DNA of 64,000 nt from Terriglobia bacterium (GTDB lineage: Bacteria; Acidobacteriota; Terriglobia; Bryobacterales; UBA6623), in assembly GCA_009838515.1 (NCBI GenBank), contig VXRL01000084.1, positions 62,001 to 126,000 of the forward strand. Reading direction: 5' to 3'. Below, one piece after another: positions 1 through 64,000 of this stretch (its first letter is position 1; every line of letters starts with the position of its first letter). The notes beneath the pieces were generated by a model, which worked only from the letters and a program-made list of their open reading frames with translations, had not been told where the DNA came from and made no database searches. A program made the translations under genes and the position numbers.

Positions 1-971
1 TGTTTGGCGGCACCTTGGCGGCGCAGCCGAACGTGGCCGAACGATCGCTCGGCGCGCACGCCTGGCAGTTCAACGACGCCGCTTCCGGAATGGGCGAGCA
101 CGAGGGCGCGAAGGGACTCGACATGCTCGAATCCCAAGTTGCCGCAGCCGAGTGCAGGGTCTGCCAGCACCGCCAGCAGCACGCGACGCTGTTCAGCCAC
201 GCAAAGCGCTTGCAGCTGTTGCGTGTCCAAGATGGATTCCCTCGAGCCGCGCTCGGCGCAGCGCTCGCTCAGCTCCGCAATCCGGCGGTCCCAGAAGCGC
301 TCTTCTTCCACCGCCCAATCCGCGGTGTGCGCCAAGGCCGAATCGAGGGTTGAATTCCATTCCCGGCGCAGTTGCGGTAGCAGTCCGTGGCGCAGCCGAT
401 TGCGGGCAAAACGTGGGTCGGAGTTGGAGGCGTCCTCCCGCCATTCCAGACCATTGCGCTCGAGATACTCCAGCACTTCGCGGCGCGTCACATCCAGCAT
501 CGGCCTGAAAATACGCTCGTTATAAACGGGCAGAACGCCGCTCAGTCCGCTGCCGCAAGCGCCTCGCAATAGTCGGAAAAGTACGGTCTCGGCTTGATCG
601 GACTGCGTGTGCCCGGTCGCGATCTCCGAACAGGATCCGTCCGCGAGGAGTTCCTCGAAGAATCGGTAGCGGGCATGCCGGCCCGCCCGCTCGAGGTTTC
701 CGCCACTCAGAGCCACATCCTCCCGGCGCACGAAGTGCTTGCAGCCCAGCTTGGCCGCTAGTCCCCGTACGAACGCTTCGTCGGCATCCGAGTCGGCGCC
801 GCGCAGGCAGTGGTTCAGGTGCACCGCTGCGACCGTCCGTTCGGGGAACAGAGTACGCAGCGCGTGGAGGAGTGCGACCGAGTCGGCACCTCCGGAAACT
901 GCCGCGCCGATCGTCCCCTCGCCTCTGAACATCCGCTCGCGGGCAATGCGCTTGCGCAGCTTTGCGAGCAC
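1..971 (-). CDS. tilS: tRNA(Ile)-lysidine synthetase, 3' part beyond window
   Basis: TilS adenylates C34 of tRNA-Ile(CAU) with ATP and replaces it with lysine, so the tRNA reads AUA. The complement from 971 is open to the window edge, giving about 323 codons. The N-type ATP-pyrophosphatase loop SGGADS is at residues 26-31, LNHCLRG at about 52-58, and a GHTQSDQAETVLFRLLRG block follows. All three are family hallmarks. The GTG at 971 was chosen because it leaves the usual short helix before the P-loop; no ATG fits in that frame upstream. The family is usually about 430-460 residues, so the C-terminal domain lies outside the window. It is divergent from the glycosidase-like gene at 1136. Confidence 0.9.
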   Translation of the reverse strand, partial: MLAKLRKRIARERMFRGEGTIGAAVSGGADSVALLHALRTLFPERTVAAVHLNHCLRGADSDADEAFVRGLAAKLGCKHFVRREDVALSGGNLERAGRHARYRFFEELLADGSCSEIATGHTQSDQAETVLFRLLRGACGSGLSGVLPVYNERIFRPMLDVTRREVLEYLERNGLEWREDASNSDPRFARNRLRHGLLPQLRREWNSTLDSALAHTADWAVEEERFWDRRIAELSERCAERGSRESILDTQQLQALCVAEQRRVLLAVLADPALGCGNLGFEHVESLRALVLAHSGSGVVELPGVRAERSFGHVRLRRQGAAK

Positions 972-1135
972 ACACTCACTGTAGACGACTACGTATCCAA
1001 CCGACGTGGGCTCGCCAGGCCTGAGAAGAAAGGAGAGGGTCGGAAACGAAGGGGAGAGGCCGGGGCCGGAAAAAAGTGGCGAGCGCTGATTTGCTGTGCA
1101 TCCAATGTCCGGCCCGGTTTATCCTCTCAGAAGTA

Positions 1136-2956
1136 ATGGTTGCGATTGTTGCCCTCGCCCTCACGGCGGCTGCGGCGCTGCCCGCCCAGAACGTCGAGGC
1201 GTGCGAAGCTGTTCCGGTCTACGATCCATGCGAGATCGTTGTCGAGCTCGGCGCAAGCGATGCCGCCGAGCACTCTTCGCCGGTCACCGATGTCGAGCTG
1301 CGCGCCGAGTACCGTTCTCCGAAGGGCGGCCGAACCAAGGTCATGCCGGCCTTTTGGGACGGCGGCCACAGGTTCGTGCTGCGATTCTCGCCCGACTTCG
1401 AAGGCCGCTGGGACTATCGCCTCATTTCCAACATCGAGAGTTTGGACAGACAGACTGGCAGCTTCGAGGCCCTGCCAGCGCAGACGCCCGGATTCATCGA
1501 GGTGTTCAACACCCGCTACTTCAAGTACCCCCTGACGAACACGCCCCATTTCTGGCTCGGCGACAGCCTGCTGGACCTGGCGGAAATGCCCTGGGCGGAA
1601 TTCGAAGCCACCGCCGAGAGACGTTCCGAGCAGGGCTTCACGCACGTCCGGGCGCTGGCTGTCCCCCCGCTCAGCGCGAGCAGCAAGGCCTTCAACGCGT
1701 CCGGCGAACCCGACATCGAGCACTTTCGCGCACTCGATCGCCGCGTCGAACACCTGCACAAACTCGGGATCGTCACCGATCTCGTGCTGGGCAATTCCGG
1801 CGACGAATTCGACGAGCTGTTCCCGCGCTTGCGAGAAAAGGACCGCTACATCCGGTACCTATGCGCCCGCTACGCGGCCTATAGCGTCACTTGGCAGATC
1901 CTGCTGGAGTGGGAGAGCCACGAGGCGGCCGGCAAGCTGCTCAAGCAACTCGCCAGCTCGCTCGACAAGCACGACCCCTATTCCCATCCCATGTCCACCG
2001 GGGCTATCGTCACCTCGGCACCGCTGGCCGAGGACGGCTGGCAGGACTACTTCGTCCAGAACCGGGTCGATCCTGCCCTGGCCGCGATCGAGTACGAGCT
2101 TAACCGCGCTCCCTTTGTCAATACCGGAATCGGCCTCGGAGCTGGTCCCGCCGCCGCCCGCCGCCAAGCTTGGAACGCCGCAGTCCGCGGCCACTACATC
2201 ACCCTCAGCGCCGAAGACACATCGGCGGAATCGCCGTTCGCGGAACAGATGGTGCCGCTGCAACAGTTCTTCTCGCAGTCGCGCTACTACGACCTCCAGC
2301 CGCACTATCGGATCGTGGGCGGAGCCGCGCTGGCCCTGCATCGGGTGCCGCGGTACTCGGAGCGGACCGTGGGGATCGAACACGTCGTCTACGCCGAAGA
2401 GCCCGGACTGATCGAGCTGGTCATGCCAAAGCAAGAGTATTCGATCAGCTGGTTCAACCCGGCAAACGGGGCATGGTTCGATCAGAAGAAGAAGTTCAAG
2501 GGCGACCGCTACCGTTCGCGCACGCCCGACGACCAGCACGACTGGGTGCTCTACATACGGCGCGAAGGCAAGAAACAGGACTACAACAAATCGTTCATCC
2601 TCGAATCGAAGCCGCCGCGATTTCGCGAAGTGGAGTTCTCGCCTTCGGAACTGCCGTTCGAGATCCAATTGCCAGAAGGCAACGAGCTGCAAGCGGGCCG
2701 GGCGCACGACTTCAACGCGACACTGCGCAAGAACACCATCGCGGCCAAGCGCACCGTGTGGCTCTGGATGGCCGAGGCGGCAGGCTCGGCCCGCGGCGCG
2801 CGAGTGCTGGGCACAACCCAGTCGGGCAGCTTCAACATCCCCGGGGAGCTGGCGCAGTCCTACCCGACGACCCTGTCGGTCAGGGCGATCGGACTGGACG
2901 GCGCGGGCCGGCTGTTCGAAGCATTCCGGACCTACTCCCTGTTGGCCCCGGAGTGA
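1136..2956 (+). CDS. Secreted DUF5060/DUF4038 glycoside hydrolase-like protein
   Basis: A 606-residue exported protein. The ATG at 1136 starts a clean signal peptide of about 18 residues ending in LPAQ; a longer in-frame start at 1076 would bury it. Residues of about 25-150 resemble the DUF5060 beta-sandwich (FxPDFEGRWDYRL). A TIM-barrel region of the DUF4038 apiosidase-like type follows, with FWLGDSLLDLAEMPW where relatives have FWLGDTAW. The C-terminal part is beta-rich and ends in an Ig-like stretch. Substrate is unknown; plant or algal glycosides are the known targets of characterised relatives. It is followed after 4 bp by the amidase, so the two are probably co-transcribed. Confidence 0.7.
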   Translation: MVAIVALALTAAAALPAQNVEACEAVPVYDPCEIVVELGASDAAEHSSPVTDVELRAEYRSPKGGRTKVMPAFWDGGHRFVLRFSPDFEGRWDYRLISNIESLDRQTGSFEALPAQTPGFIEVFNTRYFKYPLTNTPHFWLGDSLLDLAEMPWAEFEATAERRSEQGFTHVRALAVPPLSASSKAFNASGEPDIEHFRALDRRVEHLHKLGIVTDLVLGNSGDEFDELFPRLREKDRYIRYLCARYAAYSVTWQILLEWESHEAAGKLLKQLASSLDKHDPYSHPMSTGAIVTSAPLAEDGWQDYFVQNRVDPALAAIEYELNRAPFVNTGIGLGAGPAAARRQAWNAAVRGHYITLSAEDTSAESPFAEQMVPLQQFFSQSRYYDLQPHYRIVGGAALALHRVPRYSERTVGIEHVVYAEEPGLIELVMPKQEYSISWFNPANGAWFDQKKKFKGDRYRSRTPDDQHDWVLYIRREGKKQDYNKSFILESKPPRFREVEFSPSELPFEIQLPEGNELQAGRAHDFNATLRKNTIAAKRTVWLWMAEAAGSARGARVLGTTQSGSFNIPGELAQSYPTTLSVRAIGLDGAGRLFEAFRTYSLLAPE

Positions 2957-2960
2957 AGCG

Positions 2961-4607
2961 GTGAGAGCGGACCGCACAGCGGCGGGACGCGATCCCGCCG
3001 GAATCTCGCCGCGTCGCCGCGATCTCCTGCTGCTCGCCGCAGGCGCGGCTCTGCAAGGTTGTGCTGGGCGTCGCCCGCGACCACCGGCGCAGCGCAGCGC
3101 TGACTTTGAGCCGCTGCGGGACTCGGTCGCGGATCTGCGCGCCGGACTGGCTTCTGGGCAATGGACCGCCCGTTCGATTTGCGAGGCACTGCTAGATAGA
3201 ATCGAGGCCATCGACGCGACCGGGCCGAGCCTCAATTCGATCATCGAGGTCAATCCCGCAGCTCTAGCCGAAGCCGACCGGCTCGATGCCGAGCGCCGCG
3301 CCGGAGAATTGCGCGGGCCGCTGCACGGCATCCCGGTCATGCTGAAGGACAACATTGACACAGCAGACGGCATGCAGACCACAGCCGGTTCGCTGGCCTT
3401 GGTCGATTCGGGCGTCGCGCGAGACTCAGCAGTGGCCTCCAACTTGCGTGCCGCCGGCGCGCTGCTCATTGCGAAGACTAATCTCAGCGAATGGGCCAAC
3501 TTCCGCTCCAGACGGTCCACTAGCGGCTGGAGCGCGCGCGGGGGGCTGACGCGCAACCCATACTTCTTGGACCGCAATCCCTGCGGTTCGAGCTCGGGCT
3601 CGGCGGTGGCCGTCTCGGCGGGCCTCACGCCGCTTGCGGTCGGCACCGAGACCAACGGTTCGATCGTGTGCCCTTCTTCCGTCGACGGCATCGTGGGGAT
3701 CAAGCCGACGGTCGGCTTGGTCAGCCGGACTGGGATCGTCCCCATCTCGCGCACCCAAGACACGGCGGGGCCGATGGCTCGCACGGTGGCCGACGCGGCC
3801 GAGCTGCTTGGCGCGCTGGCCGGCTCGGATCCGTTGGATCCGGCCACGCGCTCCAGCCCAGGGAGGGTGCCGGGGAGCTATTCAGAATTCCTCAACGCGG
3901 ACGCGCTGCGCGGCGCTCGGATCGGATTGCTGCGCGAGTACTGGGGCCGACACGGTGCCATCGACAGCATCCTCGACGAGGCTGCGGCCGCTATGCGAAG
4001 CAGCGGGGCGGAGTTGATCGACGTCGGCGAATTGCCCGGCATCGACGAGACGAATCGTCCCGGCTTCGAGCTGATGCTGTATGAATTCAAGGCCGGCCTC
4101 AACGACTACCTATCCCAACTCTCAGCCGATGCGAAAGTGCGCACGCTGGCAGATGTGATTCGCTTCAACCAGCAGCACAAGGCCGACGAGATGCCCTACT
4201 TCGGCCAGAATATTTTCGAGTCCGCCGAAGAAAGAGGGCCGCTGACGGACAGGGCTTACCTTGATGCCGTTGCCTCAAGCCGCGACAGATGCAGGGGCTC
4301 GATCGACGCGACGATGGCCGACTTAGAGCTCGACGCGCTGTTCGCCCCGACGACCGGGCCGGCCTGGGTCACCGACCTCGTGCACGGCGACCGCTCCTCG
4401 TTTCCCAGCTGCTCTTCCGCCGCCGCGCGGGCCGGGTACCCGCACATCACAGTTCCCGGCGGTCTCGTGCACGGCTTGCCCGTGGGCGTGTCGTTCTTCG
4501 GGGCGGCTTGGTCCGAGCCGAGGCTGATCGGCCTCGCGCACTCGTTCGAGCAGTCCACGCGGCACCGCCAGCCGCCGCGCATGCGGCCGGGAACGGGGCC
4601 GGCCTAG
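2961..4607 (+). CDS. Amidase (amidase-signature family), Tat-exported lipoprotein
   Basis: 548 residues, GTG start. It hydrolyses amide bonds using a Ser-cisSer-Lys triad. The signature is visible: K129 in MLKDN, the CGSSSGS block at 209-215 (cis-Ser near 211-212) and the nucleophile S234 in ETNGSIVCP. The N-terminus has a twin-arginine stretch (SPRRRDLLLLAAG) and a lipobox-like LQGC, so it should be exported folded and lipid-anchored. This argues against a GatA role, because GatA is cytoplasmic and partnered with GatB/GatC. Substrate is not predictable. Its stop codon overlaps the stop of the convergent DUF3604 gene in a shared CTAG (4604-4607). Confidence 0.85.
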   Translation: MRADRTAAGRDPAGISPRRRDLLLLAAGAALQGCAGRRPRPPAQRSADFEPLRDSVADLRAGLASGQWTARSICEALLDRIEAIDATGPSLNSIIEVNPAALAEADRLDAERRAGELRGPLHGIPVMLKDNIDTADGMQTTAGSLALVDSGVARDSAVASNLRAAGALLIAKTNLSEWANFRSRRSTSGWSARGGLTRNPYFLDRNPCGSSSGSAVAVSAGLTPLAVGTETNGSIVCPSSVDGIVGIKPTVGLVSRTGIVPISRTQDTAGPMARTVADAAELLGALAGSDPLDPATRSSPGRVPGSYSEFLNADALRGARIGLLREYWGRHGAIDSILDEAAAAMRSSGAELIDVGELPGIDETNRPGFELMLYEFKAGLNDYLSQLSADAKVRTLADVIRFNQQHKADEMPYFGQNIFESAEERGPLTDRAYLDAVASSRDRCRGSIDATMADLELDALFAPTTGPAWVTDLVHGDRSSFPSCSSAAARAGYPHITVPGGLVHGLPVGVSFFGAAWSEPRLIGLAHSFEQSTRHRQPPRMRPGTGPA

Positions 4608-7411
4608 TCCGTCGTTACCCAGATCGGGGAGGACCACGCGACATTGCCGTCGCTCTGCACCACCCTGACGTAGTAGTAGTCCTCGCCCGGTGCCTTGCTC
4701 GGGTCCTCGTAGCTGAACTCGAAGTCCTGCGGGAGTTTCTGGCGGGTGTACAGGAACTCCTGATTCTTGATGATGTCGATCTGACGGATCGGCGAAGTGC
4801 CCAGAATGTTTACGGTCAGGCGGAAGTCGCCATCGACCTTGACGATATCCCCTTGGAGGTATTCGCCGCCGTCCGCCTCCATGCGGTAGTCGAGCACGAT
4901 GTTGTCGGTAGCGCCGTAGCTGTGGCGCTGCTTCATCGCGTCGATGAGCCCCTCGCGCGTGAAATCCTCCGCGATGGTGCAGGCATACGAATAGTGGGTT
5001 GACAGATGGTCTGACGCGGCCTGCACGCCCAGCTTGTAGCCCTTGGCCCAAGCGTTCCAGACATATCCCGCGGGCTCGAATCCGCCCGCCTGCATGGTCG
5101 GACGTTCGCGATGCGCAGCGAGCGGAGCGCCCTCGTACTCGGCGGACACACGATCGCCCTGGAAAATCTCCACCAAGGGTTCGACCTCCGGATCGTTGTC
5201 ACGCCAATCCGTTCCCATACCTGTAGCCGAGGTGTGAGATATCGCGATCCCGCCGTTGGCGCGCAGGTACTCGTAGAGTCGGCCAGCCCCGCTAGCGTGG
5301 CTGGACTCCTCGGGAAGAATGGGCAGTGTCGGAGTCCCGCGCTTGGGCAGCAGGATGTTCCGATGGCCGTCCGGGTATCGGACTGAGCGCTCGTAACCGT
5401 AGAACGGCTGGAAGGTTCCGCTAACGGAGAACAGGTCGGCTGCCTGCTGCAACACCCAGTTGATATACGGGTTGTCCGGCCCGCCTTGGAAATTGTGCTC
5501 GCTGACGAGCAGGTAGTCGAGGCTGGCAGCGTCGAGTGCATAGCGATAGGTCTGGAACAGGGAGCCATCGTTGTTGCCGTCCATCGAGAACTCCGCGTGC
5601 CGGTGGGTATCGCCTCGGTAGATCTTGTAGCTCTTGCCCTCGGAACTGATCTCGTAGCCGCGCAACCGCTTGAGATCTTCCACCTCCGTGGGCACGACGT
5701 TGTGGAACAGCACTACCCGTTCGGGCCTGACCCTCAGATCAGGCGCAGCGGCCGTGCGTCCCAGCGATGGCAGCCTGGCAGCGAAGACATCCGTGTGTTG
5801 GTACAGGAAGTCGTAATAGTCGCGGCCATCGGACTGCCAGGCGGCCACCAAGTTTCCGGCGCCGTCGGGAGCTACGCCCCAGCGCACATCCTGCCGGCTG
5901 CCGCTGGACGGAAACTCGTACGGAGTGGTCCACTCGTCGCCGTCTAGGGTGCTTGCCCAGATCTCCCACACAGCACGGTGCAAGGGAGTATCGTCGGGCA
6001 TGTCGCGCTGGCGGATCGTGCGGGTGCGGCTGAACAGCCAGATTCGCCCGTCATCATCCGCCACCAACTTCGGGAAGTCGTTGTGCCGGCCGTCCATGTG
6101 CGGAGGCAGAGACGTATTGATGTCGTCCGCCGGAACCTGCCATTCGATGCCGTCAAGCACCGCCACCCGCGTCTGGCGGTACTCGTAGAGCAACGTGCCT
6201 TCGACGGGGAGCAGAAAGCCGGTATCCTTGCCCCAGTTCAGGCCGCTCTCGTTCCAAGCCGCCCAGAGGCGGTTCTGGCCGTCCACCGCCAGCGAGACGT
6301 GCGCCTCATACAGCGGTGTGTCGGCGATCGGCGCGGGAGCCGCGGCCCAGCGCTCGCCGTCCCAAGTGCGGAGCAACACGTCATAGTTGCCCGAACCATA
6401 GCTATCCCAAGCGATATGGATCTCGTTATCTCGCCCGGCCGCGACCACCGGCTCCCAATCGTTGGCGGCAGAGCTTGAAACCAGCTGGGAAGGCACCCAC
6501 TGCCCGCCCACGTAGCGCTTGGCGAAGATATCAGACTGGCCGTCCCGGAAGCCCTGCCAAACCAACCAGATGTCGCCACCCGTCGTGGTCGCCATGTTCG
6601 GCAGCACGTCGGGCTGGGGAGCATCGGTCAGCCGGACCGTGGAACCCCAAGAGCCCTCGTTGAGGGATCTGCCATACAGGTCGAAATTGCCATCGCGTTG
6701 TTCGGCCCAAACGAACCAAACGCTGCCATCCCCGGCGCGCCCGATCTGGACCATGTGGATATCGCCGGGAGACTCGGTCACGCTTTCGACCGGCCCCCAT
6801 GCGTCGCCTTGGAATGTCCGCGTCAATACTACGTCGGCTCCGTCGCGAAACGCCACCCAGGCCGTGCGGGCAGAACCGTCAACCCCTCCGAGCACCGCAG
6901 GATAGTCGTCTTCGGCCCCGGGCCCGGTCAGCTTCTCCACGGTGGGAACCCTGTCGACCACGGCGGAGCCGGCCAAGAATTCCAACGGCTCGCCCAAGCG
7001 CACGTCGCTCAGCGGGAATGCGAAGTCCCCTTGCAGCGTGGCGATGCGCACTTCAGCGCTGGAAGCGCCCCTGATGTCCAAGATCACGCCGGGCGTCCAG
7101 AAATACGTCTTGACGTACCGATCGGGAATGTTCTCATAGGCGCGCCAGTTGTAGTTCACGCCCTTGTGCGTCGAAAACCGCCAGCTTCCCGCCGGATCGA
7201 CGGAGTTTTCCGGCCTCGGGTGCCAGTCAGCGGCCTTCAGCAATTCACCGCCCGAGACCGAGGCCGAGCCGTCCCACTTGGTTTCGACAACATCCGAGAT
7301 GCCGAAACGCACGCGCACCGAGACGGTATCCTGGCCGGCTAGCGGCACAGCGGCGACAAGCACTGCAAGGAGCAACGAGAACTGGAAAACGCGGAGATTC
7401 GAAGCGGACAT
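4604..7411 (-). CDS. Secreted DUF3604 (PHP-like metal hydrolase) protein with beta-propeller-like front half
   Basis: 935 residues from the ATG at 7411, which gives the signal peptide FQFSLLLAVLVAAVPLAGQ. In-frame ATGs at 7444 and 7489 are possible but would precede the signal. The front half holds repeated units of the type W-x-x-F/W-Q/R-DG (for example VWFVWAEQRDGNFDLYGR and IWLVWQGFRDGQSDIFAKR), spaced about 45-50 residues, which suggests a propeller. The back half is DUF3604: RGDTHRHAEFS, then YLLVSEHNFQGG and later GIAISHTSATGMG, the His-rich PHP-like metal site. The exact reaction of DUF3604 proteins is not established; extracellular hydrolysis is an inference. Confidence 0.75.
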   Translation of the reverse strand: MSASNLRVFQFSLLLAVLVAAVPLAGQDTVSVRVRFGISDVVETKWDGSASVSGGELLKAADWHPRPENSVDPAGSWRFSTHKGVNYNWRAYENIPDRYVKTYFWTPGVILDIRGASSAEVRIATLQGDFAFPLSDVRLGEPLEFLAGSAVVDRVPTVEKLTGPGAEDDYPAVLGGVDGSARTAWVAFRDGADVVLTRTFQGDAWGPVESVTESPGDIHMVQIGRAGDGSVWFVWAEQRDGNFDLYGRSLNEGSWGSTVRLTDAPQPDVLPNMATTTGGDIWLVWQGFRDGQSDIFAKRYVGGQWVPSQLVSSSAANDWEPVVAAGRDNEIHIAWDSYGSGNYDVLLRTWDGERWAAAPAPIADTPLYEAHVSLAVDGQNRLWAAWNESGLNWGKDTGFLLPVEGTLLYEYRQTRVAVLDGIEWQVPADDINTSLPPHMDGRHNDFPKLVADDDGRIWLFSRTRTIRQRDMPDDTPLHRAVWEIWASTLDGDEWTTPYEFPSSGSRQDVRWGVAPDGAGNLVAAWQSDGRDYYDFLYQHTDVFAARLPSLGRTAAAPDLRVRPERVVLFHNVVPTEVEDLKRLRGYEISSEGKSYKIYRGDTHRHAEFSMDGNNDGSLFQTYRYALDAASLDYLLVSEHNFQGGPDNPYINWVLQQAADLFSVSGTFQPFYGYERSVRYPDGHRNILLPKRGTPTLPILPEESSHASGAGRLYEYLRANGGIAISHTSATGMGTDWRDNDPEVEPLVEIFQGDRVSAEYEGAPLAAHRERPTMQAGGFEPAGYVWNAWAKGYKLGVQAASDHLSTHYSYACTIAEDFTREGLIDAMKQRHSYGATDNIVLDYRMEADGGEYLQGDIVKVDGDFRLTVNILGTSPIRQIDIIKNQEFLYTRQKLPQDFEFSYEDPSKAPGEDYYYVRVVQSDGNVAWSSPIWVTTD

Positions 7412-7698
7412 GACGGTCTTGATCCTCACAGCTAAACCCCGCATTTTACCAAGGCCTCCCGTCCGAAGGTGCCCGGACTCCCGGTGCAAGGAACTCGGCG
7501 AAACCCGCGATGCCGCTATGCGCGGGCGGGGCCCAGTAGTGGCGAAAGGCGAAGATCCTTCCCACGCCGGGCGGCAAGCGCCGCTGCTAGCTAGGTCCGA
7601 AGCTGCTCGGCCGAGCGCAAGCTCGGATCATCGAGCTCAGCGGGTGGCGTCTGCGACAAACGTGGCCATCAGGCCTGACACATGACCGACGGGACGCC
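7412..7698. other. Intergenic region, divergent control region
   Basis: This spacer separates the DUF3604 gene from vapBC. Apart from the vapBC promoter at its right end I see no ORF with convincing codon use and no structured RNA. The 7445-7460 stretch carries a GGGAGG-like sequence on the minus strand that could serve the alternative DUF3604 start at 7444. Confidence 0.4.
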
Positions 7699-7727
7699 TT
7701 GACAATGTAGACGCATGTAGCTACAAT
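7699..7727 (+). promoter_or_regulatory. Sigma-70-type promoter of vapBC
   Basis: TTGACA at 7699-7704 and TACAAT at 7722-7727 are separated by exactly 17 bp. The match to the consensus -35 is perfect and the -10 has one mismatch. A start site about 7 nt after the -10 would fall at about 7734, two bases before the ATG at 7736, so the transcript would be leaderless or nearly so. No Shine-Dalgarno sequence is seen before the ATG, which agrees. Confidence 0.7.
7705..7725. promoter_or_regulatory. Candidate VapB/VapBC autoregulatory operator
   Basis: The perfect 10-bp palindrome TGTAGCTACA (7716-7725) overlaps the -10 box. A direct copy of ATGTAG lies exactly one helical turn upstream (7705-7710 versus 7715-7720). 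Palindromes over the promoter are where Phd/YefM-type antitoxins bind their own operons. Binding is inferred. Confidence 0.5.
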
Positions 7728-7735
7728 CGGATGCG

Positions 7736-8026
7736 ATGAAGACATCGGGCGTACGCGAGGTCAAGAACCGCCTGAGCGCCTATCTCCGCATGGTAGAGCA
7801 GGGCGAGCGCGTGGCGATCACCCATCACGGACGGGTCGTGGCCGAATTGGGCCCCCCTGCGCACGCCACCGAGGAAGAAGCCAACGCCGGGCTGAGGCGT
7901 CGCGCCCTTGCCGGATCGGTTCGCCTAGGTGCGGCGAACCGCCCGGACGTTTACCCCAGGCCCACCGGCCGGTTGCCGTCCCGGGTTGTACAGGATCTGC
8001 TCGACGAGACTAGGGGAGAAAGGTGA
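7736..8026 (+). CDS. vapB: Type II antitoxin, Phd/YefM family (VapB)
   Basis: 96 residues. The N-terminal block VREVKNRLSAYLRMVEQGE followed by VAITHHGRVVAEL is the Phd/YefM DNA-binding fold that represses its own operon. The C-terminal 50 residues are Arg/Pro-rich and would wrap the toxin. It lies first in the operon and overlaps the toxin start by 4 bp (GTGA), the usual translational coupling of antitoxin and toxin. It is expected to neutralise the PIN toxin by occupying its active site. Confidence 0.85.
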   Translation: MKTSGVREVKNRLSAYLRMVEQGERVAITHHGRVVAELGPPAHATEEEANAGLRRRALAGSVRLGAANRPDVYPRPTGRLPSRVVQDLLDETRGER

Positions 8027-8484
8027 CGCTCTATGCGGAGACGAGTGCCGTCCTTGCATGGCTGCTCGACGAAGAGCGAGCAGGACGCGCTGGCCTTGCT
8101 TGGTCGCAACTTGTCGCCGCCGATGCTGTCCACAGCTCGGACCTGACGCTCGTCGAGTGCGATCGGACGCTCCGACGGGCCGTCGCGACTGGGCGAATCA
8201 GTGCCGACGAATCATTGCGGCTTCACGCAATCGTCGATAGGGCGTCAGCGTTTTGGACCCTCCACGGCATGGATGCGGAAGTTGTTGAGCGGTCCCGACG
8301 GTCGTTTCCTTGCGAGCCGATCAGGTCGCTGGATGCCCTTCATCTGGCTACGGCGCTGGTCGTTCGGAATCTGGCGCCCGACGTGCAGGTCCTGTCGTTC
8401 GATGATCGGATCCGAGACAATGCGACCGCCCTCGGGCTCGACCTTGTACCGGCGACGGCCAGGCAGCTGCCGCCTTCTGGCTGA
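8023..8484 (+). CDS. vapC: PIN-domain ribonuclease toxin (VapC family)
   Basis: 153 residues, GTG start overlapping the antitoxin stop. PIN toxins cut tRNA or rRNA with a cluster of acidic residues binding Mg2+. Acidic positions seen: E6 in LYAETSAVL (Glu instead of the more usual Asp), a Glu in LTLVECDRTL, Asp in SLDALHLATAL, and Asp in SFDDRIRDNA near the C-terminus. SLDALHLATA is a strong family signature. The set of acids looks intact, so the toxin is probably active. The RNA target cannot be read from the sequence. Confidence 0.87.
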   Translation: MTLYAETSAVLAWLLDEERAGRAGLAWSQLVAADAVHSSDLTLVECDRTLRRAVATGRISADESLRLHAIVDRASAFWTLHGMDAEVVERSRRSFPCEPIRSLDALHLATALVVRNLAPDVQVLSFDDRIRDNATALGLDLVPATARQLPPSG

Positions 8485-8563
8485 CGAGCGTCCGTTCCGC
8501 CTGCCCTATTCGTTCCAATGCATCCAGCACACGGCCGAGCTGGTACGCCATGAACGAAACGGA
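8485..8563 (-). pseudogene. Sulfatase gene remnant (internal fragment)
   Basis: The complement encodes SVSFMAYQLGRVLDALERIG followed by QAERT. This matches, with few changes, the segment SVSFMDYQLGRVLDALERLG-QADRT of the intact sulfatase at 17757-19172. The DNA is also clearly similar. The match stops near RT, where the intact protein continues into the FFGDHGWHLGE block. No start, active site or C-terminus remains. It abuts the end of vapC, so vapBC may have inserted into, or been left beside, a decaying sulfatase gene. Confidence 0.75.
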
Positions 8564-8857
8564 CCGCATGGCTGGTGCATTTGAGCACTCTGGCTTGAGG
8601 GATGCTCTCACACTATCGGCAAGGTGCCAGGCCTGCCTCACAGACCGGCCCAGGCCAACCGAGAGCCGTGTGCATGAAGACGATCTCGAGGCCCGGCTTG
8701 CGATGGTTCGATCGCCCTGCCAATGCCTCACAAACATCGATGCCGGAATCGCAAGTGTCCAGTCCCCATTAGCAGCAGAGCGCGAATGCGCCGATGCCGC
8801 GCCGGAGCGGGTCTGGGCCTCGAACGCTAGTCGTCCAGAGGATTCACCCGTGAAGGT
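8564..8857. other. Intergenic, probably decayed coding DNA
   Basis: No convincing gene. The minus-strand frame of the sulfatase remnant stays open to about 8737, but the upstream residues do not resemble sulfatase. No structured RNA or strong terminator was recognised. Confidence 0.4.
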
Positions 8858-10636
8858 TCACCTTGAACTAGTGGGACTCTCTCCCTCGCGTACAACCAAA
8901 ACACGATTCGCCGAGATTTCCTCAAAGCGGTCAACGCGGCCGCTCGGCCATACGACCTCAACTCGCTCAACTTGGTCTTGGTTGCCCAATCCGAAGTGGA
9001 GGCGCGGGTCGTGCGCAGACTGATAGCTGCCCCCGCCAATGCGCTCCGCGACTTGAGTGACTCCACCTGACGAGATGGTGACCCGGGCCCCGATACCGTC
9101 CTTGTTGGAGAGCTCTCCAACCAACTGCACCTGTAGCCAGCCGCTTCGGTTGCCGCCATCATTTCGTAGCAGCTGCAGCTGCTGGCCGTTGTTCGCTACC
9201 AGCACGTCGGTGTCGCCGTCGTTGTCGTAGTCGGCGAACGCGGCTGCGCGGCTGACGCGAGGGCGCGCGACGGCCGCACCGAGTCGTTCGCCGATTTCCT
9301 CGAACTTTCCGCCGACATTGCGGAACACCAGCTTCTTCTCTTGGTACTGAGTGCCTTCGTGGAAGAGTTCGATGTTGTCCAGCACGTGACCGTTCGCAAC
9401 GAAGAGGTCGCGCCAACCATCGTTGTCATAGTCCACAAACCGCGCCCCGAATCCGCTGACGTCAAAAGTGGCATAGCCAATTCCGTCTTCAAAGGTGGCA
9501 TCTAGGAAGGTGCCATCCCGTGCGTTGCGGTACAGCCGGTCGAATTCGAAGTCCAGATGCGTCATATAGAGGTCGGGCCAGCCATCGCCGTCGTAGTCCG
9601 CAGCGTCTACGCCCATCCCCGCCTCGGCCTCGCCGTTCTCGCCTAGAGCCACGCCCGCGATGAACGCCACCTCCTCAAACTTCCGGCCCTCAATGTTGCG
9701 AAACAGGAAGTTCGGCATAGAATCATTCGCGACGAAAATGTCCATCCAGCCATCCCGATCATAGTCAAAGCACACCACGCCCAAGCCATTGCCCGCTTGG
9801 CCCGCCAAGCCCACACTCTCGGTCACATCGTCAAACCCGCCGTCACCCCGATTCCGAAAGAGTGTCGGCTCTTGACCCATGTATCTGTTCGGGTGGCAGT
9901 AAGAGCGATAGCCGGGCCGGCGTTCCCCGCAATGGAAGTTGCGCTCCGGGGACCAATCCAAGTAATTGATGATCACGAGGTCGAGAAGGCCATCGTTGTC
10001 GTAATCGAACCAGGCCGCGCTAGTCGCCCACTTGCCTGCGTTGGCTACGCCCGCCGCCTGGGTTACGTCTTCAAAGGCCCCCTTTCCGTCGTTGCGGTAG
10101 AGCGTGGACCTAGCGTATCCGGTGACGACTAGGTCGGGGTCGCCGTCGTTGTCGTAGTCACCGACGGCCACACCCATAGCGAACAATCCCTCCGCGCCGG
10201 CCGAGGTTGCGGCTGTGACATCCGCGAATTGACCGTCGCCCAAGTTACGGTAAAGAGCGCCTCGCAACGGAACCGAGGGCGCGAACGCATCCGTGCCCGC
10301 ACTGTTCGCAACATAGAAATCAAGCCGGCCGTCACCGTCGTAGTCCAGCCAGGCTGCCCCGCCGCCCATGGTTTCGATCAGGAATTTCTCAGAACTGGCG
10401 GCGTTCTCGTGGACAAACGAAATCCCGGATTCGATAGTCACGTCCACGAACTGGACCGTAGAGCCCAGCTGGTCATTCTCAGCCGTCGCCGAAGCGAGCG
10501 GAAGCAGGGAGCTGGCCACCGCGAGAAAGGCCGTCGGAACGATCCCGAACGTATTGGTGAGTGGGCGCGGCGTGAACGCCCCGCCCTCGACCACGGGCCG
10601 CGCAGCCCCGCTAGGCCCGAGTGACATCGCTGTCAT
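8858..10636 (-). CDS. CRTAC1-family exported protein (FG-GAP/VCBS repeats plus ASPIC/UnbV domain)
   Basis: About 592 residues from the ATG at 10636; the ATG at 10627 or the longer start at 10732 are also possible and none has a strong ribosome site. A hydrophobic export segment (FLAVASSLLPLASATA) lies before the mature part. Calcium-loop repeats of the DxDxDGxxD type recur through the protein: DYDGDGRLDFYVAN, DYDNDGDPDLVVTG, DYDRDGWMDIFVAN, DYDGDGWPDLYMTH, DYDNDGDTDVLVANN. They form a predicted seven-bladed propeller. The C-terminal 100 residues (IGARVTIS, then LHFGLGNQDQVERVEVVWPS) are the ASPIC/UnbV domain. It lies just downstream of the TonB receptor in the same direction. The role is unknown; an outer-surface binding protein working with that receptor is an inference. 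Confidence 0.88.
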   Translation of the reverse strand: MTAMSLGPSGAARPVVEGGAFTPRPLTNTFGIVPTAFLAVASSLLPLASATAENDQLGSTVQFVDVTIESGISFVHENAASSEKFLIETMGGGAAWLDYDGDGRLDFYVANSAGTDAFAPSVPLRGALYRNLGDGQFADVTAATSAGAEGLFAMGVAVGDYDNDGDPDLVVTGYARSTLYRNDGKGAFEDVTQAAGVANAGKWATSAAWFDYDNDGLLDLVIINYLDWSPERNFHCGERRPGYRSYCHPNRYMGQEPTLFRNRGDGGFDDVTESVGLAGQAGNGLGVVCFDYDRDGWMDIFVANDSMPNFLFRNIEGRKFEEVAFIAGVALGENGEAEAGMGVDAADYDGDGWPDLYMTHLDFEFDRLYRNARDGTFLDATFEDGIGYATFDVSGFGARFVDYDNDGWRDLFVANGHVLDNIELFHEGTQYQEKKLVFRNVGGKFEEIGERLGAAVARPRVSRAAAFADYDNDGDTDVLVANNGQQLQLLRNDGGNRSGWLQVQLVGELSNKDGIGARVTISSGGVTQVAERIGGGSYQSAHDPRLHFGLGNQDQVERVEVVWPSGRVDRFEEISANRVLVVREGESPTSSR

Positions 10637-10763
10637 CCATCTGCATCGCTGGCGTCGCGTCAACGGCTGATCGCGGCCGTCGCTGCCCGACCGGACAGGC
10701 CCGCGAATCTTGGAAGGGACCCGAGTCCACATCGGGGCCCTTCCGCATGGAATGTCGGCGGCG

Positions 10764-13700
10764 CTAGAAGACTACCTTCACGCCGAACTGGATGCTGCGT
10801 GCGCTGAATGTGTTCGTGACGCGGCCAAAGTTCCCGCTTTGCAGACTCCCACTCACCGAGCCGAGATTCTCGACGTTGAATACATTGAAGAACTCCGCAC
10901 GTAGGTCGATTCGCCCGCCCTCGCCAAGCAGCGGCACTGGAATCTGCCGCAACAGGTTGAGATCCGTGTTGTTGTAGCCCGGATTGTTGAACGTGTTGCG
11001 TCCAAGCGAGCCAGGCCTAACGGTCTGAGGCTTCGGGAAGTCGCTTGCCTCGAACAGTCCGTTGATGTAGTCGTCCTTGGTCGCGCCCTTGACCGTGTCG
11101 CCGAAGGCTGGCTGGTCGGGCCGGTCGTTGTTGAATCCGTCTGCGTTGAAGTCGCAACCAGTGTTGCCGATCAGGTTGCCGCCGCCGTCGAACACTGGCT
11201 GGAACGGAAGTCCGCAAGACACGTTGAACGGCGAGCCGCTCTGCAGGATCGTCGTGATGCCCACCTGCCAGTCGCCGAGAATCGCCTTGCCAAGGCCGGT
11301 GCGAATAGGAGAGGGAATCTCGAAGATCAAGCTCATGGCGTACTTGTGACGCACGTCGAAACGTGACCGGCCGCGATTCAGGCGCATGTCGGTCAGCTCT
11401 ACCAAGTGCTCGCCAGAGAAGCTGCTGGCCGTATCGACAGCTTTGCCGAAGGTGTAGGCCCCTTGGAACAACAGGCCTTGCGCGAAGCGCTTCTTGAGGC
11501 TGGTATTTATCCCTTGGTAGTAGGACTTGCCGTTGTTCTGCCCGTACTGGATGCTGCCGAAACTCGGATTCAGGCGGTCCAGCCGACCATCGAGCAGGTC
11601 GCCGGAGAAGCGATTGACCTCGTAGTTTTGATACAGCTTCGTTCCCTGTGATCCCACATAGTTCGCCTCGACAGCCCAGTCCCTGCCCAGCGCGTACTGG
11701 AGGCCGAAGAACCAGTTGATCGCGTACTGGTTCTTCAGGTCTGGCTCCCAGATCTGGATCGCGGCGGGCACGCCGATCAGACCGCCGCGCTCGTCCAGCC
11801 CGACCTGCAGGTCCGGGGGCCGGGGAAACATCCATGGCGACTCATTGGTGCTACTGAGGCCATAGACCGGCTTGGCATCCGTCTGCTTGTTGACGTTGGC
11901 AACGGCGAAGATCGGGAGGCTCGTGCAGCAGTCTCGATAGAACTGTCCTCCCGGACGGTCGTAGAACATCCCGCTGCCTGCCCGAATCGACATCTTGCCC
12001 CGCCCCGTGGGATCCCACGCAATCCCGAGCCGGGGTGCAAAGTTGTTCATGTCGGTGGAATTCAGGGGCGGCCCCTGACGCACACCCACGTCGGCAATCC
12101 GCTCCGTGAAGTTGCTGCCGCCACGGAAGTTCGCCCCGACGAAAATCCCGTCTAGGTCGGTCGGAATGGGGAATGCCTCCCAGCGCACGCCCCAACTAAC
12201 TGTCAAGTTCGGCCGTACCTTCCAGTCATCGTTGATGAAGAAGCCCCAATTGGTAAAGCGCGGCCTGAAATCGAATCCCCTGGCGTCGCCCGTCGCCGGA
12301 TCGAAGCCGATGTTCCCGTGGGAGAACGGATCGTCCAGAGCGAAGTCCCAGAGGCTGTTGAAACCGTAGTTCGGCCGCTCCCATACCGCGGCGAACAGCG
12401 CGCCCGCGCCGGGGCATCCGCTGTCGCAGTTGAAGTTCCCGCCGAACTTGAAGGAGTGCGACCCTTTGTTCCAGGTCGTGACATTGCGCCACTGCTGGTT
12501 GTTCTGAATGAACACCGCGTCAGAGAAGCCCTGACCATAGCCCTCAATGCCAGGCACGTTGATGCGCGGAATCTCTCCGCGGCCGATGGGCGCATCGCCC
12601 TCCGCGTGCTGCCACGACCACGAGGTCTCGTTGATCACGTTGGTCGAAATGATGCGCGTCCAGTTCAGATTCGCGAACGCCGTCCACTGCTCCTGCATGT
12701 TGGTGAAGGCGGGATAGACCGACGGATTGCCGAACAGCACTTGCTGGTTCGTGGTGCGGGCAACGCTTCCGTAGATGCGATCCTTGCTCTCGTTGAAGTT
12801 GTGGTCGATGCGCAGGGTCCATTGCATGCCGTCGCGCGGCAGGGTCTGAGCGAAGGAACCGCGCTCGGTGACCGGGAAGTCGCAGGGAAGTGAACCGACC
12901 GGTGTGGAAATCCCCTCGGAACCGCTGCAATCGGAGCCAAGCAGGCCGCCAGCCGTCTGAGCGACGGTCTTCGCTTCCAAGATGTCTGGGAACTCGTTCA
13001 TGACCATCGCGCCGATGTTGTTCGGGTAGCGTTCGCGGACCAAGTTGGCGAACTCGCGGCTCACAACGGTCCGGCTAAACCCGGCACCGACGCCGGACCT
13101 CAAGATGTCCATCGACGCGAACGCGAACGTGCGGTTCTTGATGATTGGCGCACCAAGGCTCCAGTTTGCCTCGTTGCGGCGGAACACCGGCACGCCGGCG
13201 GCTTGGAATCGATTCGGCTTCTGCAGGACGTTGTTGGTGTGGAACCAGCCCAGCGTGCCGTGGACCTCGTTTGTACCCGATTTGGTCACCACATTCACGA
13301 GCACCGAGGAGTTCCTTCCGTACTCTGCGGAAAAGTTGTTGACCGATACTCGGAGTTCCTGCACGGAATCGGCGTTGGGATTGTGATTGACTACGCCGCC
13401 ACGAGGACTGGCGTTGACCGAAGCGCCATCGACGTTGAAGCTGTTGGACTCAGCCCGCTGACCGTTCCCGCTCAGGTTGACGCCATACTCTGCGGAGAAA
13501 ATATCGCCCGTGGCCTGCGCGTAAGCCTGGCCGCCCCCAGAGGGCAGCCCGACAACGCCGGGAGTCAGCACGACCAGGGTCATGAAGTTGCGTCCGACCA
13601 AGGGCAGGTCTGCCACCTCTGTCTCCGCGATCTGGCCGGACACCTTGGCCTCGCCGGTCTCGATCAGCGGCGCTTCCGAAGTCACGCTGACCGTTTCGGT

Positions 13701-14081
13701 TGTTGCTCCGAGCTCCAGCTGAATGTTTAGGGTCGTCGTCTGGGCGACCTCCAACGTCACCCGCTCTTGGACATAGGTCTGAAACCCCTCGGTCCCGACA
13801 GTCACCCGGTAGGTGCTGGCTGCCAGCGCGATAGCGCGATAGCGGCCCGCCCCAGAGGTCTCAACGGTACGGACCGTCCCGGTGTCCACATCTTCGATCT
13901 CAACCTGGACTCCTGGGATGACCGCTCCGGCCGGGTCGCTGATCGTGCCCTCCAGAATGCTGCTGAACTGCGCCTGCAAGCCCGTCGCAGCCGCGACCAA
14001 GAACACCGCGAGACGGAAAGCCCGTCCTGTGCTGAAGCTCCCATCGGAGCCGGAAGCCCTCGACAAGCCTTTTTCGGTCAT
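10764..14081 (-). CDS. TonB-dependent receptor, Oar-like, with carboxypeptidase-type regulatory N-domain
   Basis: 1105 residues, start supported by GGAGG 8 bp upstream. After a signal peptide (FLVAAATGLQAQ) comes a CarboxypepD_reg-like domain at about 40-125 (GTISDPAGAVIPGVQVEI). The plug follows at about 135-300 (DLPLVGRNFMTLVVLTPGVV; SFNVDGASVN), then a long 22-strand-type outer-membrane barrel ending in SIQFGVKVVF with the typical terminal Phe. This class is greatly expanded in Acidobacteriota and takes up oligosaccharides, peptides or other large substrates using TonB energy. The substrate cannot be read here. The CRTAC1 gene follows; two TPR genes are divergent. Confidence 0.92.
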   Translation of the reverse strand: MTEKGLSRASGSDGSFSTGRAFRLAVFLVAAATGLQAQFSSILEGTISDPAGAVIPGVQVEIEDVDTGTVRTVETSGAGRYRAIALAASTYRVTVGTEGFQTYVQERVTLEVAQTTTLNIQLELGATTETVSVTSEAPLIETGEAKVSGQIAETEVADLPLVGRNFMTLVVLTPGVVGLPSGGGQAYAQATGDIFSAEYGVNLSGNGQRAESNSFNVDGASVNASPRGGVVNHNPNADSVQELRVSVNNFSAEYGRNSSVLVNVVTKSGTNEVHGTLGWFHTNNVLQKPNRFQAAGVPVFRRNEANWSLGAPIIKNRTFAFASMDILRSGVGAGFSRTVVSREFANLVRERYPNNIGAMVMNEFPDILEAKTVAQTAGGLLGSDCSGSEGISTPVGSLPCDFPVTERGSFAQTLPRDGMQWTLRIDHNFNESKDRIYGSVARTTNQQVLFGNPSVYPAFTNMQEQWTAFANLNWTRIISTNVINETSWSWQHAEGDAPIGRGEIPRINVPGIEGYGQGFSDAVFIQNNQQWRNVTTWNKGSHSFKFGGNFNCDSGCPGAGALFAAVWERPNYGFNSLWDFALDDPFSHGNIGFDPATGDARGFDFRPRFTNWGFFINDDWKVRPNLTVSWGVRWEAFPIPTDLDGIFVGANFRGGSNFTERIADVGVRQGPPLNSTDMNNFAPRLGIAWDPTGRGKMSIRAGSGMFYDRPGGQFYRDCCTSLPIFAVANVNKQTDAKPVYGLSSTNESPWMFPRPPDLQVGLDERGGLIGVPAAIQIWEPDLKNQYAINWFFGLQYALGRDWAVEANYVGSQGTKLYQNYEVNRFSGDLLDGRLDRLNPSFGSIQYGQNNGKSYYQGINTSLKKRFAQGLLFQGAYTFGKAVDTASSFSGEHLVELTDMRLNRGRSRFDVRHKYAMSLIFEIPSPIRTGLGKAILGDWQVGITTILQSGSPFNVSCGLPFQPVFDGGGNLIGNTGCDFNADGFNNDRPDQPAFGDTVKGATKDDYINGLFEASDFPKPQTVRPGSLGRNTFNNPGYNNTDLNLLRQIPVPLLGEGGRIDLRAEFFNVFNVENLGSVSGSLQSGNFGRVTNTFSARSIQFGVKVVF

Positions 14082-14373
14082 ACCGCGTTACCTCCAATTC
14101 GAAAGGCGGAATTCGCGCCGACATCGGCCACTCCAACGAGGCGTTGGATGGAACGCTGCCATCGCGCCGCGCAACCATCTTAGTGAAGATTTGGGTTCTG
14201 TCAACGGAAATACTTGCCGCCTCGCCGCTTACAGGCCTAGAGCCCTCCTTTGACGTAGGGATCCATCGCTTCTGGCCATGCGCGGCGGCCACCGCCGGAT
14301 TGGATGCTTTGGTGTGCGGAGGAGTGCCGCACGAACAACGGCTTCGGAGAAGACTGTAAGCTAGGGGCGAATC

Positions 14374-15993
14374 GTGCTGCTTGCTCGGATCGGCGCACCC
14401 AAAACCGGCACTCGGCGGCTAGTTCGGCTTGCGGCCGCCGCGACCGTGGTGCTGGCTGGCCTCGCGGAAGTGCGAGACCGAGCGGCTGCCCAGACCCCGC
14501 GCGACCGCTATGGGCAAGCGGTCGCGCACATGGAGCGCGGCGAATGGGCGCCTGCGATCACGCTGCTACGCGATGTCATCGCGGCCGTCCCCGGCAACGC
14601 CAGGTTGCACAACACGCTCGGAATCGCCCTCTCTTCAGACGGCCAAGGCGACGCTGCGGCGGAGCAATTCGGACGTGCGCTCGAGTTGGATCCCGCATAC
14701 ACGTCGGCGCTAAAGAATCTCGCAATGCACGAAATGTCGAGGCATCGGCCGAACGCCGCAAGACCCTATTTCGAGCGGCTGCTGGCCGCCTCGGGCGGGG
14801 ATGCATTCGCCCATCTGGGGCTGGCTGAGATCGCTTTCGCGAACGGCGAATTCACCGATGCCGTCACTCACTTCGAGGCGAGCCTCGGCCTGCTGACGCG
14901 AGACCCGCGGCTGCTGGTGAACTTCGCCACTGCGCTGGTCCGGACCGGCCAGGCAGCAAGAGCCGCGGTCGCGTTGGAAGAGCTGCCCGCGACGGCCCCC
15001 CCGGATCTCCACTTCCAGGCAGGACTTGTCTTAGCAGGAATCGAGCGGTACGCCGAAGCAGCCCGCGAGTTCGAGCGGGCTGACGGCAGCAACGCCGATC
15101 CCTACGAGCTGGGCTTCAATCTCGTATTGGCACACTTCAAGAGCGGGCAACACGCCAAGGCAGCGCTAGCTGGGGAAGCGCTGCTGGAAGCTGGCCACGG
15201 CTCGGCCGAACTGTACAACGTGCTTTCCCAAGCGTACGAGAGTGCGGGCGACACCAAGAGCGCCTACGATGCGCTGCGCACGGCCACCGAACTGGCACCG
15301 GAAGACGAGTCGAACTACGTGGACTTGATCGCGCTGTGCTTGGATCACGAGAATTTCGATCTCGGTATCGAGATCGCCGACATTGCCGTCGGCAGGGTCC
15401 CCGGTTCTCACAGGCTCCACTTGCAACGCGGCGTCGCGCTGGCCATGAAGGGCAGGTTCGAGGATGCCGAGGAGGCGTTCGACCGGGCGACCGCCCTAGC
15501 CCCGGAGGCGAGCTTGCCCGGCACGGCGCTCGGGCTGATCTTGATGCAGCAGGATCGGCTCCCGGAAGCCGTGAGCGTGCTGCGGAAGCGAAGCAAGCGC
15601 GCGGCTGGCGATTACCTAGTCCACTGGTTCTTGGCAGAGGCCCTGCACCGCTCTGGAGTTGAACCGGGATCGGAGGCCGAGGCAGAAGCCGTTCGGGCGG
15701 TACGCCGGTCGGTGGCGCTGAATCCGGAGCTGTTTCAATCGCGGCTTCTGCTGGGCCGCATGCTGGCGCGACGCGGCGTATTCAACGAGGCGATCGAGCA
15801 CCTCCAGAAGGCCCGCGCAATCGATCCGACGGCAGTGGCTGCAACCTACCAGTTGGCTCTCGTGCATCGAAGCCTCGGTGACACGGAACAGGCCAAGGAA
15901 TTGCTCGCACTCGTCGGGCGCCAAAAGGCCGAGGATCGTGAGCAGTTCACCAAGGGTGGCCTGCTCCGCATCGTCCGCGAAGGCAGGCCGTGA
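14374..15993 (+). CDS. Exported tetratricopeptide-repeat protein
   Basis: 539 residues, GTG start with an AGGGG site upstream. The N-terminus (RLAAAATVVLAGLAEVRDRAAAQ) is a signal peptide. The remainder is about 14 TPR-like helix pairs, for example ARLHNTLGIALSSDGQGDAA, AYTSALKNLAMHEMSRHRPN and the late LFQSRLLLGRMLARRGVFNE. No catalytic domain is present. The gene overlaps the next TPR gene by 4 bp (GTGA). It is divergent from the TonB receptor/CRTAC1 pair across a 292-bp spacer. TPR and CRTAC1/ASPIC genes are frequently neighbours in these bacteria, so a shared surface complex is plausible but not shown. Confidence 0.85.
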   Translation: MLLARIGAPKTGTRRLVRLAAAATVVLAGLAEVRDRAAAQTPRDRYGQAVAHMERGEWAPAITLLRDVIAAVPGNARLHNTLGIALSSDGQGDAAAEQFGRALELDPAYTSALKNLAMHEMSRHRPNAARPYFERLLAASGGDAFAHLGLAEIAFANGEFTDAVTHFEASLGLLTRDPRLLVNFATALVRTGQAARAAVALEELPATAPPDLHFQAGLVLAGIERYAEAAREFERADGSNADPYELGFNLVLAHFKSGQHAKAALAGEALLEAGHGSAELYNVLSQAYESAGDTKSAYDALRTATELAPEDESNYVDLIALCLDHENFDLGIEIADIAVGRVPGSHRLHLQRGVALAMKGRFEDAEEAFDRATALAPEASLPGTALGLILMQQDRLPEAVSVLRKRSKRAAGDYLVHWFLAEALHRSGVEPGSEAEAEAVRAVRRSVALNPELFQSRLLLGRMLARRGVFNEAIEHLQKARAIDPTAVAATYQLALVHRSLGDTEQAKELLALVGRQKAEDREQFTKGGLLRIVREGRP

Positions 15994-17624
15994 CTTGGCG
16001 CCGATTCCACGCAGGGCCGTGCCTCCGGGCAATGGGCGCGGCCTGGATTTCGTTCGCGCTCGCAATCCTGGCACCGATTGCTCCGCGAGTTGAACTCGCG
16101 GCACAGACTGCCGAGTCCAAGGTAGCTGCGGCTAGGCACCGCGAGCTGGGCTTTCGCTACCTCAAGGAAGGGAGTCCCCAAGCGGCCCTTGGGCAGTTTC
16201 ACGCGGCGGTCCAGGCAGATGGCGGAGACAAGCGTTCGCGCTTGGCGATCGGTGTCATTCAAGCGGAGCACGGAAGACTGACTGAGGCCCTGGACGAGTT
16301 CGAAGCAGCAGTTGCGATTGACCCGGACTTCGCGGAAGCACACTTTCAGCGCGGGCTGGCGCTCGAGCGGGCGGGACAGGCCGGCGAGGCCGTCGCTTCG
16401 TATCACCAAGCCCTAAGGTCGGCTCCCGACCTTTTGCCGGCCATGTATGCGTTGAGCAGCGCTCTGCGCAAGCGGGGCGACACACTCGGTGCGCGCCGAT
16501 TGCTCGAGCGAGTCGTGGGCGAGTCTCCTGATTTCACAGAAGCGATCGTCAATCTCGCATTGCTCTTGCAGCGCGAGGGCAAGGCTAGGGAAGCGGCCAA
16601 GCACCTTGCCCGAGCAAGCGAGCAGGAGCCGGACAATCCACGGGCTAGACTGGCTCTCGGCATCGTGCTCGCGGAGCTCGACGACATGCCGGGCGCGGTC
16701 TCCAGCTTGCGCGCTGCGGTCAAGCTACAGCCAGACAATCCCGACACGCATTACAACTTGGGCCTGGCACTCGCCAAGAGTCACGGGCCGGAAGAGGCGA
16801 TTCCGCTCTTTCGCGCTGCACTGGCAGTGAATCCGCACTACCCAGGCGCACGTCGTGCCCTCGGTGCCGCGCTCCAGCAGAGCGGCGACCTGATAGGTGC
16901 AGCACAGGAGCTCGAACAGGCGGTTCAGGACTTCGAAGGCGATTCCGACGCACGGAACACCCTTGGGGCGACGCTGCTCCGCTTGAAAGACCTAGACGGT
17001 GCGATCAGGCAGCTAGAAGAGGCGCTGCGCCGCAGCCCACTGCTCGTCAAGGCACACCGCAATCTCGCGCAGGCATATCAAAGGGCCGGGCGCAACGCCG
17101 AAGCACTGGCTGCCAGCGAACAGTCCGAAAGGGCCGCAGCCCGCCAAGCTCGCAGCGGCCGGGCGATGTTGCTTGTACAGCAAGGAAAGAAGCTCCTCGA
17201 GGACGGGGACGCCTCAGCGGCTGCGGAGTCGTTCAACGAAGCCGCCGAAATCAATCCCGATTCGGAGGAGGCTCACCTTTTCTACGGCATTGCGTTGTGG
17301 CGGTCGCGCGGTGATGTCACAGGCTCTCTTAGGTCGATTGACCGCGGATTGCAGATCAATCCCAGGCGTGCGGAAGCGCACTATCGGCGCGGACTGCTCC
17401 TAGAGGCCAGCGACAGACGAGACGAGGCGATGGCGTCGCTCCGGGTCGCCGTCGATCTTGCGCCCAGCCTAGAGGCCGCCCAGCGCAGCTTGGCTGGACT
17501 TGCTCTCAAGGCTGGGGACCTGGAGGTCGCCGCCCAAGCGATTGCCGCTGTGCTAGCGTGGCACCCGGACGATCAAGCCGCCCAACGGCTGCAGGCGCAA
17601 ATCCGTGAGCGAACGGCGCGTTGA
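15990..17624 (+). CDS. Exported tetratricopeptide-repeat protein, second copy type
   Basis: 544 residues from GTG at 15990, translationally coupled to the preceding TPR gene. A hydrophobic segment (GAAWISFALAILAPIAPRV) followed by ELAAQ suggests export. About 13 TPRs follow, several near the consensus, such as PDNPDTHYNLGLALAKSHGP and DSDARNTLGATLLRLKDLDG. It is related in architecture to its neighbour but not a recent duplicate, since the repeats differ throughout. It is presumably a scaffold for protein-protein contacts outside the cytoplasm; the partner is unknown. Confidence 0.85.
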   Translation: MTWRRFHAGPCLRAMGAAWISFALAILAPIAPRVELAAQTAESKVAAARHRELGFRYLKEGSPQAALGQFHAAVQADGGDKRSRLAIGVIQAEHGRLTEALDEFEAAVAIDPDFAEAHFQRGLALERAGQAGEAVASYHQALRSAPDLLPAMYALSSALRKRGDTLGARRLLERVVGESPDFTEAIVNLALLLQREGKAREAAKHLARASEQEPDNPRARLALGIVLAELDDMPGAVSSLRAAVKLQPDNPDTHYNLGLALAKSHGPEEAIPLFRAALAVNPHYPGARRALGAALQQSGDLIGAAQELEQAVQDFEGDSDARNTLGATLLRLKDLDGAIRQLEEALRRSPLLVKAHRNLAQAYQRAGRNAEALAASEQSERAAARQARSGRAMLLVQQGKKLLEDGDASAAAESFNEAAEINPDSEEAHLFYGIALWRSRGDVTGSLRSIDRGLQINPRRAEAHYRRGLLLEASDRRDEAMASLRVAVDLAPSLEAAQRSLAGLALKAGDLEVAAQAIAAVLAWHPDDQAAQRLQAQIRERTAR

Positions 17625-17756
17625 CGGCAAGCCAGTTGCACGGGTCAATCACACCGAACAGCCCCGCGGCACCTTGAGCTGGCCTTTTCCGGACCGGCGG
17701 GCCGGGCCCGATTGGATCTGTCCATAGCGAAGATCATGGGTGCTCGCACCGGACCC

Positions 17757-19172
17757 CTAGGCGCGCGGTTCGGCAGGCCCCTGTACGAGCCTATGTCGCA
17801 TTTGCTCCAACACGTCAGCGTGCTGGGGGTCGGCCACGAGATTCGTGAACTCCCGCGGATCCGATTCGTGGTCGTAGAGTTCCTCGCCACCCCCGTCCCC
17901 TTCCCAGCGGATGTAGCGATACTGATCTGTCCGCACGGTGCGGCCGAAAATGCGGTCTTCCCACTGCACCTGCGAGAACGCGGCATCCTTCACCGAGACG
18001 GAAGGATCGTCCAGCACGGGGGCCAAACTGACACCCTCCAGTCCAGCAGGCGCGGCCAAACCGCATAGGTCAGCCAACGTAGGATAGAAGTCCACGAATT
18101 CCGCCAGTGCCTTCGTAGACCGACCGTTGCCCCGCATCCCAGGGGCCGAGATGATCATCGGCGCCTTGACGGACTCCTCCATCAGGCTCATTTTTTGCCA
18201 GTGCGTGTGCTCCCCGAGGTGCCAGCCATGGTCTCCGAAGAACAGGACGATCGTCCGGTCCGCCTGCCCTAGTCGCTCCAACGCGTCAAGCACGCGTCCA
18301 AGTTGATAGTCCATGAATGACACGGAGGCGTAGTAGCCCCGTAGGGAAATCCGCTGGTTCTCCTCGCTCATGCCCATCTGATTCCAAAGAAACGGTCGCA
18401 GGTTCTTAGCGGGCGCCGGGATGTCGTCAAGGTCATCCGGCGGGTTCGAGACAAGTTCGATCTCCTCCAAGGGATACATATCGAAGAACTCAGTTGGTGC
18501 GACGAACGGCACGTGCGGTCGGACGAATCCCAGCCCCAGGAAGAATGGCTGGTCGGCCGTGGACTCGAGCAGTTCGATCGCCGTGTCGGCGGCCGCGGCA
18601 TCCGCCTGGCCGGACGCGTCGGCCGTTTGGATCCACTGCATCTTCAATCCGTTGCGCAGGTCAGGATTCGGATCACCACCCAGCCCGACGCTCTCGTCCT
18701 CGTCTCCCGGCGGGCTAATCGAGACATCCCACGAAGGCGGGTCTTGGTGTCTCATCGTTCCGACTCCGCCAGGGACTCCCATGTGAAACATCTTCCCGAC
18801 CCGCATGGAGCGCCAGCCGCTGTTCTTGAACAGCTGGGGGAGGGTGACAGCGTCGGGGTGCGTTTCCCTGAAGTTCACCATGGAATTGGTGACGACCCCG
18901 CTCGTGTCGGGGCGCATTCCCGTCATCAGCGAGGCGCGGCTGGGCCCGCAGAACGGGAATTGGCAATACGCGTTGTCGAATCGAACTCCACGTGCGGCGA
19001 GGCGATCGATATGCGGGGACTTGACGACCGGATGGCCGTAGCAGCCCAACGTGGAAGTAAGGTCGTCCGAGGCGACAAACAATACGTTGAGCGGGGGCTC
19101 GGTGCGTTTACAGGCAGCGGCACCAGCGGTCAGCATCGCCGCGAATTCCCGTCGCGAGGGCAAGCTTGTCAT
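17757..19172 (-). CDS. Sulfatase, iduronate-2-sulfatase-like, Tat-type lipoprotein
   Basis: 471 residues. Type I sulfatases hydrolyse sulfate esters using a formylglycine made from Cys in CxPSR. Here the motif is C75-G-P-S-R79, followed by ASLMTG. The metal-binding DD pair is at 36-37 (ASDDLTS), and FFGDHGWHLGEHTHWQK supplies further metal and substrate residues. The C-terminal RTDQYRYIRW and ELYDHESDPREFTNL blocks are typical. The N-terminus (SRREFAAMLTAGAAACK) has a twin-Arg motif and a possible lipobox Cys at 21. The formylglycine-generating enzyme is not in the window. The remnant at 8485 is derived from a close relative. Confidence 0.9.
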   Translation of the reverse strand: MTSLPSRREFAAMLTAGAAACKRTEPPLNVLFVASDDLTSTLGCYGHPVVKSPHIDRLAARGVRFDNAYCQFPFCGPSRASLMTGMRPDTSGVVTNSMVNFRETHPDAVTLPQLFKNSGWRSMRVGKMFHMGVPGGVGTMRHQDPPSWDVSISPPGDEDESVGLGGDPNPDLRNGLKMQWIQTADASGQADAAAADTAIELLESTADQPFFLGLGFVRPHVPFVAPTEFFDMYPLEEIELVSNPPDDLDDIPAPAKNLRPFLWNQMGMSEENQRISLRGYYASVSFMDYQLGRVLDALERLGQADRTIVLFFGDHGWHLGEHTHWQKMSLMEESVKAPMIISAPGMRGNGRSTKALAEFVDFYPTLADLCGLAAPAGLEGVSLAPVLDDPSVSVKDAAFSQVQWEDRIFGRTVRTDQYRYIRWEGDGGGEELYDHESDPREFTNLVADPQHADVLEQMRHRLVQGPAEPRA

Positions 19173-19305
19173 AGCGGTCCCATTATTCCTGAGTCACAAA
19201 GCAGAATGGCGCTCCTACCGGACGGAGTTGCCAGTCGGCACTGGCAGTGCTGCGTCCCCAGTCGAGGCCTTGATCGGTCCCTGCACCCGCTACAGCGCGC
19301 TTGCT

Positions 19306-20220
19306 TCAGACAAGCTTCAAGAGGCGGGACGCATTGCCACCCAAGATCTTCTCAAGCATCGAATCGCCGCCGCACAGACGCCGCACCGCTGCCAAGCCGT
19401 TTGCGCCGATGCAATCTTGCCCTTCCCCGATGGTGTCGTTGCAGTCGCTGGCCCACAGCAGGCGGTCCTGGTGCCGCTCCAAGAATCCGCGGGCATGCTC
19501 CTCGTCGCGCAGCATCGAATTCAGCCCGGAGCCGGCCGAGAGGTCGCCGTACATGTTCGGGTAGTCGGATAGCAGGCGGTCGGTGATGCCGCCGGGCGTG
19601 ACCGGTGTCTTGGGGTACATCACCGATTGCTCGTGCTTGGCGTCAATATTGCCCCACCAGGTCTGCGCATGCCCGATGAAGTCGACCGTCGGGAACTTCT
19701 CCAGCATGGTCTGAAACCTCTCGATGCCCGTGTTGTAGGCCTCGTGCTGAAAGTGGATCAGGACGGGGACTTGGTAGTCGCGAGCGATCGAATAGACAAG
19801 TTGCATGGCCTCCGAATCGCACGCAACCGGGAACTTCTGCTCGCCAATGCCCTTGGCGCCCAGTCCCAGAAAGCGCTCGAGCACCGGCCGCGTTTGCTCG
19901 ATGTCGGGAAGCTCGTTCGCGAACCACACGAACTCGGTCGGGAACTGCTCGGCCAGCGCTACGACCGAGTCGTTGCCGTAGGCCTCAGCTGCGAGCCCAT
20001 ACCTGGATCCCGCGGGCAGCAGTACGGTCAGGTCTACTCCCATCTTGCGTTGGTGGGCAACCAACTCGTCATCGCTCCGGCCCAGGTAATTCGTGTGCTG
20101 GTGAAAATCGACCGTCGGGCGGGCAGCCTGCCCTGCCTCGTCCGGCGCGGCGGGCTCTGATCCGCAGCCAATGCCGGCGACCGCGCCGGCGACGGATGTG
20201 ATGAACTCCCGACGCCGCAT
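19306..20220 (-). CDS. Amidohydrolase-2 family protein, Tat signal/lipoprotein
   Basis: 304 residues. The start at 20220 was chosen because MRRREFITSVAGAVAGIGC is a Tat signal with a possible lipobox Cys at 19; a longer frame to 20718 would run through the divergent peptidase gene. Metal-site residues of the TIM-barrel amidohydrolases are visible: H40 and H42 in VDFHQH, His in VLIHFQHE, His in DFIGHAQTWW, and Asp in LLWASDCND. These proteins hydrolyse or decarboxylate small ring or amide substrates; the actual substrate is unknown. The intergenic space to the divergent M16 gene is 70 bp. Confidence 0.82.
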   Translation of the reverse strand: MRRREFITSVAGAVAGIGCGSEPAAPDEAGQAARPTVDFHQHTNYLGRSDDELVAHQRKMGVDLTVLLPAGSRYGLAAEAYGNDSVVALAEQFPTEFVWFANELPDIEQTRPVLERFLGLGAKGIGEQKFPVACDSEAMQLVYSIARDYQVPVLIHFQHEAYNTGIERFQTMLEKFPTVDFIGHAQTWWGNIDAKHEQSVMYPKTPVTPGGITDRLLSDYPNMYGDLSAGSGLNSMLRDEEHARGFLERHQDRLLWASDCNDTIGEGQDCIGANGLAAVRRLCGGDSMLEKILGGNASRLLKLV

Positions 20221-20290
20221 GCGGACATAGCATCGCACGAAATGGCTGCAGTGGAAGCCAGCGTCGGCGTTCCTCCATCGCATTGCTACG

Positions 20291-21580
20291 ATGGCGAGGA
20301 TGGAGCGCGCCCTGCCCGCCAGTATCCACAAGACCGTGCTCCCCAACGGCTTGCGGGTTGTCACCGAAGCGATGCCCGCGGTCCGCTCCGTTTCCTTGGG
20401 GGTATGGCTCAACGTCGGTTCCCGGCATGAGACCGATCCCGAGAGCGGGATCACGCATTTCATCGAGCACATGGTGTTCAAGGGCACCGACCGCTTCTCA
20501 GCGCGCGAGCTGGCGTGCGAGATCGACGGACTGGGCGGGAATCTCGACGCGTTCACGTCGAAAGAGACCACTGCGTTCACCGCCAAGGTGCTGGACGAGC
20601 ACTGGCCGCGCGCCCTGGACATCCTCGCCGACATGGTGCAGAACCCAACCCTCGCCGAGGTCGAGATCGAGCGAGAAAAGGGAGTCATCCTTGAGGAACT
20701 CAAGATGGACGAGGACAACCCGGACTACCTGCTGGGCACCCTCTTCGCGGGCAGCTTCTGGCGCGGCCACGGCATGGGACGTCCCGTCATCGGCACGCAG
20801 GAGTCCATCCGAGGTTTCGCCCGGAGCCGCCTGCGGCAGTTCTTCGCGGATACCTTCCGCGCTTCCAATCTCATGCTTGCGGCGGCCGGCAATATCGACC
20901 ACGACGAGTTCGTGCACGCGGCAGAGCGGCACTTCGGCGGTCTCGCAGGCACGGGCAAGATCCAACCTGAGCAACCGCCACAAGGCCAAGCGGAAATCGT
21001 GCTCCGCGACAAGCCGTCCCTAGAGCAAGTTCACGTGATCCTTGGAGTGGAGACCTTCTCCGCGCTCGACCCCAGGCGCTTCGCCGGACTGGTGCTAAGC
21101 ACGCTGCTCGGCGGCGGCTTCAGCTCCCGCCTGTTCCAGAAGATCCGCGAGGAAGCTGGGCTGGCCTACAGCGTCTATTCCGACCTGGGCCTGTATTCCG
21201 ATGCCGGGTGCCTCTCGGTAGGGGCGGGCACCTCGCTCGATGCCCTGCGCACAGTGCTGCAGTATGCGCTGCGCGAATTCCAAGACCTAAAAGCCCGAGC
21301 GGCCCCGGAGTCTGAGGTGCGGAGAGCCAAGGACCACCTCAAGGGCAGCCTGATGCTTGGCTTGGAATCGACCGGCAGCCGCATGGCGAACTTGGCGCGT
21401 CAGGAAGCGATCCACGGCCACGTCCGCACGCTCGACGAAATCAGTGACCAAATTGAGTCCGTGACCGCTCCCGAGATCGAGGCGCTGGCGAACGAATGGT
21501 TCCAGCAAGATCGCATCGCGTTGACCGTGCTCGGCAACTTGAACGGCTTGCGTGTCGAGCGCGCGGACCTCGCTTGCTGA
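20291..21580 (+). CDS. M16-family zinc metallopeptidase (processing-peptidase type)
   Basis: 429 residues. The inverted zinc motif HxxEH is intact at H56-E59-H60 (THFIEHMVFKGT), and the downstream Glu of REKGVILEEL completes the site. The C-terminal half has the R/Y block GGGFSSRLFQKIREEAGLAYS that positions substrate. Length and order match the single-chain bacterial MPP-beta-like group that includes YmxG. No signal peptide is seen, so it is probably cytoplasmic. The ATG at 20300 is an equally possible start. A stand-alone gene, unlike the paired M16 genes at 24083-27147. Confidence 0.9.
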   Translation: MARMERALPASIHKTVLPNGLRVVTEAMPAVRSVSLGVWLNVGSRHETDPESGITHFIEHMVFKGTDRFSARELACEIDGLGGNLDAFTSKETTAFTAKVLDEHWPRALDILADMVQNPTLAEVEIEREKGVILEELKMDEDNPDYLLGTLFAGSFWRGHGMGRPVIGTQESIRGFARSRLRQFFADTFRASNLMLAAAGNIDHDEFVHAAERHFGGLAGTGKIQPEQPPQGQAEIVLRDKPSLEQVHVILGVETFSALDPRRFAGLVLSTLLGGGFSSRLFQKIREEAGLAYSVYSDLGLYSDAGCLSVGAGTSLDALRTVLQYALREFQDLKARAAPESEVRRAKDHLKGSLMLGLESTGSRMANLARQEAIHGHVRTLDEISDQIESVTAPEIEALANEWFQQDRIALTVLGNLNGLRVERADLAC

Positions 21581-21864
21581 GGCGGGGGTTCCCAGCACCA
21601 CCCGCCGAGCAGGTGCCCCGAGTCGAGCCCCGGCGGACGCCTTGATCGCGTCCACGAGCAGCTGCAGGCTCCCGAGCGGCTTGAGTCGAACCGACCGGCA
21701 CCCGCCATTCCGCCGCACCGCGCGCCGGGCAGGTAGGCCCGCCCGCCGAGCTGCATCCAAGCCCTTGTCCGGCAGGCCGGTCGCTAAGCGCCACAGCGCT
21801 GGCAGGCACCTCACTGTCTCGATATACAATCGTGCCTGCCCGCGAGGTCCCTGTGTCCACAACG
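21581..21864. other. Intergenic, no recognisable gene
   Basis: Several frames are open by chance in this GC-rich stretch but none resembles a known family. It leads into the sulfatase C-terminal remnant and may be decayed upstream sulfatase sequence. Confidence 0.35.
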
Positions 21865-22068
21865 ATGCGCCATCAGCTGGGCGCCGTGACCGCCCTGCAC
21901 AAGAACTTTCCGTGGTGCGTGGTGCTGGTCAAAGGCCGCTTCAAGGACATCCGCCCATTGGTCAACGACCCGCAGGAACTCTACGACTTGAGCGCCGACC
22001 CGGAGGAGTTGCGCAAGGACGACGCACGTCCCGGGGACGGCATGCCAGCGGTGCGAGAAGTCCGCTAG
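21865..22068 (+). pseudogene. Sulfatase gene remnant (C-terminal fragment)
   Basis: The plus frame reads VVLVKGRFKDIR and then ELYDLSADPEELRK. This is the conserved end of sulfatases, where a GDWKLIR-like strand is followed by ELYDLxxDPxE; compare ELYDLREDIGETSDL in the sulfatase at 50537-52021. The N-terminal catalytic part with CxPSR is missing and the fragment ends about 20 residues after the motif. It could be expressed as a 67-residue peptide from ATG 21865, but it would not be a sulfatase. Confidence 0.6.
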
Positions 22069-22083
22069 GACATTCGAGGACAG

Positions 22084-22749
22084 ATGCAGGCTGACCCCAT
22101 CCTCGACGCGTTCTGGCACCGAGGCCTGATCCTGCTCGGCGATCGAGTGCGCCAAGAGTACGGGCTCAATACGCCTATCTTCATTGACCTGCGGCACGGG
22201 CTTTACGACGACCTCGACCTGCTGCAGGCCCTGGGCGCAGCCCTGCACGGCGAGATCTTCGCCCTAGCTGGCGATTCGAAGCGGCCACAGCAAGTCGTGG
22301 GGATCCCGGACACAGCCACGCCGCTGGCGCTGGCCGCTGCGCTGGCCTCGCGCGGCACGAATCGACCTCTGGCATACGGCCAGCTGCGCAAGCAGCGCGC
22401 TGCCTACCCGGGCGGGCACTATGGCAGCAGCGCGTACATGGGGACATGTGACACCGAGCGCGAGATCACGCTGATCGACGACGTCATAGCGTCTGGAGCG
22501 ACGAAGGTCTGGTCCACCGCCTACTTGCGCGAGGTCGGCTTGGAAGTCGCGCGGATCTTGGTTGTGGTTGATCGCGAGCAGGGCGGCGACCGCGGCCTCC
22601 GCGAAGAGGGCTATCCAGTTCACAGCCTTTATCGCATCAGCGACGTGATCTCGTACTACCTAGAGCGGGGCATGGTCGACGAGGAATCAGCCCGGGCTGC
22701 GCTCGGACACGTCAGGCGGAAGGGCCCTGCCGCTGAAGGCGCCGCTTAG
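22084..22749 (+). CDS. pyrE: Orotate phosphoribosyltransferase-like protein
   Basis: 221 residues. Orotate phosphoribosyltransferase joins orotate to PRPP to make OMP in pyrimidine synthesis. The PRPP-binding loop is visible as ITLIDDVIASGATK (near residue 135), and ILVVVDREQGG downstream is the usual OPRT strand. The flexible catalytic loop is divergent: RKQRAAYPGGHYG stands where bacterial enzymes have KKxxKxHG. The type I PRTase fold is therefore secure and the orotate specificity probable. It sits alone, away from other pyr genes, and follows the sulfatase remnant by 15 bp. Confidence 0.68.
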   Translation: MQADPILDAFWHRGLILLGDRVRQEYGLNTPIFIDLRHGLYDDLDLLQALGAALHGEIFALAGDSKRPQQVVGIPDTATPLALAAALASRGTNRPLAYGQLRKQRAAYPGGHYGSSAYMGTCDTEREITLIDDVIASGATKVWSTAYLREVGLEVARILVVVDREQGGDRGLREEGYPVHSLYRISDVISYYLERGMVDEESARAALGHVRRKGPAAEGAA

Positions 22750-22764
22750 CGGCGGATGTGCGCC

Positions 22765-23991
22765 TCAAGCTCCGAAGAATCCCACAAGGGCCACGTAGCA
22801 CATGTAGAACGAGAACAGCACCGTTACGCCCAGGCCCGCATTGAGGGCGAGCGAGGGGCGGTCAGGCCCGCAAACCTCTTCCTTGTTCAGCAGCAGCAAG
22901 ACAAACAGCGCCAGCAGCGGCATCGCCACCGGGCTAACAGCCTGCGAGGCGATCATGATCTGCACGGGCCTGCCCCCAAGCACAGGCACGACCAGTCCGC
23001 ACAGCGCGGCTCCGACCACCATCGCCCGGAAGGCGGCCCCGCCCATCTTGCGGGGCAAGCCGAGGAAGTCCGCGGCCATCCAGGGCCCTAGCAGGTAGTT
23101 CGGAAACAGCGACGAGAGGCCGGCCGCAATGATGCCGATCACGAAGCCGCCCGTTGCAAGGCCGCCTGCGAGCGGCTCCAAGGTCTTGACCATGTCGATT
23201 GCCGCGTCGATCTCCATGCCCTGACGGTGCAGGGTCCCCGCGGCACAGGCCATGATGGCGGCGTTGATGAAGAACAGCAGCGTCATCGAGAACCCGGAGT
23301 CCCGGTTCACCAGCGGCAGGTCGCTCGCGCTCCAGCCCTCTTCCTTCACCAGCACGCTGCGGGTGAACAGCACAACCGACGCCATGGTCGTGCCCACCAT
23401 GCCCGCGATCAGCAAGCGCGGACTACCGGACGTGGGAATGCTGGGCACCAAGCCGGAAACAAGCTCGCCGGCTCCGGGAAGCACCAGCGCGGAGGTGAAG
23501 AAGAACGCCAAGCCCATGACTCCAACCAGCGCAGCCAAGACTTTGAGGAAGAACCCGTGGCGTCCGACCCAGTACAGGCCGAGCAAGAAAGCAGTAAACA
23601 GGATGGCCGCCAGCAAGGGATCGGCCACGATGCCCAGGGCCGACGAGCACCATTCGCTGAAGACGTCGACCACGATGGCCATCACGCCGATGATGGAGGT
23701 CAGCTGCGTGGCCACGAGCGAGAGGATCATTAGCACGGTGACAGGCGTGCCGAAGTGGTGCCGGAACAGATACAACAGGGTCTGGCCAGACAGGATCGTG
23801 AGCCGGCTGATGCCGACGATCATCAGGTGCGTGAACACCGAGGCCAGCGCCAGCGTCCATGTCAGCGACATGCCGTAGCTAGCGCCGGCCGAACTCATCG
23901 TCGTGACACTGCCCGTGCCCACCACGTAGCCGATGATGAAGATGCCCGGCGCCAAGCTGGCGACCGCGCGCTTGACGCGCTTCCAGTCCAT
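22765..23991 (-). CDS. Nramp-family transporter with altered metal-site motifs
   Basis: 408 residues, about 11 membrane helices, no signal peptide. The N-terminus (LAPGIFIIGYVVGTGSVTTM) and the TM3 region (RLTILSGQTLLYLFRHHFG) place it in the Nramp/LeuT-fold group. Canonical Nramp proteins bind Mn2+ or Fe2+ through DPGN in TM1 and MPH in TM6. Here TM1 reads GTGS and the TM6 stretch reads GMVGTTMASVVLFTRS (about 196-211), so both metal motifs are absent. The substrate is therefore probably not a classical divalent transition metal. Convergent with the pyrE-like gene and divergent from the M16 pair. Confidence 0.78.
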   Translation of the reverse strand: MDWKRVKRAVASLAPGIFIIGYVVGTGSVTTMSSAGASYGMSLTWTLALASVFTHLMIVGISRLTILSGQTLLYLFRHHFGTPVTVLMILSLVATQLTSIIGVMAIVVDVFSEWCSSALGIVADPLLAAILFTAFLLGLYWVGRHGFFLKVLAALVGVMGLAFFFTSALVLPGAGELVSGLVPSIPTSGSPRLLIAGMVGTTMASVVLFTRSVLVKEEGWSASDLPLVNRDSGFSMTLLFFINAAIMACAAGTLHRQGMEIDAAIDMVKTLEPLAGGLATGGFVIGIIAAGLSSLFPNYLLGPWMAADFLGLPRKMGGAAFRAMVVGAALCGLVVPVLGGRPVQIMIASQAVSPVAMPLLALFVLLLLNKEEVCGPDRPSLALNAGLGVTVLFSFYMCYVALVGFFGA

Positions 23992-24082
23992 TCCGGCGCA
24001 AGCATATCACCACGCCCGGGGCGAATTCCTGGCGGCTGCGATACGTCGCCATAGGCGCTTGCGTCATACTCAACTGAAGGCT

Positions 24083-25654
24083 ATGCAGAATCTGGTTTTG
24101 CGATTCCTCACACTGCTGCTGGCGTTGGCCGCCACATTGGCCGCGCAGCGGGTCGAAGTCGAAGAATTCACCCTCGACAACGGGTTGACGTTCCTGTTGT
24201 TGCCGCGAGAGGGCGACCCGAACATCGCTGCCGGCTGGATCTCGAAGTTCGGATCCGTCAACGAGAGGCCCGGAGTGACCGGCGTCGCTCACCTCTTCGA
24301 ACACATGATGTTCAAGGGCAGCCACGCCATCGGCACCAAGGACCTCAAGCGCGACCTCGAAATCATGGACGAACTCGACGGGCTGTACGCCCAGATGGAA
24401 TCCGAACGGGCCAAGCTGCTCGAGAAACAGCGGCGCGGGCTTATCGCTGACGCCGACGACCCGGCTGTCCGCAGCCCCGAGCACAACGAGCTCTTGGAAC
24501 GCTTCAACCGGCTGATCGCCGAGCAGCAGGAGTTAATCGTCAAGGACGAGTTTTCGCAGATCTACACCCTCAACGGTGGCTCGGGAATGAACGCCGGCAC
24601 CAGCAACGACTACACGATCTACTTCATCAACATGCCTTCCAACAAGCTGGAACTGTGGTTCTGGATGGAGTCCGATCGGCTGGCCAAGCCTGTCTTCCGT
24701 CAGTTCTATGCCGAGCGAGACGTGGTCAAGGAAGAACGCCGGCTGCGGGTTGACTCCACGCCGACCGGCAAGCTCAACGAGCAGGTCGAGTCCATGTTCT
24801 GGCAGGCCTCGCCGTACAGCTGGCCGGTGATCGGCTGGCCCTCTGACCTGAATTCAATCACGCGCGACGAGGCCATGGAATACTTCGACACGTACTACGC
24901 GCCGAACAACTTGGTAGCGGCGCTGGTTGGCGACTTCGAAGTCGAACAGGTCAAGACCCTGGCAAACAAGTACTTCGGGCGGCTGCGGCGCAACGCGCGC
25001 GAGCCCGGGGCGGTGCGCACACGCGAGGTCGAGCAGCAGGCCGAGCAACGGCTGAGCGGACAGGCCGAGACGCGCCCGCAGGCCACTATCCGCTTCCACA
25101 CGGTCCCTGACGCCCACGTCGACGAGCCCCCCTTGATCGTGCTGTCGTCGCTGTTGAACGGTCGCACGGGACGGCTCTACAAGTCCCTTGTCCTAGAGAA
25201 ACAAGTAGCCGTGCAAGCCGGGGCGGGAGTCGACGGGCGCAAGTACGACGGCTCGTTCCAGATCTCGGGCGTGGCCGCTCCCGGCTCGACGCCCGAAGAC
25301 GTGGAAAAGGCACTGCTGGAAGAGCTGGAGCGTATCGCCGCCGAACCCGTGGGCGAGCGCGAACTGCAGAAGGTCAAGAACCAGCAGCTCGCTGGCGATT
25401 TCCGCAAGTTGCAATCGAAGTTCGGGCTGATGTTGCAACTGCTGACCTACGAAGCGCTGGGCGAATGGGAAAACATCAATGTCTTCTCGGACCGCATACA
25501 AGCTGTGACGCCGGAGGACATCCAGCGTGTCGCTAAGCAGTACTTCACCGAAACGAACCGAACGGTGGCCCTGTACTACACGAGGGAGGGCACAGGCCCG
25601 CCCGGAGGCCGACGCGGCGGGCGCGGGCGGGGCCCGCAAGGAGGTCGGCCATGA
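24083..25654 (+). CDS. Exported M16 zinc metallopeptidase, catalytic subunit of a pair
   Basis: 523 residues from ATG 24083 (GAAGG site 5 bp upstream), with signal peptide LRFLTLLLALAATLAAQ. Zinc motif intact: H70-LF-E73-H74 (VAHLFEHMMFKG). An Arg/Glu-rich insertion of about 60 residues (ESERAKLLEKQRRGL onward) separates the motif from the third ligand region and resembles exported M16 members. The substrate-positioning block TGRLYKSLVLEKQVAV is present. The C-terminal tail is Gly/Arg-rich (GGRRGGRGRGPQGGRP). The stop overlaps the ATG of the next gene (ATGA), which encodes the partner without a zinc site. Likely periplasmic peptide degradation as a heterodimer. Confidence 0.9.
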   Translation: MQNLVLRFLTLLLALAATLAAQRVEVEEFTLDNGLTFLLLPREGDPNIAAGWISKFGSVNERPGVTGVAHLFEHMMFKGSHAIGTKDLKRDLEIMDELDGLYAQMESERAKLLEKQRRGLIADADDPAVRSPEHNELLERFNRLIAEQQELIVKDEFSQIYTLNGGSGMNAGTSNDYTIYFINMPSNKLELWFWMESDRLAKPVFRQFYAERDVVKEERRLRVDSTPTGKLNEQVESMFWQASPYSWPVIGWPSDLNSITRDEAMEYFDTYYAPNNLVAALVGDFEVEQVKTLANKYFGRLRRNAREPGAVRTREVEQQAEQRLSGQAETRPQATIRFHTVPDAHVDEPPLIVLSSLLNGRTGRLYKSLVLEKQVAVQAGAGVDGRKYDGSFQISGVAAPGSTPEDVEKALLEELERIAAEPVGERELQKVKNQQLAGDFRKLQSKFGLMLQLLTYEALGEWENINVFSDRIQAVTPEDIQRVAKQYFTETNRTVALYYTREGTGPPGGRRGGRGRGPQGGRP

Positions 25655-27147
25655 AGCGCCGGGACTGGATCAAGACAGCCGCGGGCGGCGCTCTGGCGAC
25701 TCTGGCCCAAGCCCAAGACGGCCTGCCGGAGCACCCCCGGGATCTGGTCTTTCCCAAGCTCTCCTACGACCCTCCCAACCCGTCGGAGTACCGCCGCGAG
25801 CTGGACTCCGGGGCCGTGGCGTACTTGGTGGAAGACCATCAGCTGCCGCTGGTGTCGATCGGGCTCACGCTGCGGGCGGGTGCGTACCAAGTGCCGGCCG
25901 AGAGCGCGGGCTTGGCGGGATTCACCGGCAGCCAGATGCGCTCAGGCGGCACCACGAGCCTCAGCGCTCAGGATTTCGACGAAGAAACGGCCTTTCTCGC
26001 GACGCGCATTGGCGCGAGTATCGGGACGACGTCTGGCGGCGGCTCGGTCGATTGCTTGACGCAGAATCTCGACCGCTCGCTGGAACTGTTCTTCGACATG
26101 CTCAAGCACCCCGGCTTCGAGGCGGAAAGACTCGAGATTGCCCGCGCTCAGACCCTGCAGGGACTAGCCCGCCGCAATGACCGGCTGGACCGGATCCAGT
26201 CGCGCGAGTTTCGCCGGCTCACGTACGGGGACCACTTCTCCACCATCCAATCAACGCAGGCGTCAATCGAGTCGATCTCTCGGGAAGCCATGCAAGAATT
26301 CCACGCCCGGAGCTTCGATCCGCGGCGAATGTTCTTCTCGGTATCCGGCGACTTCGACACCCAAGACATGATCCGGCGGCTCAACGAGGCCCTGGCGGAC
26401 GGATGGCCGGCGGACCCGGCAGAACCGACCGAGATCCCGGCCCCCTCGCACGAACCGCAGCCTGGCGTCTACATGGTCGACAAGACCAGCCGGGACGTGA
26501 ACCAGTCCCACGTGGTCCTTGGGCACTTAGGGATACACCGCTTCGACCCCGATGCCTTCAAGGTGCGCATCATGAATTCCGTCCTGGGCGGGGGCGGCTT
26601 CACCTCCCGCATCATGGTGCGCGTCCGCTCGGACGAGGGGTTGGCGTACAGCGCCTACTCGCGCTTCCAGCCGGGCACGTACTACCCGGGCACCTTCTCG
26701 GCCGGCTTCCAGTCGCGCAACGCCACGTGCGCGCAGGCGGCGGCCATCGTGGTCGAGGAAATCGAGCGCATGCAGAACGACAAGATCACGGTCAGGGAAC
26801 TGGACACGGCCAAGAATTACCAAATCGAGATCTTTCCGCGCTTCTTTGCTACCGCCGGCCAAGTCGCTGGGACTTTCGCGAACGACGAGTTCACCGGGCA
26901 GAAGAAGGACTATTGGAAGACGTATCGCGAGCGCGTCGGCGACGTCAGTGTCGACGACGTGCTGGAGGCCGCCCAACAGCACCTGCATCCGGGCAAGTTG
27001 GTGGTGCTGGGCGTCGGCGCCCGGGAGGCCATGCTCAAGGGCAACCCGGACAAGCCGGAATTCAGCTTCGAGAAGCTTGCCGGCGACGCCGGCATCCGGG
27101 CGATTGCGCTGCCCGACCCGCTAACGATGCAATACCCCGAGGCGTAG
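25651..27147 (+). CDS. Exported M16-family protein lacking the zinc motif (partner subunit)
   Basis: 498 residues, coupled to the upstream catalytic subunit by ATGA. The N-terminus (MKRRDWIKTAAGGALATLAQAQ) is a Tat-like signal. The M16 fold is clear: LTLRAGAYQVPAESAGLAGF, then GGGGFTSRIMVRVRSDEGLAYSAY in the C-half. Where HxxEH should stand the sequence reads GFTGSQM, so zinc cannot bind. The R/Y substrate-positioning residues are kept. This is the arrangement of alpha-type subunits in mitochondrial processing peptidase and of paired bacterial M16 proteins, where one subunit supplies zinc and the other binds substrate. Confidence 0.9.
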   Translation: MKRRDWIKTAAGGALATLAQAQDGLPEHPRDLVFPKLSYDPPNPSEYRRELDSGAVAYLVEDHQLPLVSIGLTLRAGAYQVPAESAGLAGFTGSQMRSGGTTSLSAQDFDEETAFLATRIGASIGTTSGGGSVDCLTQNLDRSLELFFDMLKHPGFEAERLEIARAQTLQGLARRNDRLDRIQSREFRRLTYGDHFSTIQSTQASIESISREAMQEFHARSFDPRRMFFSVSGDFDTQDMIRRLNEALADGWPADPAEPTEIPAPSHEPQPGVYMVDKTSRDVNQSHVVLGHLGIHRFDPDAFKVRIMNSVLGGGGFTSRIMVRVRSDEGLAYSAYSRFQPGTYYPGTFSAGFQSRNATCAQAAAIVVEEIERMQNDKITVRELDTAKNYQIEIFPRFFATAGQVAGTFANDEFTGQKKDYWKTYRERVGDVSVDDVLEAAQQHLHPGKLVVLGVGAREAMLKGNPDKPEFSFEKLAGDAGIRAIALPDPLTMQYPEA

Positions 27148-27164
27148 GCGGAGCGAGCGGGCGC

Positions 27165-28040
27165 TCAGCTGCCCAGCTGGTCCCGGATCTTGCGGTAGAT
27201 GGCCTGAGTGGCCGTGGAGTGGTTCAGCGTGTAGAAGTGCAGCCCGGCGACGCCCTCGGCTAGCAGGTGCCTGCACTGGGCGGTGGCGTGGTCGATGCCG
27301 ACCGCGCGGACTTGGGCGGGGTTCGCCTGCACCGCCTCGAGCCGGGCCAGCAGCTCGGCCGGTATCCGCGCGCCGCACATCGTGGCAAAGCGCTGCGTCT
27401 GGCTCAGGCTCCGGACCGGCATGATGCCGGCCAGCACCGGCACCGAGATTCCCGCCCCGACCGCCCGGTCGCGAAACCTGAGGAAGTCGTCGTTATCGAA
27501 GAAGAGCTGGGTGATCAGGAAGTCGGCCCCCGCATCGACCTTGCGCTTGAGATTTGCGAGATCGTCTTCGGGACTGGCAGCCTCCGGATGGGTCTCCGGG
27601 TAGCATGCGGCACCGAGGCAGAAGCTGTAGCGCTGGCGGATGAAGCCGACCAGCTCGTTGGCGTAGCGAAATCCGCCCGGGACAGGCTCGAAGCGGTCGG
27701 AGCCTCTGGGCGCGTCGCCCCGCAGCGGCAGGACGTTCTCGATCCCGTCGGCCTCGAGCGAATCAAGCACGTCCGCAATGTGCTCGCGCGTCGATCCAAC
27801 GCAGGTGATGTGGGCCATCGCTTCAATGCCCGCATCACGCTTGATGCGCTTGACGAGCTCGACCGTCTTGTGGCGCGTGCTGCCGCCGGCACCGTATGTC
27901 ACCGAGACATAACTGGGGCTTAGCGGGCGGAGGGCGTCAATCGTCTCGAACAGGGGGCCGAACCCGTCTTCTTCCTTCGGCGGAAAGAACTCGAAAGAGA
28001 CCGTCGGCGATCCGGGCGCGAGCATGTGGCGGATCTTCAT
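27165..28040 (-). CDS. metF: 5,10-methylenetetrahydrofolate reductase
   Basis: 291 residues, the normal length. MetF reduces methylene-THF to 5-methyl-THF with FAD and NAD(P)H, feeding methionine synthesis. Family landmarks are SFEFFPPKEEDG near the N-terminus, the catalytic Glu in FEFFPP, VSVTYGAGGSTR, ITCVGSTR, NVLPLRGDAP, and GADFLITQLFFDN. The C-terminus LHFYTLNHSTATQAIY is also typical. It converges on the M16 pair with a 17-bp gap. No SAM or other riboswitch was recognised upstream, between 28041 and 28305. Confidence 0.95.
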   Translation of the reverse strand: MKIRHMLAPGSPTVSFEFFPPKEEDGFGPLFETIDALRPLSPSYVSVTYGAGGSTRHKTVELVKRIKRDAGIEAMAHITCVGSTREHIADVLDSLEADGIENVLPLRGDAPRGSDRFEPVPGGFRYANELVGFIRQRYSFCLGAACYPETHPEAASPEDDLANLKRKVDAGADFLITQLFFDNDDFLRFRDRAVGAGISVPVLAGIMPVRSLSQTQRFATMCGARIPAELLARLEAVQANPAQVRAVGIDHATAQCRHLLAEGVAGLHFYTLNHSTATQAIYRKIRDQLGS

Positions 28041-28245
28041 CGCCGAGACTCCTCAGGCTATCACGGGGATTCTCAACGGCGGCGCGAGGGGCCGCGGCGG
28101 ACCGGCAGCTAGACCAGTCTTGGCCGATCCGCTGGTCATCGAACGCCAATACGCAAGCTAGAGCAATTCTGGCCGTTACATCCCGCTTGAAGGCATTGGA
28201 TCTGGGTGCCCCAAAGCCATTCGCAGTCTGGAACAACGAATGGAA

Positions 28246-28267
28246 GCCTTGCAGACAAGGCTACAAT
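28246..28267 (+). promoter_or_regulatory. Candidate hicBA -10 box with adjoining operator palindrome
   Basis: A perfect inverted repeat, GCCTTG-CAGA-CAAGGC (28246-28261), directly abuts TACAAT (28262-28267), 38 bp before the hicB start. No good -35 is seen at the standard spacing. The position suits autorepression by HicB, which is known for hicAB operons; the binding is inferred. Confidence 0.4.
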
Positions 28268-28305
28268 TACGATGGCGAGCGGGATCAGCCGGCTCGGAGA
28301 GCAAC

Positions 28306-28527
28306 ATGTCCAAGGAGTTGACTGCAATCATCGAGAGCGAAGGGGATGGCTACGTAGCACTCTGTCCCGAGGTGGATGTGGTCAGCCAAGGTGACACCGT
28401 AACCGAAGCACGCTCCAACCTCAAGGAGGCACTTGAATTGTTCTTTGAAACCGCATCAGAAACTGAGATTGAACAACGCTTTCGTTCGGAGGTGTATGTG
28501 ACTAGGGTCGAGGTGGCGGTTGGCTAA
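28306..28527 (+). CDS. hicB: HicB-family antitoxin
   Basis: 73 residues from the ATG at 28306; the longer in-frame start at 28240 would run through the promoter. The sequence follows the partial RNase-H-like HicB fold: LTAIIESEGDGYVALCPEVD, then VVSQGDTVTEARSNLKEALE. It lacks an obvious C-terminal ribbon-helix-helix or HTH domain, so it belongs to the short form. It lies before the toxin gene, and its last codons overlap the toxin start by 8 bp. It would block the HicA active-site His. Confidence 0.87.
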   Translation: MSKELTAIIESEGDGYVALCPEVDVVSQGDTVTEARSNLKEALELFFETASETEIEQRFRSEVYVTRVEVAVG

Positions 28528-28738
28528 GATCCGAGTCCATTCGGCGGGGAGTGTTCGCAGGATCCTAGAGGCCCATGGTTTCGTCGAAGTGCGAAGGCGA
28601 GGGAGCCACATCGTTATGCAGAAGATGGTGGGTTCAACCACTCGAACCGTACCGATTCCGAATCATCGAGCATTGCGCGTGGGCACGTTATTGTCGATAG
28701 TCCGTCAATCCGGTGTTCCTCGAGAAGAGTTTGAATGA
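28520..28738 (+). CDS. hicA: HicA-family mRNA interferase toxin
   Basis: 72 residues, TTG start inside the end of hicB. HicA is a double-stranded-RNA-binding-fold toxin that cleaves mRNA and tmRNA. The catalytic His is present in RRRGSHIVMQ, and the block VRRILEAHGFVEV before it and TVPIPNHRALRVGTLLSIVR after it are family typical. The rare start codon and the overlap should keep toxin output below antitoxin output. The active site looks intact. Confidence 0.88.
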   Translation: MAKIRVHSAGSVRRILEAHGFVEVRRRGSHIVMQKMVGSTTRTVPIPNHRALRVGTLLSIVRQSGVPREEFE

Positions 28739-29261
28739 TTCTGACATAAGCACTCACGCACGAGATGGCCGGTAGAGCACTACAGGAAGCTGTGCGGGTG
28801 AACTCGGAGTTCCTTAGTCATCGATCGTGGCAATCCCTACGACAAGCTCGTAGTTTATGGGACGCTGAGCAATCTAGGAGCCCCACTGCTTAGATCGGAC
28901 ATGGTGAAGAACATAGTCGTGCTCGACGCAAAGATCGGGGCGAGTTGCCGTCGCGAAACCGAAACGTCGTCCGCGAAGAGGCGAGTTCGGAAACTTGGCA
29001 AATGCGACTGAAGGCGCCCGGCGGGAACCCGAAAGACGACCATGCATCGACGCGTTCCTGAACCGTCGGTTGACGCTCCGGAATCGTGGCTGTTTCTCTT
29101 CGGTTACCTGATCCACTTGTGGCGAAGCCTGCTTCTGCGTGGGTCCGTACCTGTGATCTGGTGGTTCGGCGGAACCGTATGGGACTGTCAGGCGAACCTC
29201 GAAAGGGTAGCGTGGTCATTCCTCTGCTTGTTCCGAACCGAGCTGTTGTTACGCTGAAGCA
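28739..29261. other. Intergenic region of about 520 bp, lower GC, nothing recognised
   Basis: Short frames are present on both strands (for example the minus frame running into 28890-29408) but none has family similarity or a ribosome site I trust. The base composition is less GC-rich than the flanks, which is common for acquired or decayed DNA next to toxin-antitoxin genes. No MoxR AAA+ gene, the usual first member of the following operon, is present. Confidence 0.4.
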
Positions 29262-30170
29262 ATGCACGCTCCGGCGACACTGCTCAGCGCAGAGGCGCTG
29301 GAGCGGCTCGAGCGGCTGACGATCCGCTGGACCCAGTCCTTCCAGGGGCGGATCGGCGGTGACATCGTGTCCCGCTACCCAGGCGTCGGACACGAATTCC
29401 TGGACCACCGCAATTTCCAGCGGGGCGACGACCTGCGCGCCGTCAACTGGCGAGCCTACATGCGGCTCGAGCGCATGTTCCTGAAGCTTTTCCGGTCCGA
29501 GCCCCGGATTCCCGTGCGCATACTGATCGACACCAGCGAGTCGATGGCGGTCGGCGGAGAGGACGCCTCGGATTCCAAGTTCGCCTATGCCTGCCGCTTG
29601 GCCGCCTCGCTATGCTACGTCGGCTTGGTCCGCCTCGAGACCATCGTGCTGCAGCCCTTCTCAGACACACTCTCGGATTCGTTTCGAGCGCACGGGGGAA
29701 GACTCCGCTACGGCCAGGCGGCGGAGTACATCTCGAATCTCGAGACCGGCGGCGGCACGGCCTTCCAACGCCCGGTGCGGGACTACCTGATGAAGTTTCC
29801 CGTCCCGGGGATCACATTCGTGCTGAGCGACTTTTTGAACGACGCAGGAGACAGTCTGCCGCTGGAGCACTTGGTCAACGAAGGCCACGAAGTTCACTTG
29901 CTGCAGATCGCCTCGCCAAGCGATCGCGAGCCTCCTTGGCGCGGCGACCTCGAACTGTTCGAGGCCGAGACGGACTCGGTTCTGCAGGTCAGCCTTGACG
30001 ACAGCTCGGCTCGCGAGTATCGCGACTCGTACGACGAGTTTTGCCTCTCTATCGAGCGACATGCCAAGCGATCCGGCGCGCAATACCTGCACCTCTCCAC
30101 GGCCGAGCCGATCGAGAGCGTGCTATTCCAGGAATTGCCCGCCACTCGCCACGCGATGGGACCGCAATAG
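29262..30170 (+). CDS. DUF58 domain protein (VWA-like)
   Basis: 302 residues. The DUF58 signature VGHEFLDHRNFQRGDDLRAV then NWRAYMRLERMFLKLF is at about 45-80, followed by a VWA-type metal site (ILIDTSESMAVGG; D-x-S-x-S form). It is cytosolic with no membrane segment. DUF58 proteins are partners of MoxR AAA+ ATPases and BatA-like proteins in chaperone-like or envelope-stress roles. It opens a three-gene operon with 3-bp and overlapping junctions. MoxR is missing from the locus. Confidence 0.85.
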   Translation: MHAPATLLSAEALERLERLTIRWTQSFQGRIGGDIVSRYPGVGHEFLDHRNFQRGDDLRAVNWRAYMRLERMFLKLFRSEPRIPVRILIDTSESMAVGGEDASDSKFAYACRLAASLCYVGLVRLETIVLQPFSDTLSDSFRAHGGRLRYGQAAEYISNLETGGGTAFQRPVRDYLMKFPVPGITFVLSDFLNDAGDSLPLEHLVNEGHEVHLLQIASPSDREPPWRGDLELFEAETDSVLQVSLDDSSAREYRDSYDEFCLSIERHAKRSGAQYLHLSTAEPIESVLFQELPATRHAMGPQ

Positions 30171-30173
30171 GCC

Positions 30174-32093
30174 ATGGGACTGCTCAACCTCGCCCTAGCG
30201 CAGCTGCTCGGGATCTTCGCGCCAATCGCCGGCCTGCTCGTCGCTCTGTACTTCTACGACCGGTCGCGCCGCAGGGTGCTTGTGTCGACGCTGCGCTTCT
30301 GGCCAAAGCGGCCCGCTCCCGCGACGCGGCAGCGCCACAAGCGCATCCAGCACCCGCTTTCCCTGATCCTGCAGCTGCTCGCGCTCGGGTTGCTGCTGCT
30401 CGCTATCGCGGATCCCCGGCCCGGCACTTCCGATGCCTCGGCACAACGTCGCGTGATCGTCTTGGACACTTCGGCCTCGATGGCCCTGGCAGACGGCAAC
30501 GGCGTCAACCTGATGGACCAAGCCAAGACGCTGGCCCTGGCCTATATCGGCTCCCTGCCGGCCGGCGATCAGGTGATGCTGATCGAAGCAGACGGCTCTC
30601 CCATGGTCCGGGTGCCGTTCACGCGAGACCGCCAGCTGCTGCGCGAGAGCGTCTCCACAGCCGAGCCCAGCTTGACTCCGCTCGACATCGGCGCTGCATT
30701 CGACCTAGCCGACGGTACGCTCCGGCTTGCGCTGAATTCGGGCGGCGAGCCGCTGGAAGACAATGCGGGAGCGGGAGAGACGGTCTACGTCGGTCCGGGG
30801 CGATTCGACGGCGAGCCGGCTCGCGCGGGAGCGCTGCCGAGCGTCCGCTACCTGCAGACAGAGGCTCCTAGCGACTCGCTGGGAATTCTCGCGCTGGAGG
30901 CTTCTGCCGACCTTGCGGAGCGAGGTAAGTGGGACGTCGCGCTCAATGCGCGGAATTACGGCTCTGAACCCACCGCGGCCCGCATCGACTTCTTCTTCAG
31001 CGACAGGTTTCTCGGCCATCGCAACCTTTCCATCGCGGGGGGCGGAGACGCGAGCCTCCAGTTCACTCTCAGGAGCGACCATCCGGGCGGGCTGCGGGCG
31101 CAACTCGCCGCAGAAGATGCCTACCCGCAGAACAACTCCGCGACGGTCGCGATTCCCGCCCCGGACCACACTCGCGTCCAGATCCACGGAGCATCGGAAC
31201 GGGAGTTCGGTCCGCTGCTCGCAGCCGGCGCCCGCATCGAGGCCAGCTATGTGGAATTTCCCGAGGATCTAACCCCTGATGCGATCCATGTCTGGGCCGG
31301 CGGCGGAGGCACGGGATCGTCAAGCCGCGCGATCTACCTCGCACCGCCAGGCACGCAGTCACCGATCGCAGAGGCAGCGTCTGCGCGAAGAAGCCCGGTC
31401 TCGGAGTGGTCTGCCTCGCACCAGCTTGCCAAGGGAATCCGTGACCCCGACCTGATTCCAGACCGCGTTCGCGTGTTCACGCCTCGCCCCGGCGACGACG
31501 TCATCGCCAGCACGGCTGACGGACCCGTCATCGTCGCCCGGTCCGACGACGACAAGAGACTCGTAGCCTTGGGCTTCGATCTGACGGACCCCTCCGTCCG
31601 CGACCGCTTGTCCGCGCCGATGCTCTTCGCAAACGCGGTCTCGTGGCTGGATTCTGCGGCATTCCGCGCGGAGGCGGTCGCCGCCCGAGGTCCTGGAGCG
31701 GTGACCATCGAAGCGCCGAATTCCGCCCCGCGCCAGATTTCTGTCCGCACGGCTAGCGGGGTCAAGGTCCCATGGGTGCTTTCCGACGGGAAGGTTCGGT
31801 TCTATGCCGACCAACGGGATACCTACCGCGTGACCACCGCCGATCACGACCTGACCCTTGTCTTGCAGCAGCCGCAGATTCCGATCAGCAGCTGGGAACC
31901 GCCCGAGTCGGTCATGCGCGGGGTGCCGTCACGCCTGGCCGGGATGGGCGAATCGTGGATACCTTGGCCATGGCTCGCGGCCCTCGGGGCCCTGGTGCTG
32001 CTGTACGACTGGATCCGTTTCGGACGGGGGCGGCGCCTGACCGCTGAGACGATCCAAGCCGCTTCGGAAAATGCACAGGAGGGCAGGCTGTGA
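30174..32093 (+). CDS. BatA/VWA-type membrane protein
   Basis: 639 residues. Two N-terminal membrane segments (LLGIFAPIAGLLVALYFY and LSLILQLLALGLLLLAI) flank the BatA-type linker (STLRFWPKR). A VWA domain follows with the metal site VIVLDTSASM near residue 100. The middle is beta-rich, and a last membrane segment (WLAALGALVLLYDWI) lies near residue 600. The VWA would face the periplasm or cytoplasm depending on the odd number of helices; with three helices the large middle part is probably periplasmic. It overlaps the next gene by 4 bp (GTGA). Confidence 0.82.
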   Translation: MGLLNLALAQLLGIFAPIAGLLVALYFYDRSRRRVLVSTLRFWPKRPAPATRQRHKRIQHPLSLILQLLALGLLLLAIADPRPGTSDASAQRRVIVLDTSASMALADGNGVNLMDQAKTLALAYIGSLPAGDQVMLIEADGSPMVRVPFTRDRQLLRESVSTAEPSLTPLDIGAAFDLADGTLRLALNSGGEPLEDNAGAGETVYVGPGRFDGEPARAGALPSVRYLQTEAPSDSLGILALEASADLAERGKWDVALNARNYGSEPTAARIDFFFSDRFLGHRNLSIAGGGDASLQFTLRSDHPGGLRAQLAAEDAYPQNNSATVAIPAPDHTRVQIHGASEREFGPLLAAGARIEASYVEFPEDLTPDAIHVWAGGGGTGSSSRAIYLAPPGTQSPIAEAASARRSPVSEWSASHQLAKGIRDPDLIPDRVRVFTPRPGDDVIASTADGPVIVARSDDDKRLVALGFDLTDPSVRDRLSAPMLFANAVSWLDSAAFRAEAVAARGPGAVTIEAPNSAPRQISVRTASGVKVPWVLSDGKVRFYADQRDTYRVTTADHDLTLVLQQPQIPISSWEPPESVMRGVPSRLAGMGESWIPWPWLAALGALVLLYDWIRFGRGRRLTAETIQAASENAQEGRL

Positions 32094-34543
32094 CGCTGGA
32101 AACCGCCTGGCCGCTGCTGCTGTTGATTCCGCTGCTGGCCTGGGCCGCCCGCGAGTGGGCGCACACCCCGAGGCGGCTGGGCCTGTTGCTGAAGACGCTG
32201 GCCCTGGCAGCGGTGTGCTTGGCGCTGTGCCAGCCTCAATGGCGCATATCGGAGACCTACGCCGCGGTCGCGATCCTGAGCGACGCTTCCGACAGCATCC
32301 CGGAAGAGCAGCGCGGACAGCAGGAGGCGTTCCTGCAGCGGGCCCGGGCGGCGGGCCGAGGACACACGCTGCGAGAGCTGGAATTCGGCAAGCTGCCTGT
32401 GCGGCAGTTGCGCGACAGCGAGGCCAGCCGCTCCACGAACCTGGAGGCAGCGCTACGCAACGCGCTGGGCGCGCTGCCGGCCGACCGGGTGCCGCGGCTG
32501 GTGTTGGTCAGCGACGGCCACGCCAGCGAGGGAGCGGTCGAGCGCGCGGTCTACCAAGCCTGGAGTCGCAAAGTGCCGGTTGACACCTACGCGCTGGCGG
32601 GGCGGGCGGAACCGAGGCTCCGGCTCGCGGGTATGCGTATGCCCTCGCAAGCGTATGTCGGCGAGAGCTTCCCGATCGAGTTCGAGATCGAGAGCCCCGC
32701 ATCCGTGCGCGCCAGCCTCGAGCTGCGCGCGGACGGGCAACTGATCGGAAGCGAGCAAGTGGCGCTGCAAGCCGGCACGAGCGCCGTCGTGGCACGGGCC
32801 AAGCTCGAAAGCCCGGGGGCAACCTTGGTGGAGGGCCAGCTCACGACCGCCGACGAGGAGCAAGCGCGCTTCGCCGGAGCGGTATCCATCCACGAGCCGC
32901 GCGCACTTCTGATTTCCTCCGACTCCGACCAGCAGAACGCTTCCCTGGCGGGCGTCTTGGTCGGATCGGGATTCCAGCTCGAGCGCGCGCCGGCGGCAGC
33001 GGTGCGCGATGCAGAGAGCCTCGACTACGATTTGGTGATCTGCTCGAACGAAGACTTCGAAGCCTGGCCCGAGGCCGTCAAGGAGAGGCTCGCCAAGTTC
33101 GTGCGCGACGGCGGCGGCTTCCTCCTCATCGCGGGCGAGAAGAATCTCTATCGCGAGAGCACCCACGAGGAACCGGACGAACTGCAATCGATGCTGCCGG
33201 CGATCCTGGCCCCGCCGCGCACGCCGGAAGGAACGGCCGTGGTGTTGGTCGTGGACAAGTCCTCGTCGATGGAGGGCAAGAAGATGCAGCTCGCACGGCA
33301 GTCGGCGCTAGGCGTGGTCGAGAACCTGCGAGCAATCGACAGCGTGGGGGTGCTGGCATTTGACAATTCGTTCGAATGGGCCGCCCCCCTGAAGCGGAAC
33401 GAGACGCCGGCCGAGACCCAGAGGATGATCAGCGGAATCGTGGCAGATGGCGGCACCCAGATCGCGCCGGCTCTAGGCGAGGCATACAGGATCATCCGGC
33501 CGCAGGAGGCCGTGTACAAGCACATCCTGCTGCTGACGGACGGAATCTCCGAAGAAGGCGACAGCATCGCGCTTGCGCGCGAGGCCGCCGCCAACGAGGT
33601 AACGATCTCGACAATCGGCCTGGGCCAGGACGTCAATCGCTCTTATCTGGAGCGCGTAGCCCGCAGCGCCGAGGGGCAATCCTATTTCCTAATCGATATC
33701 TCGGCACTGGAGCAGATCGTGCTCAAAGACGTGATGGAGCACACCGGCACATCCGTCACGGAGCGGGAATTCGTGCCGTTCGCGGAGCGAGACTTCGAGA
33801 TCCTCGAAGGCTTGGACTTGACCGAGCCGGGGCCGCTGCTGGGCTGGGTCAAGTTCGAGGTCAAGCCAGCGGCGGATACGATCCTGCACGCGGCCGACGA
33901 CGACCCATTGTTCGCGCGCTGGCAGTTCGGCCTCGGACGTTCGGCTGTATTCGCGTCCGACGCCAAGGATCGCTGGGCGACCAACTGGGTAGCCTGGCCG
34001 GGATTCGACACCTTCTGGTCGAACTCGCTGCGGGATCTGTTGCCGAGGGCGGCGCGCACCGCCGTACAGACTGAGCACGACGCCGGCACCGATGAGATCG
34101 TGGTGCGCTTCAGCCCGTCCTCGGATGACAGGCCGGACGAGCTGCCCGATCTCTACGCACTGGGTCCGGACGGCTATAGACATGTCGCGACACCGAAACC
34201 GACCGGCGGGGGATTCGAGGCGCGCTTTCCGTCCGAAGGACTCTACGGATTGTTCCGCATCCGGCCCGCCGAAAGGTCCCGCACGTTTCCAGAGGCCGCG
34301 TACTATCGCGAGAATTCCGAATTGAGCCGGTACGGCTCAGATTCTCAATTGCTCCAGACCATCGCTGCCGCGACGGGCGGGCGCGCTAATCCCGCCCCCG
34401 AAGACCTTTTCGCCACCGGAGGCCGGGCGATCGAGCGCTGGATGGATCTGTGGCCGGCCCTGCTGGTCCTGGCGATCCTGCTGAACTTCGTCGAGCTGCT
34501 CGCCCGCAAGGGATGGCTCCCGGTGCTGGGGCGCTGGGCCTAA
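32090..34543 (+). CDS. Large VWA-domain membrane protein with glutamine-amidotransferase-like fold region
   Basis: 817 residues, GTG start. Two N-terminal membrane segments (WPLLLLIPLLAWAA; LLLKTLALAAVCLALC) precede a first degenerate VWA-like region (VAILSDASDSIPEEQ). A Rossmann-type segment of the class-I GATase-like kind follows near 270-360 (YDLVICSNEDFEAWPEAVK). A full VWA has its MIDAS in VVLVVDKSSSM near 384-394. The C-terminus has one more membrane helix (WPALLVLAILLNFVELLA). It is the third gene of the DUF58-BatA operon and presumably forms a membrane complex with both. Confidence 0.82.
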   Translation: MTLETAWPLLLLIPLLAWAAREWAHTPRRLGLLLKTLALAAVCLALCQPQWRISETYAAVAILSDASDSIPEEQRGQQEAFLQRARAAGRGHTLRELEFGKLPVRQLRDSEASRSTNLEAALRNALGALPADRVPRLVLVSDGHASEGAVERAVYQAWSRKVPVDTYALAGRAEPRLRLAGMRMPSQAYVGESFPIEFEIESPASVRASLELRADGQLIGSEQVALQAGTSAVVARAKLESPGATLVEGQLTTADEEQARFAGAVSIHEPRALLISSDSDQQNASLAGVLVGSGFQLERAPAAAVRDAESLDYDLVICSNEDFEAWPEAVKERLAKFVRDGGGFLLIAGEKNLYRESTHEEPDELQSMLPAILAPPRTPEGTAVVLVVDKSSSMEGKKMQLARQSALGVVENLRAIDSVGVLAFDNSFEWAAPLKRNETPAETQRMISGIVADGGTQIAPALGEAYRIIRPQEAVYKHILLLTDGISEEGDSIALAREAAANEVTISTIGLGQDVNRSYLERVARSAEGQSYFLIDISALEQIVLKDVMEHTGTSVTEREFVPFAERDFEILEGLDLTEPGPLLGWVKFEVKPAADTILHAADDDPLFARWQFGLGRSAVFASDAKDRWATNWVAWPGFDTFWSNSLRDLLPRAARTAVQTEHDAGTDEIVVRFSPSSDDRPDELPDLYALGPDGYRHVATPKPTGGGFEARFPSEGLYGLFRIRPAERSRTFPEAAYYRENSELSRYGSDSQLLQTIAAATGGRANPAPEDLFATGGRAIERWMDLWPALLVLAILLNFVELLARKGWLPVLGRWA

Positions 34544-34577
34544 GGACCCGAGAAGCCGGTGCTATTCTTGGACTTGT

Positions 34578-34817
34578 ATGGCGATCCGCATGTACTCGAC
34601 GCAGTGGTGCTCGGACTGCTGGCGGGCCAAGAATTTCCTCCGCGAGCAAGGCATCGAGTTCACTGAGATCGACATCGAGAACGACGATCGCGCCGCGGAC
34701 CTCGTCATGCACCACAACGACGGCAAGCGTCGGGTGCCCACATTCGACATCGATGGCGAATTCTACGGCAATCCGAACATCCCGGAACTGGCACGCATCC
34801 TCGGTGTCGCAATCTGA
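34578..34817 (+). CDS. Glutaredoxin-like small thiol oxidoreductase
   Basis: 79 residues. The active-site motif C12-S-D-C15 follows MAIRMYSTQW, and the cis-Pro block RRVPTFDIDG is at about 50-59, the standard glutaredoxin/mycoredoxin order. CSDC differs from the CPYC of classical glutaredoxins and is closer to the mycoredoxin or NrdH-like group. It would reduce disulfides or mixed thiols in the cytoplasm. The start is fixed by length; the upstream gap is 34 bp after the VWA operon. Confidence 0.85.
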   Translation: MAIRMYSTQWCSDCWRAKNFLREQGIEFTEIDIENDDRAADLVMHHNDGKRRVPTFDIDGEFYGNPNIPELARILGVAI

Positions 34818-34843
34818 CGGATTCGCGTTGCCAGCCTTGCTTG

Positions 34844-35830
34844 ATGCAGCCCGCCGCGACAGACAGCCGCGCCTCCGGCGCGGATCCTGAGAAAGCGACT
34901 CCGCGGTCCCGGAGCGGCTTTCTCGACTTCGCCCATTCGCACTGCTTGCGCCGCACCGAAAAGACGGCGGAGCGCTTGGCAGCTGCGCGCTCCGATCCAA
35001 CCGCCTCCGCGGTACACGACCTGCGGGTGGCGGCACGGCGCTTGGTCTACACCCTGGACTGCTTTTCCGTGCTGCTGGACGCGGATCGAGCGGCAGACTT
35101 CCGCAAGCGGGTCAAATCCCTCCTCTCCGCTGCGCGGCTGGTCCGCGAGCTAGACGTCGCGCTCGAACTCGTCTCTAAATTGGATTCGGGCCTGCAACAC
35201 TCGATTGCCGACGATCTGCGGCGAAGACGCGACACAGCAGCGAGGCTCATGAGCGAACGGCTGGAGCGCAAAGGGGTTCAGAAGCTCACACGCCGCTGGC
35301 TCAGCACTGCGAGCGGCGCTGCGCCCGAACCCGCCAAGGAAACACCGGAGGCGACCAAGGCTGGCGGAAGGTGGTATTCCCACCTGCCTTGGATGCCTGA
35401 GCAATCCTGCGCCGCAAACGCCAGCGCGGTCCTGCCCTCGCTAGCAGCGGATTACTTCCGCCAAGGACGCGCAGCCTGCATCGAGGGCACTCCGCCGGAT
35501 GAACTGCACGCATTTCGACTCGCGAGCAAGCGACTGCGCTATTGCCTGGAACTCTTCTCCGAGCAGTACGGTCCATCGTTGGCCACGCGGCTTGAGTCAT
35601 TGCGAGACATCCAAGGGCGACTTGGGGCGCTAAGCGACTACGACTCCACCATCCGGCTGCTCGATTCAGCTGAAGCGCCGAGCGATTCAGCCTCGCTACG
35701 GCTGCTGACCATCTTGTCTGACGGCCAAGGAGACGCGACCGAGTCCTTCCTCAAGTCTTGGAAGCGGAATCTCGACACGCCAAACGTCGAAGACGATTGG
35801 AAAACCTATCTGACCCTGCCACAAGAATGA
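34844..35830 (+). CDS. CHAD domain protein
   Basis: 328 residues from ATG 34844; a TTG three bases earlier is also in frame. The conserved His/basic CHAD helices are seen twice: VHDLRVAARRLVYTLDCF near 60-78 and LHAFRLASKRLRYCLELF near 225-242. CHAD proteins bind polyphosphate and localise to polyphosphate granules in several bacteria. No CYTH triphosphatase domain is fused or adjacent. Its stop overlaps a possible small ORF (ATGA). Confidence 0.85.
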   Translation: MQPAATDSRASGADPEKATPRSRSGFLDFAHSHCLRRTEKTAERLAAARSDPTASAVHDLRVAARRLVYTLDCFSVLLDADRAADFRKRVKSLLSAARLVRELDVALELVSKLDSGLQHSIADDLRRRRDTAARLMSERLERKGVQKLTRRWLSTASGAAPEPAKETPEATKAGGRWYSHLPWMPEQSCAANASAVLPSLAADYFRQGRAACIEGTPPDELHAFRLASKRLRYCLELFSEQYGPSLATRLESLRDIQGRLGALSDYDSTIRLLDSAEAPSDSASLRLLTILSDGQGDATESFLKSWKRNLDTPNVEDDWKTYLTLPQE

Positions 35831-36069
35831 ACCTCCTCAGTCTTGGGGCAGGCTCCTCGATGCGGCGCGAGAGTGAGGATCGGGCCAAGATTGCAATCGC
35901 CCAGGCTGCACTTGTCGGCGCAACCTTGCCGGTAGTCGTGATGGCGTTGCGCCACCATTTCCGAGACCGCGACGACATGCTAGGGCGCGGGAGCCAGCGG
36001 GCTCTCGGGATCCGTGCGGCGCGGGGCTCCGAGGCGAGCGATGACCCGCCCCGCGTCGGCCGCGGCTAG
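35827..36069 (+). CDS. Possible small ORF, function unknown
   Basis: 80 residues, ATG overlapping the CHAD stop (ATGA). The start MNLLSLGAGSSM faintly recalls the ASKHA first strand of Ppx/GppA proteins, which are often CHAD neighbours, but the rest (AKIAIAQAALVGATLPVVV) does not continue that fold. The stop shares CTAG with the stop of the convergent porin gene. It may be a degraded gene or a chance frame. Confidence 0.25.
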   Translation: MNLLSLGAGSSMRRESEDRAKIAIAQAALVGATLPVVVMALRHHFRDRDDMLGRGSQRALGIRAARGSEASDDPPRVGRG

Positions 36070-37379
36070 AGCTGGACGACGAGGCTGGTGTAGAGGTAGG
36101 TCTGCGATTCCCCGCCCGGCACGTGACGCTCGACGAACGGCCCGGCGAAAAACCGGAAGACGCCGACGACGAGCTGGAGCCGCTCCACCGGGCGGTACCG
36201 CAGGACCGCATCCAGCTCCGAGCCGACCGACCCCGTGCTGGCGCCGCCTTCCGGAGCCCGGGCCTCCAGCGCATTGCTCGCAGCGTACAGGCCGTCGTTC
36301 CGGCTGGCCAAGCGGTGCGAGATGTACTCGACCTCGATCTCCAGCCCCTCTCGCGGGCGAATCCGCACGCCGCCGTTGAGGTACTGCAGATTCCTGAGAG
36401 CCACGAGATCCTGCTCGCCGTAGTGCCGGTGCCGGGATATGAAGAACGGCTCGAAGGTGGAGTTCGTTCTGTCAAGCGGGTTCGCGTCCCCGCTGCCGTG
36501 GCTCCACTCGAAACCAAGCCTCGGCCGAGCCGGCAGCCGCTCAAAGGTCCTGCCGAGTCCGGTCGTGGCCGACCAGGCCCGCTTGCCGAGGCCGCCGACG
36601 TGTCCGCCCTGCCCCATCAGGATGAATTCGTAGTCCCAACTCTTGTCCAGCATCCCCGAGAAGCGCGAGCCTATGGTGCGGAGCCGGCCGCCGACGTTCG
36701 ACCCGGCATTTACGGGCTGCCGCGTCAGCAGAACGAAGGGCTCGATCCTCAGCCCGTCCACCCACGAACGGATCGAGCCGACCGCTCCGGCCACGGCCGT
36801 TCCCGTGGTTGGAAAATCTGGACCCTCCCGGACCGTGGCATGCGAGACGGCGAATACGTCGACGCTGTCCTCACCCCGCCGCAGGATCAGCTTGCCGCCG
36901 TCCCAAACAGGCGTGGTGTTGCTCCAGCCGCGGGCGCCGATCAAGCGGCCCTCGAAGTAATCGAGCTCCTGCCGGCCAGCGCGCAGGGTCACCGGGCCGG
37001 ACTCGTGCCCGAAGGCCACGTACAACTGGCGAAATCCCAGGTTATGGAAGCGCAGCGGGTTGCCGCCGGGATCAAGGCCCGCGACTCGCGCGTCCTGCGC
37101 CTGGACGACCACGCCTACGTGCTTGGCCGGCCGCAGGCCGAGGTTGAGCCTCAGCCTCGACAGGGCGAAGCTGTCCACGCCCTCGGGATTGACTCCGTTG
37201 CCGCTGCGGGTCTCTCCTCGGAACCTGAGCTCGGCACCGATCTCGAAACGCGGCTCGGGAGCGGTCCCGTCCTGGCCGGCCAGGCCGCCGGCAGAAGCGA
37301 GGCAGGCAATCGAGAGGAGAGCGCGCGCCAGCACCCCGCCGGCCACCGGGCGGACCGGGATGCGTGCCAGAGAAGCCAT
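36066..37379 (-). CDS. Outer-membrane porin of the alginate-export (AlgE-like) family
   Basis: 437 residues from the ATG at 37379 (GGAG upstream); an in-frame ATG at 37400 is possible. Signal peptide LLSIACLASAGGLAGQ. The mature protein alternates polar and hydrophobic residues as a beta barrel. Family landmarks are FEIGAELRFRGE, LRLNLGLRPAKHVGVVVQAQ, FHNLGFRQLYVAFGH and LRAGRQELDYFEGRLIG. It ends in YLYTSLVVQL. In Pseudomonas AlgE exports alginate; many soil-bacterial relatives are general porins, and no alginate genes are nearby, so transport specificity is open. Confidence 0.8.
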   Translation of the reverse strand: MASLARIPVRPVAGGVLARALLSIACLASAGGLAGQDGTAPEPRFEIGAELRFRGETRSGNGVNPEGVDSFALSRLRLNLGLRPAKHVGVVVQAQDARVAGLDPGGNPLRFHNLGFRQLYVAFGHESGPVTLRAGRQELDYFEGRLIGARGWSNTTPVWDGGKLILRRGEDSVDVFAVSHATVREGPDFPTTGTAVAGAVGSIRSWVDGLRIEPFVLLTRQPVNAGSNVGGRLRTIGSRFSGMLDKSWDYEFILMGQGGHVGGLGKRAWSATTGLGRTFERLPARPRLGFEWSHGSGDANPLDRTNSTFEPFFISRHRHYGEQDLVALRNLQYLNGGVRIRPREGLEIEVEYISHRLASRNDGLYAASNALEARAPEGGASTGSVGSELDAVLRYRPVERLQLVVGVFRFFAGPFVERHVPGGESQTYLYTSLVVQL

Positions 37380-37452
37380 TTCCGCACTCCGCCGGCCCAA
37401 ACGAGCAATGTAGCACGGCCAGCCGGACCGGCACTGGCAGCCGGGTAGGTCG

Positions 37453-38430
37453 CTAGGCGCCGCAAGCTACGTCTAAGAAGAGGTCTACGAACCGGTCCGC
37501 GTCGACCTGAGTGGCGACCATCGCCGGCGCCACCCCTGCCGAACTAGCATCCCTACCCACCAGCATCATGCCCCGCGTCAAACCCGGAGTGTCAATCACG
37601 TCGCAAGGCAAACGCGCGGTGCTGACAAGTGTCGGGTCAATCGCCACCCCCACAGCCAAGGGATCATGCATGACGCAAGCATGGCTGCCGCTTTCCTTGC
37701 GACCAAACTCGAAGTACGGGCGGCTGACATCGCCAAGGAAGGAGCGTAGCCGCGCTGGCTGGGCTGCTGCCAAACGCTGGTGGAACAGGTCCTTGTACAG
37801 AAGCGTTCTGCGCGTCACGTTCAGGCCTACCAGCGTCGTCGGCAGTCCCGCCCGGACCACGGCCTTGGCAGCCGTCGCATCGGAATAGAAGTTAAACTCC
37901 GCCCTCGGCGTGATGTTGCCCTGGCCGTCATCAGTTCCGCCCATCACGACCAGCCGGCCGATACCCGACATCGCGCTCCGGTCTCGCTCGATCGCCTTGG
38001 CGACGTTCGTGAGCGGCCCCAGCGCAACGATGGTCAGAGCCTCGCCATGCTGGCGGGCCAGTTCAATCATGGCTTGGGTGGCATGGCCACCGGTCACGGC
38101 AAGTTCGCGCACGGGATACTTCGGCGTGATCCCGCCCAGACCGTCATCGCCATGCACGTCGCCAGCGCGAGCGACCCGGCCGCTCAGCGGGCGCGCGTGC
38201 CCTTGATGTACGGGCGGAATGGAAGCTGGGCCGACAGCCTCGACGATCCTCAGGGTGTTGGCAGTGCAGGTGGACAGCGACACGTTCCCGGCAACCACGG
38301 TGATCGCCCTCACATCCAGCGCGGGCGAGCGCAAGGCTAGGACCAGCGCGAGAGCGTCGTCAAGGCCAGGATCAGTGTCAATGACGACGGGTTTGCCCGA
38401 CTGATTGCCCTCTTGCCCGCTTGCCGACAT
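37453..38430 (-). CDS. Inosine/uridine-preferring nucleoside hydrolase family protein
   Basis: 325 residues from ATG 38430; an in-frame ATG at 38487 adds 19 residues without a ribosome site. The Ca2+-binding signature VVIDTDPGLDDALAL is at 15-29. Other family elements are TIVALGPLTNVAKAIERD, RAEFNFYSDATAAKAV and MHDPLAVGVAIDP, where the Asp binds the metal. It cleaves the N-glycosidic bond of ribonucleosides for salvage. No signal peptide is seen. Confidence 0.9.
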   Translation of the reverse strand: MSASGQEGNQSGKPVVIDTDPGLDDALALVLALRSPALDVRAITVVAGNVSLSTCTANTLRIVEAVGPASIPPVHQGHARPLSGRVARAGDVHGDDGLGGITPKYPVRELAVTGGHATQAMIELARQHGEALTIVALGPLTNVAKAIERDRSAMSGIGRLVVMGGTDDGQGNITPRAEFNFYSDATAAKAVVRAGLPTTLVGLNVTRRTLLYKDLFHQRLAAAQPARLRSFLGDVSRPYFEFGRKESGSHACVMHDPLAVGVAIDPTLVSTARLPCDVIDTPGLTRGMMLVGRDASSAGVAPAMVATQVDADRFVDLFLDVACGA

Positions 38431-38537
38431 GGTGGTATCCAGAGTGCCGGCTAGGCCGGCACCCGTGTCTACGTGCCTTGCTTCCATTCTGGCAGGCGGC
38501 TGGAAAGCAGGGCCTGGCCGGCCGGCAGTCCGTGTTG

Positions 38538-41300
38538 CTACCGAGCACCCGGGCTTTGGCTGGACCGGCGCGTGCTGGAACTCGAAGACGGGCGCGAAGA
38601 TCGGCTCGAAGAGGAGCGCGAGGCCCCGGAGGACGGCGAGCGGCTACCGAACGTCGGCCTAGAGCGCGACGACGATGAGGATGACGGCCCGGTCCGGCTG
38701 CTACGGCTCGAGGATGTCGCGCCGACAGAGGGGCGGCGATAGCTTGGCATGGAGCGCTGGCTCCTCGAACCGCCGAATCCGCCAGAGGAGCTTTGCCGGC
38801 TAGCGGACCTGCCGCTCCTCGTGCCAAACGACCCTCCGCCGCTCGGAGACCTCGGGCTCACCCGACTCGACGTTCGCGATGACGAACGCGAACCCTGGCT
38901 CGAAGGGGTACTGCGCCTAGAACTCGACGATGTGCCGGGTCCGATCCGGCTACTGCGGCTAGAGGACGTGGCGCCGACGGTCGGGCGGCGATAGCTTGGC
39001 GTGGAGCGCTGACTGCGCGAAGTGCCGAAGCTGCCGCCGCTGCTCGAAGATCCAGGGCCAATCCGGCTCCGTGTTCGAGCCGGGAACGAGGATCCCGGCG
39101 ACGCAGCGGCACCAGTGACTGAAGAACGCGATCCCGTGACGGACGGCGGAGATGAAGGCCGCACTCGGCTCTGACTGGAAGACCTTGTGTCGACTGACGG
39201 CGCGCGAGTCGAAGCGCTGCCAACTGGCCGCGAGGTGCCAAACGTGCCGCTCGGTCGCGCCATAGTGCTCTGGCGGGACGTTCGCAGCGTTGTTCCGCTG
39301 TTTGTTCCGACACCGACCCGAGATTGGTTCCTAGGTGCGAATACCGGTCCGTGCGCCCGCGACGATGTGGTCGCAGACGCAGAACTCGATGCCGAGGACG
39401 GCAGACGAGTTCGCGAGGAGACGCGGGGAGACGCAGGAAGCGTGAGAGCACCGCCCTGCGGTGTCCGCGCCGTGGTGACAGCCGCGCGGGGTTGCTGGCT
39501 TGATCCAACTGCAGGAACGCGGGTGGATGTTCGGGCGCTAGCGCCTGTCTCGCCGCGCACAACAGATCCGGCAGTGGGCGTCCGGGTCGACGCAGTGCTC
39601 GCTGGACCGAGCGTCCCGCCTCTGGCTGCGACCACCGTGGACGGACTTGCGGGCACGGTCCCACCACGACGGTTCGTCGCGGACGCAGCTCCGACACCGC
39701 GACGCTGTGATTGCAGCGGCGAGGTTGACGGATTCACGGCTTGCTCCCGCCTTGTCTGCGCGCCTGCTGTCCCTACCGGGCGTGCCGCAACGGCCCGAAC
39801 CGTAGCTGCGCGCGTGCTGGTGCTCGACGCCACTGCGGCGGGTCTCGAGTCGTACCGGCGCTGAAAGTCATCCACTGACGAACGCAAGAACTTGCGCTGG
39901 TCGTCAAACGACACCCTCGCCGTGCCATCACGGAGCTGTGACACAGATGCGCGGTTCCAAGCTCTCGGCGAGGATACGCGAACGCTGCTCGAAGACCCCG
40001 GCAGCACTCGGCCTTGGCTGGCTCGGCTAGGCACCACTGGCAGCGGACCTCGAATCGCGACGCCGCGCGCAGACTGCGCCAGACGCATTCCGCGCGGCGT
40101 GTTGGCTCCCGCAGTGCCAAACTGATCGGCTTCAAGGTAAGAGACGGCTGACCCACCCGGTCCGCTGCGGGCGTAGCGGTAGTTGGTGATGATATTGACA
40201 CTGGCGTCGACGACGATAGTGTTTCCCACCGCCGAGCCACCCAGCCCAAACCCGTAGACTGACCGACCATACCAAGGCCAGTACAACTCTCCTGGCGCCA
40301 GAGGCACCCAGCCGATATGACCGAAGGTCGCGCCGCGAATCGCGGCGCCGATAAACGATACGAGAGCGGGTCGCCAGATGTGACGCAGCCTGGGGGATCC
40401 CGGATACCAGCCCCAGCCCCAGATCGGGTCATAGTGCCAGCGCCCCCAGTGTGAGGTGGCCCAGCCCCACGGTGCGTAGGGCACCCAGTTCCAGCCGTAG
40501 TAGTCGATCCAGGTCCAGTGGCCGTGGCGGTAGGGCACCCATGTCGCTGGGACTCGCGGGAACCAGCAGTGGCCCACCGAGGAGACATGTCGCCAAGAGC
40601 CGTGGTCGTCAAACGTATCCACGCCGTAGATGTCTCGGCTGACGTAGCGATAGGCGCTCGAACGTCGCAATTCCCGATCGCGATTTGCGGCCCAACGGTC
40701 GAATCCGTCCCTATTGCTGGCTCGGCCCACTTCGAATTCCACTCCGGCGGACCCCTGCCACAGCGTCATGGCCTGACCTGCGGTCAAGCTGCTCGTAGTG
40801 TGCTCCATGGCGATCTCCGTCCTGCCCTCGCGAACCTCGATGTGCGTCGAATCGGCCCCGACGTGGATTCGATAGCGGCCCTTTTCCTGCGGGCGAACGG
40901 CCGCGAAGGGAGTCTCGATGTCGATGTCAGCGGCGGAGTCTGGCAGCTCGCTGTATAACGCCGTGCCGTGGATCACCCGCACGCGAAACACCTTTTCGCC
41001 GAGTTCGACGAACTGGGCCTCGCTCTCGGCCACGATTCGGACGAAATTGCCCGGAGACAGCTGAACCTCGGCCCTCGACGCATCCTTGGTGCGGACCGAG
41101 TCGCCCTCGACGATCGGCGAATTCACCGTGGTGGCGATCCAATCGCCAGAATCGCCGCGGCGCGTGGCCACATCGCCCTTGACGAGGCTCACGCGCGCGA
41201 CGCCAAGGTCAGTCCGGGCTGCTTGCGGGCCAGCCGCCACCGATACCGGAACTAGAGCCACGCCAGCCCACAGCGAAACGAATAACGCTCTTGCTTGCAT
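38538..41300 (-). CDS. Exported FecR/DUF6600 protein with long Ser/Arg-rich tail
   Basis: 920 residues from ATG 41300, which has AAGGAGG nine bases upstream and opens a signal peptide (FVSLWAGVALVPVSVAAG). Longer frames to 41534 lack both. Residues about 25-200 are a FecR-like domain (VSLVKGDVATRRGDSGDW; DSVRTKDASRAEVQLSP; VEVREGRTEIAM). About 215-370 is the Trp/Tyr/Gly-rich DUF6600 type (WVPYRHGHWTWIDYYGWNWV). Beyond about residue 480 the chain is low complexity, very basic and Ser-rich, with imperfect repeats around SQRSTPSYRRPTVGA and SQRSMPSYRRPSVGA. No sigma/anti-sigma context is present, so regulation as in FecR is unlikely; the tail might bind polyanions. Confidence 0.8.
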   Translation of the reverse strand: MQARALFVSLWAGVALVPVSVAAGPQAARTDLGVARVSLVKGDVATRRGDSGDWIATTVNSPIVEGDSVRTKDASRAEVQLSPGNFVRIVAESEAQFVELGEKVFRVRVIHGTALYSELPDSAADIDIETPFAAVRPQEKGRYRIHVGADSTHIEVREGRTEIAMEHTTSSLTAGQAMTLWQGSAGVEFEVGRASNRDGFDRWAANRDRELRRSSAYRYVSRDIYGVDTFDDHGSWRHVSSVGHCWFPRVPATWVPYRHGHWTWIDYYGWNWVPYAPWGWATSHWGRWHYDPIWGWGWYPGSPRLRHIWRPALVSFIGAAIRGATFGHIGWVPLAPGELYWPWYGRSVYGFGLGGSAVGNTIVVDASVNIITNYRYARSGPGGSAVSYLEADQFGTAGANTPRGMRLAQSARGVAIRGPLPVVPSRASQGRVLPGSSSSVRVSSPRAWNRASVSQLRDGTARVSFDDQRKFLRSSVDDFQRRYDSRPAAVASSTSTRAATVRAVAARPVGTAGAQTRREQAVNPSTSPLQSQRRGVGAASATNRRGGTVPASPSTVVAARGGTLGPASTASTRTPTAGSVVRGETGASARTSTRVPAVGSSQQPRAAVTTARTPQGGALTLPASPRVSSRTRLPSSASSSASATTSSRAHGPVFAPRNQSRVGVGTNSGTTLRTSRQSTMARPSGTFGTSRPVGSASTRAPSVDTRSSSQSRVRPSSPPSVTGSRSSVTGAAASPGSSFPARTRSRIGPGSSSSGGSFGTSRSQRSTPSYRRPTVGATSSSRSSRIGPGTSSSSRRSTPSSQGSRSSSRTSSRVSPRSPSGGGSFGTRSGRSASRQSSSGGFGGSRSQRSMPSYRRPSVGATSSSRSSRTGPSSSSSSRSRPTFGSRSPSSGASRSSSSRSSRPSSSSSTRRSSQSPGAR
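38690..39045 (-). repeat. Imperfect tandem repeat inside the FecR/DUF6600 gene
   Basis: About 90 bp near 38690-38790 and 38947-39045 are similar, about 258 bp apart. Both encode SFGT/GFGG-SRSQRS-x-PSYRRP-x-VGATSSSRSSR. The unit could expand or contract by slippage or recombination. Confidence 0.7.
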
Positions 41301-41494
41301 TGCACCGAACCTCCTTGTTGGGGATGTATGCGCGCTTAGATGCGCGTCACTTCGATTCGGTTCCAGTTCTTTCTTGACAAATTCTTGACATCCTCGAGCA
41401 CCGACCGGGATGCCGCCGACAGATTCCACGAGCTGATTGGCCGGCCGTCCCCAGCGGAGCTGCCAGACCACGATCAGTGCCATAATCTTCGCCA

Positions 41495-42949
41495 ATGAAA
41501 CGAGCAATAGCGCTAGCAGTCGCCTGGGCCGCATCCCTGGCCGGCCAAGGGGGCTACGACCTTGTAGTCCGCGACGGGCGGGTCATCGACCCTGAATCGG
41601 GCCTCGACGCCGTGCGGAACGTGGGGATCATCGCGGGCCGCGTGGTCGCGGTGAGCGAAACGGCCCTAGAAGGAGCGCGCAGCCTAGATGCTGCCGGGCT
41701 CGTCGTGGCACCGGGGTTCATCGACCTTCACCAACACGGGCAGAGCCTCGAGAACTACGCTGCCCAAGTCCGAGATGGGATCACGACGGCTCTGGAACTC
41801 GAGATCGGCGTCGAGGACATCGAAGCCTGGTATCAAGACCGCCAAGGCAAGGCGTTGCTGAACTACGGCGCGAGTATCTCGCACCCCTATTCGCGGCAGC
41901 TCGCGATGCTCGGCCACAACCCCGGACTGTCGGGCGAGTCGCTCGCCACGCCTCTGACTGCGCAGCAAGCGGCGGCGCTCGCCAGTCGCATCGAGCGAGG
42001 GCTTGACCAAGGTGCCCTAGCGGTCGGTTTCGGGCTGGCCTACACCCCGGGAGCCACCAGGGACGAGATCGTAGAGATGTTCCGCATCGCAACCCGCTAC
42101 GGGGCTAGCTGCCACGTGCACATGCGGACCGACCTGACGACATTTTCGAACCTGGAAGAGGTTATCTCCGCCGCGCGAGAAACTGGCGCGCAGGCCCACG
42201 TGGTGCATCTCAACAGCAGCGCCCGGGACCGTGTCTCGGAGTACTTGGCTCGCATCGAACGGGCGCAAGCCCGGGGCGTGGACGTCACCACCGAAGCCTA
42301 TCCATACAATCGCGGCTCGACCCTGATCCAGTCGCACCTCTTCAATCGGTGGCAGGACTACACCGACGAGGAGCTGTCCCAATTCATCTGGGTGCGGACG
42401 GGCGAGACGCTCACACGCGAGACGTTCCCGCAAAGGCGACGCACCGGGGGCACGATCATCATGCCGCCCTTGTACAGCGAGGACAGCGTGCGGAAGGCCA
42501 TTGCCAATCCGCTCGTCATGATCGCCAGCGACGGGATGTGGCTTAGCGGCGGAAGGGCCCATCCCCGCTCGTTCGGAACCTTCTCGCGCGTGCTGGGGCG
42601 GTTCGTGCGGGAGCAACAGGCACTGACCCTGACGGAGGCATTGCGCAAGATGACGGTCATGCCGGCAAAGCGCCTGGAGCGGCGCCTCCCGGCGATGCGC
42701 AACAAGGGACGCATCCGAGCTGGCGCGGACGCGGACATCGTGGTGTTCGACCCGGACACCGTGATCGACCGCGGCACCTACTCAGATCCGGCGCGCAGCC
42801 CCGACGGCATCAGGCACGTGATCGTGAACGGCGTGCCGGTCGTGTTCGAGGGCCGGCTGGTCGAGGATGCCAGGCCCGGCCGGGCTGTGCGCGCAAAGCG
42901 CTCGTACCCGTTCGCACCGGGCACTACATGGAGCCGAGCGGGCCACTAG
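41495..42949 (+). CDS. N-acyl-D-amino-acid deacylase-like amidohydrolase, exported
   Basis: 484 residues. A short signal (ALAVAWAASLAGQ) is followed by the D-aminoacylase/dihydroorotase-type composite barrel: YDLVVRDGRVIDPESGLDAV, then the metal motif GFIDLHQHGQ with H79 and H81. HVHMRT and HVVHLN supply further His, and SDGMW supplies the catalytic Asp region. KGRIRAGADADIVVFDPDTV is the returning sandwich strand. Relatives deacylate N-acyl-D-amino acids or D-peptides, which fits scavenging of cell-wall or lipopeptide material. The substrate is not determined by sequence. Confidence 0.85.
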   Translation: MKRAIALAVAWAASLAGQGGYDLVVRDGRVIDPESGLDAVRNVGIIAGRVVAVSETALEGARSLDAAGLVVAPGFIDLHQHGQSLENYAAQVRDGITTALELEIGVEDIEAWYQDRQGKALLNYGASISHPYSRQLAMLGHNPGLSGESLATPLTAQQAAALASRIERGLDQGALAVGFGLAYTPGATRDEIVEMFRIATRYGASCHVHMRTDLTTFSNLEEVISAARETGAQAHVVHLNSSARDRVSEYLARIERAQARGVDVTTEAYPYNRGSTLIQSHLFNRWQDYTDEELSQFIWVRTGETLTRETFPQRRRTGGTIIMPPLYSEDSVRKAIANPLVMIASDGMWLSGGRAHPRSFGTFSRVLGRFVREQQALTLTEALRKMTVMPAKRLERRLPAMRNKGRIRAGADADIVVFDPDTVIDRGTYSDPARSPDGIRHVIVNGVPVVFEGRLVEDARPGRAVRAKRSYPFAPGTTWSRAGH

Positions 42950-43104
42950 CGCAGCCGCGAGAAAGGGCGCTCGAAACCGTGCGAGACCTGGATCACCGGA
43001 CGGTTCCAAGCGTGCGGGTTCGACGAACCGACGACGATGCTGTTCGAGTAGCCGCCAAGACTTGCCTCGCGCCGCGGCGGCGAACGTTCCAGTCGAGCGC
43101 CCAT
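42946..43104 (-). pseudogene. Short C-terminal gene remnant or 52-residue ORF
   Basis: The minus frame from ATG 43102-43104 reads a GC3-rich stretch including GGYSNSIVVGSSNPHAWNRP and VIQVSHGFERPFSRLR, ending in a stop that shares CTAG with the deacylase stop. The codon use looks like real coding sequence, but nothing upstream continues it: an in-frame TGA lies just before. I do not recognise the family. The likely explanation is the 3' end of a lost gene. Confidence 0.35.
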
Positions 43105-43396
43105 TCTGCGCAAGCCTCAGCAAAGCGGCGCGGGCCGTCAAGGCCTCGGTCCAGATCGGCGCCGTGATGGCGGAAGGTCCCGTAGATCCCGGGGCCAAGG
43201 AGGTGGTGCTCCGCATGGCAGGACCGATCGGCAAGGTCCAAATGACCGCTCTTTATTGCGACCCGAGACGGCAACGCCGCGGGTGCCGATTACCCTTACG
43301 TGAAAAAGCTGTAGGATTGAAATTCTAGTTTGCAAGCGCAACGGAAGACTCTCTATCGCCGCTAGTCGGCATGGATGAGATCGGAGAATCGTCAAT
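43105..43396. other. Intergenic, upstream of the first Cache-array gene
   Basis: The left part may be decayed coding DNA belonging to the remnant at 42946. The last about 100 bp (43300-43396) is AT-richer and should contain the promoter of the Cache gene, but no clear -35/-10 pair is seen. GGAGA lies about 10 bp before the ATG at 43397. Confidence 0.35.
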
Positions 43397-46300
43397 ATGA
43401 AAGCTCAAACATCCTTAGTTTCGAAATCGATCACTAGTGTCGTCGGCCTGCTCGTGCTGGCCAGCGTTCTTTCCAATGCACGCCAGGCCTCGGCACAGGA
43501 AGCTTGCCCGCTCACTCCTGGCCTAGTCCCGCCGGAGGGCCCGCGCGTAACGGTACAGCAAGTGGAAGCCGGCAGCGCTAGCCTCATGGACTTCGCGTTG
43601 GCCGCGAGGGATCGATTCAGCTCGCTGACGCACGAAATATCGACCGTTGAGCAAGCGTCCTACTTCGGATGTCTTGTCAGGCAGGAGGGCACTCCATACC
43701 GTTCCGGTTCTACCTACCTCATACAGCTGACGCCCGACGGCAGGATCTTGGTTCACGCGAAGGCCATGGCGTTGTCGGGCAGGAAACTACACCCCTTGAT
43801 CTATGGCGAGATTCTTTCTGCGCTAGGAGTCTCCTCAACTGACCTAGCCAATCTGGCTTCTCCGGATCCCGAGATCGTTGCCCGATCTGGCGCCGCCGTC
43901 TTTCGCACATTGTTGCAACAACCGCATGCTCCGTTCGATGCGACCACCCCCATTCCAGGCTTGCGGCCGGGCATTCCAGGCGCAGCCGGCTACGCTGCCG
44001 TGTACTTTTCGACCAATTTCGGGGCTCCGATCCTGATGCTCACCGGATTCGATCTCAATGAATCTCACTTGGCGAAAGAAGTCCTCGATTACGGCGATCC
44101 GGATATTACCGCCCAGGACGTGGTGGATCGCGAGACCCTGAAGGCCTTCGTAACGGAAGCTGGGGAGTTCCTTCTTTCCGTCATGAAGACCGGCGATACC
44201 GCCGCCATATCAAGAGCCAGGACTGCCTTGCGCGATCCGAACGGCCCCTGGCGGCACGGTTCCGTGTACATCTACGTCTTGGAAAGGATCAGCAACATCG
44301 TCTGGGTTCACGGCGCGTTTCCCGATAGGTTCGAGCTTCGACCTCTGGTCGGGGACGTCCGAGACACGGTCACCGGCAAACCCGTTCTGCCACAGGTCAT
44401 CGCCGCGGCGAACAGTAATCCCGAAGGCGGCTTCGTGGAGTATTTCTTCGACGATCCTGCCGACGAATCCGACAGCGCCGAGATCCCTAAGGTGGGCTTC
44501 GCGCGCGCCTTTATCCATACACCCCTGCAGGCTGACGGAGCGGCACCTCCAGTGAATTTCATCGTTGGGTCGGGCTTTTATGGCAGTTCGCCTGGGGGCG
44601 GCCCGGATATGACCAGCGGCTGCTCCGATCGCAACATCGCGGCGAGCGCGGTGCGCACGCAGAGCGACATTCGGGCGTTCGTGGAGTGCGCCGCCGAGTA
44701 CCTCGCCGAGCACGGCACGGCCGAGGCCCGCCGCGCCTTCAACGAGGACGAGCGCTGGAAGCACGGACCCACCTACGTGTTCGTCGACGGCATCGCCAAG
44801 TCCGGCACCGACGCCAAGACCTTCGTCTACCCGCCGGACCCTTCCCGCGAGGGCGGCGTCTGGGGCGAGGCGATCGACGACTTCGGCAACGACCTCTTCT
44901 ACGAGATCTACCGCATGACACGGGCGGTGGACGCTGGCTGGACCTACTACTCGTTCCCCAACCCGGCGACCGGCAAGAAGTCGGCCAAGGCCTCCTACAT
45001 CATCGAGACTGACTGGAACGGCGAGCCGGCCGTGATCGGGGCCGGCATCTACTCGCGCGACTGGCCGGGCACCTGCTACGCCGACGAGGTGAACGCGGCG
45101 GCCCTTGGCGCCGCTCCGAGCGCGGAGACCCTGCGAGAGTTCGTGCGCTGCGCGGCGATGGTCGTCGAAGCGGGCGGCTACTTTTCCAAGCGGGAGATCG
45201 AGCGGGACCCGCGCTGGACGGACGGGGAGAACTACCTGTACGTGCTGGACATGCTGGGCAATCAGGTGATGTCGGGCCAGCCGGTGCGGGTCAACGGCAG
45301 GGCGCCGCACGAGTGGGGGCGCGGCGGCCCGCGCGGGGACCAGTTCGGCGGGCGCGACATGGCTGCGGTCGGAGGCACGTTCGGCGAGAGCTATGTGTAC
45401 TACCGCTCCTACAACCCGATGACAGGCGCATACCAGCCGAAGGCGGGCTTCTTGAAGCGGGTGGTGGCGCAGGGAGTGCCGCTGCTGGTCGGGGCCGGGT
45501 ATCCGGCTGCGGCCGCCACGGGGCCGCGCTGCGCGGACAACTACGTGACGGCAGCAGCCGTGCGCACGCAGTCGGACCTGCAGGCGTTCGTGCAGTGCGC
45601 GGCGGAGTACGCGCTGGAGCACGGCGAGGAGGAGGCGCGGCGGGCGTTCAACGAGGACGCGCGCTGGAAGTCCGGCCCGACCTACGTGTTCGTGGACGAA
45701 GTGGAGCCGTCCGGCGAGACGGCGGTGGCGCACGTGTTCCCGCCGGACCCGGCCCGGGAAGGCTCGGTGTGGGGGACATCGGTCGACAGCTTTGGCAGCG
45801 ACTACTACTACGAGTTGCACCGCATCCTGTCGCTGGTGGACGAGGGCTGGATCTACTACGCATTCAACAACCCGGCGACGGGTCGGAGCCAGCCGAAGAG
45901 CTCGTACGTGATGGAGATCGACTGGAACGGCGACCGTGCGGCGATCGGGGCCGGGATCTACTCGCGGGACTTCCCGGGAGCCTGCGACCCGAGCGAGGTC
46001 AACGCGGCGGACCTGGCAGCCAGGCCGAGCGATCGGAGGCTGCAGGGATTTGTGCGCTGCGCGGCGCTGGAAGTCGAGTCCTCGGGGTACTTCGCAGGCC
46101 CGGTCTTGTCAAGCGCACCGCGTTGGAAGCACGGCCCGATCTACATATTCGGCATCCACCCGGAAACGGGAGTGATCGAATTCAGCGGCAATCTCGCAAG
46201 CTTTGCCGTCTCGGGACGGGCTCCTCAACTGCTGTTCGACGGGCGGGATGTATACGAAGCCGCCGCGCTGTTCGGGGAATCGTTCTTTTACTTCAACTTC

Positions 46301-46402
46301 AACAATCCGGCGACCGGCGAAGTCGAACCGAAGGTGGGATTCTACAAGCTCGTGCGGGCGCAAGGAGTTCCGCTGCTCGTCGGTTCAGGCTACAATCCCT
46401 AA
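43397..46402 (+). CDS. Exported tandem Cache-domain protein A (about six modules)
   Basis: 1001 residues. An N-terminal hydrophobic signal (TSVVGLLVLASVLSNARQASAQ) is followed only by ligand-sensor-like modules. Modules 3-6 cover about 407-557, 558-710, 711-861 and 862-1001. Modules 1-2 (about 55-400) are more divergent. Each module reads: helix (LxAFVxCAAEY), RWKHGPTYVFV or similar, a variable loop, GWxYYxFxNPATG, then KxSYVxE and a final IGAGIY. This matches the single-Cache (sCache_2-like) pattern WxxGxLYVFV...GWVxYxWxNPVT...K.SYV...IGxGxY. Modules 3-4 and 5-6 form a doubled pair. No transmembrane helix, HAMP, kinase, cyclase or chemotaxis domain follows. Ligand and partner are unknown. 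Confidence 0.8.
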   Translation: MKAQTSLVSKSITSVVGLLVLASVLSNARQASAQEACPLTPGLVPPEGPRVTVQQVEAGSASLMDFALAARDRFSSLTHEISTVEQASYFGCLVRQEGTPYRSGSTYLIQLTPDGRILVHAKAMALSGRKLHPLIYGEILSALGVSSTDLANLASPDPEIVARSGAAVFRTLLQQPHAPFDATTPIPGLRPGIPGAAGYAAVYFSTNFGAPILMLTGFDLNESHLAKEVLDYGDPDITAQDVVDRETLKAFVTEAGEFLLSVMKTGDTAAISRARTALRDPNGPWRHGSVYIYVLERISNIVWVHGAFPDRFELRPLVGDVRDTVTGKPVLPQVIAAANSNPEGGFVEYFFDDPADESDSAEIPKVGFARAFIHTPLQADGAAPPVNFIVGSGFYGSSPGGGPDMTSGCSDRNIAASAVRTQSDIRAFVECAAEYLAEHGTAEARRAFNEDERWKHGPTYVFVDGIAKSGTDAKTFVYPPDPSREGGVWGEAIDDFGNDLFYEIYRMTRAVDAGWTYYSFPNPATGKKSAKASYIIETDWNGEPAVIGAGIYSRDWPGTCYADEVNAAALGAAPSAETLREFVRCAAMVVEAGGYFSKREIERDPRWTDGENYLYVLDMLGNQVMSGQPVRVNGRAPHEWGRGGPRGDQFGGRDMAAVGGTFGESYVYYRSYNPMTGAYQPKAGFLKRVVAQGVPLLVGAGYPAAAATGPRCADNYVTAAAVRTQSDLQAFVQCAAEYALEHGEEEARRAFNEDARWKSGPTYVFVDEVEPSGETAVAHVFPPDPAREGSVWGTSVDSFGSDYYYELHRILSLVDEGWIYYAFNNPATGRSQPKSSYVMEIDWNGDRAAIGAGIYSRDFPGACDPSEVNAADLAARPSDRRLQGFVRCAALEVESSGYFAGPVLSSAPRWKHGPIYIFGIHPETGVIEFSGNLASFAVSGRAPQLLFDGRDVYEAAALFGESFFYFNFNNPATGEVEPKVGFYKLVRAQGVPLLVGSGYNP
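44661..46011 (+). repeat. Left arm of 1,351-bp near-identical inverted repeat
   Basis: This stretch of Cache gene A is colinear, with no net insertion or deletion, with the complement of 47258-48608 in Cache gene B. The encoded proteins differ at only six residues over about 450. Outside the arms the two genes diverge quickly. Confidence 0.9.
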
Positions 46403-46866
46403 CCTCACCCCACCCCGCCTGCTTCTTGTGCGCACGGGGCGTGGCGTGGCGGACACTTTCTTTGCCTATAACTCATTTGGATTCAATAGGTTAGATTCCT
46501 AGCAACGCCAAACTTCTCGAGATCGGCGTACGGATCCCGGTCAGCGTGCGGACGGCGCGGCTGTCATTCGGCAAGGCCTTTCGGGAAGCGTGGCCGTTCT
46601 GGCATGTGCTAGCCCGCGTCCAAGACCTGCCCCTGCGCCGCTAACAACTGTGTTTCCTATCCTCGTCGCGAGCCCCGCTGGAATTCGCCGGGAGCAAGAG
46701 GTCCAACACCCGATCGATCCAGCCAAGCTATGGGCAACGACCCTGAATCCCGCCGTCCTGGCTAGGCACGCGTCCGGACCCGCGGCCAGACGCTGCTTCG
46801 CAACGGGATCTGGCCACTCCAAGCTGACCAAATCCCTGAGAATCTATGCCTCACGGGAAGATCGGG
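46403..46866. other. Spacer between the convergent Cache genes
   Basis: 464 bp between the two stop codons, at the centre of the inverted repeat. I see no gene, no insertion-sequence end and no strong terminator hairpin. A minus frame at 46541-46831 is open but has no recognisable features. Confidence 0.4.
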
Positions 46867-49677
46867 CTAAGGGTTGTAGCCGGAACTGACGAGCAGCGGA
46901 ACTCCCTGCGCCCGCACGAGCTTGGCGAATACCGCCTTGGGCACGACCTCGCCCGTGGCGGGATTCTCAAAGCTGTAATACCAGAACGACTCCCCGAAAA
47001 GCGTGGCGGCTTCGATCGCGTTTCTGCCGTCGAACAACACCTCAGGGATCCGCCCTGATGTCGCGAAACTGGCCGCGTTGCCGCTGAATTCGACTATGCC
47101 CGTTTCGACGTTGAGACCGGAGATGTAGATCGGGCCGTGCTTCCAGCGCGGGTCGTTCGACAGCACCGGGCCGGCGAAATATCCGGCCGACTCGACTTCC
47201 AGCGCCGCGCAGCGCACGAATTCCTGCAGCCTCCGGTCGCCCGGGTTGGCGGCCAGATCCGCCGCGTTGACCTCGCTCGGGTCGCAGGCTCCCGGAAAGT
47301 CCCGCGCGTAGATCCCGGCACCGATCGCCGCCCGATCCCCGCCCCAGTCGATCTCCATCACGTACGAGCTCTTCGGCTGGCTCCGACCCGTGGCCGGGTT
47401 GTTGAACGCGTAGTAGATCCAGCCTTCGTCCACTGCCGACAGGATCCGGTGCAGCTCGTAGTAGTAGTCGCTGCCGAAGCTGTCGATCGAGGTTCCCCAG
47501 ACCGAGCCCTCACGGGCCGGGTCCGGCGGGAACACGTGTGCCACCGCGGTCTCGCCGGACGGCTCCACTTCGTCCACGAACACGTAGGTCGGGCCGGACT
47601 TCCAGCGCGCGTCCTCGTTGAACGCCCGCCGCGCCTCCTCCTCGCCGTGCTCCAGCGCGTACTCCGCCGCGCACTGCACGAACGCCTGCAGGTCCGACTG
47701 CGTGCGCACGGCTGCTGCCGTCACGTAGTTGTCCGCGCAGCGCGGCCCCGTGGCGGCCGCAGCCGGATACCCGGCCCCGACCAGCAGCGGCACTCCCTGC
47801 GCCACCACCCGCTTCAAGAAGCCCGCCTTCGGCTGGTATGCGCCTGTCATCGGGTTGTAGGAGCGGTAGTACACATAGCTCTCGCCGAACGTGCCTCCGA
47901 CCGCAGCCATGTCGCGCCCGCCGAACTGGTCCCCGCGCGGGCCGCCGCGCCCCCACTCGTGCGGCGCCCTGCCGTTGACCCGCACCGGCTGGCCCGACAT
48001 CACCTGGTTGCCCAGCATGTCCAGCACGTAGACGTAATTCTCCCCGTCCGTCCAGCGCGGGTCCCGCTCGATCTCCCGCTTGGAGAAGTAGCCGCCCGCT
48101 TCTACCACCATCGCCGCGCAGCGCACGAACTCCCGCAAGGTCTCCGCGCTCGGAGCGGCGCCAAGGGCCGCCGCGTTCACCTCGTCGGCATAGCAGGTGC
48201 CCGGCCAGTCGCGCGAGTAGATGCCGGCCCCAATCACGGCCGGCTCGCCGTCCCAGTCAGTCTCGATGATGTAGGAGGCCTTGGCCGACTTCTTGCCGGT
48301 CGCCGGGTTGGGGAACGAGTAGTAGGTCCAGCCAGCGTCCACCGCCCGTGTCATGCGGTAGATCTCGTAGAAGAGGTCGTTGCCGAAGTCGTCGATCGCC
48401 TCGCCCCAGACGCCGCCCTCGCGGGAAGGGTCCGGCGGGTAGACGAAGGTCTTGGCGTCGGTGCCGGACTTGGCGATGCCGTCGACGAACACGTAGGTGG
48501 GTCCGTGCTTCCAGCGCTCGTCCTCGTTGAAGGCGCGGCGGGCCTCGGCCGTGCCGTGCTCGGCGAGGTACTCGGCGGCGCACTCCACGAACGCCCGAAT
48601 GTCGCTCTGGGTGCGAACCGCGCTCGCTGCGATGTTGCGGTCACTGCAGCCGCTCGTTATCGCTCCCGAGCTGCCGAGATAGATGCCGGAGCCTATGACG
48701 GCCTTCTGCTGCGAGTTGGGCACCGAGAAGCTCACCGCATAACCGAGCTTGGGGGACCCGGTGTCCTCGTCTCCCACGATGGTGGGGTCGTCGTAGTGGT
48801 ACTGCAAGAACTTCCGACCATCACGGCGCGCACCTCCGAGCAGCTCCTCGGCGAACCTCACGCCGTTGATGTCCGTCCTGGTCAAGTCCGTGGGCCTACC
48901 TTCGCGAAACTGTTCGGTTGCGTGAAACAGAATGAAGCCTCCACCACTCACGACCCACAGGTAGACGGAGCCTGACTTCCAGTCTCCTCCTTCCAACCGG
49001 AAGGCGTTTCTGATCCCGGTAAGGGTGCTGTAGCCTTCGGACAGGGCTTCGCGGTACACCCTGGCTGCTTCCTCGACGAACGTGATGAGTGTCTCGCGGT
49101 CCTTGACTTGCGATGCGGTCACGGCCGGCTTCGGCAGATTCGGGATCGCGACTGGGACATGGGACACGTCCTGCGAGTAGCCACCGGCCAGCACGAATTT
49201 TCTTCCGGTGATCCCAGAGGTGTATGTGACAGCGTATGCCGTCTTCGGCTCCCCGTCGTTGTACCTGACGAAATCACCGCCTCGGGCAGCGGCCGCGAGG
49301 AGTTCCTGGACGACCCTGAGTCCATCGTCGTCCACGACACCCAGCAGATTCTTGCTCTCCGCCGTTTGATCGTTCCCGTGGATGAACGGCTCCCCGGTCG
49401 GGAGGAAGATGATGAGGAACATCGATCCGGACTTCCAGTCGCCCTCTGTTCTCAGCCTCTCCCTGAGCTTTGCTCCTTCGTTTATGTCCGTGATCGCCTC
49501 GATTGCCGCACTTGCCCCCGAGACGAAGGCCCTGAGGCTTGCATCATCCTTGACCTGGCTGGCAGTTGTCTGGGCCTCGGCAGCCCGGCTCGCCAACATG
49601 ACCAATGCCAGAACGGCGAGGGCCAGCGCCCCCTTCCTTATCAATGGCAGCGTGTTCTCTTGCGTGAAGCGATGCAT
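46867..49677 (-). CDS. Exported tandem Cache-domain protein B (about six modules)
   Basis: 936 residues with signal peptide GALALAVLALVMLASRAAEAQ. Module 1 (about 38-175) has DWKSGSMFLIIFLPTGE; module 2 (about 185-340) has DWKSGSVYLWVVSGGG and ends in VIGSGIY. Modules 3-6 (about 342-936) are nearly identical to those of protein A except near the last module, where similarity falls. Modules 1-2 are unlike modules 1-2 of A, so the two proteins share a common sensor core with different N-terminal halves. Both genes end towards each other. As in A, no output domain exists, which suggests a soluble periplasmic or secreted binder. Confidence 0.8.
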   Translation of the reverse strand: MHRFTQENTLPLIRKGALALAVLALVMLASRAAEAQTTASQVKDDASLRAFVSGASAAIEAITDINEGAKLRERLRTEGDWKSGSMFLIIFLPTGEPFIHGNDQTAESKNLLGVVDDDGLRVVQELLAAAARGGDFVRYNDGEPKTAYAVTYTSGITGRKFVLAGGYSQDVSHVPVAIPNLPKPAVTASQVKDRETLITFVEEAARVYREALSEGYSTLTGIRNAFRLEGGDWKSGSVYLWVVSGGGFILFHATEQFREGRPTDLTRTDINGVRFAEELLGGARRDGRKFLQYHYDDPTIVGDEDTGSPKLGYAVSFSVPNSQQKAVIGSGIYLGSSGAITSGCSDRNIAASAVRTQSDIRAFVECAAEYLAEHGTAEARRAFNEDERWKHGPTYVFVDGIAKSGTDAKTFVYPPDPSREGGVWGEAIDDFGNDLFYEIYRMTRAVDAGWTYYSFPNPATGKKSAKASYIIETDWDGEPAVIGAGIYSRDWPGTCYADEVNAAALGAAPSAETLREFVRCAAMVVEAGGYFSKREIERDPRWTDGENYVYVLDMLGNQVMSGQPVRVNGRAPHEWGRGGPRGDQFGGRDMAAVGGTFGESYVYYRSYNPMTGAYQPKAGFLKRVVAQGVPLLVGAGYPAAAATGPRCADNYVTAAAVRTQSDLQAFVQCAAEYALEHGEEEARRAFNEDARWKSGPTYVFVDEVEPSGETAVAHVFPPDPAREGSVWGTSIDSFGSDYYYELHRILSAVDEGWIYYAFNNPATGRSQPKSSYVMEIDWGGDRAAIGAGIYARDFPGACDPSEVNAADLAANPGDRRLQEFVRCAALEVESAGYFAGPVLSNDPRWKHGPIYISGLNVETGIVEFSGNAASFATSGRIPEVLFDGRNAIEAATLFGESFWYYSFENPATGEVVPKAVFAKLVRAQGVPLLVSSGYNP
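47258..48608 (-). repeat. Right arm of 1,351-bp near-identical inverted repeat
   Basis: The complement matches 44661-46011 without indels. The six residue changes relative to A are N to D (DWNGEP/DWDGEP), L to V (NYLYV/NYVYV), V to I (TSVDS/TSIDS), L to A (LSLVD/LSAVD), N to G (DWNGDR/DWGGDR) and S to A (YSRDF/YARDF). Confidence 0.9.
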
Positions 49678-49688
49678 CGTGCCACGGG

Positions 49689-49694
49689 ATTATA
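49689..49694 (-). promoter_or_regulatory. Possible -10 box of Cache gene B
   Basis: TATAAT on the minus strand, ending 11 bp before the ATG at 49677. No matching -35 is seen. If used, the transcript leader would be only about four bases, as proposed for vapB. Confidence 0.3.
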
Positions 49695-49809
49695 TCGTTT
49701 CTGGGTGCACCGCCGCCCTTGCCAGCGCCGGGCGCATCAGCGACCCGCCAATCCGCGAATTCTCGTTCGGCAGTGAACCCAAGCAGCGAGCAACCTGATC
49801 AGGACCGCG

Positions 49810-50235
49810 ATGGCGCATGGCGTCGCATGTCCCCGGACGGTGATGGGCTGGTTCCCCTGCACGGCCCGGACCCTTGACGTGCTCGGCGACCTGCTCGCCC
49901 TCGCTGCCGGTTCTGCCGCCTCCCAAAGCACCACCAGCATGGTCGGCACCACCTGGCAAGCCACCGGCAGTTCTTTCTTCCCTAGCCAGGGCACGGCCGA
50001 GCGATTCACCACTGGCGGAACCAGCGCAGGGTACAGACTGACGGGCACCGACGTCCAGCTCTCAACGGTGACGAACGCATCGCAGCTCATCAACTGCGTG
50101 TCCATCCGCGGGGTAAGGTCGGGCGGTGGCCCGGCCACCTCGCTCGGGAGGCTAACCGCACCCTCCTGTTTCGCCTCGGACGCCCAAATCAGGAATTCCA
50201 CGGCGGCCATCGACCTAGAGCCGTTGACCTCCTAA
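49810..50235 (+). pseudogene. Remnant of a secreted beta-sandwich repeat protein
   Basis: The plus frame holds AERFTTGGTSAGYRLTGTDV followed by QLSTVTNASQL and PATSLGRLTAPS. This follows the order of a common extracellular repeat, AQxFTTGxxxxGYxLxSVxLxL...GxPGTSLGTLTxPS. Only one unit is present, the N-terminus has no signal peptide, and the N-terminal 40 residues look random. It is best explained as a fragment of a longer, lost surface-protein gene. Confidence 0.4.
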
Positions 50236-50263
50236 TCCGGCGTGATTGGAGCGCGCTCAGGCC

Positions 50264-50530
50264 CTAGCCCGACTCACCGCGTTGTTGCGGCACGAGCACG
50301 AGCTTGGGGTTGGGCACGTATCGCACCTCAAGGTCGGTCGCAGCGCCTTGCTTGGCGCCCTCGCCACGGACGATAGAAGCCGGCCCGTCCGGATCTAGGC
50401 TCACGCGATGCCCGAGGGAAAGGCGCCGACGGCCGTTAGCTTCCAACTCCGCACGAAGGTGCAGCCGTGGAGGGAGCGGTTCGCTAGGTGGCTGCCGCCG
50501 ATAGAAAAGCCAGCTCCCAGATCCGCCCAA
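50264..50530 (-). CDS. Short ORF downstream of sulfatase, unknown
   Basis: 88 residues, starting 6 bp after the sulfatase stop and in the same direction. The last 50 residues (SLGHRVSLDPDGPASIVRGE; DLEVRYVPNPKLVLVPQQRG) have a coding-like, GC3-rich codon use. The first 30 do not. It may be the 3' end of a truncated gene or a small co-transcribed gene; I do not recognise the family. Confidence 0.3.
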   Translation of the reverse strand: MGGSGSWLFYRRQPPSEPLPPRLHLRAELEANGRRRLSLGHRVSLDPDGPASIVRGEGAKQGAATDLEVRYVPNPKLVLVPQQRGESG

Positions 50531-50536
50531 GACGCG

Positions 50537-52021
50537 CTACGGCCTAGGAAGCGCTGTCTGCTGCTCAAACACGTCGACCGGCTTCCACAACCTCTCTTCC
50601 TTGTACTCCCGGTATCGCGCCGCGTCAGCCTGCGGGTTCTTGGTCGGCATCTGCGCCCGAACGGAGTCACGCCAGGAACGGAGTTTCGCCAGAAGCTCCC
50701 GGGTCTTGTCAGGCATCGCCGCAGACAGGTCGCTCGTCTCGCCGATGTCCTCGCGTAGATCGTAGAGCTCGGTGTGCCCGTCCTCGTAGAACTCGAGCAG
50801 CTTGAACGGCCCGTCCCGCACAGCGCCGTAAGGAGTGCACGTGATGATCGGCGTGTGCGCGTTGTAGTGCGGGTAGTGCCAGAAAATCGGTCCCCGGCGA
50901 AACTCCTCGTCCCCCTTGAGAAGCGGGGTCAGGCTCTTGCCGTCGACCTGCTCCTGCGCGTCCACCCCGGCGATGTCAAGAATTGTCGGGAAGAGATCCA
51001 CGCTGATCACGGGCTCTTCGACTACCAGGCCTCCGGGCTGCGCCGGCCAGCGGACGATTAGCGGGACGCGCACACCGCCTTCCCATGCCGTGCTCTTCTC
51101 TCCCCGTAGCGGCAGATTCGACGTAATGCGTCCGTCCTTCGACAGGCCGCCGTTGTCGGAGAAGAAAACGAAGACGGTTCGTTCCGCTACGCCCAGTTGT
51201 TCGAGCTTCGCAGCGACGGCACCGACACTCTGGTCCAACCCTTCGACCATGGCCGCGTATTCCGGATTCTTCTGAGAGTCGGTCGGCCGCTTCTGGCGGT
51301 ATTTCTCCACGAGCTCTGGCTTGCCCTCGATCCGCGTGTGGACCGCATAGTGGGAGAGGTAGAGAAAGAAAGGCTGATCCCCGTGGCGGTCGAGGAAAGC
51401 CTCGGCCTCGCGCGTGATGCGATCGGTGAGGTACTCGCCGGGCCGTTCGTCGGGAAAGGGGCGCCAGCCGAGCCGCTGGATCTTGGCGGCCGGCCAATAG
51501 GGCGGAAACATGTTCGAGTGCGAACCCGCATGACTGCCGCCGACGCTGAACTGGAAGCCGTGATCCTCCGCCCACCAGCCTTTCTGCCCTAGATGCCACT
51601 TGCCGACGGCGGCGGTGACATAGCCAGCCTCGGAAAGCGCCTCGGCGAGCGTTGTCTCCTCGTGTCGTAAGTAGTTAGTCCATTTCGGAATCTTGAGCTT
51701 CGCGCCCGGCGGCGTCCTGCCAGGGATCCAGTCGGTCACGTGCGTCGACGCCGGATACCTGCCGGTAAGAATGCTTGCGCGCGTCGGCGAGCAGGAATTC
51801 CCCGCCGCGTAAGCGTCGGTAAAGCGCACGCCGTCCGCAGCAAGGCGGTCGATGTGTGGCGTCTCGTAGTAGGTGCTCCCATAGCTGCCCAGATCCCGCC
51901 AGCCCAAATCGTCCGCTAGGACGAACACGAAGTTTGGGCTCGCAGCGCCAAGAAGGCCGGCCGCCACGGCGGCGACAACGGCGAGACGGAGCATGGAGGC
52001 CCAGCGCCGGCTATTGGTCAT
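50537..52021 (-). CDS. Secreted type I sulfatase (arylsulfatase-like)
   Basis: 494 residues with signal peptide LRLAVVAAVAAGLLGAAS; an ATG nine codons in (51994) is an alternative start. Formylglycine motif C77-S-P-T-R81 followed by ASILTGR, metal pair D37-D38 in VLADDLGW, and VGKWHLG and FFSDNGGLSKDG carry other active-site residues. ELYDLREDIGETSDL closes the fold. The size fits S1-family sulfatases acting on sulfated polysaccharides or sterols. It is only distantly related to the sulfatase at 17757. Confidence 0.92.
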   Translation of the reverse strand: MTNSRRWASMLRLAVVAAVAAGLLGAASPNFVFVLADDLGWRDLGSYGSTYYETPHIDRLAADGVRFTDAYAAGNSCSPTRASILTGRYPASTHVTDWIPGRTPPGAKLKIPKWTNYLRHEETTLAEALSEAGYVTAAVGKWHLGQKGWWAEDHGFQFSVGGSHAGSHSNMFPPYWPAAKIQRLGWRPFPDERPGEYLTDRITREAEAFLDRHGDQPFFLYLSHYAVHTRIEGKPELVEKYRQKRPTDSQKNPEYAAMVEGLDQSVGAVAAKLEQLGVAERTVFVFFSDNGGLSKDGRITSNLPLRGEKSTAWEGGVRVPLIVRWPAQPGGLVVEEPVISVDLFPTILDIAGVDAQEQVDGKSLTPLLKGDEEFRRGPIFWHYPHYNAHTPIITCTPYGAVRDGPFKLLEFYEDGHTELYDLREDIGETSDLSAAMPDKTRELLAKLRSWRDSVRAQMPTKNPQADAARYREYKEERLWKPVDVFEQQTALPRP

Positions 52022-52135
52022 GGTTTCGTCCTCTCACGCCAAGCCTTGGTCTCTGGATCCACGGCGAAGGCTGACTTGCGCGACGCTACCGGCACGTTCG
52101 TCTACCTATGTGTCCGGGTCGGACCCTTGTGGGTG

Positions 52136-52211
52136 TGGTGAGGCGGCCGGGACTCGAACCCGGGACCCACGGCTTAAAAGGCCGTTGCTCTACCAACTGA
52201 GCTACCACCCC
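52136..52211 (-). tRNA. tRNA-Lys (anticodon UUU)
   Basis: The complement folds as a 76-nt tRNA including an encoded CCA. The acceptor stem GGGGTGG pairs with CCGCCTC (one G-T pair at position 2 and one T-G at 5). The D arm is GCTCAGTTGGTAGAGC, the anticodon arm is ACGGC-CTTTTAA-GCCGT with anticodon TTT, and the T arm is CCGGG-TTCGAGT-CCCGG. It sits between the sulfatase and the APC permease. No attachment-site duplication or integrase is seen next to it. Confidence 0.97.
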
Positions 52212-52392
52212 ATCATCCAGACAGGGCACGCTCGTCCGCACCCGAGAATGCGGTGGCGCCGATCCCTCTCAGAGTAGCAACTGCGCTACGGGAAGGGGCC
52301 CGCCAGCCGGTCCAGCCAGATCGAGCAAGCTCGACCCGCCGCGTTTCAAGCGAAGTGGTACGCTGCCCTAGGCGCGAAGCGCCGTATCCGAC

Positions 52393-53739
52393 ATGGCACA
52401 AATGCATCGCAGGCTGGGACTGCTGAATGCGACCACGATCAACATGTCCAATATGGTCGGGATCGGGCCGTTCATCGCGATCGCTTTAATCCTGAAAACC
52501 CTGGCAGGGCCGCAGGCATATCTCGCCTGGGTGGTCGGGACCGTCATCGCGCTGGCCGACGGCATGGTCGTGGCCGAGCTCGGCGCGGCCAAGCCTGCCG
52601 CCGGCGGCACCTACGTGTTCCTGCGGGAAGGCTTCGGCCCGCGCAAATGGGGCCGGATGCTGGCCTTCCTGTTCGTCTGGCAGATTCTTTTCGCAGGGCC
52701 GCTCGAGATCGCAAGCGGCAACATCGGCCTTGTCCAATACCTGCGAGTGTTCCTCCCAAACCTGTCCGAGCTCGACGGCAAGCTGCTGGCCGCGGGCATC
52801 TGCGCCCTGCTGGTCGTGGCGCTATACCGGCGCATCGACGACATCGCCAAGCTCATGTTCGGGCTGTGGTCGGTGATGCTGCTGACTACGGGCTGGGTCA
52901 TCGTCACCGGGATCCTGCACTTCGACCCCGCGCTAGCGTTTGACCTGCCCGAAAACGCGTTTCGTTTCGACCTCGGATTCCTGGCCAGCCTCGGCGAGGG
53001 CTCGGCCGAGGTGCTCTACCTGTTTCTCGGCTACTACCAGGTCTGTTACCTCGGCGGAGAGATTCGCGATCCGGGACGGACCATCCCCCGGGCGGTGCTC
53101 TACTCGATCCTGGCCGTAGCAGCCATCGACATTGCCATCTCGTTCAGCTTCATCGGCGTCGTGCCGTGGCGCGAGGCCATGGAGTCTCAGTTCCTCGGCG
53201 CCCTGTTCGTGGAGCGCGTGTACGGGGCATGGGCCGCGCAAGTGCTGGCCGGCATGATCGTGGTCACCGCGTTCGGGTCGATCTTCGCGCTGTTGCTGGG
53301 CTATTCCCGCGTGCCCTACGCGGCGGCCCGCGACGGCGTCTTCTTCCGCCAGCTCGCCGAGCTGCACCCGACCAAGGAGTTCCCGCATCGTTCGCTGTTG
53401 CTGATCGGCGCGGGCGCGATCTGTGCCAGCTTCTTCAGCCTCGACCAAGTCATCAAGGCCCTAATGGCCGCCCGCATCCTCATCCAATTCCTCGGGCACA
53501 CCTTCGCTCTGTTCCTAATTCGCTCGCGGCGTCCCGACATCGAGCGGCCGTTCAGCATGTGGGGCTATCCGCTGCCGGCGATCGTATCGATCGTGGGTTA
53601 TATTTATGTATTCCTGTCGCTTGGCACCACGTTCGTTCTGTTCGGGATCGGCACGCTCCTGCTTGGGGCGATCGTCTACCTAGCGATGGCGAGGCACCAG
53701 CGCGAGTGGCCCTTCGCTAGAAGTTCAGCGCAGCAGTAA
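52393..53739 (+). CDS. APC-superfamily amino-acid permease
   Basis: 448 residues with about 12 membrane helices. The first helix motif NMVGIGPFIAIALILK is the APC substrate-binding unwound segment (GIGPF), and ELGAAKPAAGGTYVFLREGFG is the conserved loop after TM2. LGYSRVPYAAARDGVFFRQL is the usual TM8-9 linker. It imports amino acids or related compounds with protons; the specific substrate is unknown. The PIG-L gene follows after 16 bp. Confidence 0.88.
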   Translation: MAQMHRRLGLLNATTINMSNMVGIGPFIAIALILKTLAGPQAYLAWVVGTVIALADGMVVAELGAAKPAAGGTYVFLREGFGPRKWGRMLAFLFVWQILFAGPLEIASGNIGLVQYLRVFLPNLSELDGKLLAAGICALLVVALYRRIDDIAKLMFGLWSVMLLTTGWVIVTGILHFDPALAFDLPENAFRFDLGFLASLGEGSAEVLYLFLGYYQVCYLGGEIRDPGRTIPRAVLYSILAVAAIDIAISFSFIGVVPWREAMESQFLGALFVERVYGAWAAQVLAGMIVVTAFGSIFALLLGYSRVPYAAARDGVFFRQLAELHPTKEFPHRSLLLIGAGAICASFFSLDQVIKALMAARILIQFLGHTFALFLIRSRRPDIERPFSMWGYPLPAIVSIVGYIYVFLSLGTTFVLFGIGTLLLGAIVYLAMARHQREWPFARSSAQQ

Positions 53740-53755
53740 ACGTCGAGAAAACCCC

Positions 53756-54625
53756 ATGCGCGGCGCCGGCCTGACCCTGCTTCTGACCATGACGCTCACC
53801 GCCACACCAGCCCTCGCCGAACCGATCCGCGTGATCGCCATCGGCGCTCACCCAGACGACTGCGACATCAAGGCCGGCGGCATTGCGGCCAAGTACGCCT
53901 CCCTAGGCCACAAGGTGCGCTTCGTGTCCGTCACCAACGGCGATGCGGGACACCAAGCCGAGGGCGGCGGCATGCTGGCGGCGCGGAGGCGAGCGGAGGC
54001 TCAAGAGTCAGGTCGCCGTCTTGGCATCGAGTACATCGTGCTGGACAACCACGACGGGGAGTTGGTGCCCAGCCTCGACGTTCGCCTCCAAATCATCCGA
54101 CAGATCCGCGAATGGGACGCCGACATCGTTATCGCGCCGCGCCCCAACGACTATCACCCGGACCATCGCTACACGGGCATCCTAGTCCAAGACGCTTCGT
54201 ACATGGTCACAGTGCCGAATATCGCCAGCGACACCCCCGCGATCAAGAAGAATCCGCTGTTCCTGTACTTCTCGGACCGCTTCTCGCGGCCGCAGCCTTT
54301 CCGCCCTGACATCGTCGTTTCCATCGACGACGTGTTGGAGCAGAAATACTCCGCCCTAGACGCTCACGTGTCACAGTTCTACGAATGGCTTCCGTGGCAC
54401 GCGGGCGTGCTGGACGAGGTGCCCGCAGACCCGGACGCTCGCTTGGCGTGGCTGAAGTCCCGGCGGAGTTTCGCCATTCGCGACGAGTGGCGCGAAGCCG
54501 CGAGGGCGCGCTACGGGGCCGACGCGGACGCCATCCGCAATGCGGAGGCCTTCGAGATTACCGAGTACGGTATGCAGCCGAGCGAGGACCAAATCCGGGC
54601 GCTCGTGCCATTCTTCCCGCAATAG
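53756..54625 (+). CDS. Exported PIG-L family deacetylase
   Basis: 289 residues, signal peptide LLLTMTLTATPALAE. The zinc motif AHPDDCD is at 31-37 and the third His is in the HPDHRYTG block near 134-141, both required for N-acetyl-sugar deacetylation. The family acts on GlcNAc-type substrates such as GlcNAc-PI, mycothiol or bacillithiol precursors, or chitin fragments. Export suggests a nutrient or envelope glycan rather than a thiol precursor. Confidence 0.88.
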   Translation: MRGAGLTLLLTMTLTATPALAEPIRVIAIGAHPDDCDIKAGGIAAKYASLGHKVRFVSVTNGDAGHQAEGGGMLAARRRAEAQESGRRLGIEYIVLDNHDGELVPSLDVRLQIIRQIREWDADIVIAPRPNDYHPDHRYTGILVQDASYMVTVPNIASDTPAIKKNPLFLYFSDRFSRPQPFRPDIVVSIDDVLEQKYSALDAHVSQFYEWLPWHAGVLDEVPADPDARLAWLKSRRSFAIRDEWREAARARYGADADAIRNAEAFEITEYGMQPSEDQIRALVPFFPQ

Positions 54626-54667
54626 CGCAGACCGCTGCGCTCCGTCGGTCGGTACAATTGTGGTGCC

Positions 54668-57600
54668 GTGTCCCGACAGCTTGTACCCGTCGGAGTTGCC
54701 GTTGCAATCGCATTGCTCCCTGCGGCAGCCAATGCGGTGGATTTTCGCAGGGACGTGCGACCGATCCTGTCCGACCGCTGCTATGCATGTCACGGTCCCG
54801 ACGCCGCCACGCGCATGTCCCCGCTGCGGTTGGACACCGAAGAGGGCGCCTTTTCCGAGCTGCCGGGGGGCAGGTTCGCCATCGTACCGGGCAAGCCGGA
54901 CCAGAGCGAGCTGATCGCTCGGCTCGAAGCGCCCGATCCCGCCCGGCGGATGCCACCTCAGGCCCTGGGCCACGCACCGCTCAGCGCGCAGCAGGCCGCC
55001 CTTCTAAGGCAGTGGGTCCTCGAGGGTGCCAGGTGGTCGAGGCACTGGGCCTTCGAACCCTTGGTCAAGCCAGCAGCCAACGCGCCCGCGGAGGGCGAAT
55101 GGGGCCGAAGCCCAATCGACGGCTTCGTACTGGCCCGGCTGAAGGAAGCGGGCTTGCAGCCCTCGCCGGAGGCGGACCGCTCCAAGCTGTTGCGGCGGGT
55201 GACGCTTGATCTGACCGGCCTGCCGCCAACCGCCGAGGAGGTGCGGGAGTTCTTGGCGGACGACTCGGCAAAGGCCTACGAAGCAGCGGTCGAACGCCTG
55301 CTTGCCTCGCCTCGCTTCGGCGAGCGCATGGCGTTCCGCTGGCTGGAAGCCGCCCGCTACGCAGACACCAACGGCTACCAGAACGACCGCCCGCGCGATA
55401 TGTGGCGCTGGCGCGACTGGGTGATCGACGCCTTCAACGACAACATGCCCTTCGACCAATTCACGGTCGAGCAACTCGCGGGAGACCTGCTGCCCGATGC
55501 GACCTTGTCCCAGCGCATCGCGACGGGTTTCAACCGCAACCACCGAGGCAACGCCGAGAACGGTACCGACCCGGACGAGTACCAAGTCGAATACGCCGTA
55601 GACAGGCTCGAGACCACCGCCACCGTCTGGCTGGGGCTGACGGTCGGCTGCGCACGCTGTCACGACCACAAGTACGACCCGATCTCGCAGCGGGAGTTCT
55701 ACCAGTTCTACGCCTACTTCAACAACGTCTCCGACCGCGGGCGCTATTACAAGTACGGCAACACGCCGCCGATCGTGCACGCGCCTACGCGAGACCAGCG
55801 GGAGCAGCTCGAAGCGATGGACAGTCGCATCAAGCGACTCGAGGCCCGGCTTGAGCGCCACGCCACCGAAGTGGAGGCCTCGTTGGCTGCAGCTGGGCTG
55901 GGCAGCGCAAAGGGATGGGCCTATTCGGAGCGACTGGCGGCACGGCGCACGTTTGACTCGGCTCCTGCAGGACCGCACGGTCTGTTCACAGGTGTGGCCC
56001 AGTTGGACGGGCGACGCTACTTCGACTTGGGCGACATCGCGGACTACGACTTCTACGATCCATTCACCCTCTCGGCTTGGATTCGCCCGGATCGCGAGAC
56101 CGGGGGAGTGGTCGGCCGCTACCTAACGAGCGGCCCGAAGGGCTACGGCCTGTTCTTGGTCAATGGCAAGCTCCAGTTGCGCATCGACACCGCCAGCATC
56201 TCCGACCGCATGAGGGTCGAATCCGTCGAGACCGTTCCGCTGGCTCAATGGACCCACATCGCAGGCGTGTACGACGGCACCCGCAATACGGACGGCATGC
56301 AGCTCTACATCAACGGCCAACCAGCTGGGCTAACGGTGCTGGTGGACGAATCGCTCAACTCCACGCGGGTGGAGACCACCTTGCGCATCGGTCACGGCCC
56401 TGGCGCGCAGGATCGATTCGCAGGTCACGTTGACGATGTCCGGGTGTACTCGCGGGCCTTGGATGCAGCGGAAGCGGCAGTCCTCGCCGTCCGCGAAACG
56501 CCAGTGGAAATCGCTGCCCTGGCGGCCGATCAACGCACGCCAGCCCAGCGTCTCAAGCTTCGCTGGGCCTATTTCGAACACGCCGCGCCAAGGGACATCT
56601 CGGCGGCATGGAAGGATCTGAGAGATCTGCGCCTGGAACGCGAGGCATTCATCGCCACGCTTCCGACCGTGATGGTCATGGACGAGCGCGACGACACCCG
56701 CGCCACCCACATCCTGTTCCGCGGGGCTTTCGACGCACCCCGCGAGCGCGTCGAGCCCGGCTTGCCGGCGGCCCTGCCGCCGCTGCCGGAAGGCCTGCCC
56801 AACAACCGGCTCGGACTGGCGACTTGGCTGACCAGCCCGGAGAATCCGCTCACGGCGCGCGTCAATGCCAACCGTTTCTGGCAGATGCTATTCGGGCGCG
56901 GAATCGTTTCGACCGTAGAGGATTTCGGCTCGCAAGGCGCGGCACCGACGCACCCCGAACTGCTGGATTGGCTGGCGGCCGACTTCCTCCAGAGCGGCTG
57001 GGACGTGAAGGGCCTGATCCGGACGATCGTCAACAGTGCCACCTACCGGCAGTCTTCGAACGTCTTGCCGGAACTCTTGGAGCGGGACCCCGACAACCTG
57101 CTGCTGGCGCGGGCACCGCGACTGCGGCTGCCGGCCGAATCGATCCGCGACCAAGCGCTGGCAATAGCCGACCTGCTGTCGGGCGATCCCGGCGGCGCGT
57201 CGGTGAAGCCATACCAGCCCGGCGGGCTGTGGAAAGAGCTTTCCAACTGGGGCGCATACTCCAACGACCACGGAGACAAGCTCTACCGCCGGAGCCTGTA
57301 CACGTTTTGGAAGAGAACTCTGGGCCCTCCGGCCATGCTCGCCTTCGACGCCGCCGCGCGAGAGACCTGCGTGGTGCGGCAGGAGCGCACCAACACGCCC
57401 GTCCAAGCTCTCAACCTGATGAACGATCCCACCTACAACGAGGCCGCCCGCGTCTTCGCCGAGCGAATGCTCAACGAAGGCGGCTCCCGCGACAGCGAGC
57501 GGCTGGCCTACGGCTTCGTGCTTGCGACATCCCGGCAGCCGGCGGAGGAAGAGGCCGAGATCTTGCGCTCCAGCCTCAATCGTTACCGCGATCGCTACCA

Positions 57601-57742
57601 GACGCGGCCGGAAGACGCCGAGCGCTACCTGGCAAGCGGGGAACACCGGCGGGACGAATCGATCGACCCGCCGGAGCTTGCAGCTTTTGCAGCCGTGGCC
57701 AGCATGCTGCTCAACCTGGACGAGACGATTACGAGGGAGTAG
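54668..57742 (+). CDS. Exported PSCyt1-DUF1549-LamG-DUF1553 protein with two CxxCH motifs
   Basis: 1024 residues, GTG start, signal peptide AVAIALLPAAANA. A cytochrome-c-like PSCyt1 domain has CYACH at 38-42. DUF1549 (PSCyt2) spans about 120-335 (RRVTLDLTGLPPTAEEVREF) and ends with a second CARCH at 328-332. A LamG/concanavalin-like domain of about 175 residues lies at 424-600 (YDFYDPFTLSAWIRPDRETG). DUF1553 (PSD1) covers about 690-1000 (NRLGLATWLTSPENPLTARV; NRFWQMLFGRGIV). This architecture is common in Planctomycetes, Verrucomicrobia and Acidobacteriota. The function is unknown; glycan binding with heme-linked oxidation is an inference. It is paired with DUF1501 four bases downstream. Confidence 0.9.
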   Translation: MSRQLVPVGVAVAIALLPAAANAVDFRRDVRPILSDRCYACHGPDAATRMSPLRLDTEEGAFSELPGGRFAIVPGKPDQSELIARLEAPDPARRMPPQALGHAPLSAQQAALLRQWVLEGARWSRHWAFEPLVKPAANAPAEGEWGRSPIDGFVLARLKEAGLQPSPEADRSKLLRRVTLDLTGLPPTAEEVREFLADDSAKAYEAAVERLLASPRFGERMAFRWLEAARYADTNGYQNDRPRDMWRWRDWVIDAFNDNMPFDQFTVEQLAGDLLPDATLSQRIATGFNRNHRGNAENGTDPDEYQVEYAVDRLETTATVWLGLTVGCARCHDHKYDPISQREFYQFYAYFNNVSDRGRYYKYGNTPPIVHAPTRDQREQLEAMDSRIKRLEARLERHATEVEASLAAAGLGSAKGWAYSERLAARRTFDSAPAGPHGLFTGVAQLDGRRYFDLGDIADYDFYDPFTLSAWIRPDRETGGVVGRYLTSGPKGYGLFLVNGKLQLRIDTASISDRMRVESVETVPLAQWTHIAGVYDGTRNTDGMQLYINGQPAGLTVLVDESLNSTRVETTLRIGHGPGAQDRFAGHVDDVRVYSRALDAAEAAVLAVRETPVEIAALAADQRTPAQRLKLRWAYFEHAAPRDISAAWKDLRDLRLEREAFIATLPTVMVMDERDDTRATHILFRGAFDAPRERVEPGLPAALPPLPEGLPNNRLGLATWLTSPENPLTARVNANRFWQMLFGRGIVSTVEDFGSQGAAPTHPELLDWLAADFLQSGWDVKGLIRTIVNSATYRQSSNVLPELLERDPDNLLLARAPRLRLPAESIRDQALAIADLLSGDPGGASVKPYQPGGLWKELSNWGAYSNDHGDKLYRRSLYTFWKRTLGPPAMLAFDAAARETCVVRQERTNTPVQALNLMNDPTYNEAARVFAERMLNEGGSRDSERLAYGFVLATSRQPAEEEAEILRSSLNRYRDRYQTRPEDAERYLASGEHRRDESIDPPELAAFAAVASMLLNLDETITRE

Positions 57743-57745
57743 ACC

Positions 57746-59179
57746 ATGCCATTCGATGCGAACCTAGCCCTGACGCGCCGCCAGCTCTTCTCGACCTCGG
57801 CGGGCGGCTTGGGGGTCGCGGCCCTGTCCCACCTGCTGGCGACCGATCTCAACGCCGCTTCTGCCCAAGAGGGCCTAGCCGGGCTGCCGCACTTTGCGCC
57901 GCGCGCCAAGCGGGTAATCTACCTGTTCCAATCCGGCGGCCCCTCGCAGATGGATCTGTTCGACCCCAAGCCGGGGCTGGCCCGCTTGCAAGGGTCCGAG
58001 CTGCCAGACTCGGTTCGCGGCGGCCAGCGTCTGACCGGGATGACGGCGGCGCAGACCAGCTTTCCGGTGGCGGCGTCCAAGTTCCAGTTCGCCCGCCACG
58101 GCGCTTCGGGCCAGCAGATCAGCGAGTTGCTGCCTCACATCTCCGCGATCGCCGACAAGATCGCGGTGATCCGCTCGATGACCACCGAGCAGATCAATCA
58201 TGATCCAGCGATCACGTACCTGCAGACAGGCCACCAGCTGGCAGGCAGGCCCAGTCTGGGATCCTGGCTCTCCTACGGTCTCGGGAGCGAAACCAGCAGC
58301 CTTCCGGCGTACGTGGTAATGGTCTCGCAGGGCAGCGGCGGCCAGCCGCTGTATTCGCGCCTGTGGGGCAGCGGCTTCCTGCCCACCCGCTACCAAGCCG
58401 TGAAGTTCCGCGCCGGCCGGGAGCCGGTGCTGTATCTCAACGATCCCGACGGATTCTCCCGCGAAGACCGGCGCTCTTATCTGGACGATCTCGGCGCGCT
58501 GAACCGAGTTCGCTTCGAGAAACTCGGCGACCCGGAGATCGAGAACAGGATCGCGCAGTACGAAATGGCCTACCGCATGCAGGCGTCGGTTCCGGAACTG
58601 ACGGACCTGTCGGCCGAGCCTGAAAGCGTGATGCAGATGTACGGGGAAGACTCTCGCAAGCCGGGCACGTATGCCAGCAACTGCCTGCTGGCCCGGCGTC
58701 TGGTCGAACGCGGAGTGCGCTGCGTGCAGCTATTCCACCGCGGCTGGGACCACCACGCCGCACTGCCAAAGCGCTTGGAGGAGAAGTGCCTCCAGACGGA
58801 CCAAGCTTCCGCCGCATTGGTGAAGGATCTCGAGCAGCGCGGGCTGCTGGATGAGACGTTGGTGGTCTGGGGCGGCGAATTCGGCCGGACCGTGTACTGC
58901 CAGGGCGAGCTCTCCTCAGAGGTGTACGGCCGGGACCACCATCCGCGATGTTTCTCGATCTGGCTCGCGGGCGGCGGCATCCGTGGAGGGGTCAGCTACG
59001 GCTCGACCGACGACTTCTCGTACAACGTGTCCCAAAACCCCGTCAGCGTGCACGACTTGCACGCGACCATGCTGCACTTGATGGGAGTGGACCACAAGAA
59101 ACTGACCTTCAAGTTCCAGGGGCGGCATTTCCGCCTCACCGACGTGCATGGCGAAGTCATCAAGCCGCTGCTTGCCTGA
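57746..59179 (+). CDS. DUF1501 protein, Tat-exported
   Basis: 477 residues. The N-terminus LTRRQLFSTSAGGLGVAALS is a Tat signal (RR at 11-12). The DUF1501 alkaline-phosphatase-like fold is recognisable: VIYLFQSGGPSQMDLFDPKP, VIRSMTTEQINHDPA, and DETLVVWGGEFGRTV with YGRDHHPRCF. The metal-binding His and Asp residues of the superfamily appear kept. It is almost always next to a PSCyt1/DUF1553 gene, as here (3-bp gap), so the pair is one functional unit. The catalysed reaction is not established. Confidence 0.9.
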   Translation: MPFDANLALTRRQLFSTSAGGLGVAALSHLLATDLNAASAQEGLAGLPHFAPRAKRVIYLFQSGGPSQMDLFDPKPGLARLQGSELPDSVRGGQRLTGMTAAQTSFPVAASKFQFARHGASGQQISELLPHISAIADKIAVIRSMTTEQINHDPAITYLQTGHQLAGRPSLGSWLSYGLGSETSSLPAYVVMVSQGSGGQPLYSRLWGSGFLPTRYQAVKFRAGREPVLYLNDPDGFSREDRRSYLDDLGALNRVRFEKLGDPEIENRIAQYEMAYRMQASVPELTDLSAEPESVMQMYGEDSRKPGTYASNCLLARRLVERGVRCVQLFHRGWDHHAALPKRLEEKCLQTDQASAALVKDLEQRGLLDETLVVWGGEFGRTVYCQGELSSEVYGRDHHPRCFSIWLAGGGIRGGVSYGSTDDFSYNVSQNPVSVHDLHATMLHLMGVDHKKLTFKFQGRHFRLTDVHGEVIKPLLA

Positions 59180-59225
59180 TGCCTCGCAAGGCCTGAGCGA
59201 CTTGCACGAAACGGACTAGCTCGTA

Positions 59226-59969
59226 ATGCCCGACAGCGACAGTGTTGCGTTGGTCACCGGTGCAAGCCGGGGCATCGGGCGGGCGGTCGCCAGCGAGCTT
59301 GCCCGCACGCATCGCGTCATCGGCACCTATCGCGGCAATCTTGCCGCAGCCGAGAGTTTCCGCGACGAATGTGGCGCGGAGATATTCCAGATGGACGTCG
59401 CATCGCCGGCCGACCGAGCCGCGGTGATGGAATTCGTGCGGAGCGAGTACGGTCGCCTAGATCTATTGGTCAACAACGCCGGCATCGCCCCGCGCGTGCG
59501 CAACGATCTATTGGAAGCAAGCGAAGAGAGCTTTGAAGAAGTTCTTAGCACCAACTTGCAAGGACCGTACTTCCTGACCCGCGACGCGGCCAAGCTCATG
59601 CTGGAGCGAGGCTCTGGCCGGATCGTTTTCGTGACGTCGATCTCGTCCTATACGGCCTCGACGAACCGTGGCGAGTACTGCGTGTCGAAGGCAGGGCTCA
59701 GCATGGCGGCGCAACTCTATGCCAGCAGGCTGGCGCCGGAAGGCATCGGCGTGTTCGAGGTGCGACCGGGCATCATTGAAACCGACATGGTCGCGCCGGT
59801 GCTCGACAAGTACAAGCGGCTCGCGGAGGAAGGCCTGCTTCCGCAGGGTCGGCTGGGCCGGCCCGAAGACGTGGCGCTAGCCGTGCGAGCCATCGCGGAC
59901 GGCAATCTCGACTACTCCGCCGGCCAAGTCATCGACGTAGACGGCGGCTTTCACCTGCGCAGCCTGTAG
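59226..59969 (+). CDS. Short-chain dehydrogenase/reductase, FabG-like
   Basis: 247 residues. NAD(P) motif TGASRGIG is near residue 11-18, LVNNAGIAPR near 80, and the catalytic Ser (TSISSYTAS) plus Y-C-V-S-K place it in the classical SDR family. Length and the C-terminal QVIDVDGGFH match 3-oxoacyl-ACP reductase-like members. No fatty-acid genes are adjacent, so it may reduce another keto compound. The start has the usual short lead to strand 1. Confidence 0.88.
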   Translation: MPDSDSVALVTGASRGIGRAVASELARTHRVIGTYRGNLAAAESFRDECGAEIFQMDVASPADRAAVMEFVRSEYGRLDLLVNNAGIAPRVRNDLLEASEESFEEVLSTNLQGPYFLTRDAAKLMLERGSGRIVFVTSISSYTASTNRGEYCVSKAGLSMAAQLYASRLAPEGIGVFEVRPGIIETDMVAPVLDKYKRLAEEGLLPQGRLGRPEDVALAVRAIADGNLDYSAGQVIDVDGGFHLRSL

Positions 59970-60360
59970 CACAGGCTGCTGCACCGGCACGCGTTGCGGA
60001 ACTGATCTACTTCGTTCCGCGCCAATTCCGGGCCTGATCATGGCGGACGCTGTCAAAGCAGGCTGACGTTCCGGGCGCTGGTGGCGGTGGCAGCCTGAAC
60101 GCTCCCGCCACTCTCTCCGCAATCGCGTTCCTCCCCGTCCGGGCGAGGTTGTGCCAACGAATGCCAACTCGCCCCCAGAGTGCCATGCTGGTTGCCCGCC
60201 GGGTTGCGCTGACCTCACTCAAAGCCGCTGTTGTCCCTGTCCTAACAACCCTCCAAGGACACCAAACCGTGAATTAGATCTCCCTGATCGCTCGCCTCTT
60301 TGGCTGGTTCGAACATCCCCGTGTGATACGCTGGCCGCCAATACGAGGAAAGCAATCTTG
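59970..60360. other. Intergenic region of 391 bp
   Basis: No gene, tRNA or clear terminator was recognised. The promoter of the DUF2141 gene should lie in its right half; GAGGA at about 60345-60350 is that gene's ribosome site. Confidence 0.4.
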
Positions 60361-60819
60361 ATGAAGCAACGTACCTCTAGCCTGGGCCGGAGATTTCCCA
60401 GGCTCGCCACCGGATGCCTTTCCGTCCTCGGCACCACCGCATTCGCCGCGAGTCTTACCGTCACCGTTGACAACATCGAGGAGAACACCGGCAGGATGCA
60501 TGTCGTGATCTACGATGACGCCAACTGGATGGCCGCTGACCCTGCCAAGTTCGCCGGGGCGAGCTCCGTCGACCTCTCCGAACGCAAGGACGACGGTCCG
60601 CTGGTGACGAAGGTCGAACTTGAACCCGGCGAATACGCCGCTTTCGCCTACCACGATCTCAACTCCAATAACAAATTCGACAGGAACTTCATGCGGATTC
60701 CCACAGAGCCCTACGCGTTCAGCGGACCGTTCAAGAAACTTCAGAAGCCCCAGTTCAAAGACTTCATGTTCGTCGTCGGCCGAGACGGGGCGACGATCTC
60801 AGTCGTATTGCGGAAGTGA
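60361..60819 (+). CDS. DUF2141 exported protein
   Basis: 152 residues. After a signal region (RLATGCLSVLGTTAFAAS) the DUF2141 beta-sandwich appears: LTVTVDNIEENTGRMHVVIY then LEPGEYAAFAYHDLNSNNKF and MRIPTEPYAFSG. These are the family landmarks (AVxxxHDxNxNGKxD...GxPxExYGFS). The function of the family is unknown. Longer frames upstream (to 60151) carry no ribosome site or signal and were not used. Confidence 0.85.
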   Translation: MKQRTSSLGRRFPRLATGCLSVLGTTAFAASLTVTVDNIEENTGRMHVVIYDDANWMAADPAKFAGASSVDLSERKDDGPLVTKVELEPGEYAAFAYHDLNSNNKFDRNFMRIPTEPYAFSGPFKKLQKPQFKDFMFVVGRDGATISVVLRK

Positions 60820-61203
60820 TGCGCTCAACCCAATGAGCCAGTACGCGAAGCAGCTGGCTCAGCGCCTAGGACGGCTATAGGCCCTACGTGCATGGAGGGC
60901 AGCCCGGGGGCTCGCGCCCGCGAATCGCCGAGCACCGACGCAGCGGATCATGCGCTCACCTTTGTCCGGGGAATTCCCAAGCGGCCGTTCTGCCCTGAAC
61001 CTTGCTAGTCCGCCCTGTCGTTCAGCTACGGCGGAGCAATCTCGCGGAGGATTCGCTCGGAGCGAGCCTGCGGGCAGTCGACCGGCCGTTCGACGCAATG
61101 CGACTTGCGCCGCGGCCACCATGGGAGGCTTGATTCCCCCCTCAGGTGGAGATTGTCGAGGAACTTGACATCCTCCCGAGCCCCAGGCCGCCGAACGTTA
61201 CTG
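60820..61203. other. Intergenic region of 384 bp
   Basis: No gene recognised. Near 61165-61180 the plus strand has GAACTTGACATCCTCCC, resembling the conserved end sequence of IS200/IS605-type elements, but no transposase gene or matching hairpin accompanies it. Confidence 0.35.
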
Positions 61204-61557
61204 CTACCGTCTCGAGCGCTCCTTGAGGCGCGCCGCCTTGCCTTTGAGCTTGCGCAAGTAATAGAGCTTCGCCCGCCGCACCCTGTGCCGCTTGACGATC
61301 TCGATCTTCTCGACGACGGGCGCGTGCAGCGGGAAGATACGCTCGACGCCCTGGCCGAAACTCACCTTCCGCACGGTGATCGTCTCGCGGATGCCAGGGT
61401 TGTTGCGAGCCAGCAGGATTCCCTCGAAAATCTGGATCCGCTCCTTCTCGCCTTCCTTGATCTTGACGTGAACCTTGATCTGATCACCCGGCTCCAGCGC
61501 CGGAAGTGACTCCTTGCGGTGAGCCTTTTCGATTTTTTCGATGATCGCGTTCTGCAT
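61204..61557 (-). CDS. rplS: 50S ribosomal protein L19
   Basis: 117 residues, usual length. Blocks LEPGDQIKVHVKIKEGEKER, IQIFEGILLARNN, ITVRKVSFGQGVERIFPLH and RHRVRRAKLYYLRKLKGKAARLKER are diagnostic. It binds 23S rRNA at the subunit interface. Last gene of the rpsP-khpA-rimM-trmD-rplS cluster, an order conserved in most bacteria. Confidence 0.97.
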   Translation of the reverse strand: MQNAIIEKIEKAHRKESLPALEPGDQIKVHVKIKEGEKERIQIFEGILLARNNPGIRETITVRKVSFGQGVERIFPLHAPVVEKIEIVKRHRVRRAKLYYLRKLKGKAARLKERSRR

Positions 61558-61593
61558 GTTTCATTCTCCGGTCTCGTGTTGTAGCTCCCCGCC

Positions 61594-62379
61594 TCAGCGA
61601 GACTTGCCTTGACGATCCAGCGCGCCTGGATCCTGCGCTTCTCCGTCTGCCGCCTCTAGCGAGCGTAACAAGTCGGGACGATTGGCCCGTGTCTTCTTGA
61701 TTGCAGCGTCTCGGCGCCACCGGGCTACCTCAGCGTGATGGCCGCTGAGCAGCACCTCCGGTACGTCCCAAGGCTGTCCCGCCGACCGTGGCGATGTATA
61801 GCTGGCCGGGCGCGTGTACTGCGGGCAGTCAAGCATCCCGATGCCCCCGCTGTCCAGCGGGCTGAATGATTCCCGGCGGGTCGAATCCGCGTTGCCGACG
61901 ACTCCGGGACACAGCCGCGCCACCGAGTCGACGATCGCGCCTGCACCCCACTCGCCGCCACTGAGCACGTAGCTGCCGACTGACAACTCCTCATCGACCA
62001 GATGCTCAGCCACGCGCTCGTCGACGCCCTCGTAGCGTCCGCACACGAGCACCACGTCATCGATGCCAGCCAGCCGCTGCGCGGCCGACTGGTCGAAGAT
62101 CCGTCCCTGTGCCGAGAGCAGTACCTTCCACGCGACGCCGCCCGGGCACTGCGACGAGATGTCAGCCAGCGCGGCATCGATCGGTTCGATCTTCATCACC
62201 ATGCCTTCATCTCCCCCGAACGGCCTGTCGTCCACTGTGCGGTGCACATCCGATGTCCATTCCCGGAGATCGTAGAGTTGGATCTCCACCAGCCCGGCGT
62301 CCTTGGCACGACCCACCACGCCGCACGAGAACGGACCCCGGAAAAAGTCCGGGAATATGGTGACAATGTGAAACCGCAC
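61594..62379 (-). CDS. trmD: tRNA (guanine-N1-)-methyltransferase
   Basis: 261 residues. TrmD methylates G37 of tRNAs with a G at 36, using SAM bound in a trefoil knot. Landmarks are MRFHIVTIFPDFF, the knot entrance RPFGGDEGMVMKIEPI and VLVCGRYEGVDERV, and YVLSGGEWGAGAIVDSVARL. The C-terminal EVLLSGHHAEVARWR is typical. It starts 2 bp after rimM ends. Confidence 0.97.
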   Translation of the reverse strand: MRFHIVTIFPDFFRGPFSCGVVGRAKDAGLVEIQLYDLREWTSDVHRTVDDRPFGGDEGMVMKIEPIDAALADISSQCPGGVAWKVLLSAQGRIFDQSAAQRLAGIDDVVLVCGRYEGVDERVAEHLVDEELSVGSYVLSGGEWGAGAIVDSVARLCPGVVGNADSTRRESFSPLDSGGIGMLDCPQYTRPASYTSPRSAGQPWDVPEVLLSGHHAEVARWRRDAAIKKTRANRPDLLRSLEAADGEAQDPGALDRQGKSR

Positions 62380-62380
62380 T

Positions 62381-62917
62381 TCAGGCCTTCAACTCATCCA
62401 TCCCCTTCGGCAGCCGCGCCACGATGCGCTTCGCCTCGATGTCAACGTCCCGGCAGATCTGGGCCACGAAGGGCACGAGCATTTCCTTGCGATCCTCGTC
62501 GATGACCGAAAAAAGCAAGGTGCCGCCCGGCGGTTCGTAGACATCGGCGACCGAGCCCAGCACGCGTCCCGTGGCTTCGTCCACCAGAGCGCACCCCACC
62601 AGGTCGTCGAAGTAGTAGTCACCCTCGGGCAGCGCGGGCAGATCGGCTTTGGCCATCCGCACTTCCGCGAGCCGCAGCCGCTCTGCGTCGCCGATCGTAT
62701 CGATGCCTTCGAACTTGAGGATCAGCCGCCCCTTGTGCTCCCAAGCCCGTTCGACTCGCAAGACCTGCTGCGTGCGATCCGCCAGAATCACATCCAGCTC
62801 GCGGCCCTCGGCAAAGCAGTCCAAGCCACCGATCAGATTCTCGGCTGCGACCTCACCCTTGTTTCCGCGCGGCCGGGCGATTCTCGCCACCGCCAGATAG
62901 TCGTCTCCCTCCTTCAT
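62381..62917 (-). CDS. rimM: 16S rRNA processing protein RimM
   Basis: 178 residues. N-terminal beta barrel YLAVARIARPRGNKGEVAAE and C-terminal PRC-barrel DYYFDDLVGCALVDEATGRV are both present. RimM binds S19 and assists maturation of the 30S head. Slightly long tail (LPKGMDELKA). Co-directional with trmD. Confidence 0.95.
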   Translation of the reverse strand: MKEGDDYLAVARIARPRGNKGEVAAENLIGGLDCFAEGRELDVILADRTQQVLRVERAWEHKGRLILKFEGIDTIGDAERLRLAEVRMAKADLPALPEGDYYFDDLVGCALVDEATGRVLGSVADVYEPPGGTLLFSVIDEDRKEMLVPFVAQICRDVDIEAKRIVARLPKGMDELKA

Positions 62918-62945
62918 ACATGAAACGAACCAGCACTCTCCAACC

Positions 62946-63203
62946 TCAGTCGTCTTCGAGGATCTCCAAGGTGTAGCGGTGGTTGTACTTCATGCTCACC
63001 GCGCCAAGGAGAGTCCGCACGGACTTTGCCGTGCGCCCCTTCTTCCCGATGACCTTGCCCAGATCGGACGGATCGACCGACAGTTCGATCACGCAGCTCT
63101 GCGTTCCGTCGACCGCATCCACTTCGACCTCGTCGGGACTGTCGACGAGCGACTTGGCAATCACTTCGACCAATTCAACAACGGATTCTGTCTCCTTTGT
63201 CAC
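62946..63203 (-). CDS. khpA: KH-domain RNA-binding protein (KhpA/YlqC family)
   Basis: 85 residues. One KH domain with the GxxG loop in VIGKKGRTAKSVRTLL, preceded by DLGK. The family binds RNA with KhpB in several Firmicutes. It sits between rpsP and rimM, its usual place. Confidence 0.93.
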   Translation of the reverse strand: MTKETESVVELVEVIAKSLVDSPDEVEVDAVDGTQSCVIELSVDPSDLGKVIGKKGRTAKSVRTLLGAVSMKYNHRYTLEILEDD

Positions 63204-63230
63204 GGCTCGTCTCCCCCCGCAATCCTGCTG

Positions 63231-63941
63231 CTAGTCAGATGCTGATTCTTCCTCGGACTTCGTGTCCTCGGCCGGCTCGCCAGCGCCGGCAGGCTCCACC
63301 GCCTCCTGTGCCTCCGCTTCAGGAGCTTCTGCAGCCTGGACTTCCGCCTCTTGGTCTGCAGCCGCTTCTGGCTCCGCCTCCTCTGTCTCGGTCTCCTCCG
63401 TTTCGGCCGCGGCTGGCTCGGCTTCGGCTGCCGGAGAGGCTTCCTTACTCAAATCCTCTGCCGGTTCCGGCTCTTCAACCGGTTCGGCGCTGGCGGCGGG
63501 CTGGCCCGCCGACTCCTCCTCCGCGAGCGCCGCTTCGATTTCCTCGTCCAACGCCTCATCGGACTCGTCCCCGGCGACGGCTTCCACCGGCGCTCCGGGC
63601 TGGGCGGGCGCTTCGGGCTCGGCTTCAGGTGCCGCGGCCTCCACCGGTGCGGCCTGGGCAGGCTCGGGCGCAACCTCGTCCTCGACCGGCTCGAGCGGTA
63701 CGAGCTTCTCGTCGAAGTACCGGACGAGACGCCGCACCGTCGATGAAGCCTGGGCACCGACGCTGAGCCAGTAGTCGATGCGGTCGCGCTTGAGCACCAG
63801 CTCGATCGGATCGGGGCGCGGGTTGTAGTGCCCGACGATCTCAATGTTGCGACTGTCGCGGGCGCGACGCTTGTCCATCACGACCACGCGGTAGCTTGGC
63901 TTCTTCTTAGCTCCTGTCCTAGACAGGCGTATTGCAACCAT
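63231..63941 (-). CDS. rpsP: 30S ribosomal protein S16 with long acidic C-terminal extension
   Basis: 236 residues. Residues 1-85 are S16 (VAIRLSRTGAKKKPSYRVVV; IEIVGHYNPRPDP; RIDYWLSVGAQASSTVRRL). S16 is usually 75-95 residues; the remaining about 150 residues are almost only Ala, Glu, Pro, Ser and Asp, strongly acidic and predicted disordered. The ribosome site GGAGG is 7 bp before the ATG. Tailed S16 proteins occur in several phyla, with no settled role. Confidence 0.95.
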   Translation of the reverse strand: MVAIRLSRTGAKKKPSYRVVVMDKRRARDSRNIEIVGHYNPRPDPIELVLKRDRIDYWLSVGAQASSTVRRLVRYFDEKLVPLEPVEDEVAPEPAQAAPVEAAAPEAEPEAPAQPGAPVEAVAGDESDEALDEEIEAALAEEESAGQPAASAEPVEEPEPAEDLSKEASPAAEAEPAAAETEETETEEAEPEAAADQEAEVQAAEAPEAEAQEAVEPAGAGEPAEDTKSEEESASD

Positions 63942-63972
63942 GTGTTTCCTCCGAAGCGCTAACCGGGCGCTG

Positions 63973-64000
63973 TCAACGGCCCAGCAGTTTGCCGAGATCC
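63973..64000 (-). CDS. C-terminal codons of an upstream gene, possibly ffh (SRP54)
   Basis: Nine codons ending in a stop read DLGKLLGR at the window edge, 31 bp before the rpsP ribosome site. ffh commonly precedes rpsP and ends in a Gly/Leu/Lys-rich tail. The assignment is from position and composition only. Confidence 0.35.

Follow-up and report, generated by a model that had tools for sequence, protein, structure and literature searches.

The window, i.e. the whole 64,000-nucleotide stretch of DNA analysed here, includes four genes that form a unit, coding for a TonB-dependent receptor (TBDR), a CRTAC1-type protein (CRTAC1) and two proteins made of TPRs (TPR1 and TPR2). These genes are linked in relatives, are kept together despite changes in the flanking DNA, and are present or undetected jointly. 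Circular shifts of gene positions and the pattern of presence confirm that the grouping is more than chance, and the closest evolutionary partner of TBDR is TPR1. The unit could be a TonB-energised nutrient import module similar to SusCD or BtuBG, with TPR partners and a propeller, a reading to which we give about even chances.

Organization and conservation of the four genes

On the minus strand TBDR (10764..14081), with a hydrophobic N-terminal segment, a CarboxypepD_reg domain, a putative plug and a barrel, precedes CRTAC1 (8858..10732), which includes FG-GAP repeats, seven DxDxDG motifs and a C-terminal ASPIC/UnbV domain. A divergent region of 292 bp (14082..14373) separates TBDR from the plus-strand genes TPR1 (14374..15993), which codes for a putatively exported all-TPR protein and has a GTG start, and TPR2 (15990..17624), which overlaps TPR1 and codes for another TPR protein with a predicted export signal. 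The ORFs and the divergent gap are located exactly where the preliminary description had placed them, and the map agrees with its account of a TonB receptor gene followed directly by CRTAC1 on the same strand and of two coupled TPR genes on the opposite one, both of which match TPR (Pfam) and overlap at their ends. The neighbouring sulfatase gene (17757..19172, minus strand) is probably outside the unit: the whole gene was mapped only at the window, a remnant is found beside the cassette of genome G003, and no sulfatase was mapped adjoining the cassettes of G008, G009 and G007.

Confinement of the neighbourhood to this genome, which would have contradicted the preliminary description, is not observed: a DNA search with the cassette located all four genes in 6 of the 11 genus genomes (TPR2 of G008 by gene map only). 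The same search returned nothing or just short CRTAC1-like matches in the remaining five, at limited sensitivity, since TPR2 of G008 was missed as well. At E≤1e-100 no TBDR was found in those five genomes except for two 33–38% relatives in G010. The complete layout is retained in G000, G003, G008 and G009. In G002 the set is divided between two short contigs, and in G007 CRTAC1, TPR1 and TPR2 are together and TBDR is elsewhere, which speaks against the import-module reading. Three types of flanking DNA surround the cassette, one in G000 and G003, one in G009 and G007 with a ceramidase-like neighbour (77% identical), and one in G008 and G002 with an AnmK-type neighbour (92% identical).

A diverged four-gene set in G009, at locus L036, forms a single co-directional cluster behind a GH127 gene. 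Its identities are 47% for TBDR, 36–39% for TPR1, 57–58% for CRTAC1 and 35–37% for TPR2, and within the pool compared its TBDR, TPR1 and TPR2 are reciprocal best matches. Locus L246, from another family, has all four genes inside 11 kb, with identities of 57% for TBDR (partial, at a contig edge), 42–50% for TPR1, 52% for CRTAC1 and 43% for TPR2. Single genes closer than those of L036 were found in phylum searches at L217 (TBDR 52–53%, TPR1 43%) and also at L246.

Linkage and co-divergence of the gene families

Linkage was evaluated by 2000 circular shifts on the closed contig of G009, a better control than random regions. The best 65 of 160 TBDR and 150 of 822 TPR candidates were scored in G009, and 65 of 96 and 150 of 493, respectively, in G000, so that these counts are lower bounds. 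In G009 ASPIC-TPR linkage amounted to at least 28/56 (mean of the shifts 3.8), TBDR-TPR linkage to at least 17/65 (mean 5.8), and TBDR-TPR linkage away from ASPIC genes to at least 8/44 (mean 1.6), none of which was reached in 2000 shifts; the last of these was at least 6/44 against 1.5 in G000. CRTAC1-TBDR linkage in G009 was at least 9/56 within 3 kb against 5.0, a value reached by 138 of the 2000 shifts, and at least 17/56 within 5 kb against 7.1, a value never reached. A more sensitive model located a TBDR within 3 kb of 27 of the 56 G009 ASPIC sites versus 21% of random places; these places lay in 18 random G009 regions (20 drawn, two overlapping ones dropped), and 17% of the places had a TPR within 3 kb. 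One count included 21 ASPIC-TPR pairs, 3 of which are TPRs within the same open frame, and CRTAC1+TPR fusion ORFs are found at L048 (two), L050, L052, L063 and L065. A TPR gene lies within 3 kb of CRTAC1 in 52 of 80 loci and a TBDR in 18; for the 16 loci titled as belonging to another phylum or to none, the numbers are 9 and 1.

The divergences of TBDR and TPR are correlated (r 0.45, n=11, p 0.004; r 0.55, n=13; r 0.73, n=15), and TBDR-TPR1 pairs without CRTAC1 exist at L217, L218, L244 and L245; the TPR gene is thus the nearest partner of TBDR. Within 3 kb of the 19 TBDR relatives that were mapped, a TPR gene is missing in 4 cases and a CRTAC1 gene in 10. No co-divergence of CRTAC1 and TBDR was detected among the G009 paralogues (r −0.07, p 0.81, 21 pairs), and a comparison of 7 pairs gave r 0.30 (p 0.11). 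Given the lack of correlation in G009 and the weak linkage within 3 kb, CRTAC1 and TBDR were rejected as the core pair. The capture, scaffold and uptake unit put forward in the preliminary description is supported in part, as a unit and as regards uptake, but its hub is the TPR genes and not the propeller.

Predicted proteins, glycan-use neighbourhoods and candidate roles

Pfam analysis of the window proteins (E≤1e-3) matched TBDR to CarboxypepD_reg (PF13620, E 1e-18) and to the OMP_b-brl_4 barrel (PF25183); a Plug domain, which in the Oar subclass accompanies PF13620 and the barrel, was not reported at this threshold. A putative TonB-box-like stretch, ETVSVTSEAPLIET, was picked by eye. The TBDR model, of moderate quality (pLDDT 63.5), aligns from about residue 133 on with TBDT structures, including SusC and BtuB-BtuG entries. 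Its top structural matches are siderophore and cobalamin receptors and not SusC, which counts against the import module; the sequence had 0 matches among PDB sequences.

CRTAC1 matches FG-GAP_3 (PF13517, 6 stretches), FG-GAP (PF01839) and UnbV_ASPIC (PF07593), and the succession of FG-GAP repeats and ASPIC domain, common to the CRTAC1/ASPIC-UnbV family, places it in that family, from which the window gene is distinguished by its ties to TPR and TBDR genes. At E≤1e-3 Pfam reported no EGF domain in it. The closest solved relative by profile is human cartilage acidic protein 1 (9etn), and CRTAC1 may be a calcium-binding propeller.

The TPR1 model is a pure TPR superhelix of 14 helix pairs, likened in a structure search to general TPR superhelices (SPINDLY, OGT); with TPR2 being of similar length, the earlier count of some 27 TPRs in the two proteins is plausible. 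A SusD fold for TPR1 was considered and no SusD is among the best 50 PDB matches listed, which is no proof of absence.

Export of the window proteins is predicted from their N-terminal hydrophobic segments, and in CRTAC1, TPR1 and TPR2 no cysteine follows this segment. A crude pattern detected lipobox-like motifs in 4 of 40 CRTAC1 proteins, one of them the G003 orthologue of the window CRTAC1, in 4 of 42 TPR proteins and in 3 of 41 TBDRs. The scan was thus negative for a lipoprotein nature of the partners, save for the G003 motif. Since these motifs are no commoner in CRTAC1 and TPR proteins than in TBDRs, a propeller at the surface is unsupported, and capture and scaffolding would be conjectural functions of these proteins. 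Because no lipid anchor was seen, the partners would by default be located in the periplasm, and at the surface only given another export route.

SusD, the partner of SusC, is lipid-anchored, as is BtuG, and the lack of a visible anchor in the window proteins counts against the import module. In common with the SusC/SusD system of Bacteroidota, the window genes include a TBDT whose N-terminal domain is of the CarboxypepD_reg type and a dedicated partner gene that consists of TPRs (SusD contains a TPR region, PMC2954216); several relatives also have glycosidase neighbourhoods. They differ in that the partner is a superhelix without lipobox and not a SusD_RagB member, in that the TBDR model is nearer to siderophore and cobalamin receptors, and in that GH127 and GH32 matches are absent around the window copy. 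SusD_RagB (PF07980), the one SusD-type Pfam model searched, matched 0 of 61 genomes and was detected in the Bacteroides control; Pfam lists no SusD family for TPR1 or TPR2. BtuG is described as a seven-bladed propeller and surface lipoprotein lid on BtuB in vitamin B12 import (PMC10404256). The combination of a TBDT and a putative propeller partner is alike in the window, where CRTAC1 has seven DxDxDG motifs; CRTAC1, however, is an FG-GAP/ASPIC protein, lacks a lipobox and is tied more loosely to its TBDR. According to the same source, lipoprotein-capped transporters seem to be exclusive to Bacteroidetes. No TBDR-TPR or TBDR-CRTAC1 module is described in the titles and abstract openings surveyed, mostly outside subscription journals.

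The neighbourhoods of several TBDR and TPR1 relatives support the uptake role. A GH127 gene is present at L036, L037, L217, L219 and L220, an alpha-L-arabinofuranosidase at L218 and L219, and GH32, a sugar MFS and a GntR regulator at both L244 and L245. At L217–L220, L244 and L245 the TBDR relatives are adjoined by glycosidases, sugar transporters or kinases, with no CRTAC1 in the stretch fetched. Against the import module, many neighbours of the 19 mapped TBDR relatives are non-glycan genes, such as GMC, PQQ, sulfatase, M48, TamB and others; the Pfam scans of relatives' neighbours covered selected genes. The GH127 model was built from five loci picked by eye, and the independent results are the zero counts and the additional loci L070 and L147. 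The GH127 search of 45 G009 ASPIC loci omits L033, L036 and L044, and L036 has a GH127 gene. GH127 and GH32, the two families searched there, had no model match in the window and the orthologous loci.

In the import module proposed above, TBDR, of the Oar/SusC type, would be the outer-membrane pore, TPR1 its dedicated exported partner, occupying the place that the TPR-based SusD has in Bacteroidota, and TPR2 a second exported TPR partner. CRTAC1, as an exported propeller that binds calcium, would be added to some of the receptor-TPR pairs, probably for substrate binding or docking, a role comparable to that of the BtuG propeller on BtuB. The proteins may form a physical complex acting in the direction of import. 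An oligosaccharide is the probable substrate, and the closest paralogues would take up glycans that contain arabinose.

Two other roles have to be weighed. The strongest signal, the CRTAC1-TPR linkage, extends to other phyla, and together with the fusion ORFs and the weaker CRTAC1-TBDR link it could indicate that CRTAC1 and the TPR proteins are a separate exported scaffold-propeller assembly (adhesion, envelope structure or protein assembly), with TBDR sometimes co-opted through clustering of envelope genes. We think this rather unlikely, as TBDR and TPR are linked away from ASPIC genes in both G000 and G009, TBDRs are found near 27/56 G009 ASPIC sites, above the random level, and the four window genes are present or undetected jointly and recur as a set. 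Still less probable is that TBDR works in reverse, exporting CRTAC1 and perhaps the TPR proteins over the outer membrane as does Oar of Myxococcus, which is required for the TonB-dependent secretion of PopC (PMC6434023). Oar and TBDR have the N-terminal PF13620 domain in common, CRTAC1 lies downstream of TBDR in the same direction without a lipid anchor, and such export would account for a non-lipidated propeller at the surface; however, there is no protease at the window locus, the TBDR relatives at L217–L220, L244 and L245 have sugar-use genes and no CRTAC1, which points to import, and TBDR and CRTAC1 are unlinked in G007.

Least credible is a meaningless chance grouping of three expanded gene families, to which the 34 ASPIC matches and the at least 64 merged TBDR and 48 merged TPR_19 genes of this genome lend some substance; the circular shifts, the presence pattern, the flank changes and the second sets largely refute it for the TPR links.

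If import by the four-gene module is taken further, the SusD-less Acidobacteriota may have their own class of partnered TonB transporter, with a TPR superhelix free of lipid in the place of SusD and a calcium-binding CRTAC1/ASPIC propeller as the BtuG-like substrate binder, a generalization that we consider doubtful. Were it true, it would provide the first function for bacterial CRTAC1 proteins, and partner-capped TonB transporters could no longer be regarded as exclusive to Bacteroidetes. The genomes examined combine many TBDRs with a lack of SusD_RagB, which raises the question of how such bacteria take up polymers. A defined unit of four genes, with relatives tied to glycans and TPR links that are widespread, opens this question to testing and also offers a concrete first hypothesis for the bacterial role of CRTAC1/ASPIC proteins.

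Gene starts and intergenic sequences

The overlap between TPR1 and TPR2 consists of 4 nt, GTGA, and G007 is predicted to have an identical one; a codon model places the TPR2 start later, at 16032. For CRTAC1 this model favours a start at 10594, and the ATG at 10732 sits within a hairpin (10712..10744, minus strand), so that the gap between TBDR and CRTAC1 is 31 to 169 nt depending on the start used. The hairpin lacks a T run and is not exceptional when compared with shuffled sequence (z −1.23), which leaves a terminator between the two genes unsupported. The divergent region includes a promoter-like TTGACA-16-TAAGAT on the minus strand (14204–14177), one of 3 such sites against 1.7 expected in the region scanned. 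On the plus strand, the sequence CTGTAAGCTAG (14354..14364), identical at four orthologous loci, is closely followed by AGGGG, which resembles a ribosome-binding site, and by the GTG with which TPR1 starts.

Genes and products of the cassette

The open reading frames bear out the four-gene arrangement of the preliminary description. The CRTAC1 gene (8858-10732, minus strand), coding for a protein with FG-GAP and ASPIC domains, is next to that of the TonB-dependent receptor (TBDR; 10764-14081, minus strand), which includes PF13620 and a PF25183 barrel, and a 292-bp divergent region (14082-14373) separates the latter from the TPR-repeat genes TPR1 (14374-15993, plus strand) and TPR2 (15990-17624, plus strand), which overlap by 4 nt. 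CRTAC1 has seven DxDxDG motifs (residues 84, 146, 197, 277, 333, 388, and 455 of the 578-amino acid form), consistent with one per blade of a putative seven-bladed propeller, and its best solved relative in a profile search was human CRTAC1 (9etn). The predicted structure of TPR1 consists of 14 helix pairs (mean pLDDT 90.8), and that of the TBDR (pLDDT 63.5) resembles TBDT structures, with siderophore and cobalamin receptors at the top and the SusC and BtuB-BtuG entries ranking lower. The N-termini of the cassette proteins include hydrophobic segments; no lipobox was found in them. The sequence CTGTAAGCTAG (14354-14364) is the same in four orthologous loci, the rest of the intergenic region being poorly conserved, and is a possible promoter element of TPR1.

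Conservation of the cassette

The four-gene neighbourhood, when counted, was not confined to this genome: a DNA search of 11 genomes of the genus located the cassette in six, G000 (that of the window), G002, G003, G007, G008, and the closed relative G009. The same search, which was not fully sensitive since it overlooked a G008 TPR2 visible on the gene map, found nothing in G001, G006, and G010 and only short CRTAC1-like matches in G004 and G005. G000, G003, G008, and G009 have the layout in full. In G002 one short contig carries CRTAC1 and the TBDR gene and another carries TPR1 and TPR2, which fits a single locus interrupted by contig ends. In G007 CRTAC1, TPR1, and TPR2 stay together around an esterase-like gene (Abhydrolase_3/BD-FAE; 12054-12947 of locus L247) that occupies the expected place of the TBDR gene, which is found on a separate contig without them; a decayed second copy of TPR1 (2296-2748 of L247) lies about 7 kb from CRTAC1. 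The flank is common to G000 and G003, those of G009 and G008 being unrelated to it and to each other; next to the cassette, G009 and G007 both have a ceramidase-like gene (77% identical), and G008 and G002 an AnmK-type gene (92%). The same cassette amid different flanks indicates that the block persisted through changes in its surroundings.

A diverged set in G009 (L036) has all genes on one strand (TBDR 47%, TPR1 36-39%, CRTAC1 57-58%, and TPR2 35-37% identity). Within the pool compared, and with the orthologues set aside, its TBDR, TPR1, and TPR2 are reciprocal best matches; for CRTAC1, L070 is equally close or closer. A genome of another family includes all four genes in about 11 kb (L246): the TBDR gene (57%), cut by the contig end, is about 8 kb from TPR1, which is split into two frames and adjoins a different TBDR gene (26%). 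In a sample of 396 genomes of Acidobacteriota, the probable phylum of the window given the label on most of the named CRTAC1 relatives, five besides the window's own have TPR1 relatives at E≤1e-60, and all five loci holding them include a TBDR with 31-57% identity to that of the window.

TPR genes as a link between CRTAC1 and receptor genes

G000 includes 34 ASPIC matches, at least 64 merged TBDR genes, and at least 48 merged TPR_19 genes. Of the 34 ASPIC matches, 21 have a TPR gene within 3 kb (about 1.9 under a uniform expectation; three of the 21 are in the same open frame), and 11 have a TBDR gene at that distance (about 3.2). In the single 6.2-Mb contig of G009, where 2000 circular shifts served as control and the TBDR and TPR tables are lower bounds, no shift attained the counts for ASPIC-TPR (28/56, mean 3.8), TBDR-TPR (17/65 against 5.8, and 8/44 against 1.6 for genes lying over 8 kb from the nearest ASPIC), or ASPIC-TBDR at 5 kb (17/56 against 7.1); ASPIC-TBDR at 3 kb (9/56 against 5.0) was attained by 138. 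When a home-made model of greater sensitivity was applied, a TPR gene was found within 3 kb of 38 of the 56 ASPIC sites (17% of random places) and a TBDR gene within 3 kb of 27 (21%). TPR genes are linked to both ASPIC and TBDR genes and are therefore the hub. The 56 ASPIC matches of G009, compared with none in 14 control genomes, represent a large expansion of this family, to which no role has been assigned.

Of 332 confirmed CRTAC1 relatives in public genomes, the loci of the best 80 were mapped, a sample that leans to window-like loci; a TPR gene was found within 3 kb in 52 of the 80 and a TBDR gene in 18; the numbers were 34 and 12 for the 54 with full flanks on both sides, and nine and one for the 16 titled with another phylum or none. 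CRTAC1/ASPIC and TPR parts lie within one ORF in L048, L050, L052, L063, and L065. These natural fusions hint that the two are in direct contact.

TBDR and TPR partner distances were correlated (r 0.73, 15 pairs), also without near-orthologues (r 0.55, 13 pairs) and for pairs never picked by TPR similarity (r 0.45, p 0.004, 11 pairs). For CRTAC1 and TBDR the values were r 0.30 (p 0.11, 7 pairs) and, in G009, r -0.07 (p 0.81, 21 pairs). CRTAC1 and TPR distances in G009 gave r 0.13 (p 0.057, 31 pairs), and r 0.26 (p 0.0013, n=19) for same-strand pairs.

Neighbours of receptor relatives and direction of transport

A first search gave 17 non-orthologous matches, of which 15 were mapped, and a second gave four, all of them mapped, making 19 loci of TBDR relatives; L039 and L220 are near contig ends. 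A TPR gene is found within 3 kb in 15 of the 19 (in L048 this is only a weak TPR stretch in fusion with CRTAC1), and CRTAC1 is present at that distance in nine; L043-L047 resemble one orthologous group, so the independent cases are fewer than 19. Pfam scans of chosen neighbours identified GH127 in L036, L037, L217, L219, and L220, an alpha-L-arabinofuranosidase (GH51) in L218 and L219, a GH42-like gene in L041, GalT in L217 and L218, and an FGGY kinase in L219. The order in L037 is TBDR-GH127-TPR, and in L036 the same-strand TBDR match starts 125 nt after the GH127 gene. A fructan-type locus common to two genomes (L244 and L245) consists of a GntR-family regulator, TPR1, TBDR, GH32, and a sugar MFS transporter, with a PfkB kinase in L244. 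Other loci, with sulfatase, GMC, PQQ, M48, TamB, or other genes, are uninformative on glycans. A GH127 model had no match in 360 kb of random G009 DNA, 397 kb of ASPIC loci of the window's own genome, 900 kb of 45 G009 ASPIC loci (L033, L036, and L044 excluded), or the 168 kb that make up the window and its orthologous loci. Its two matches among the best 80 of 332 CRTAC1 loci were L070 and L147, which hold the closest CRTAC1 and the closest TBDR of that set, respectively.

The neighbourhoods of several TBDR relatives are consistent with a role of the module in import. The TBDR could instead be an exporter in the manner of Oar (PMC6434023), an alternative that stays live because a route outward would explain the exit of a non-lipidated propeller; the sugar-use neighbours of TBDR relatives, and the relatives found without CRTAC1, argue against it. 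As for import, SusD includes a TPR region (PMC2954216), and BtuG covers BtuB as a lid in the form of a seven-bladed propeller (PMC10404256); the cassette parallels SusCD and BtuBG in proposed role but not in protein family. SusD_RagB was found in none of 61 genomes (the window's own and 60 relatives, some incomplete). Lipoprotein-capped transporters are said, in PMC10404256, to seem exclusive to Bacteroidetes; should the import module function as proposed, it would represent a second solution, one without an anchor.

The cassette adjoins a small antitoxin-like gene, recognized by eye, followed by a Pfam PIN-domain gene (7736-8484, plus strand), probably a toxin-antitoxin pair. An 81-nt fragment (8483-8563) is 80% identical to part of the sulfatase gene (18246-18326), and in G003 a 520-nt sulfatase remnant (78%) adjoins the cassette; sulfatase copies seem to decay around the unit.
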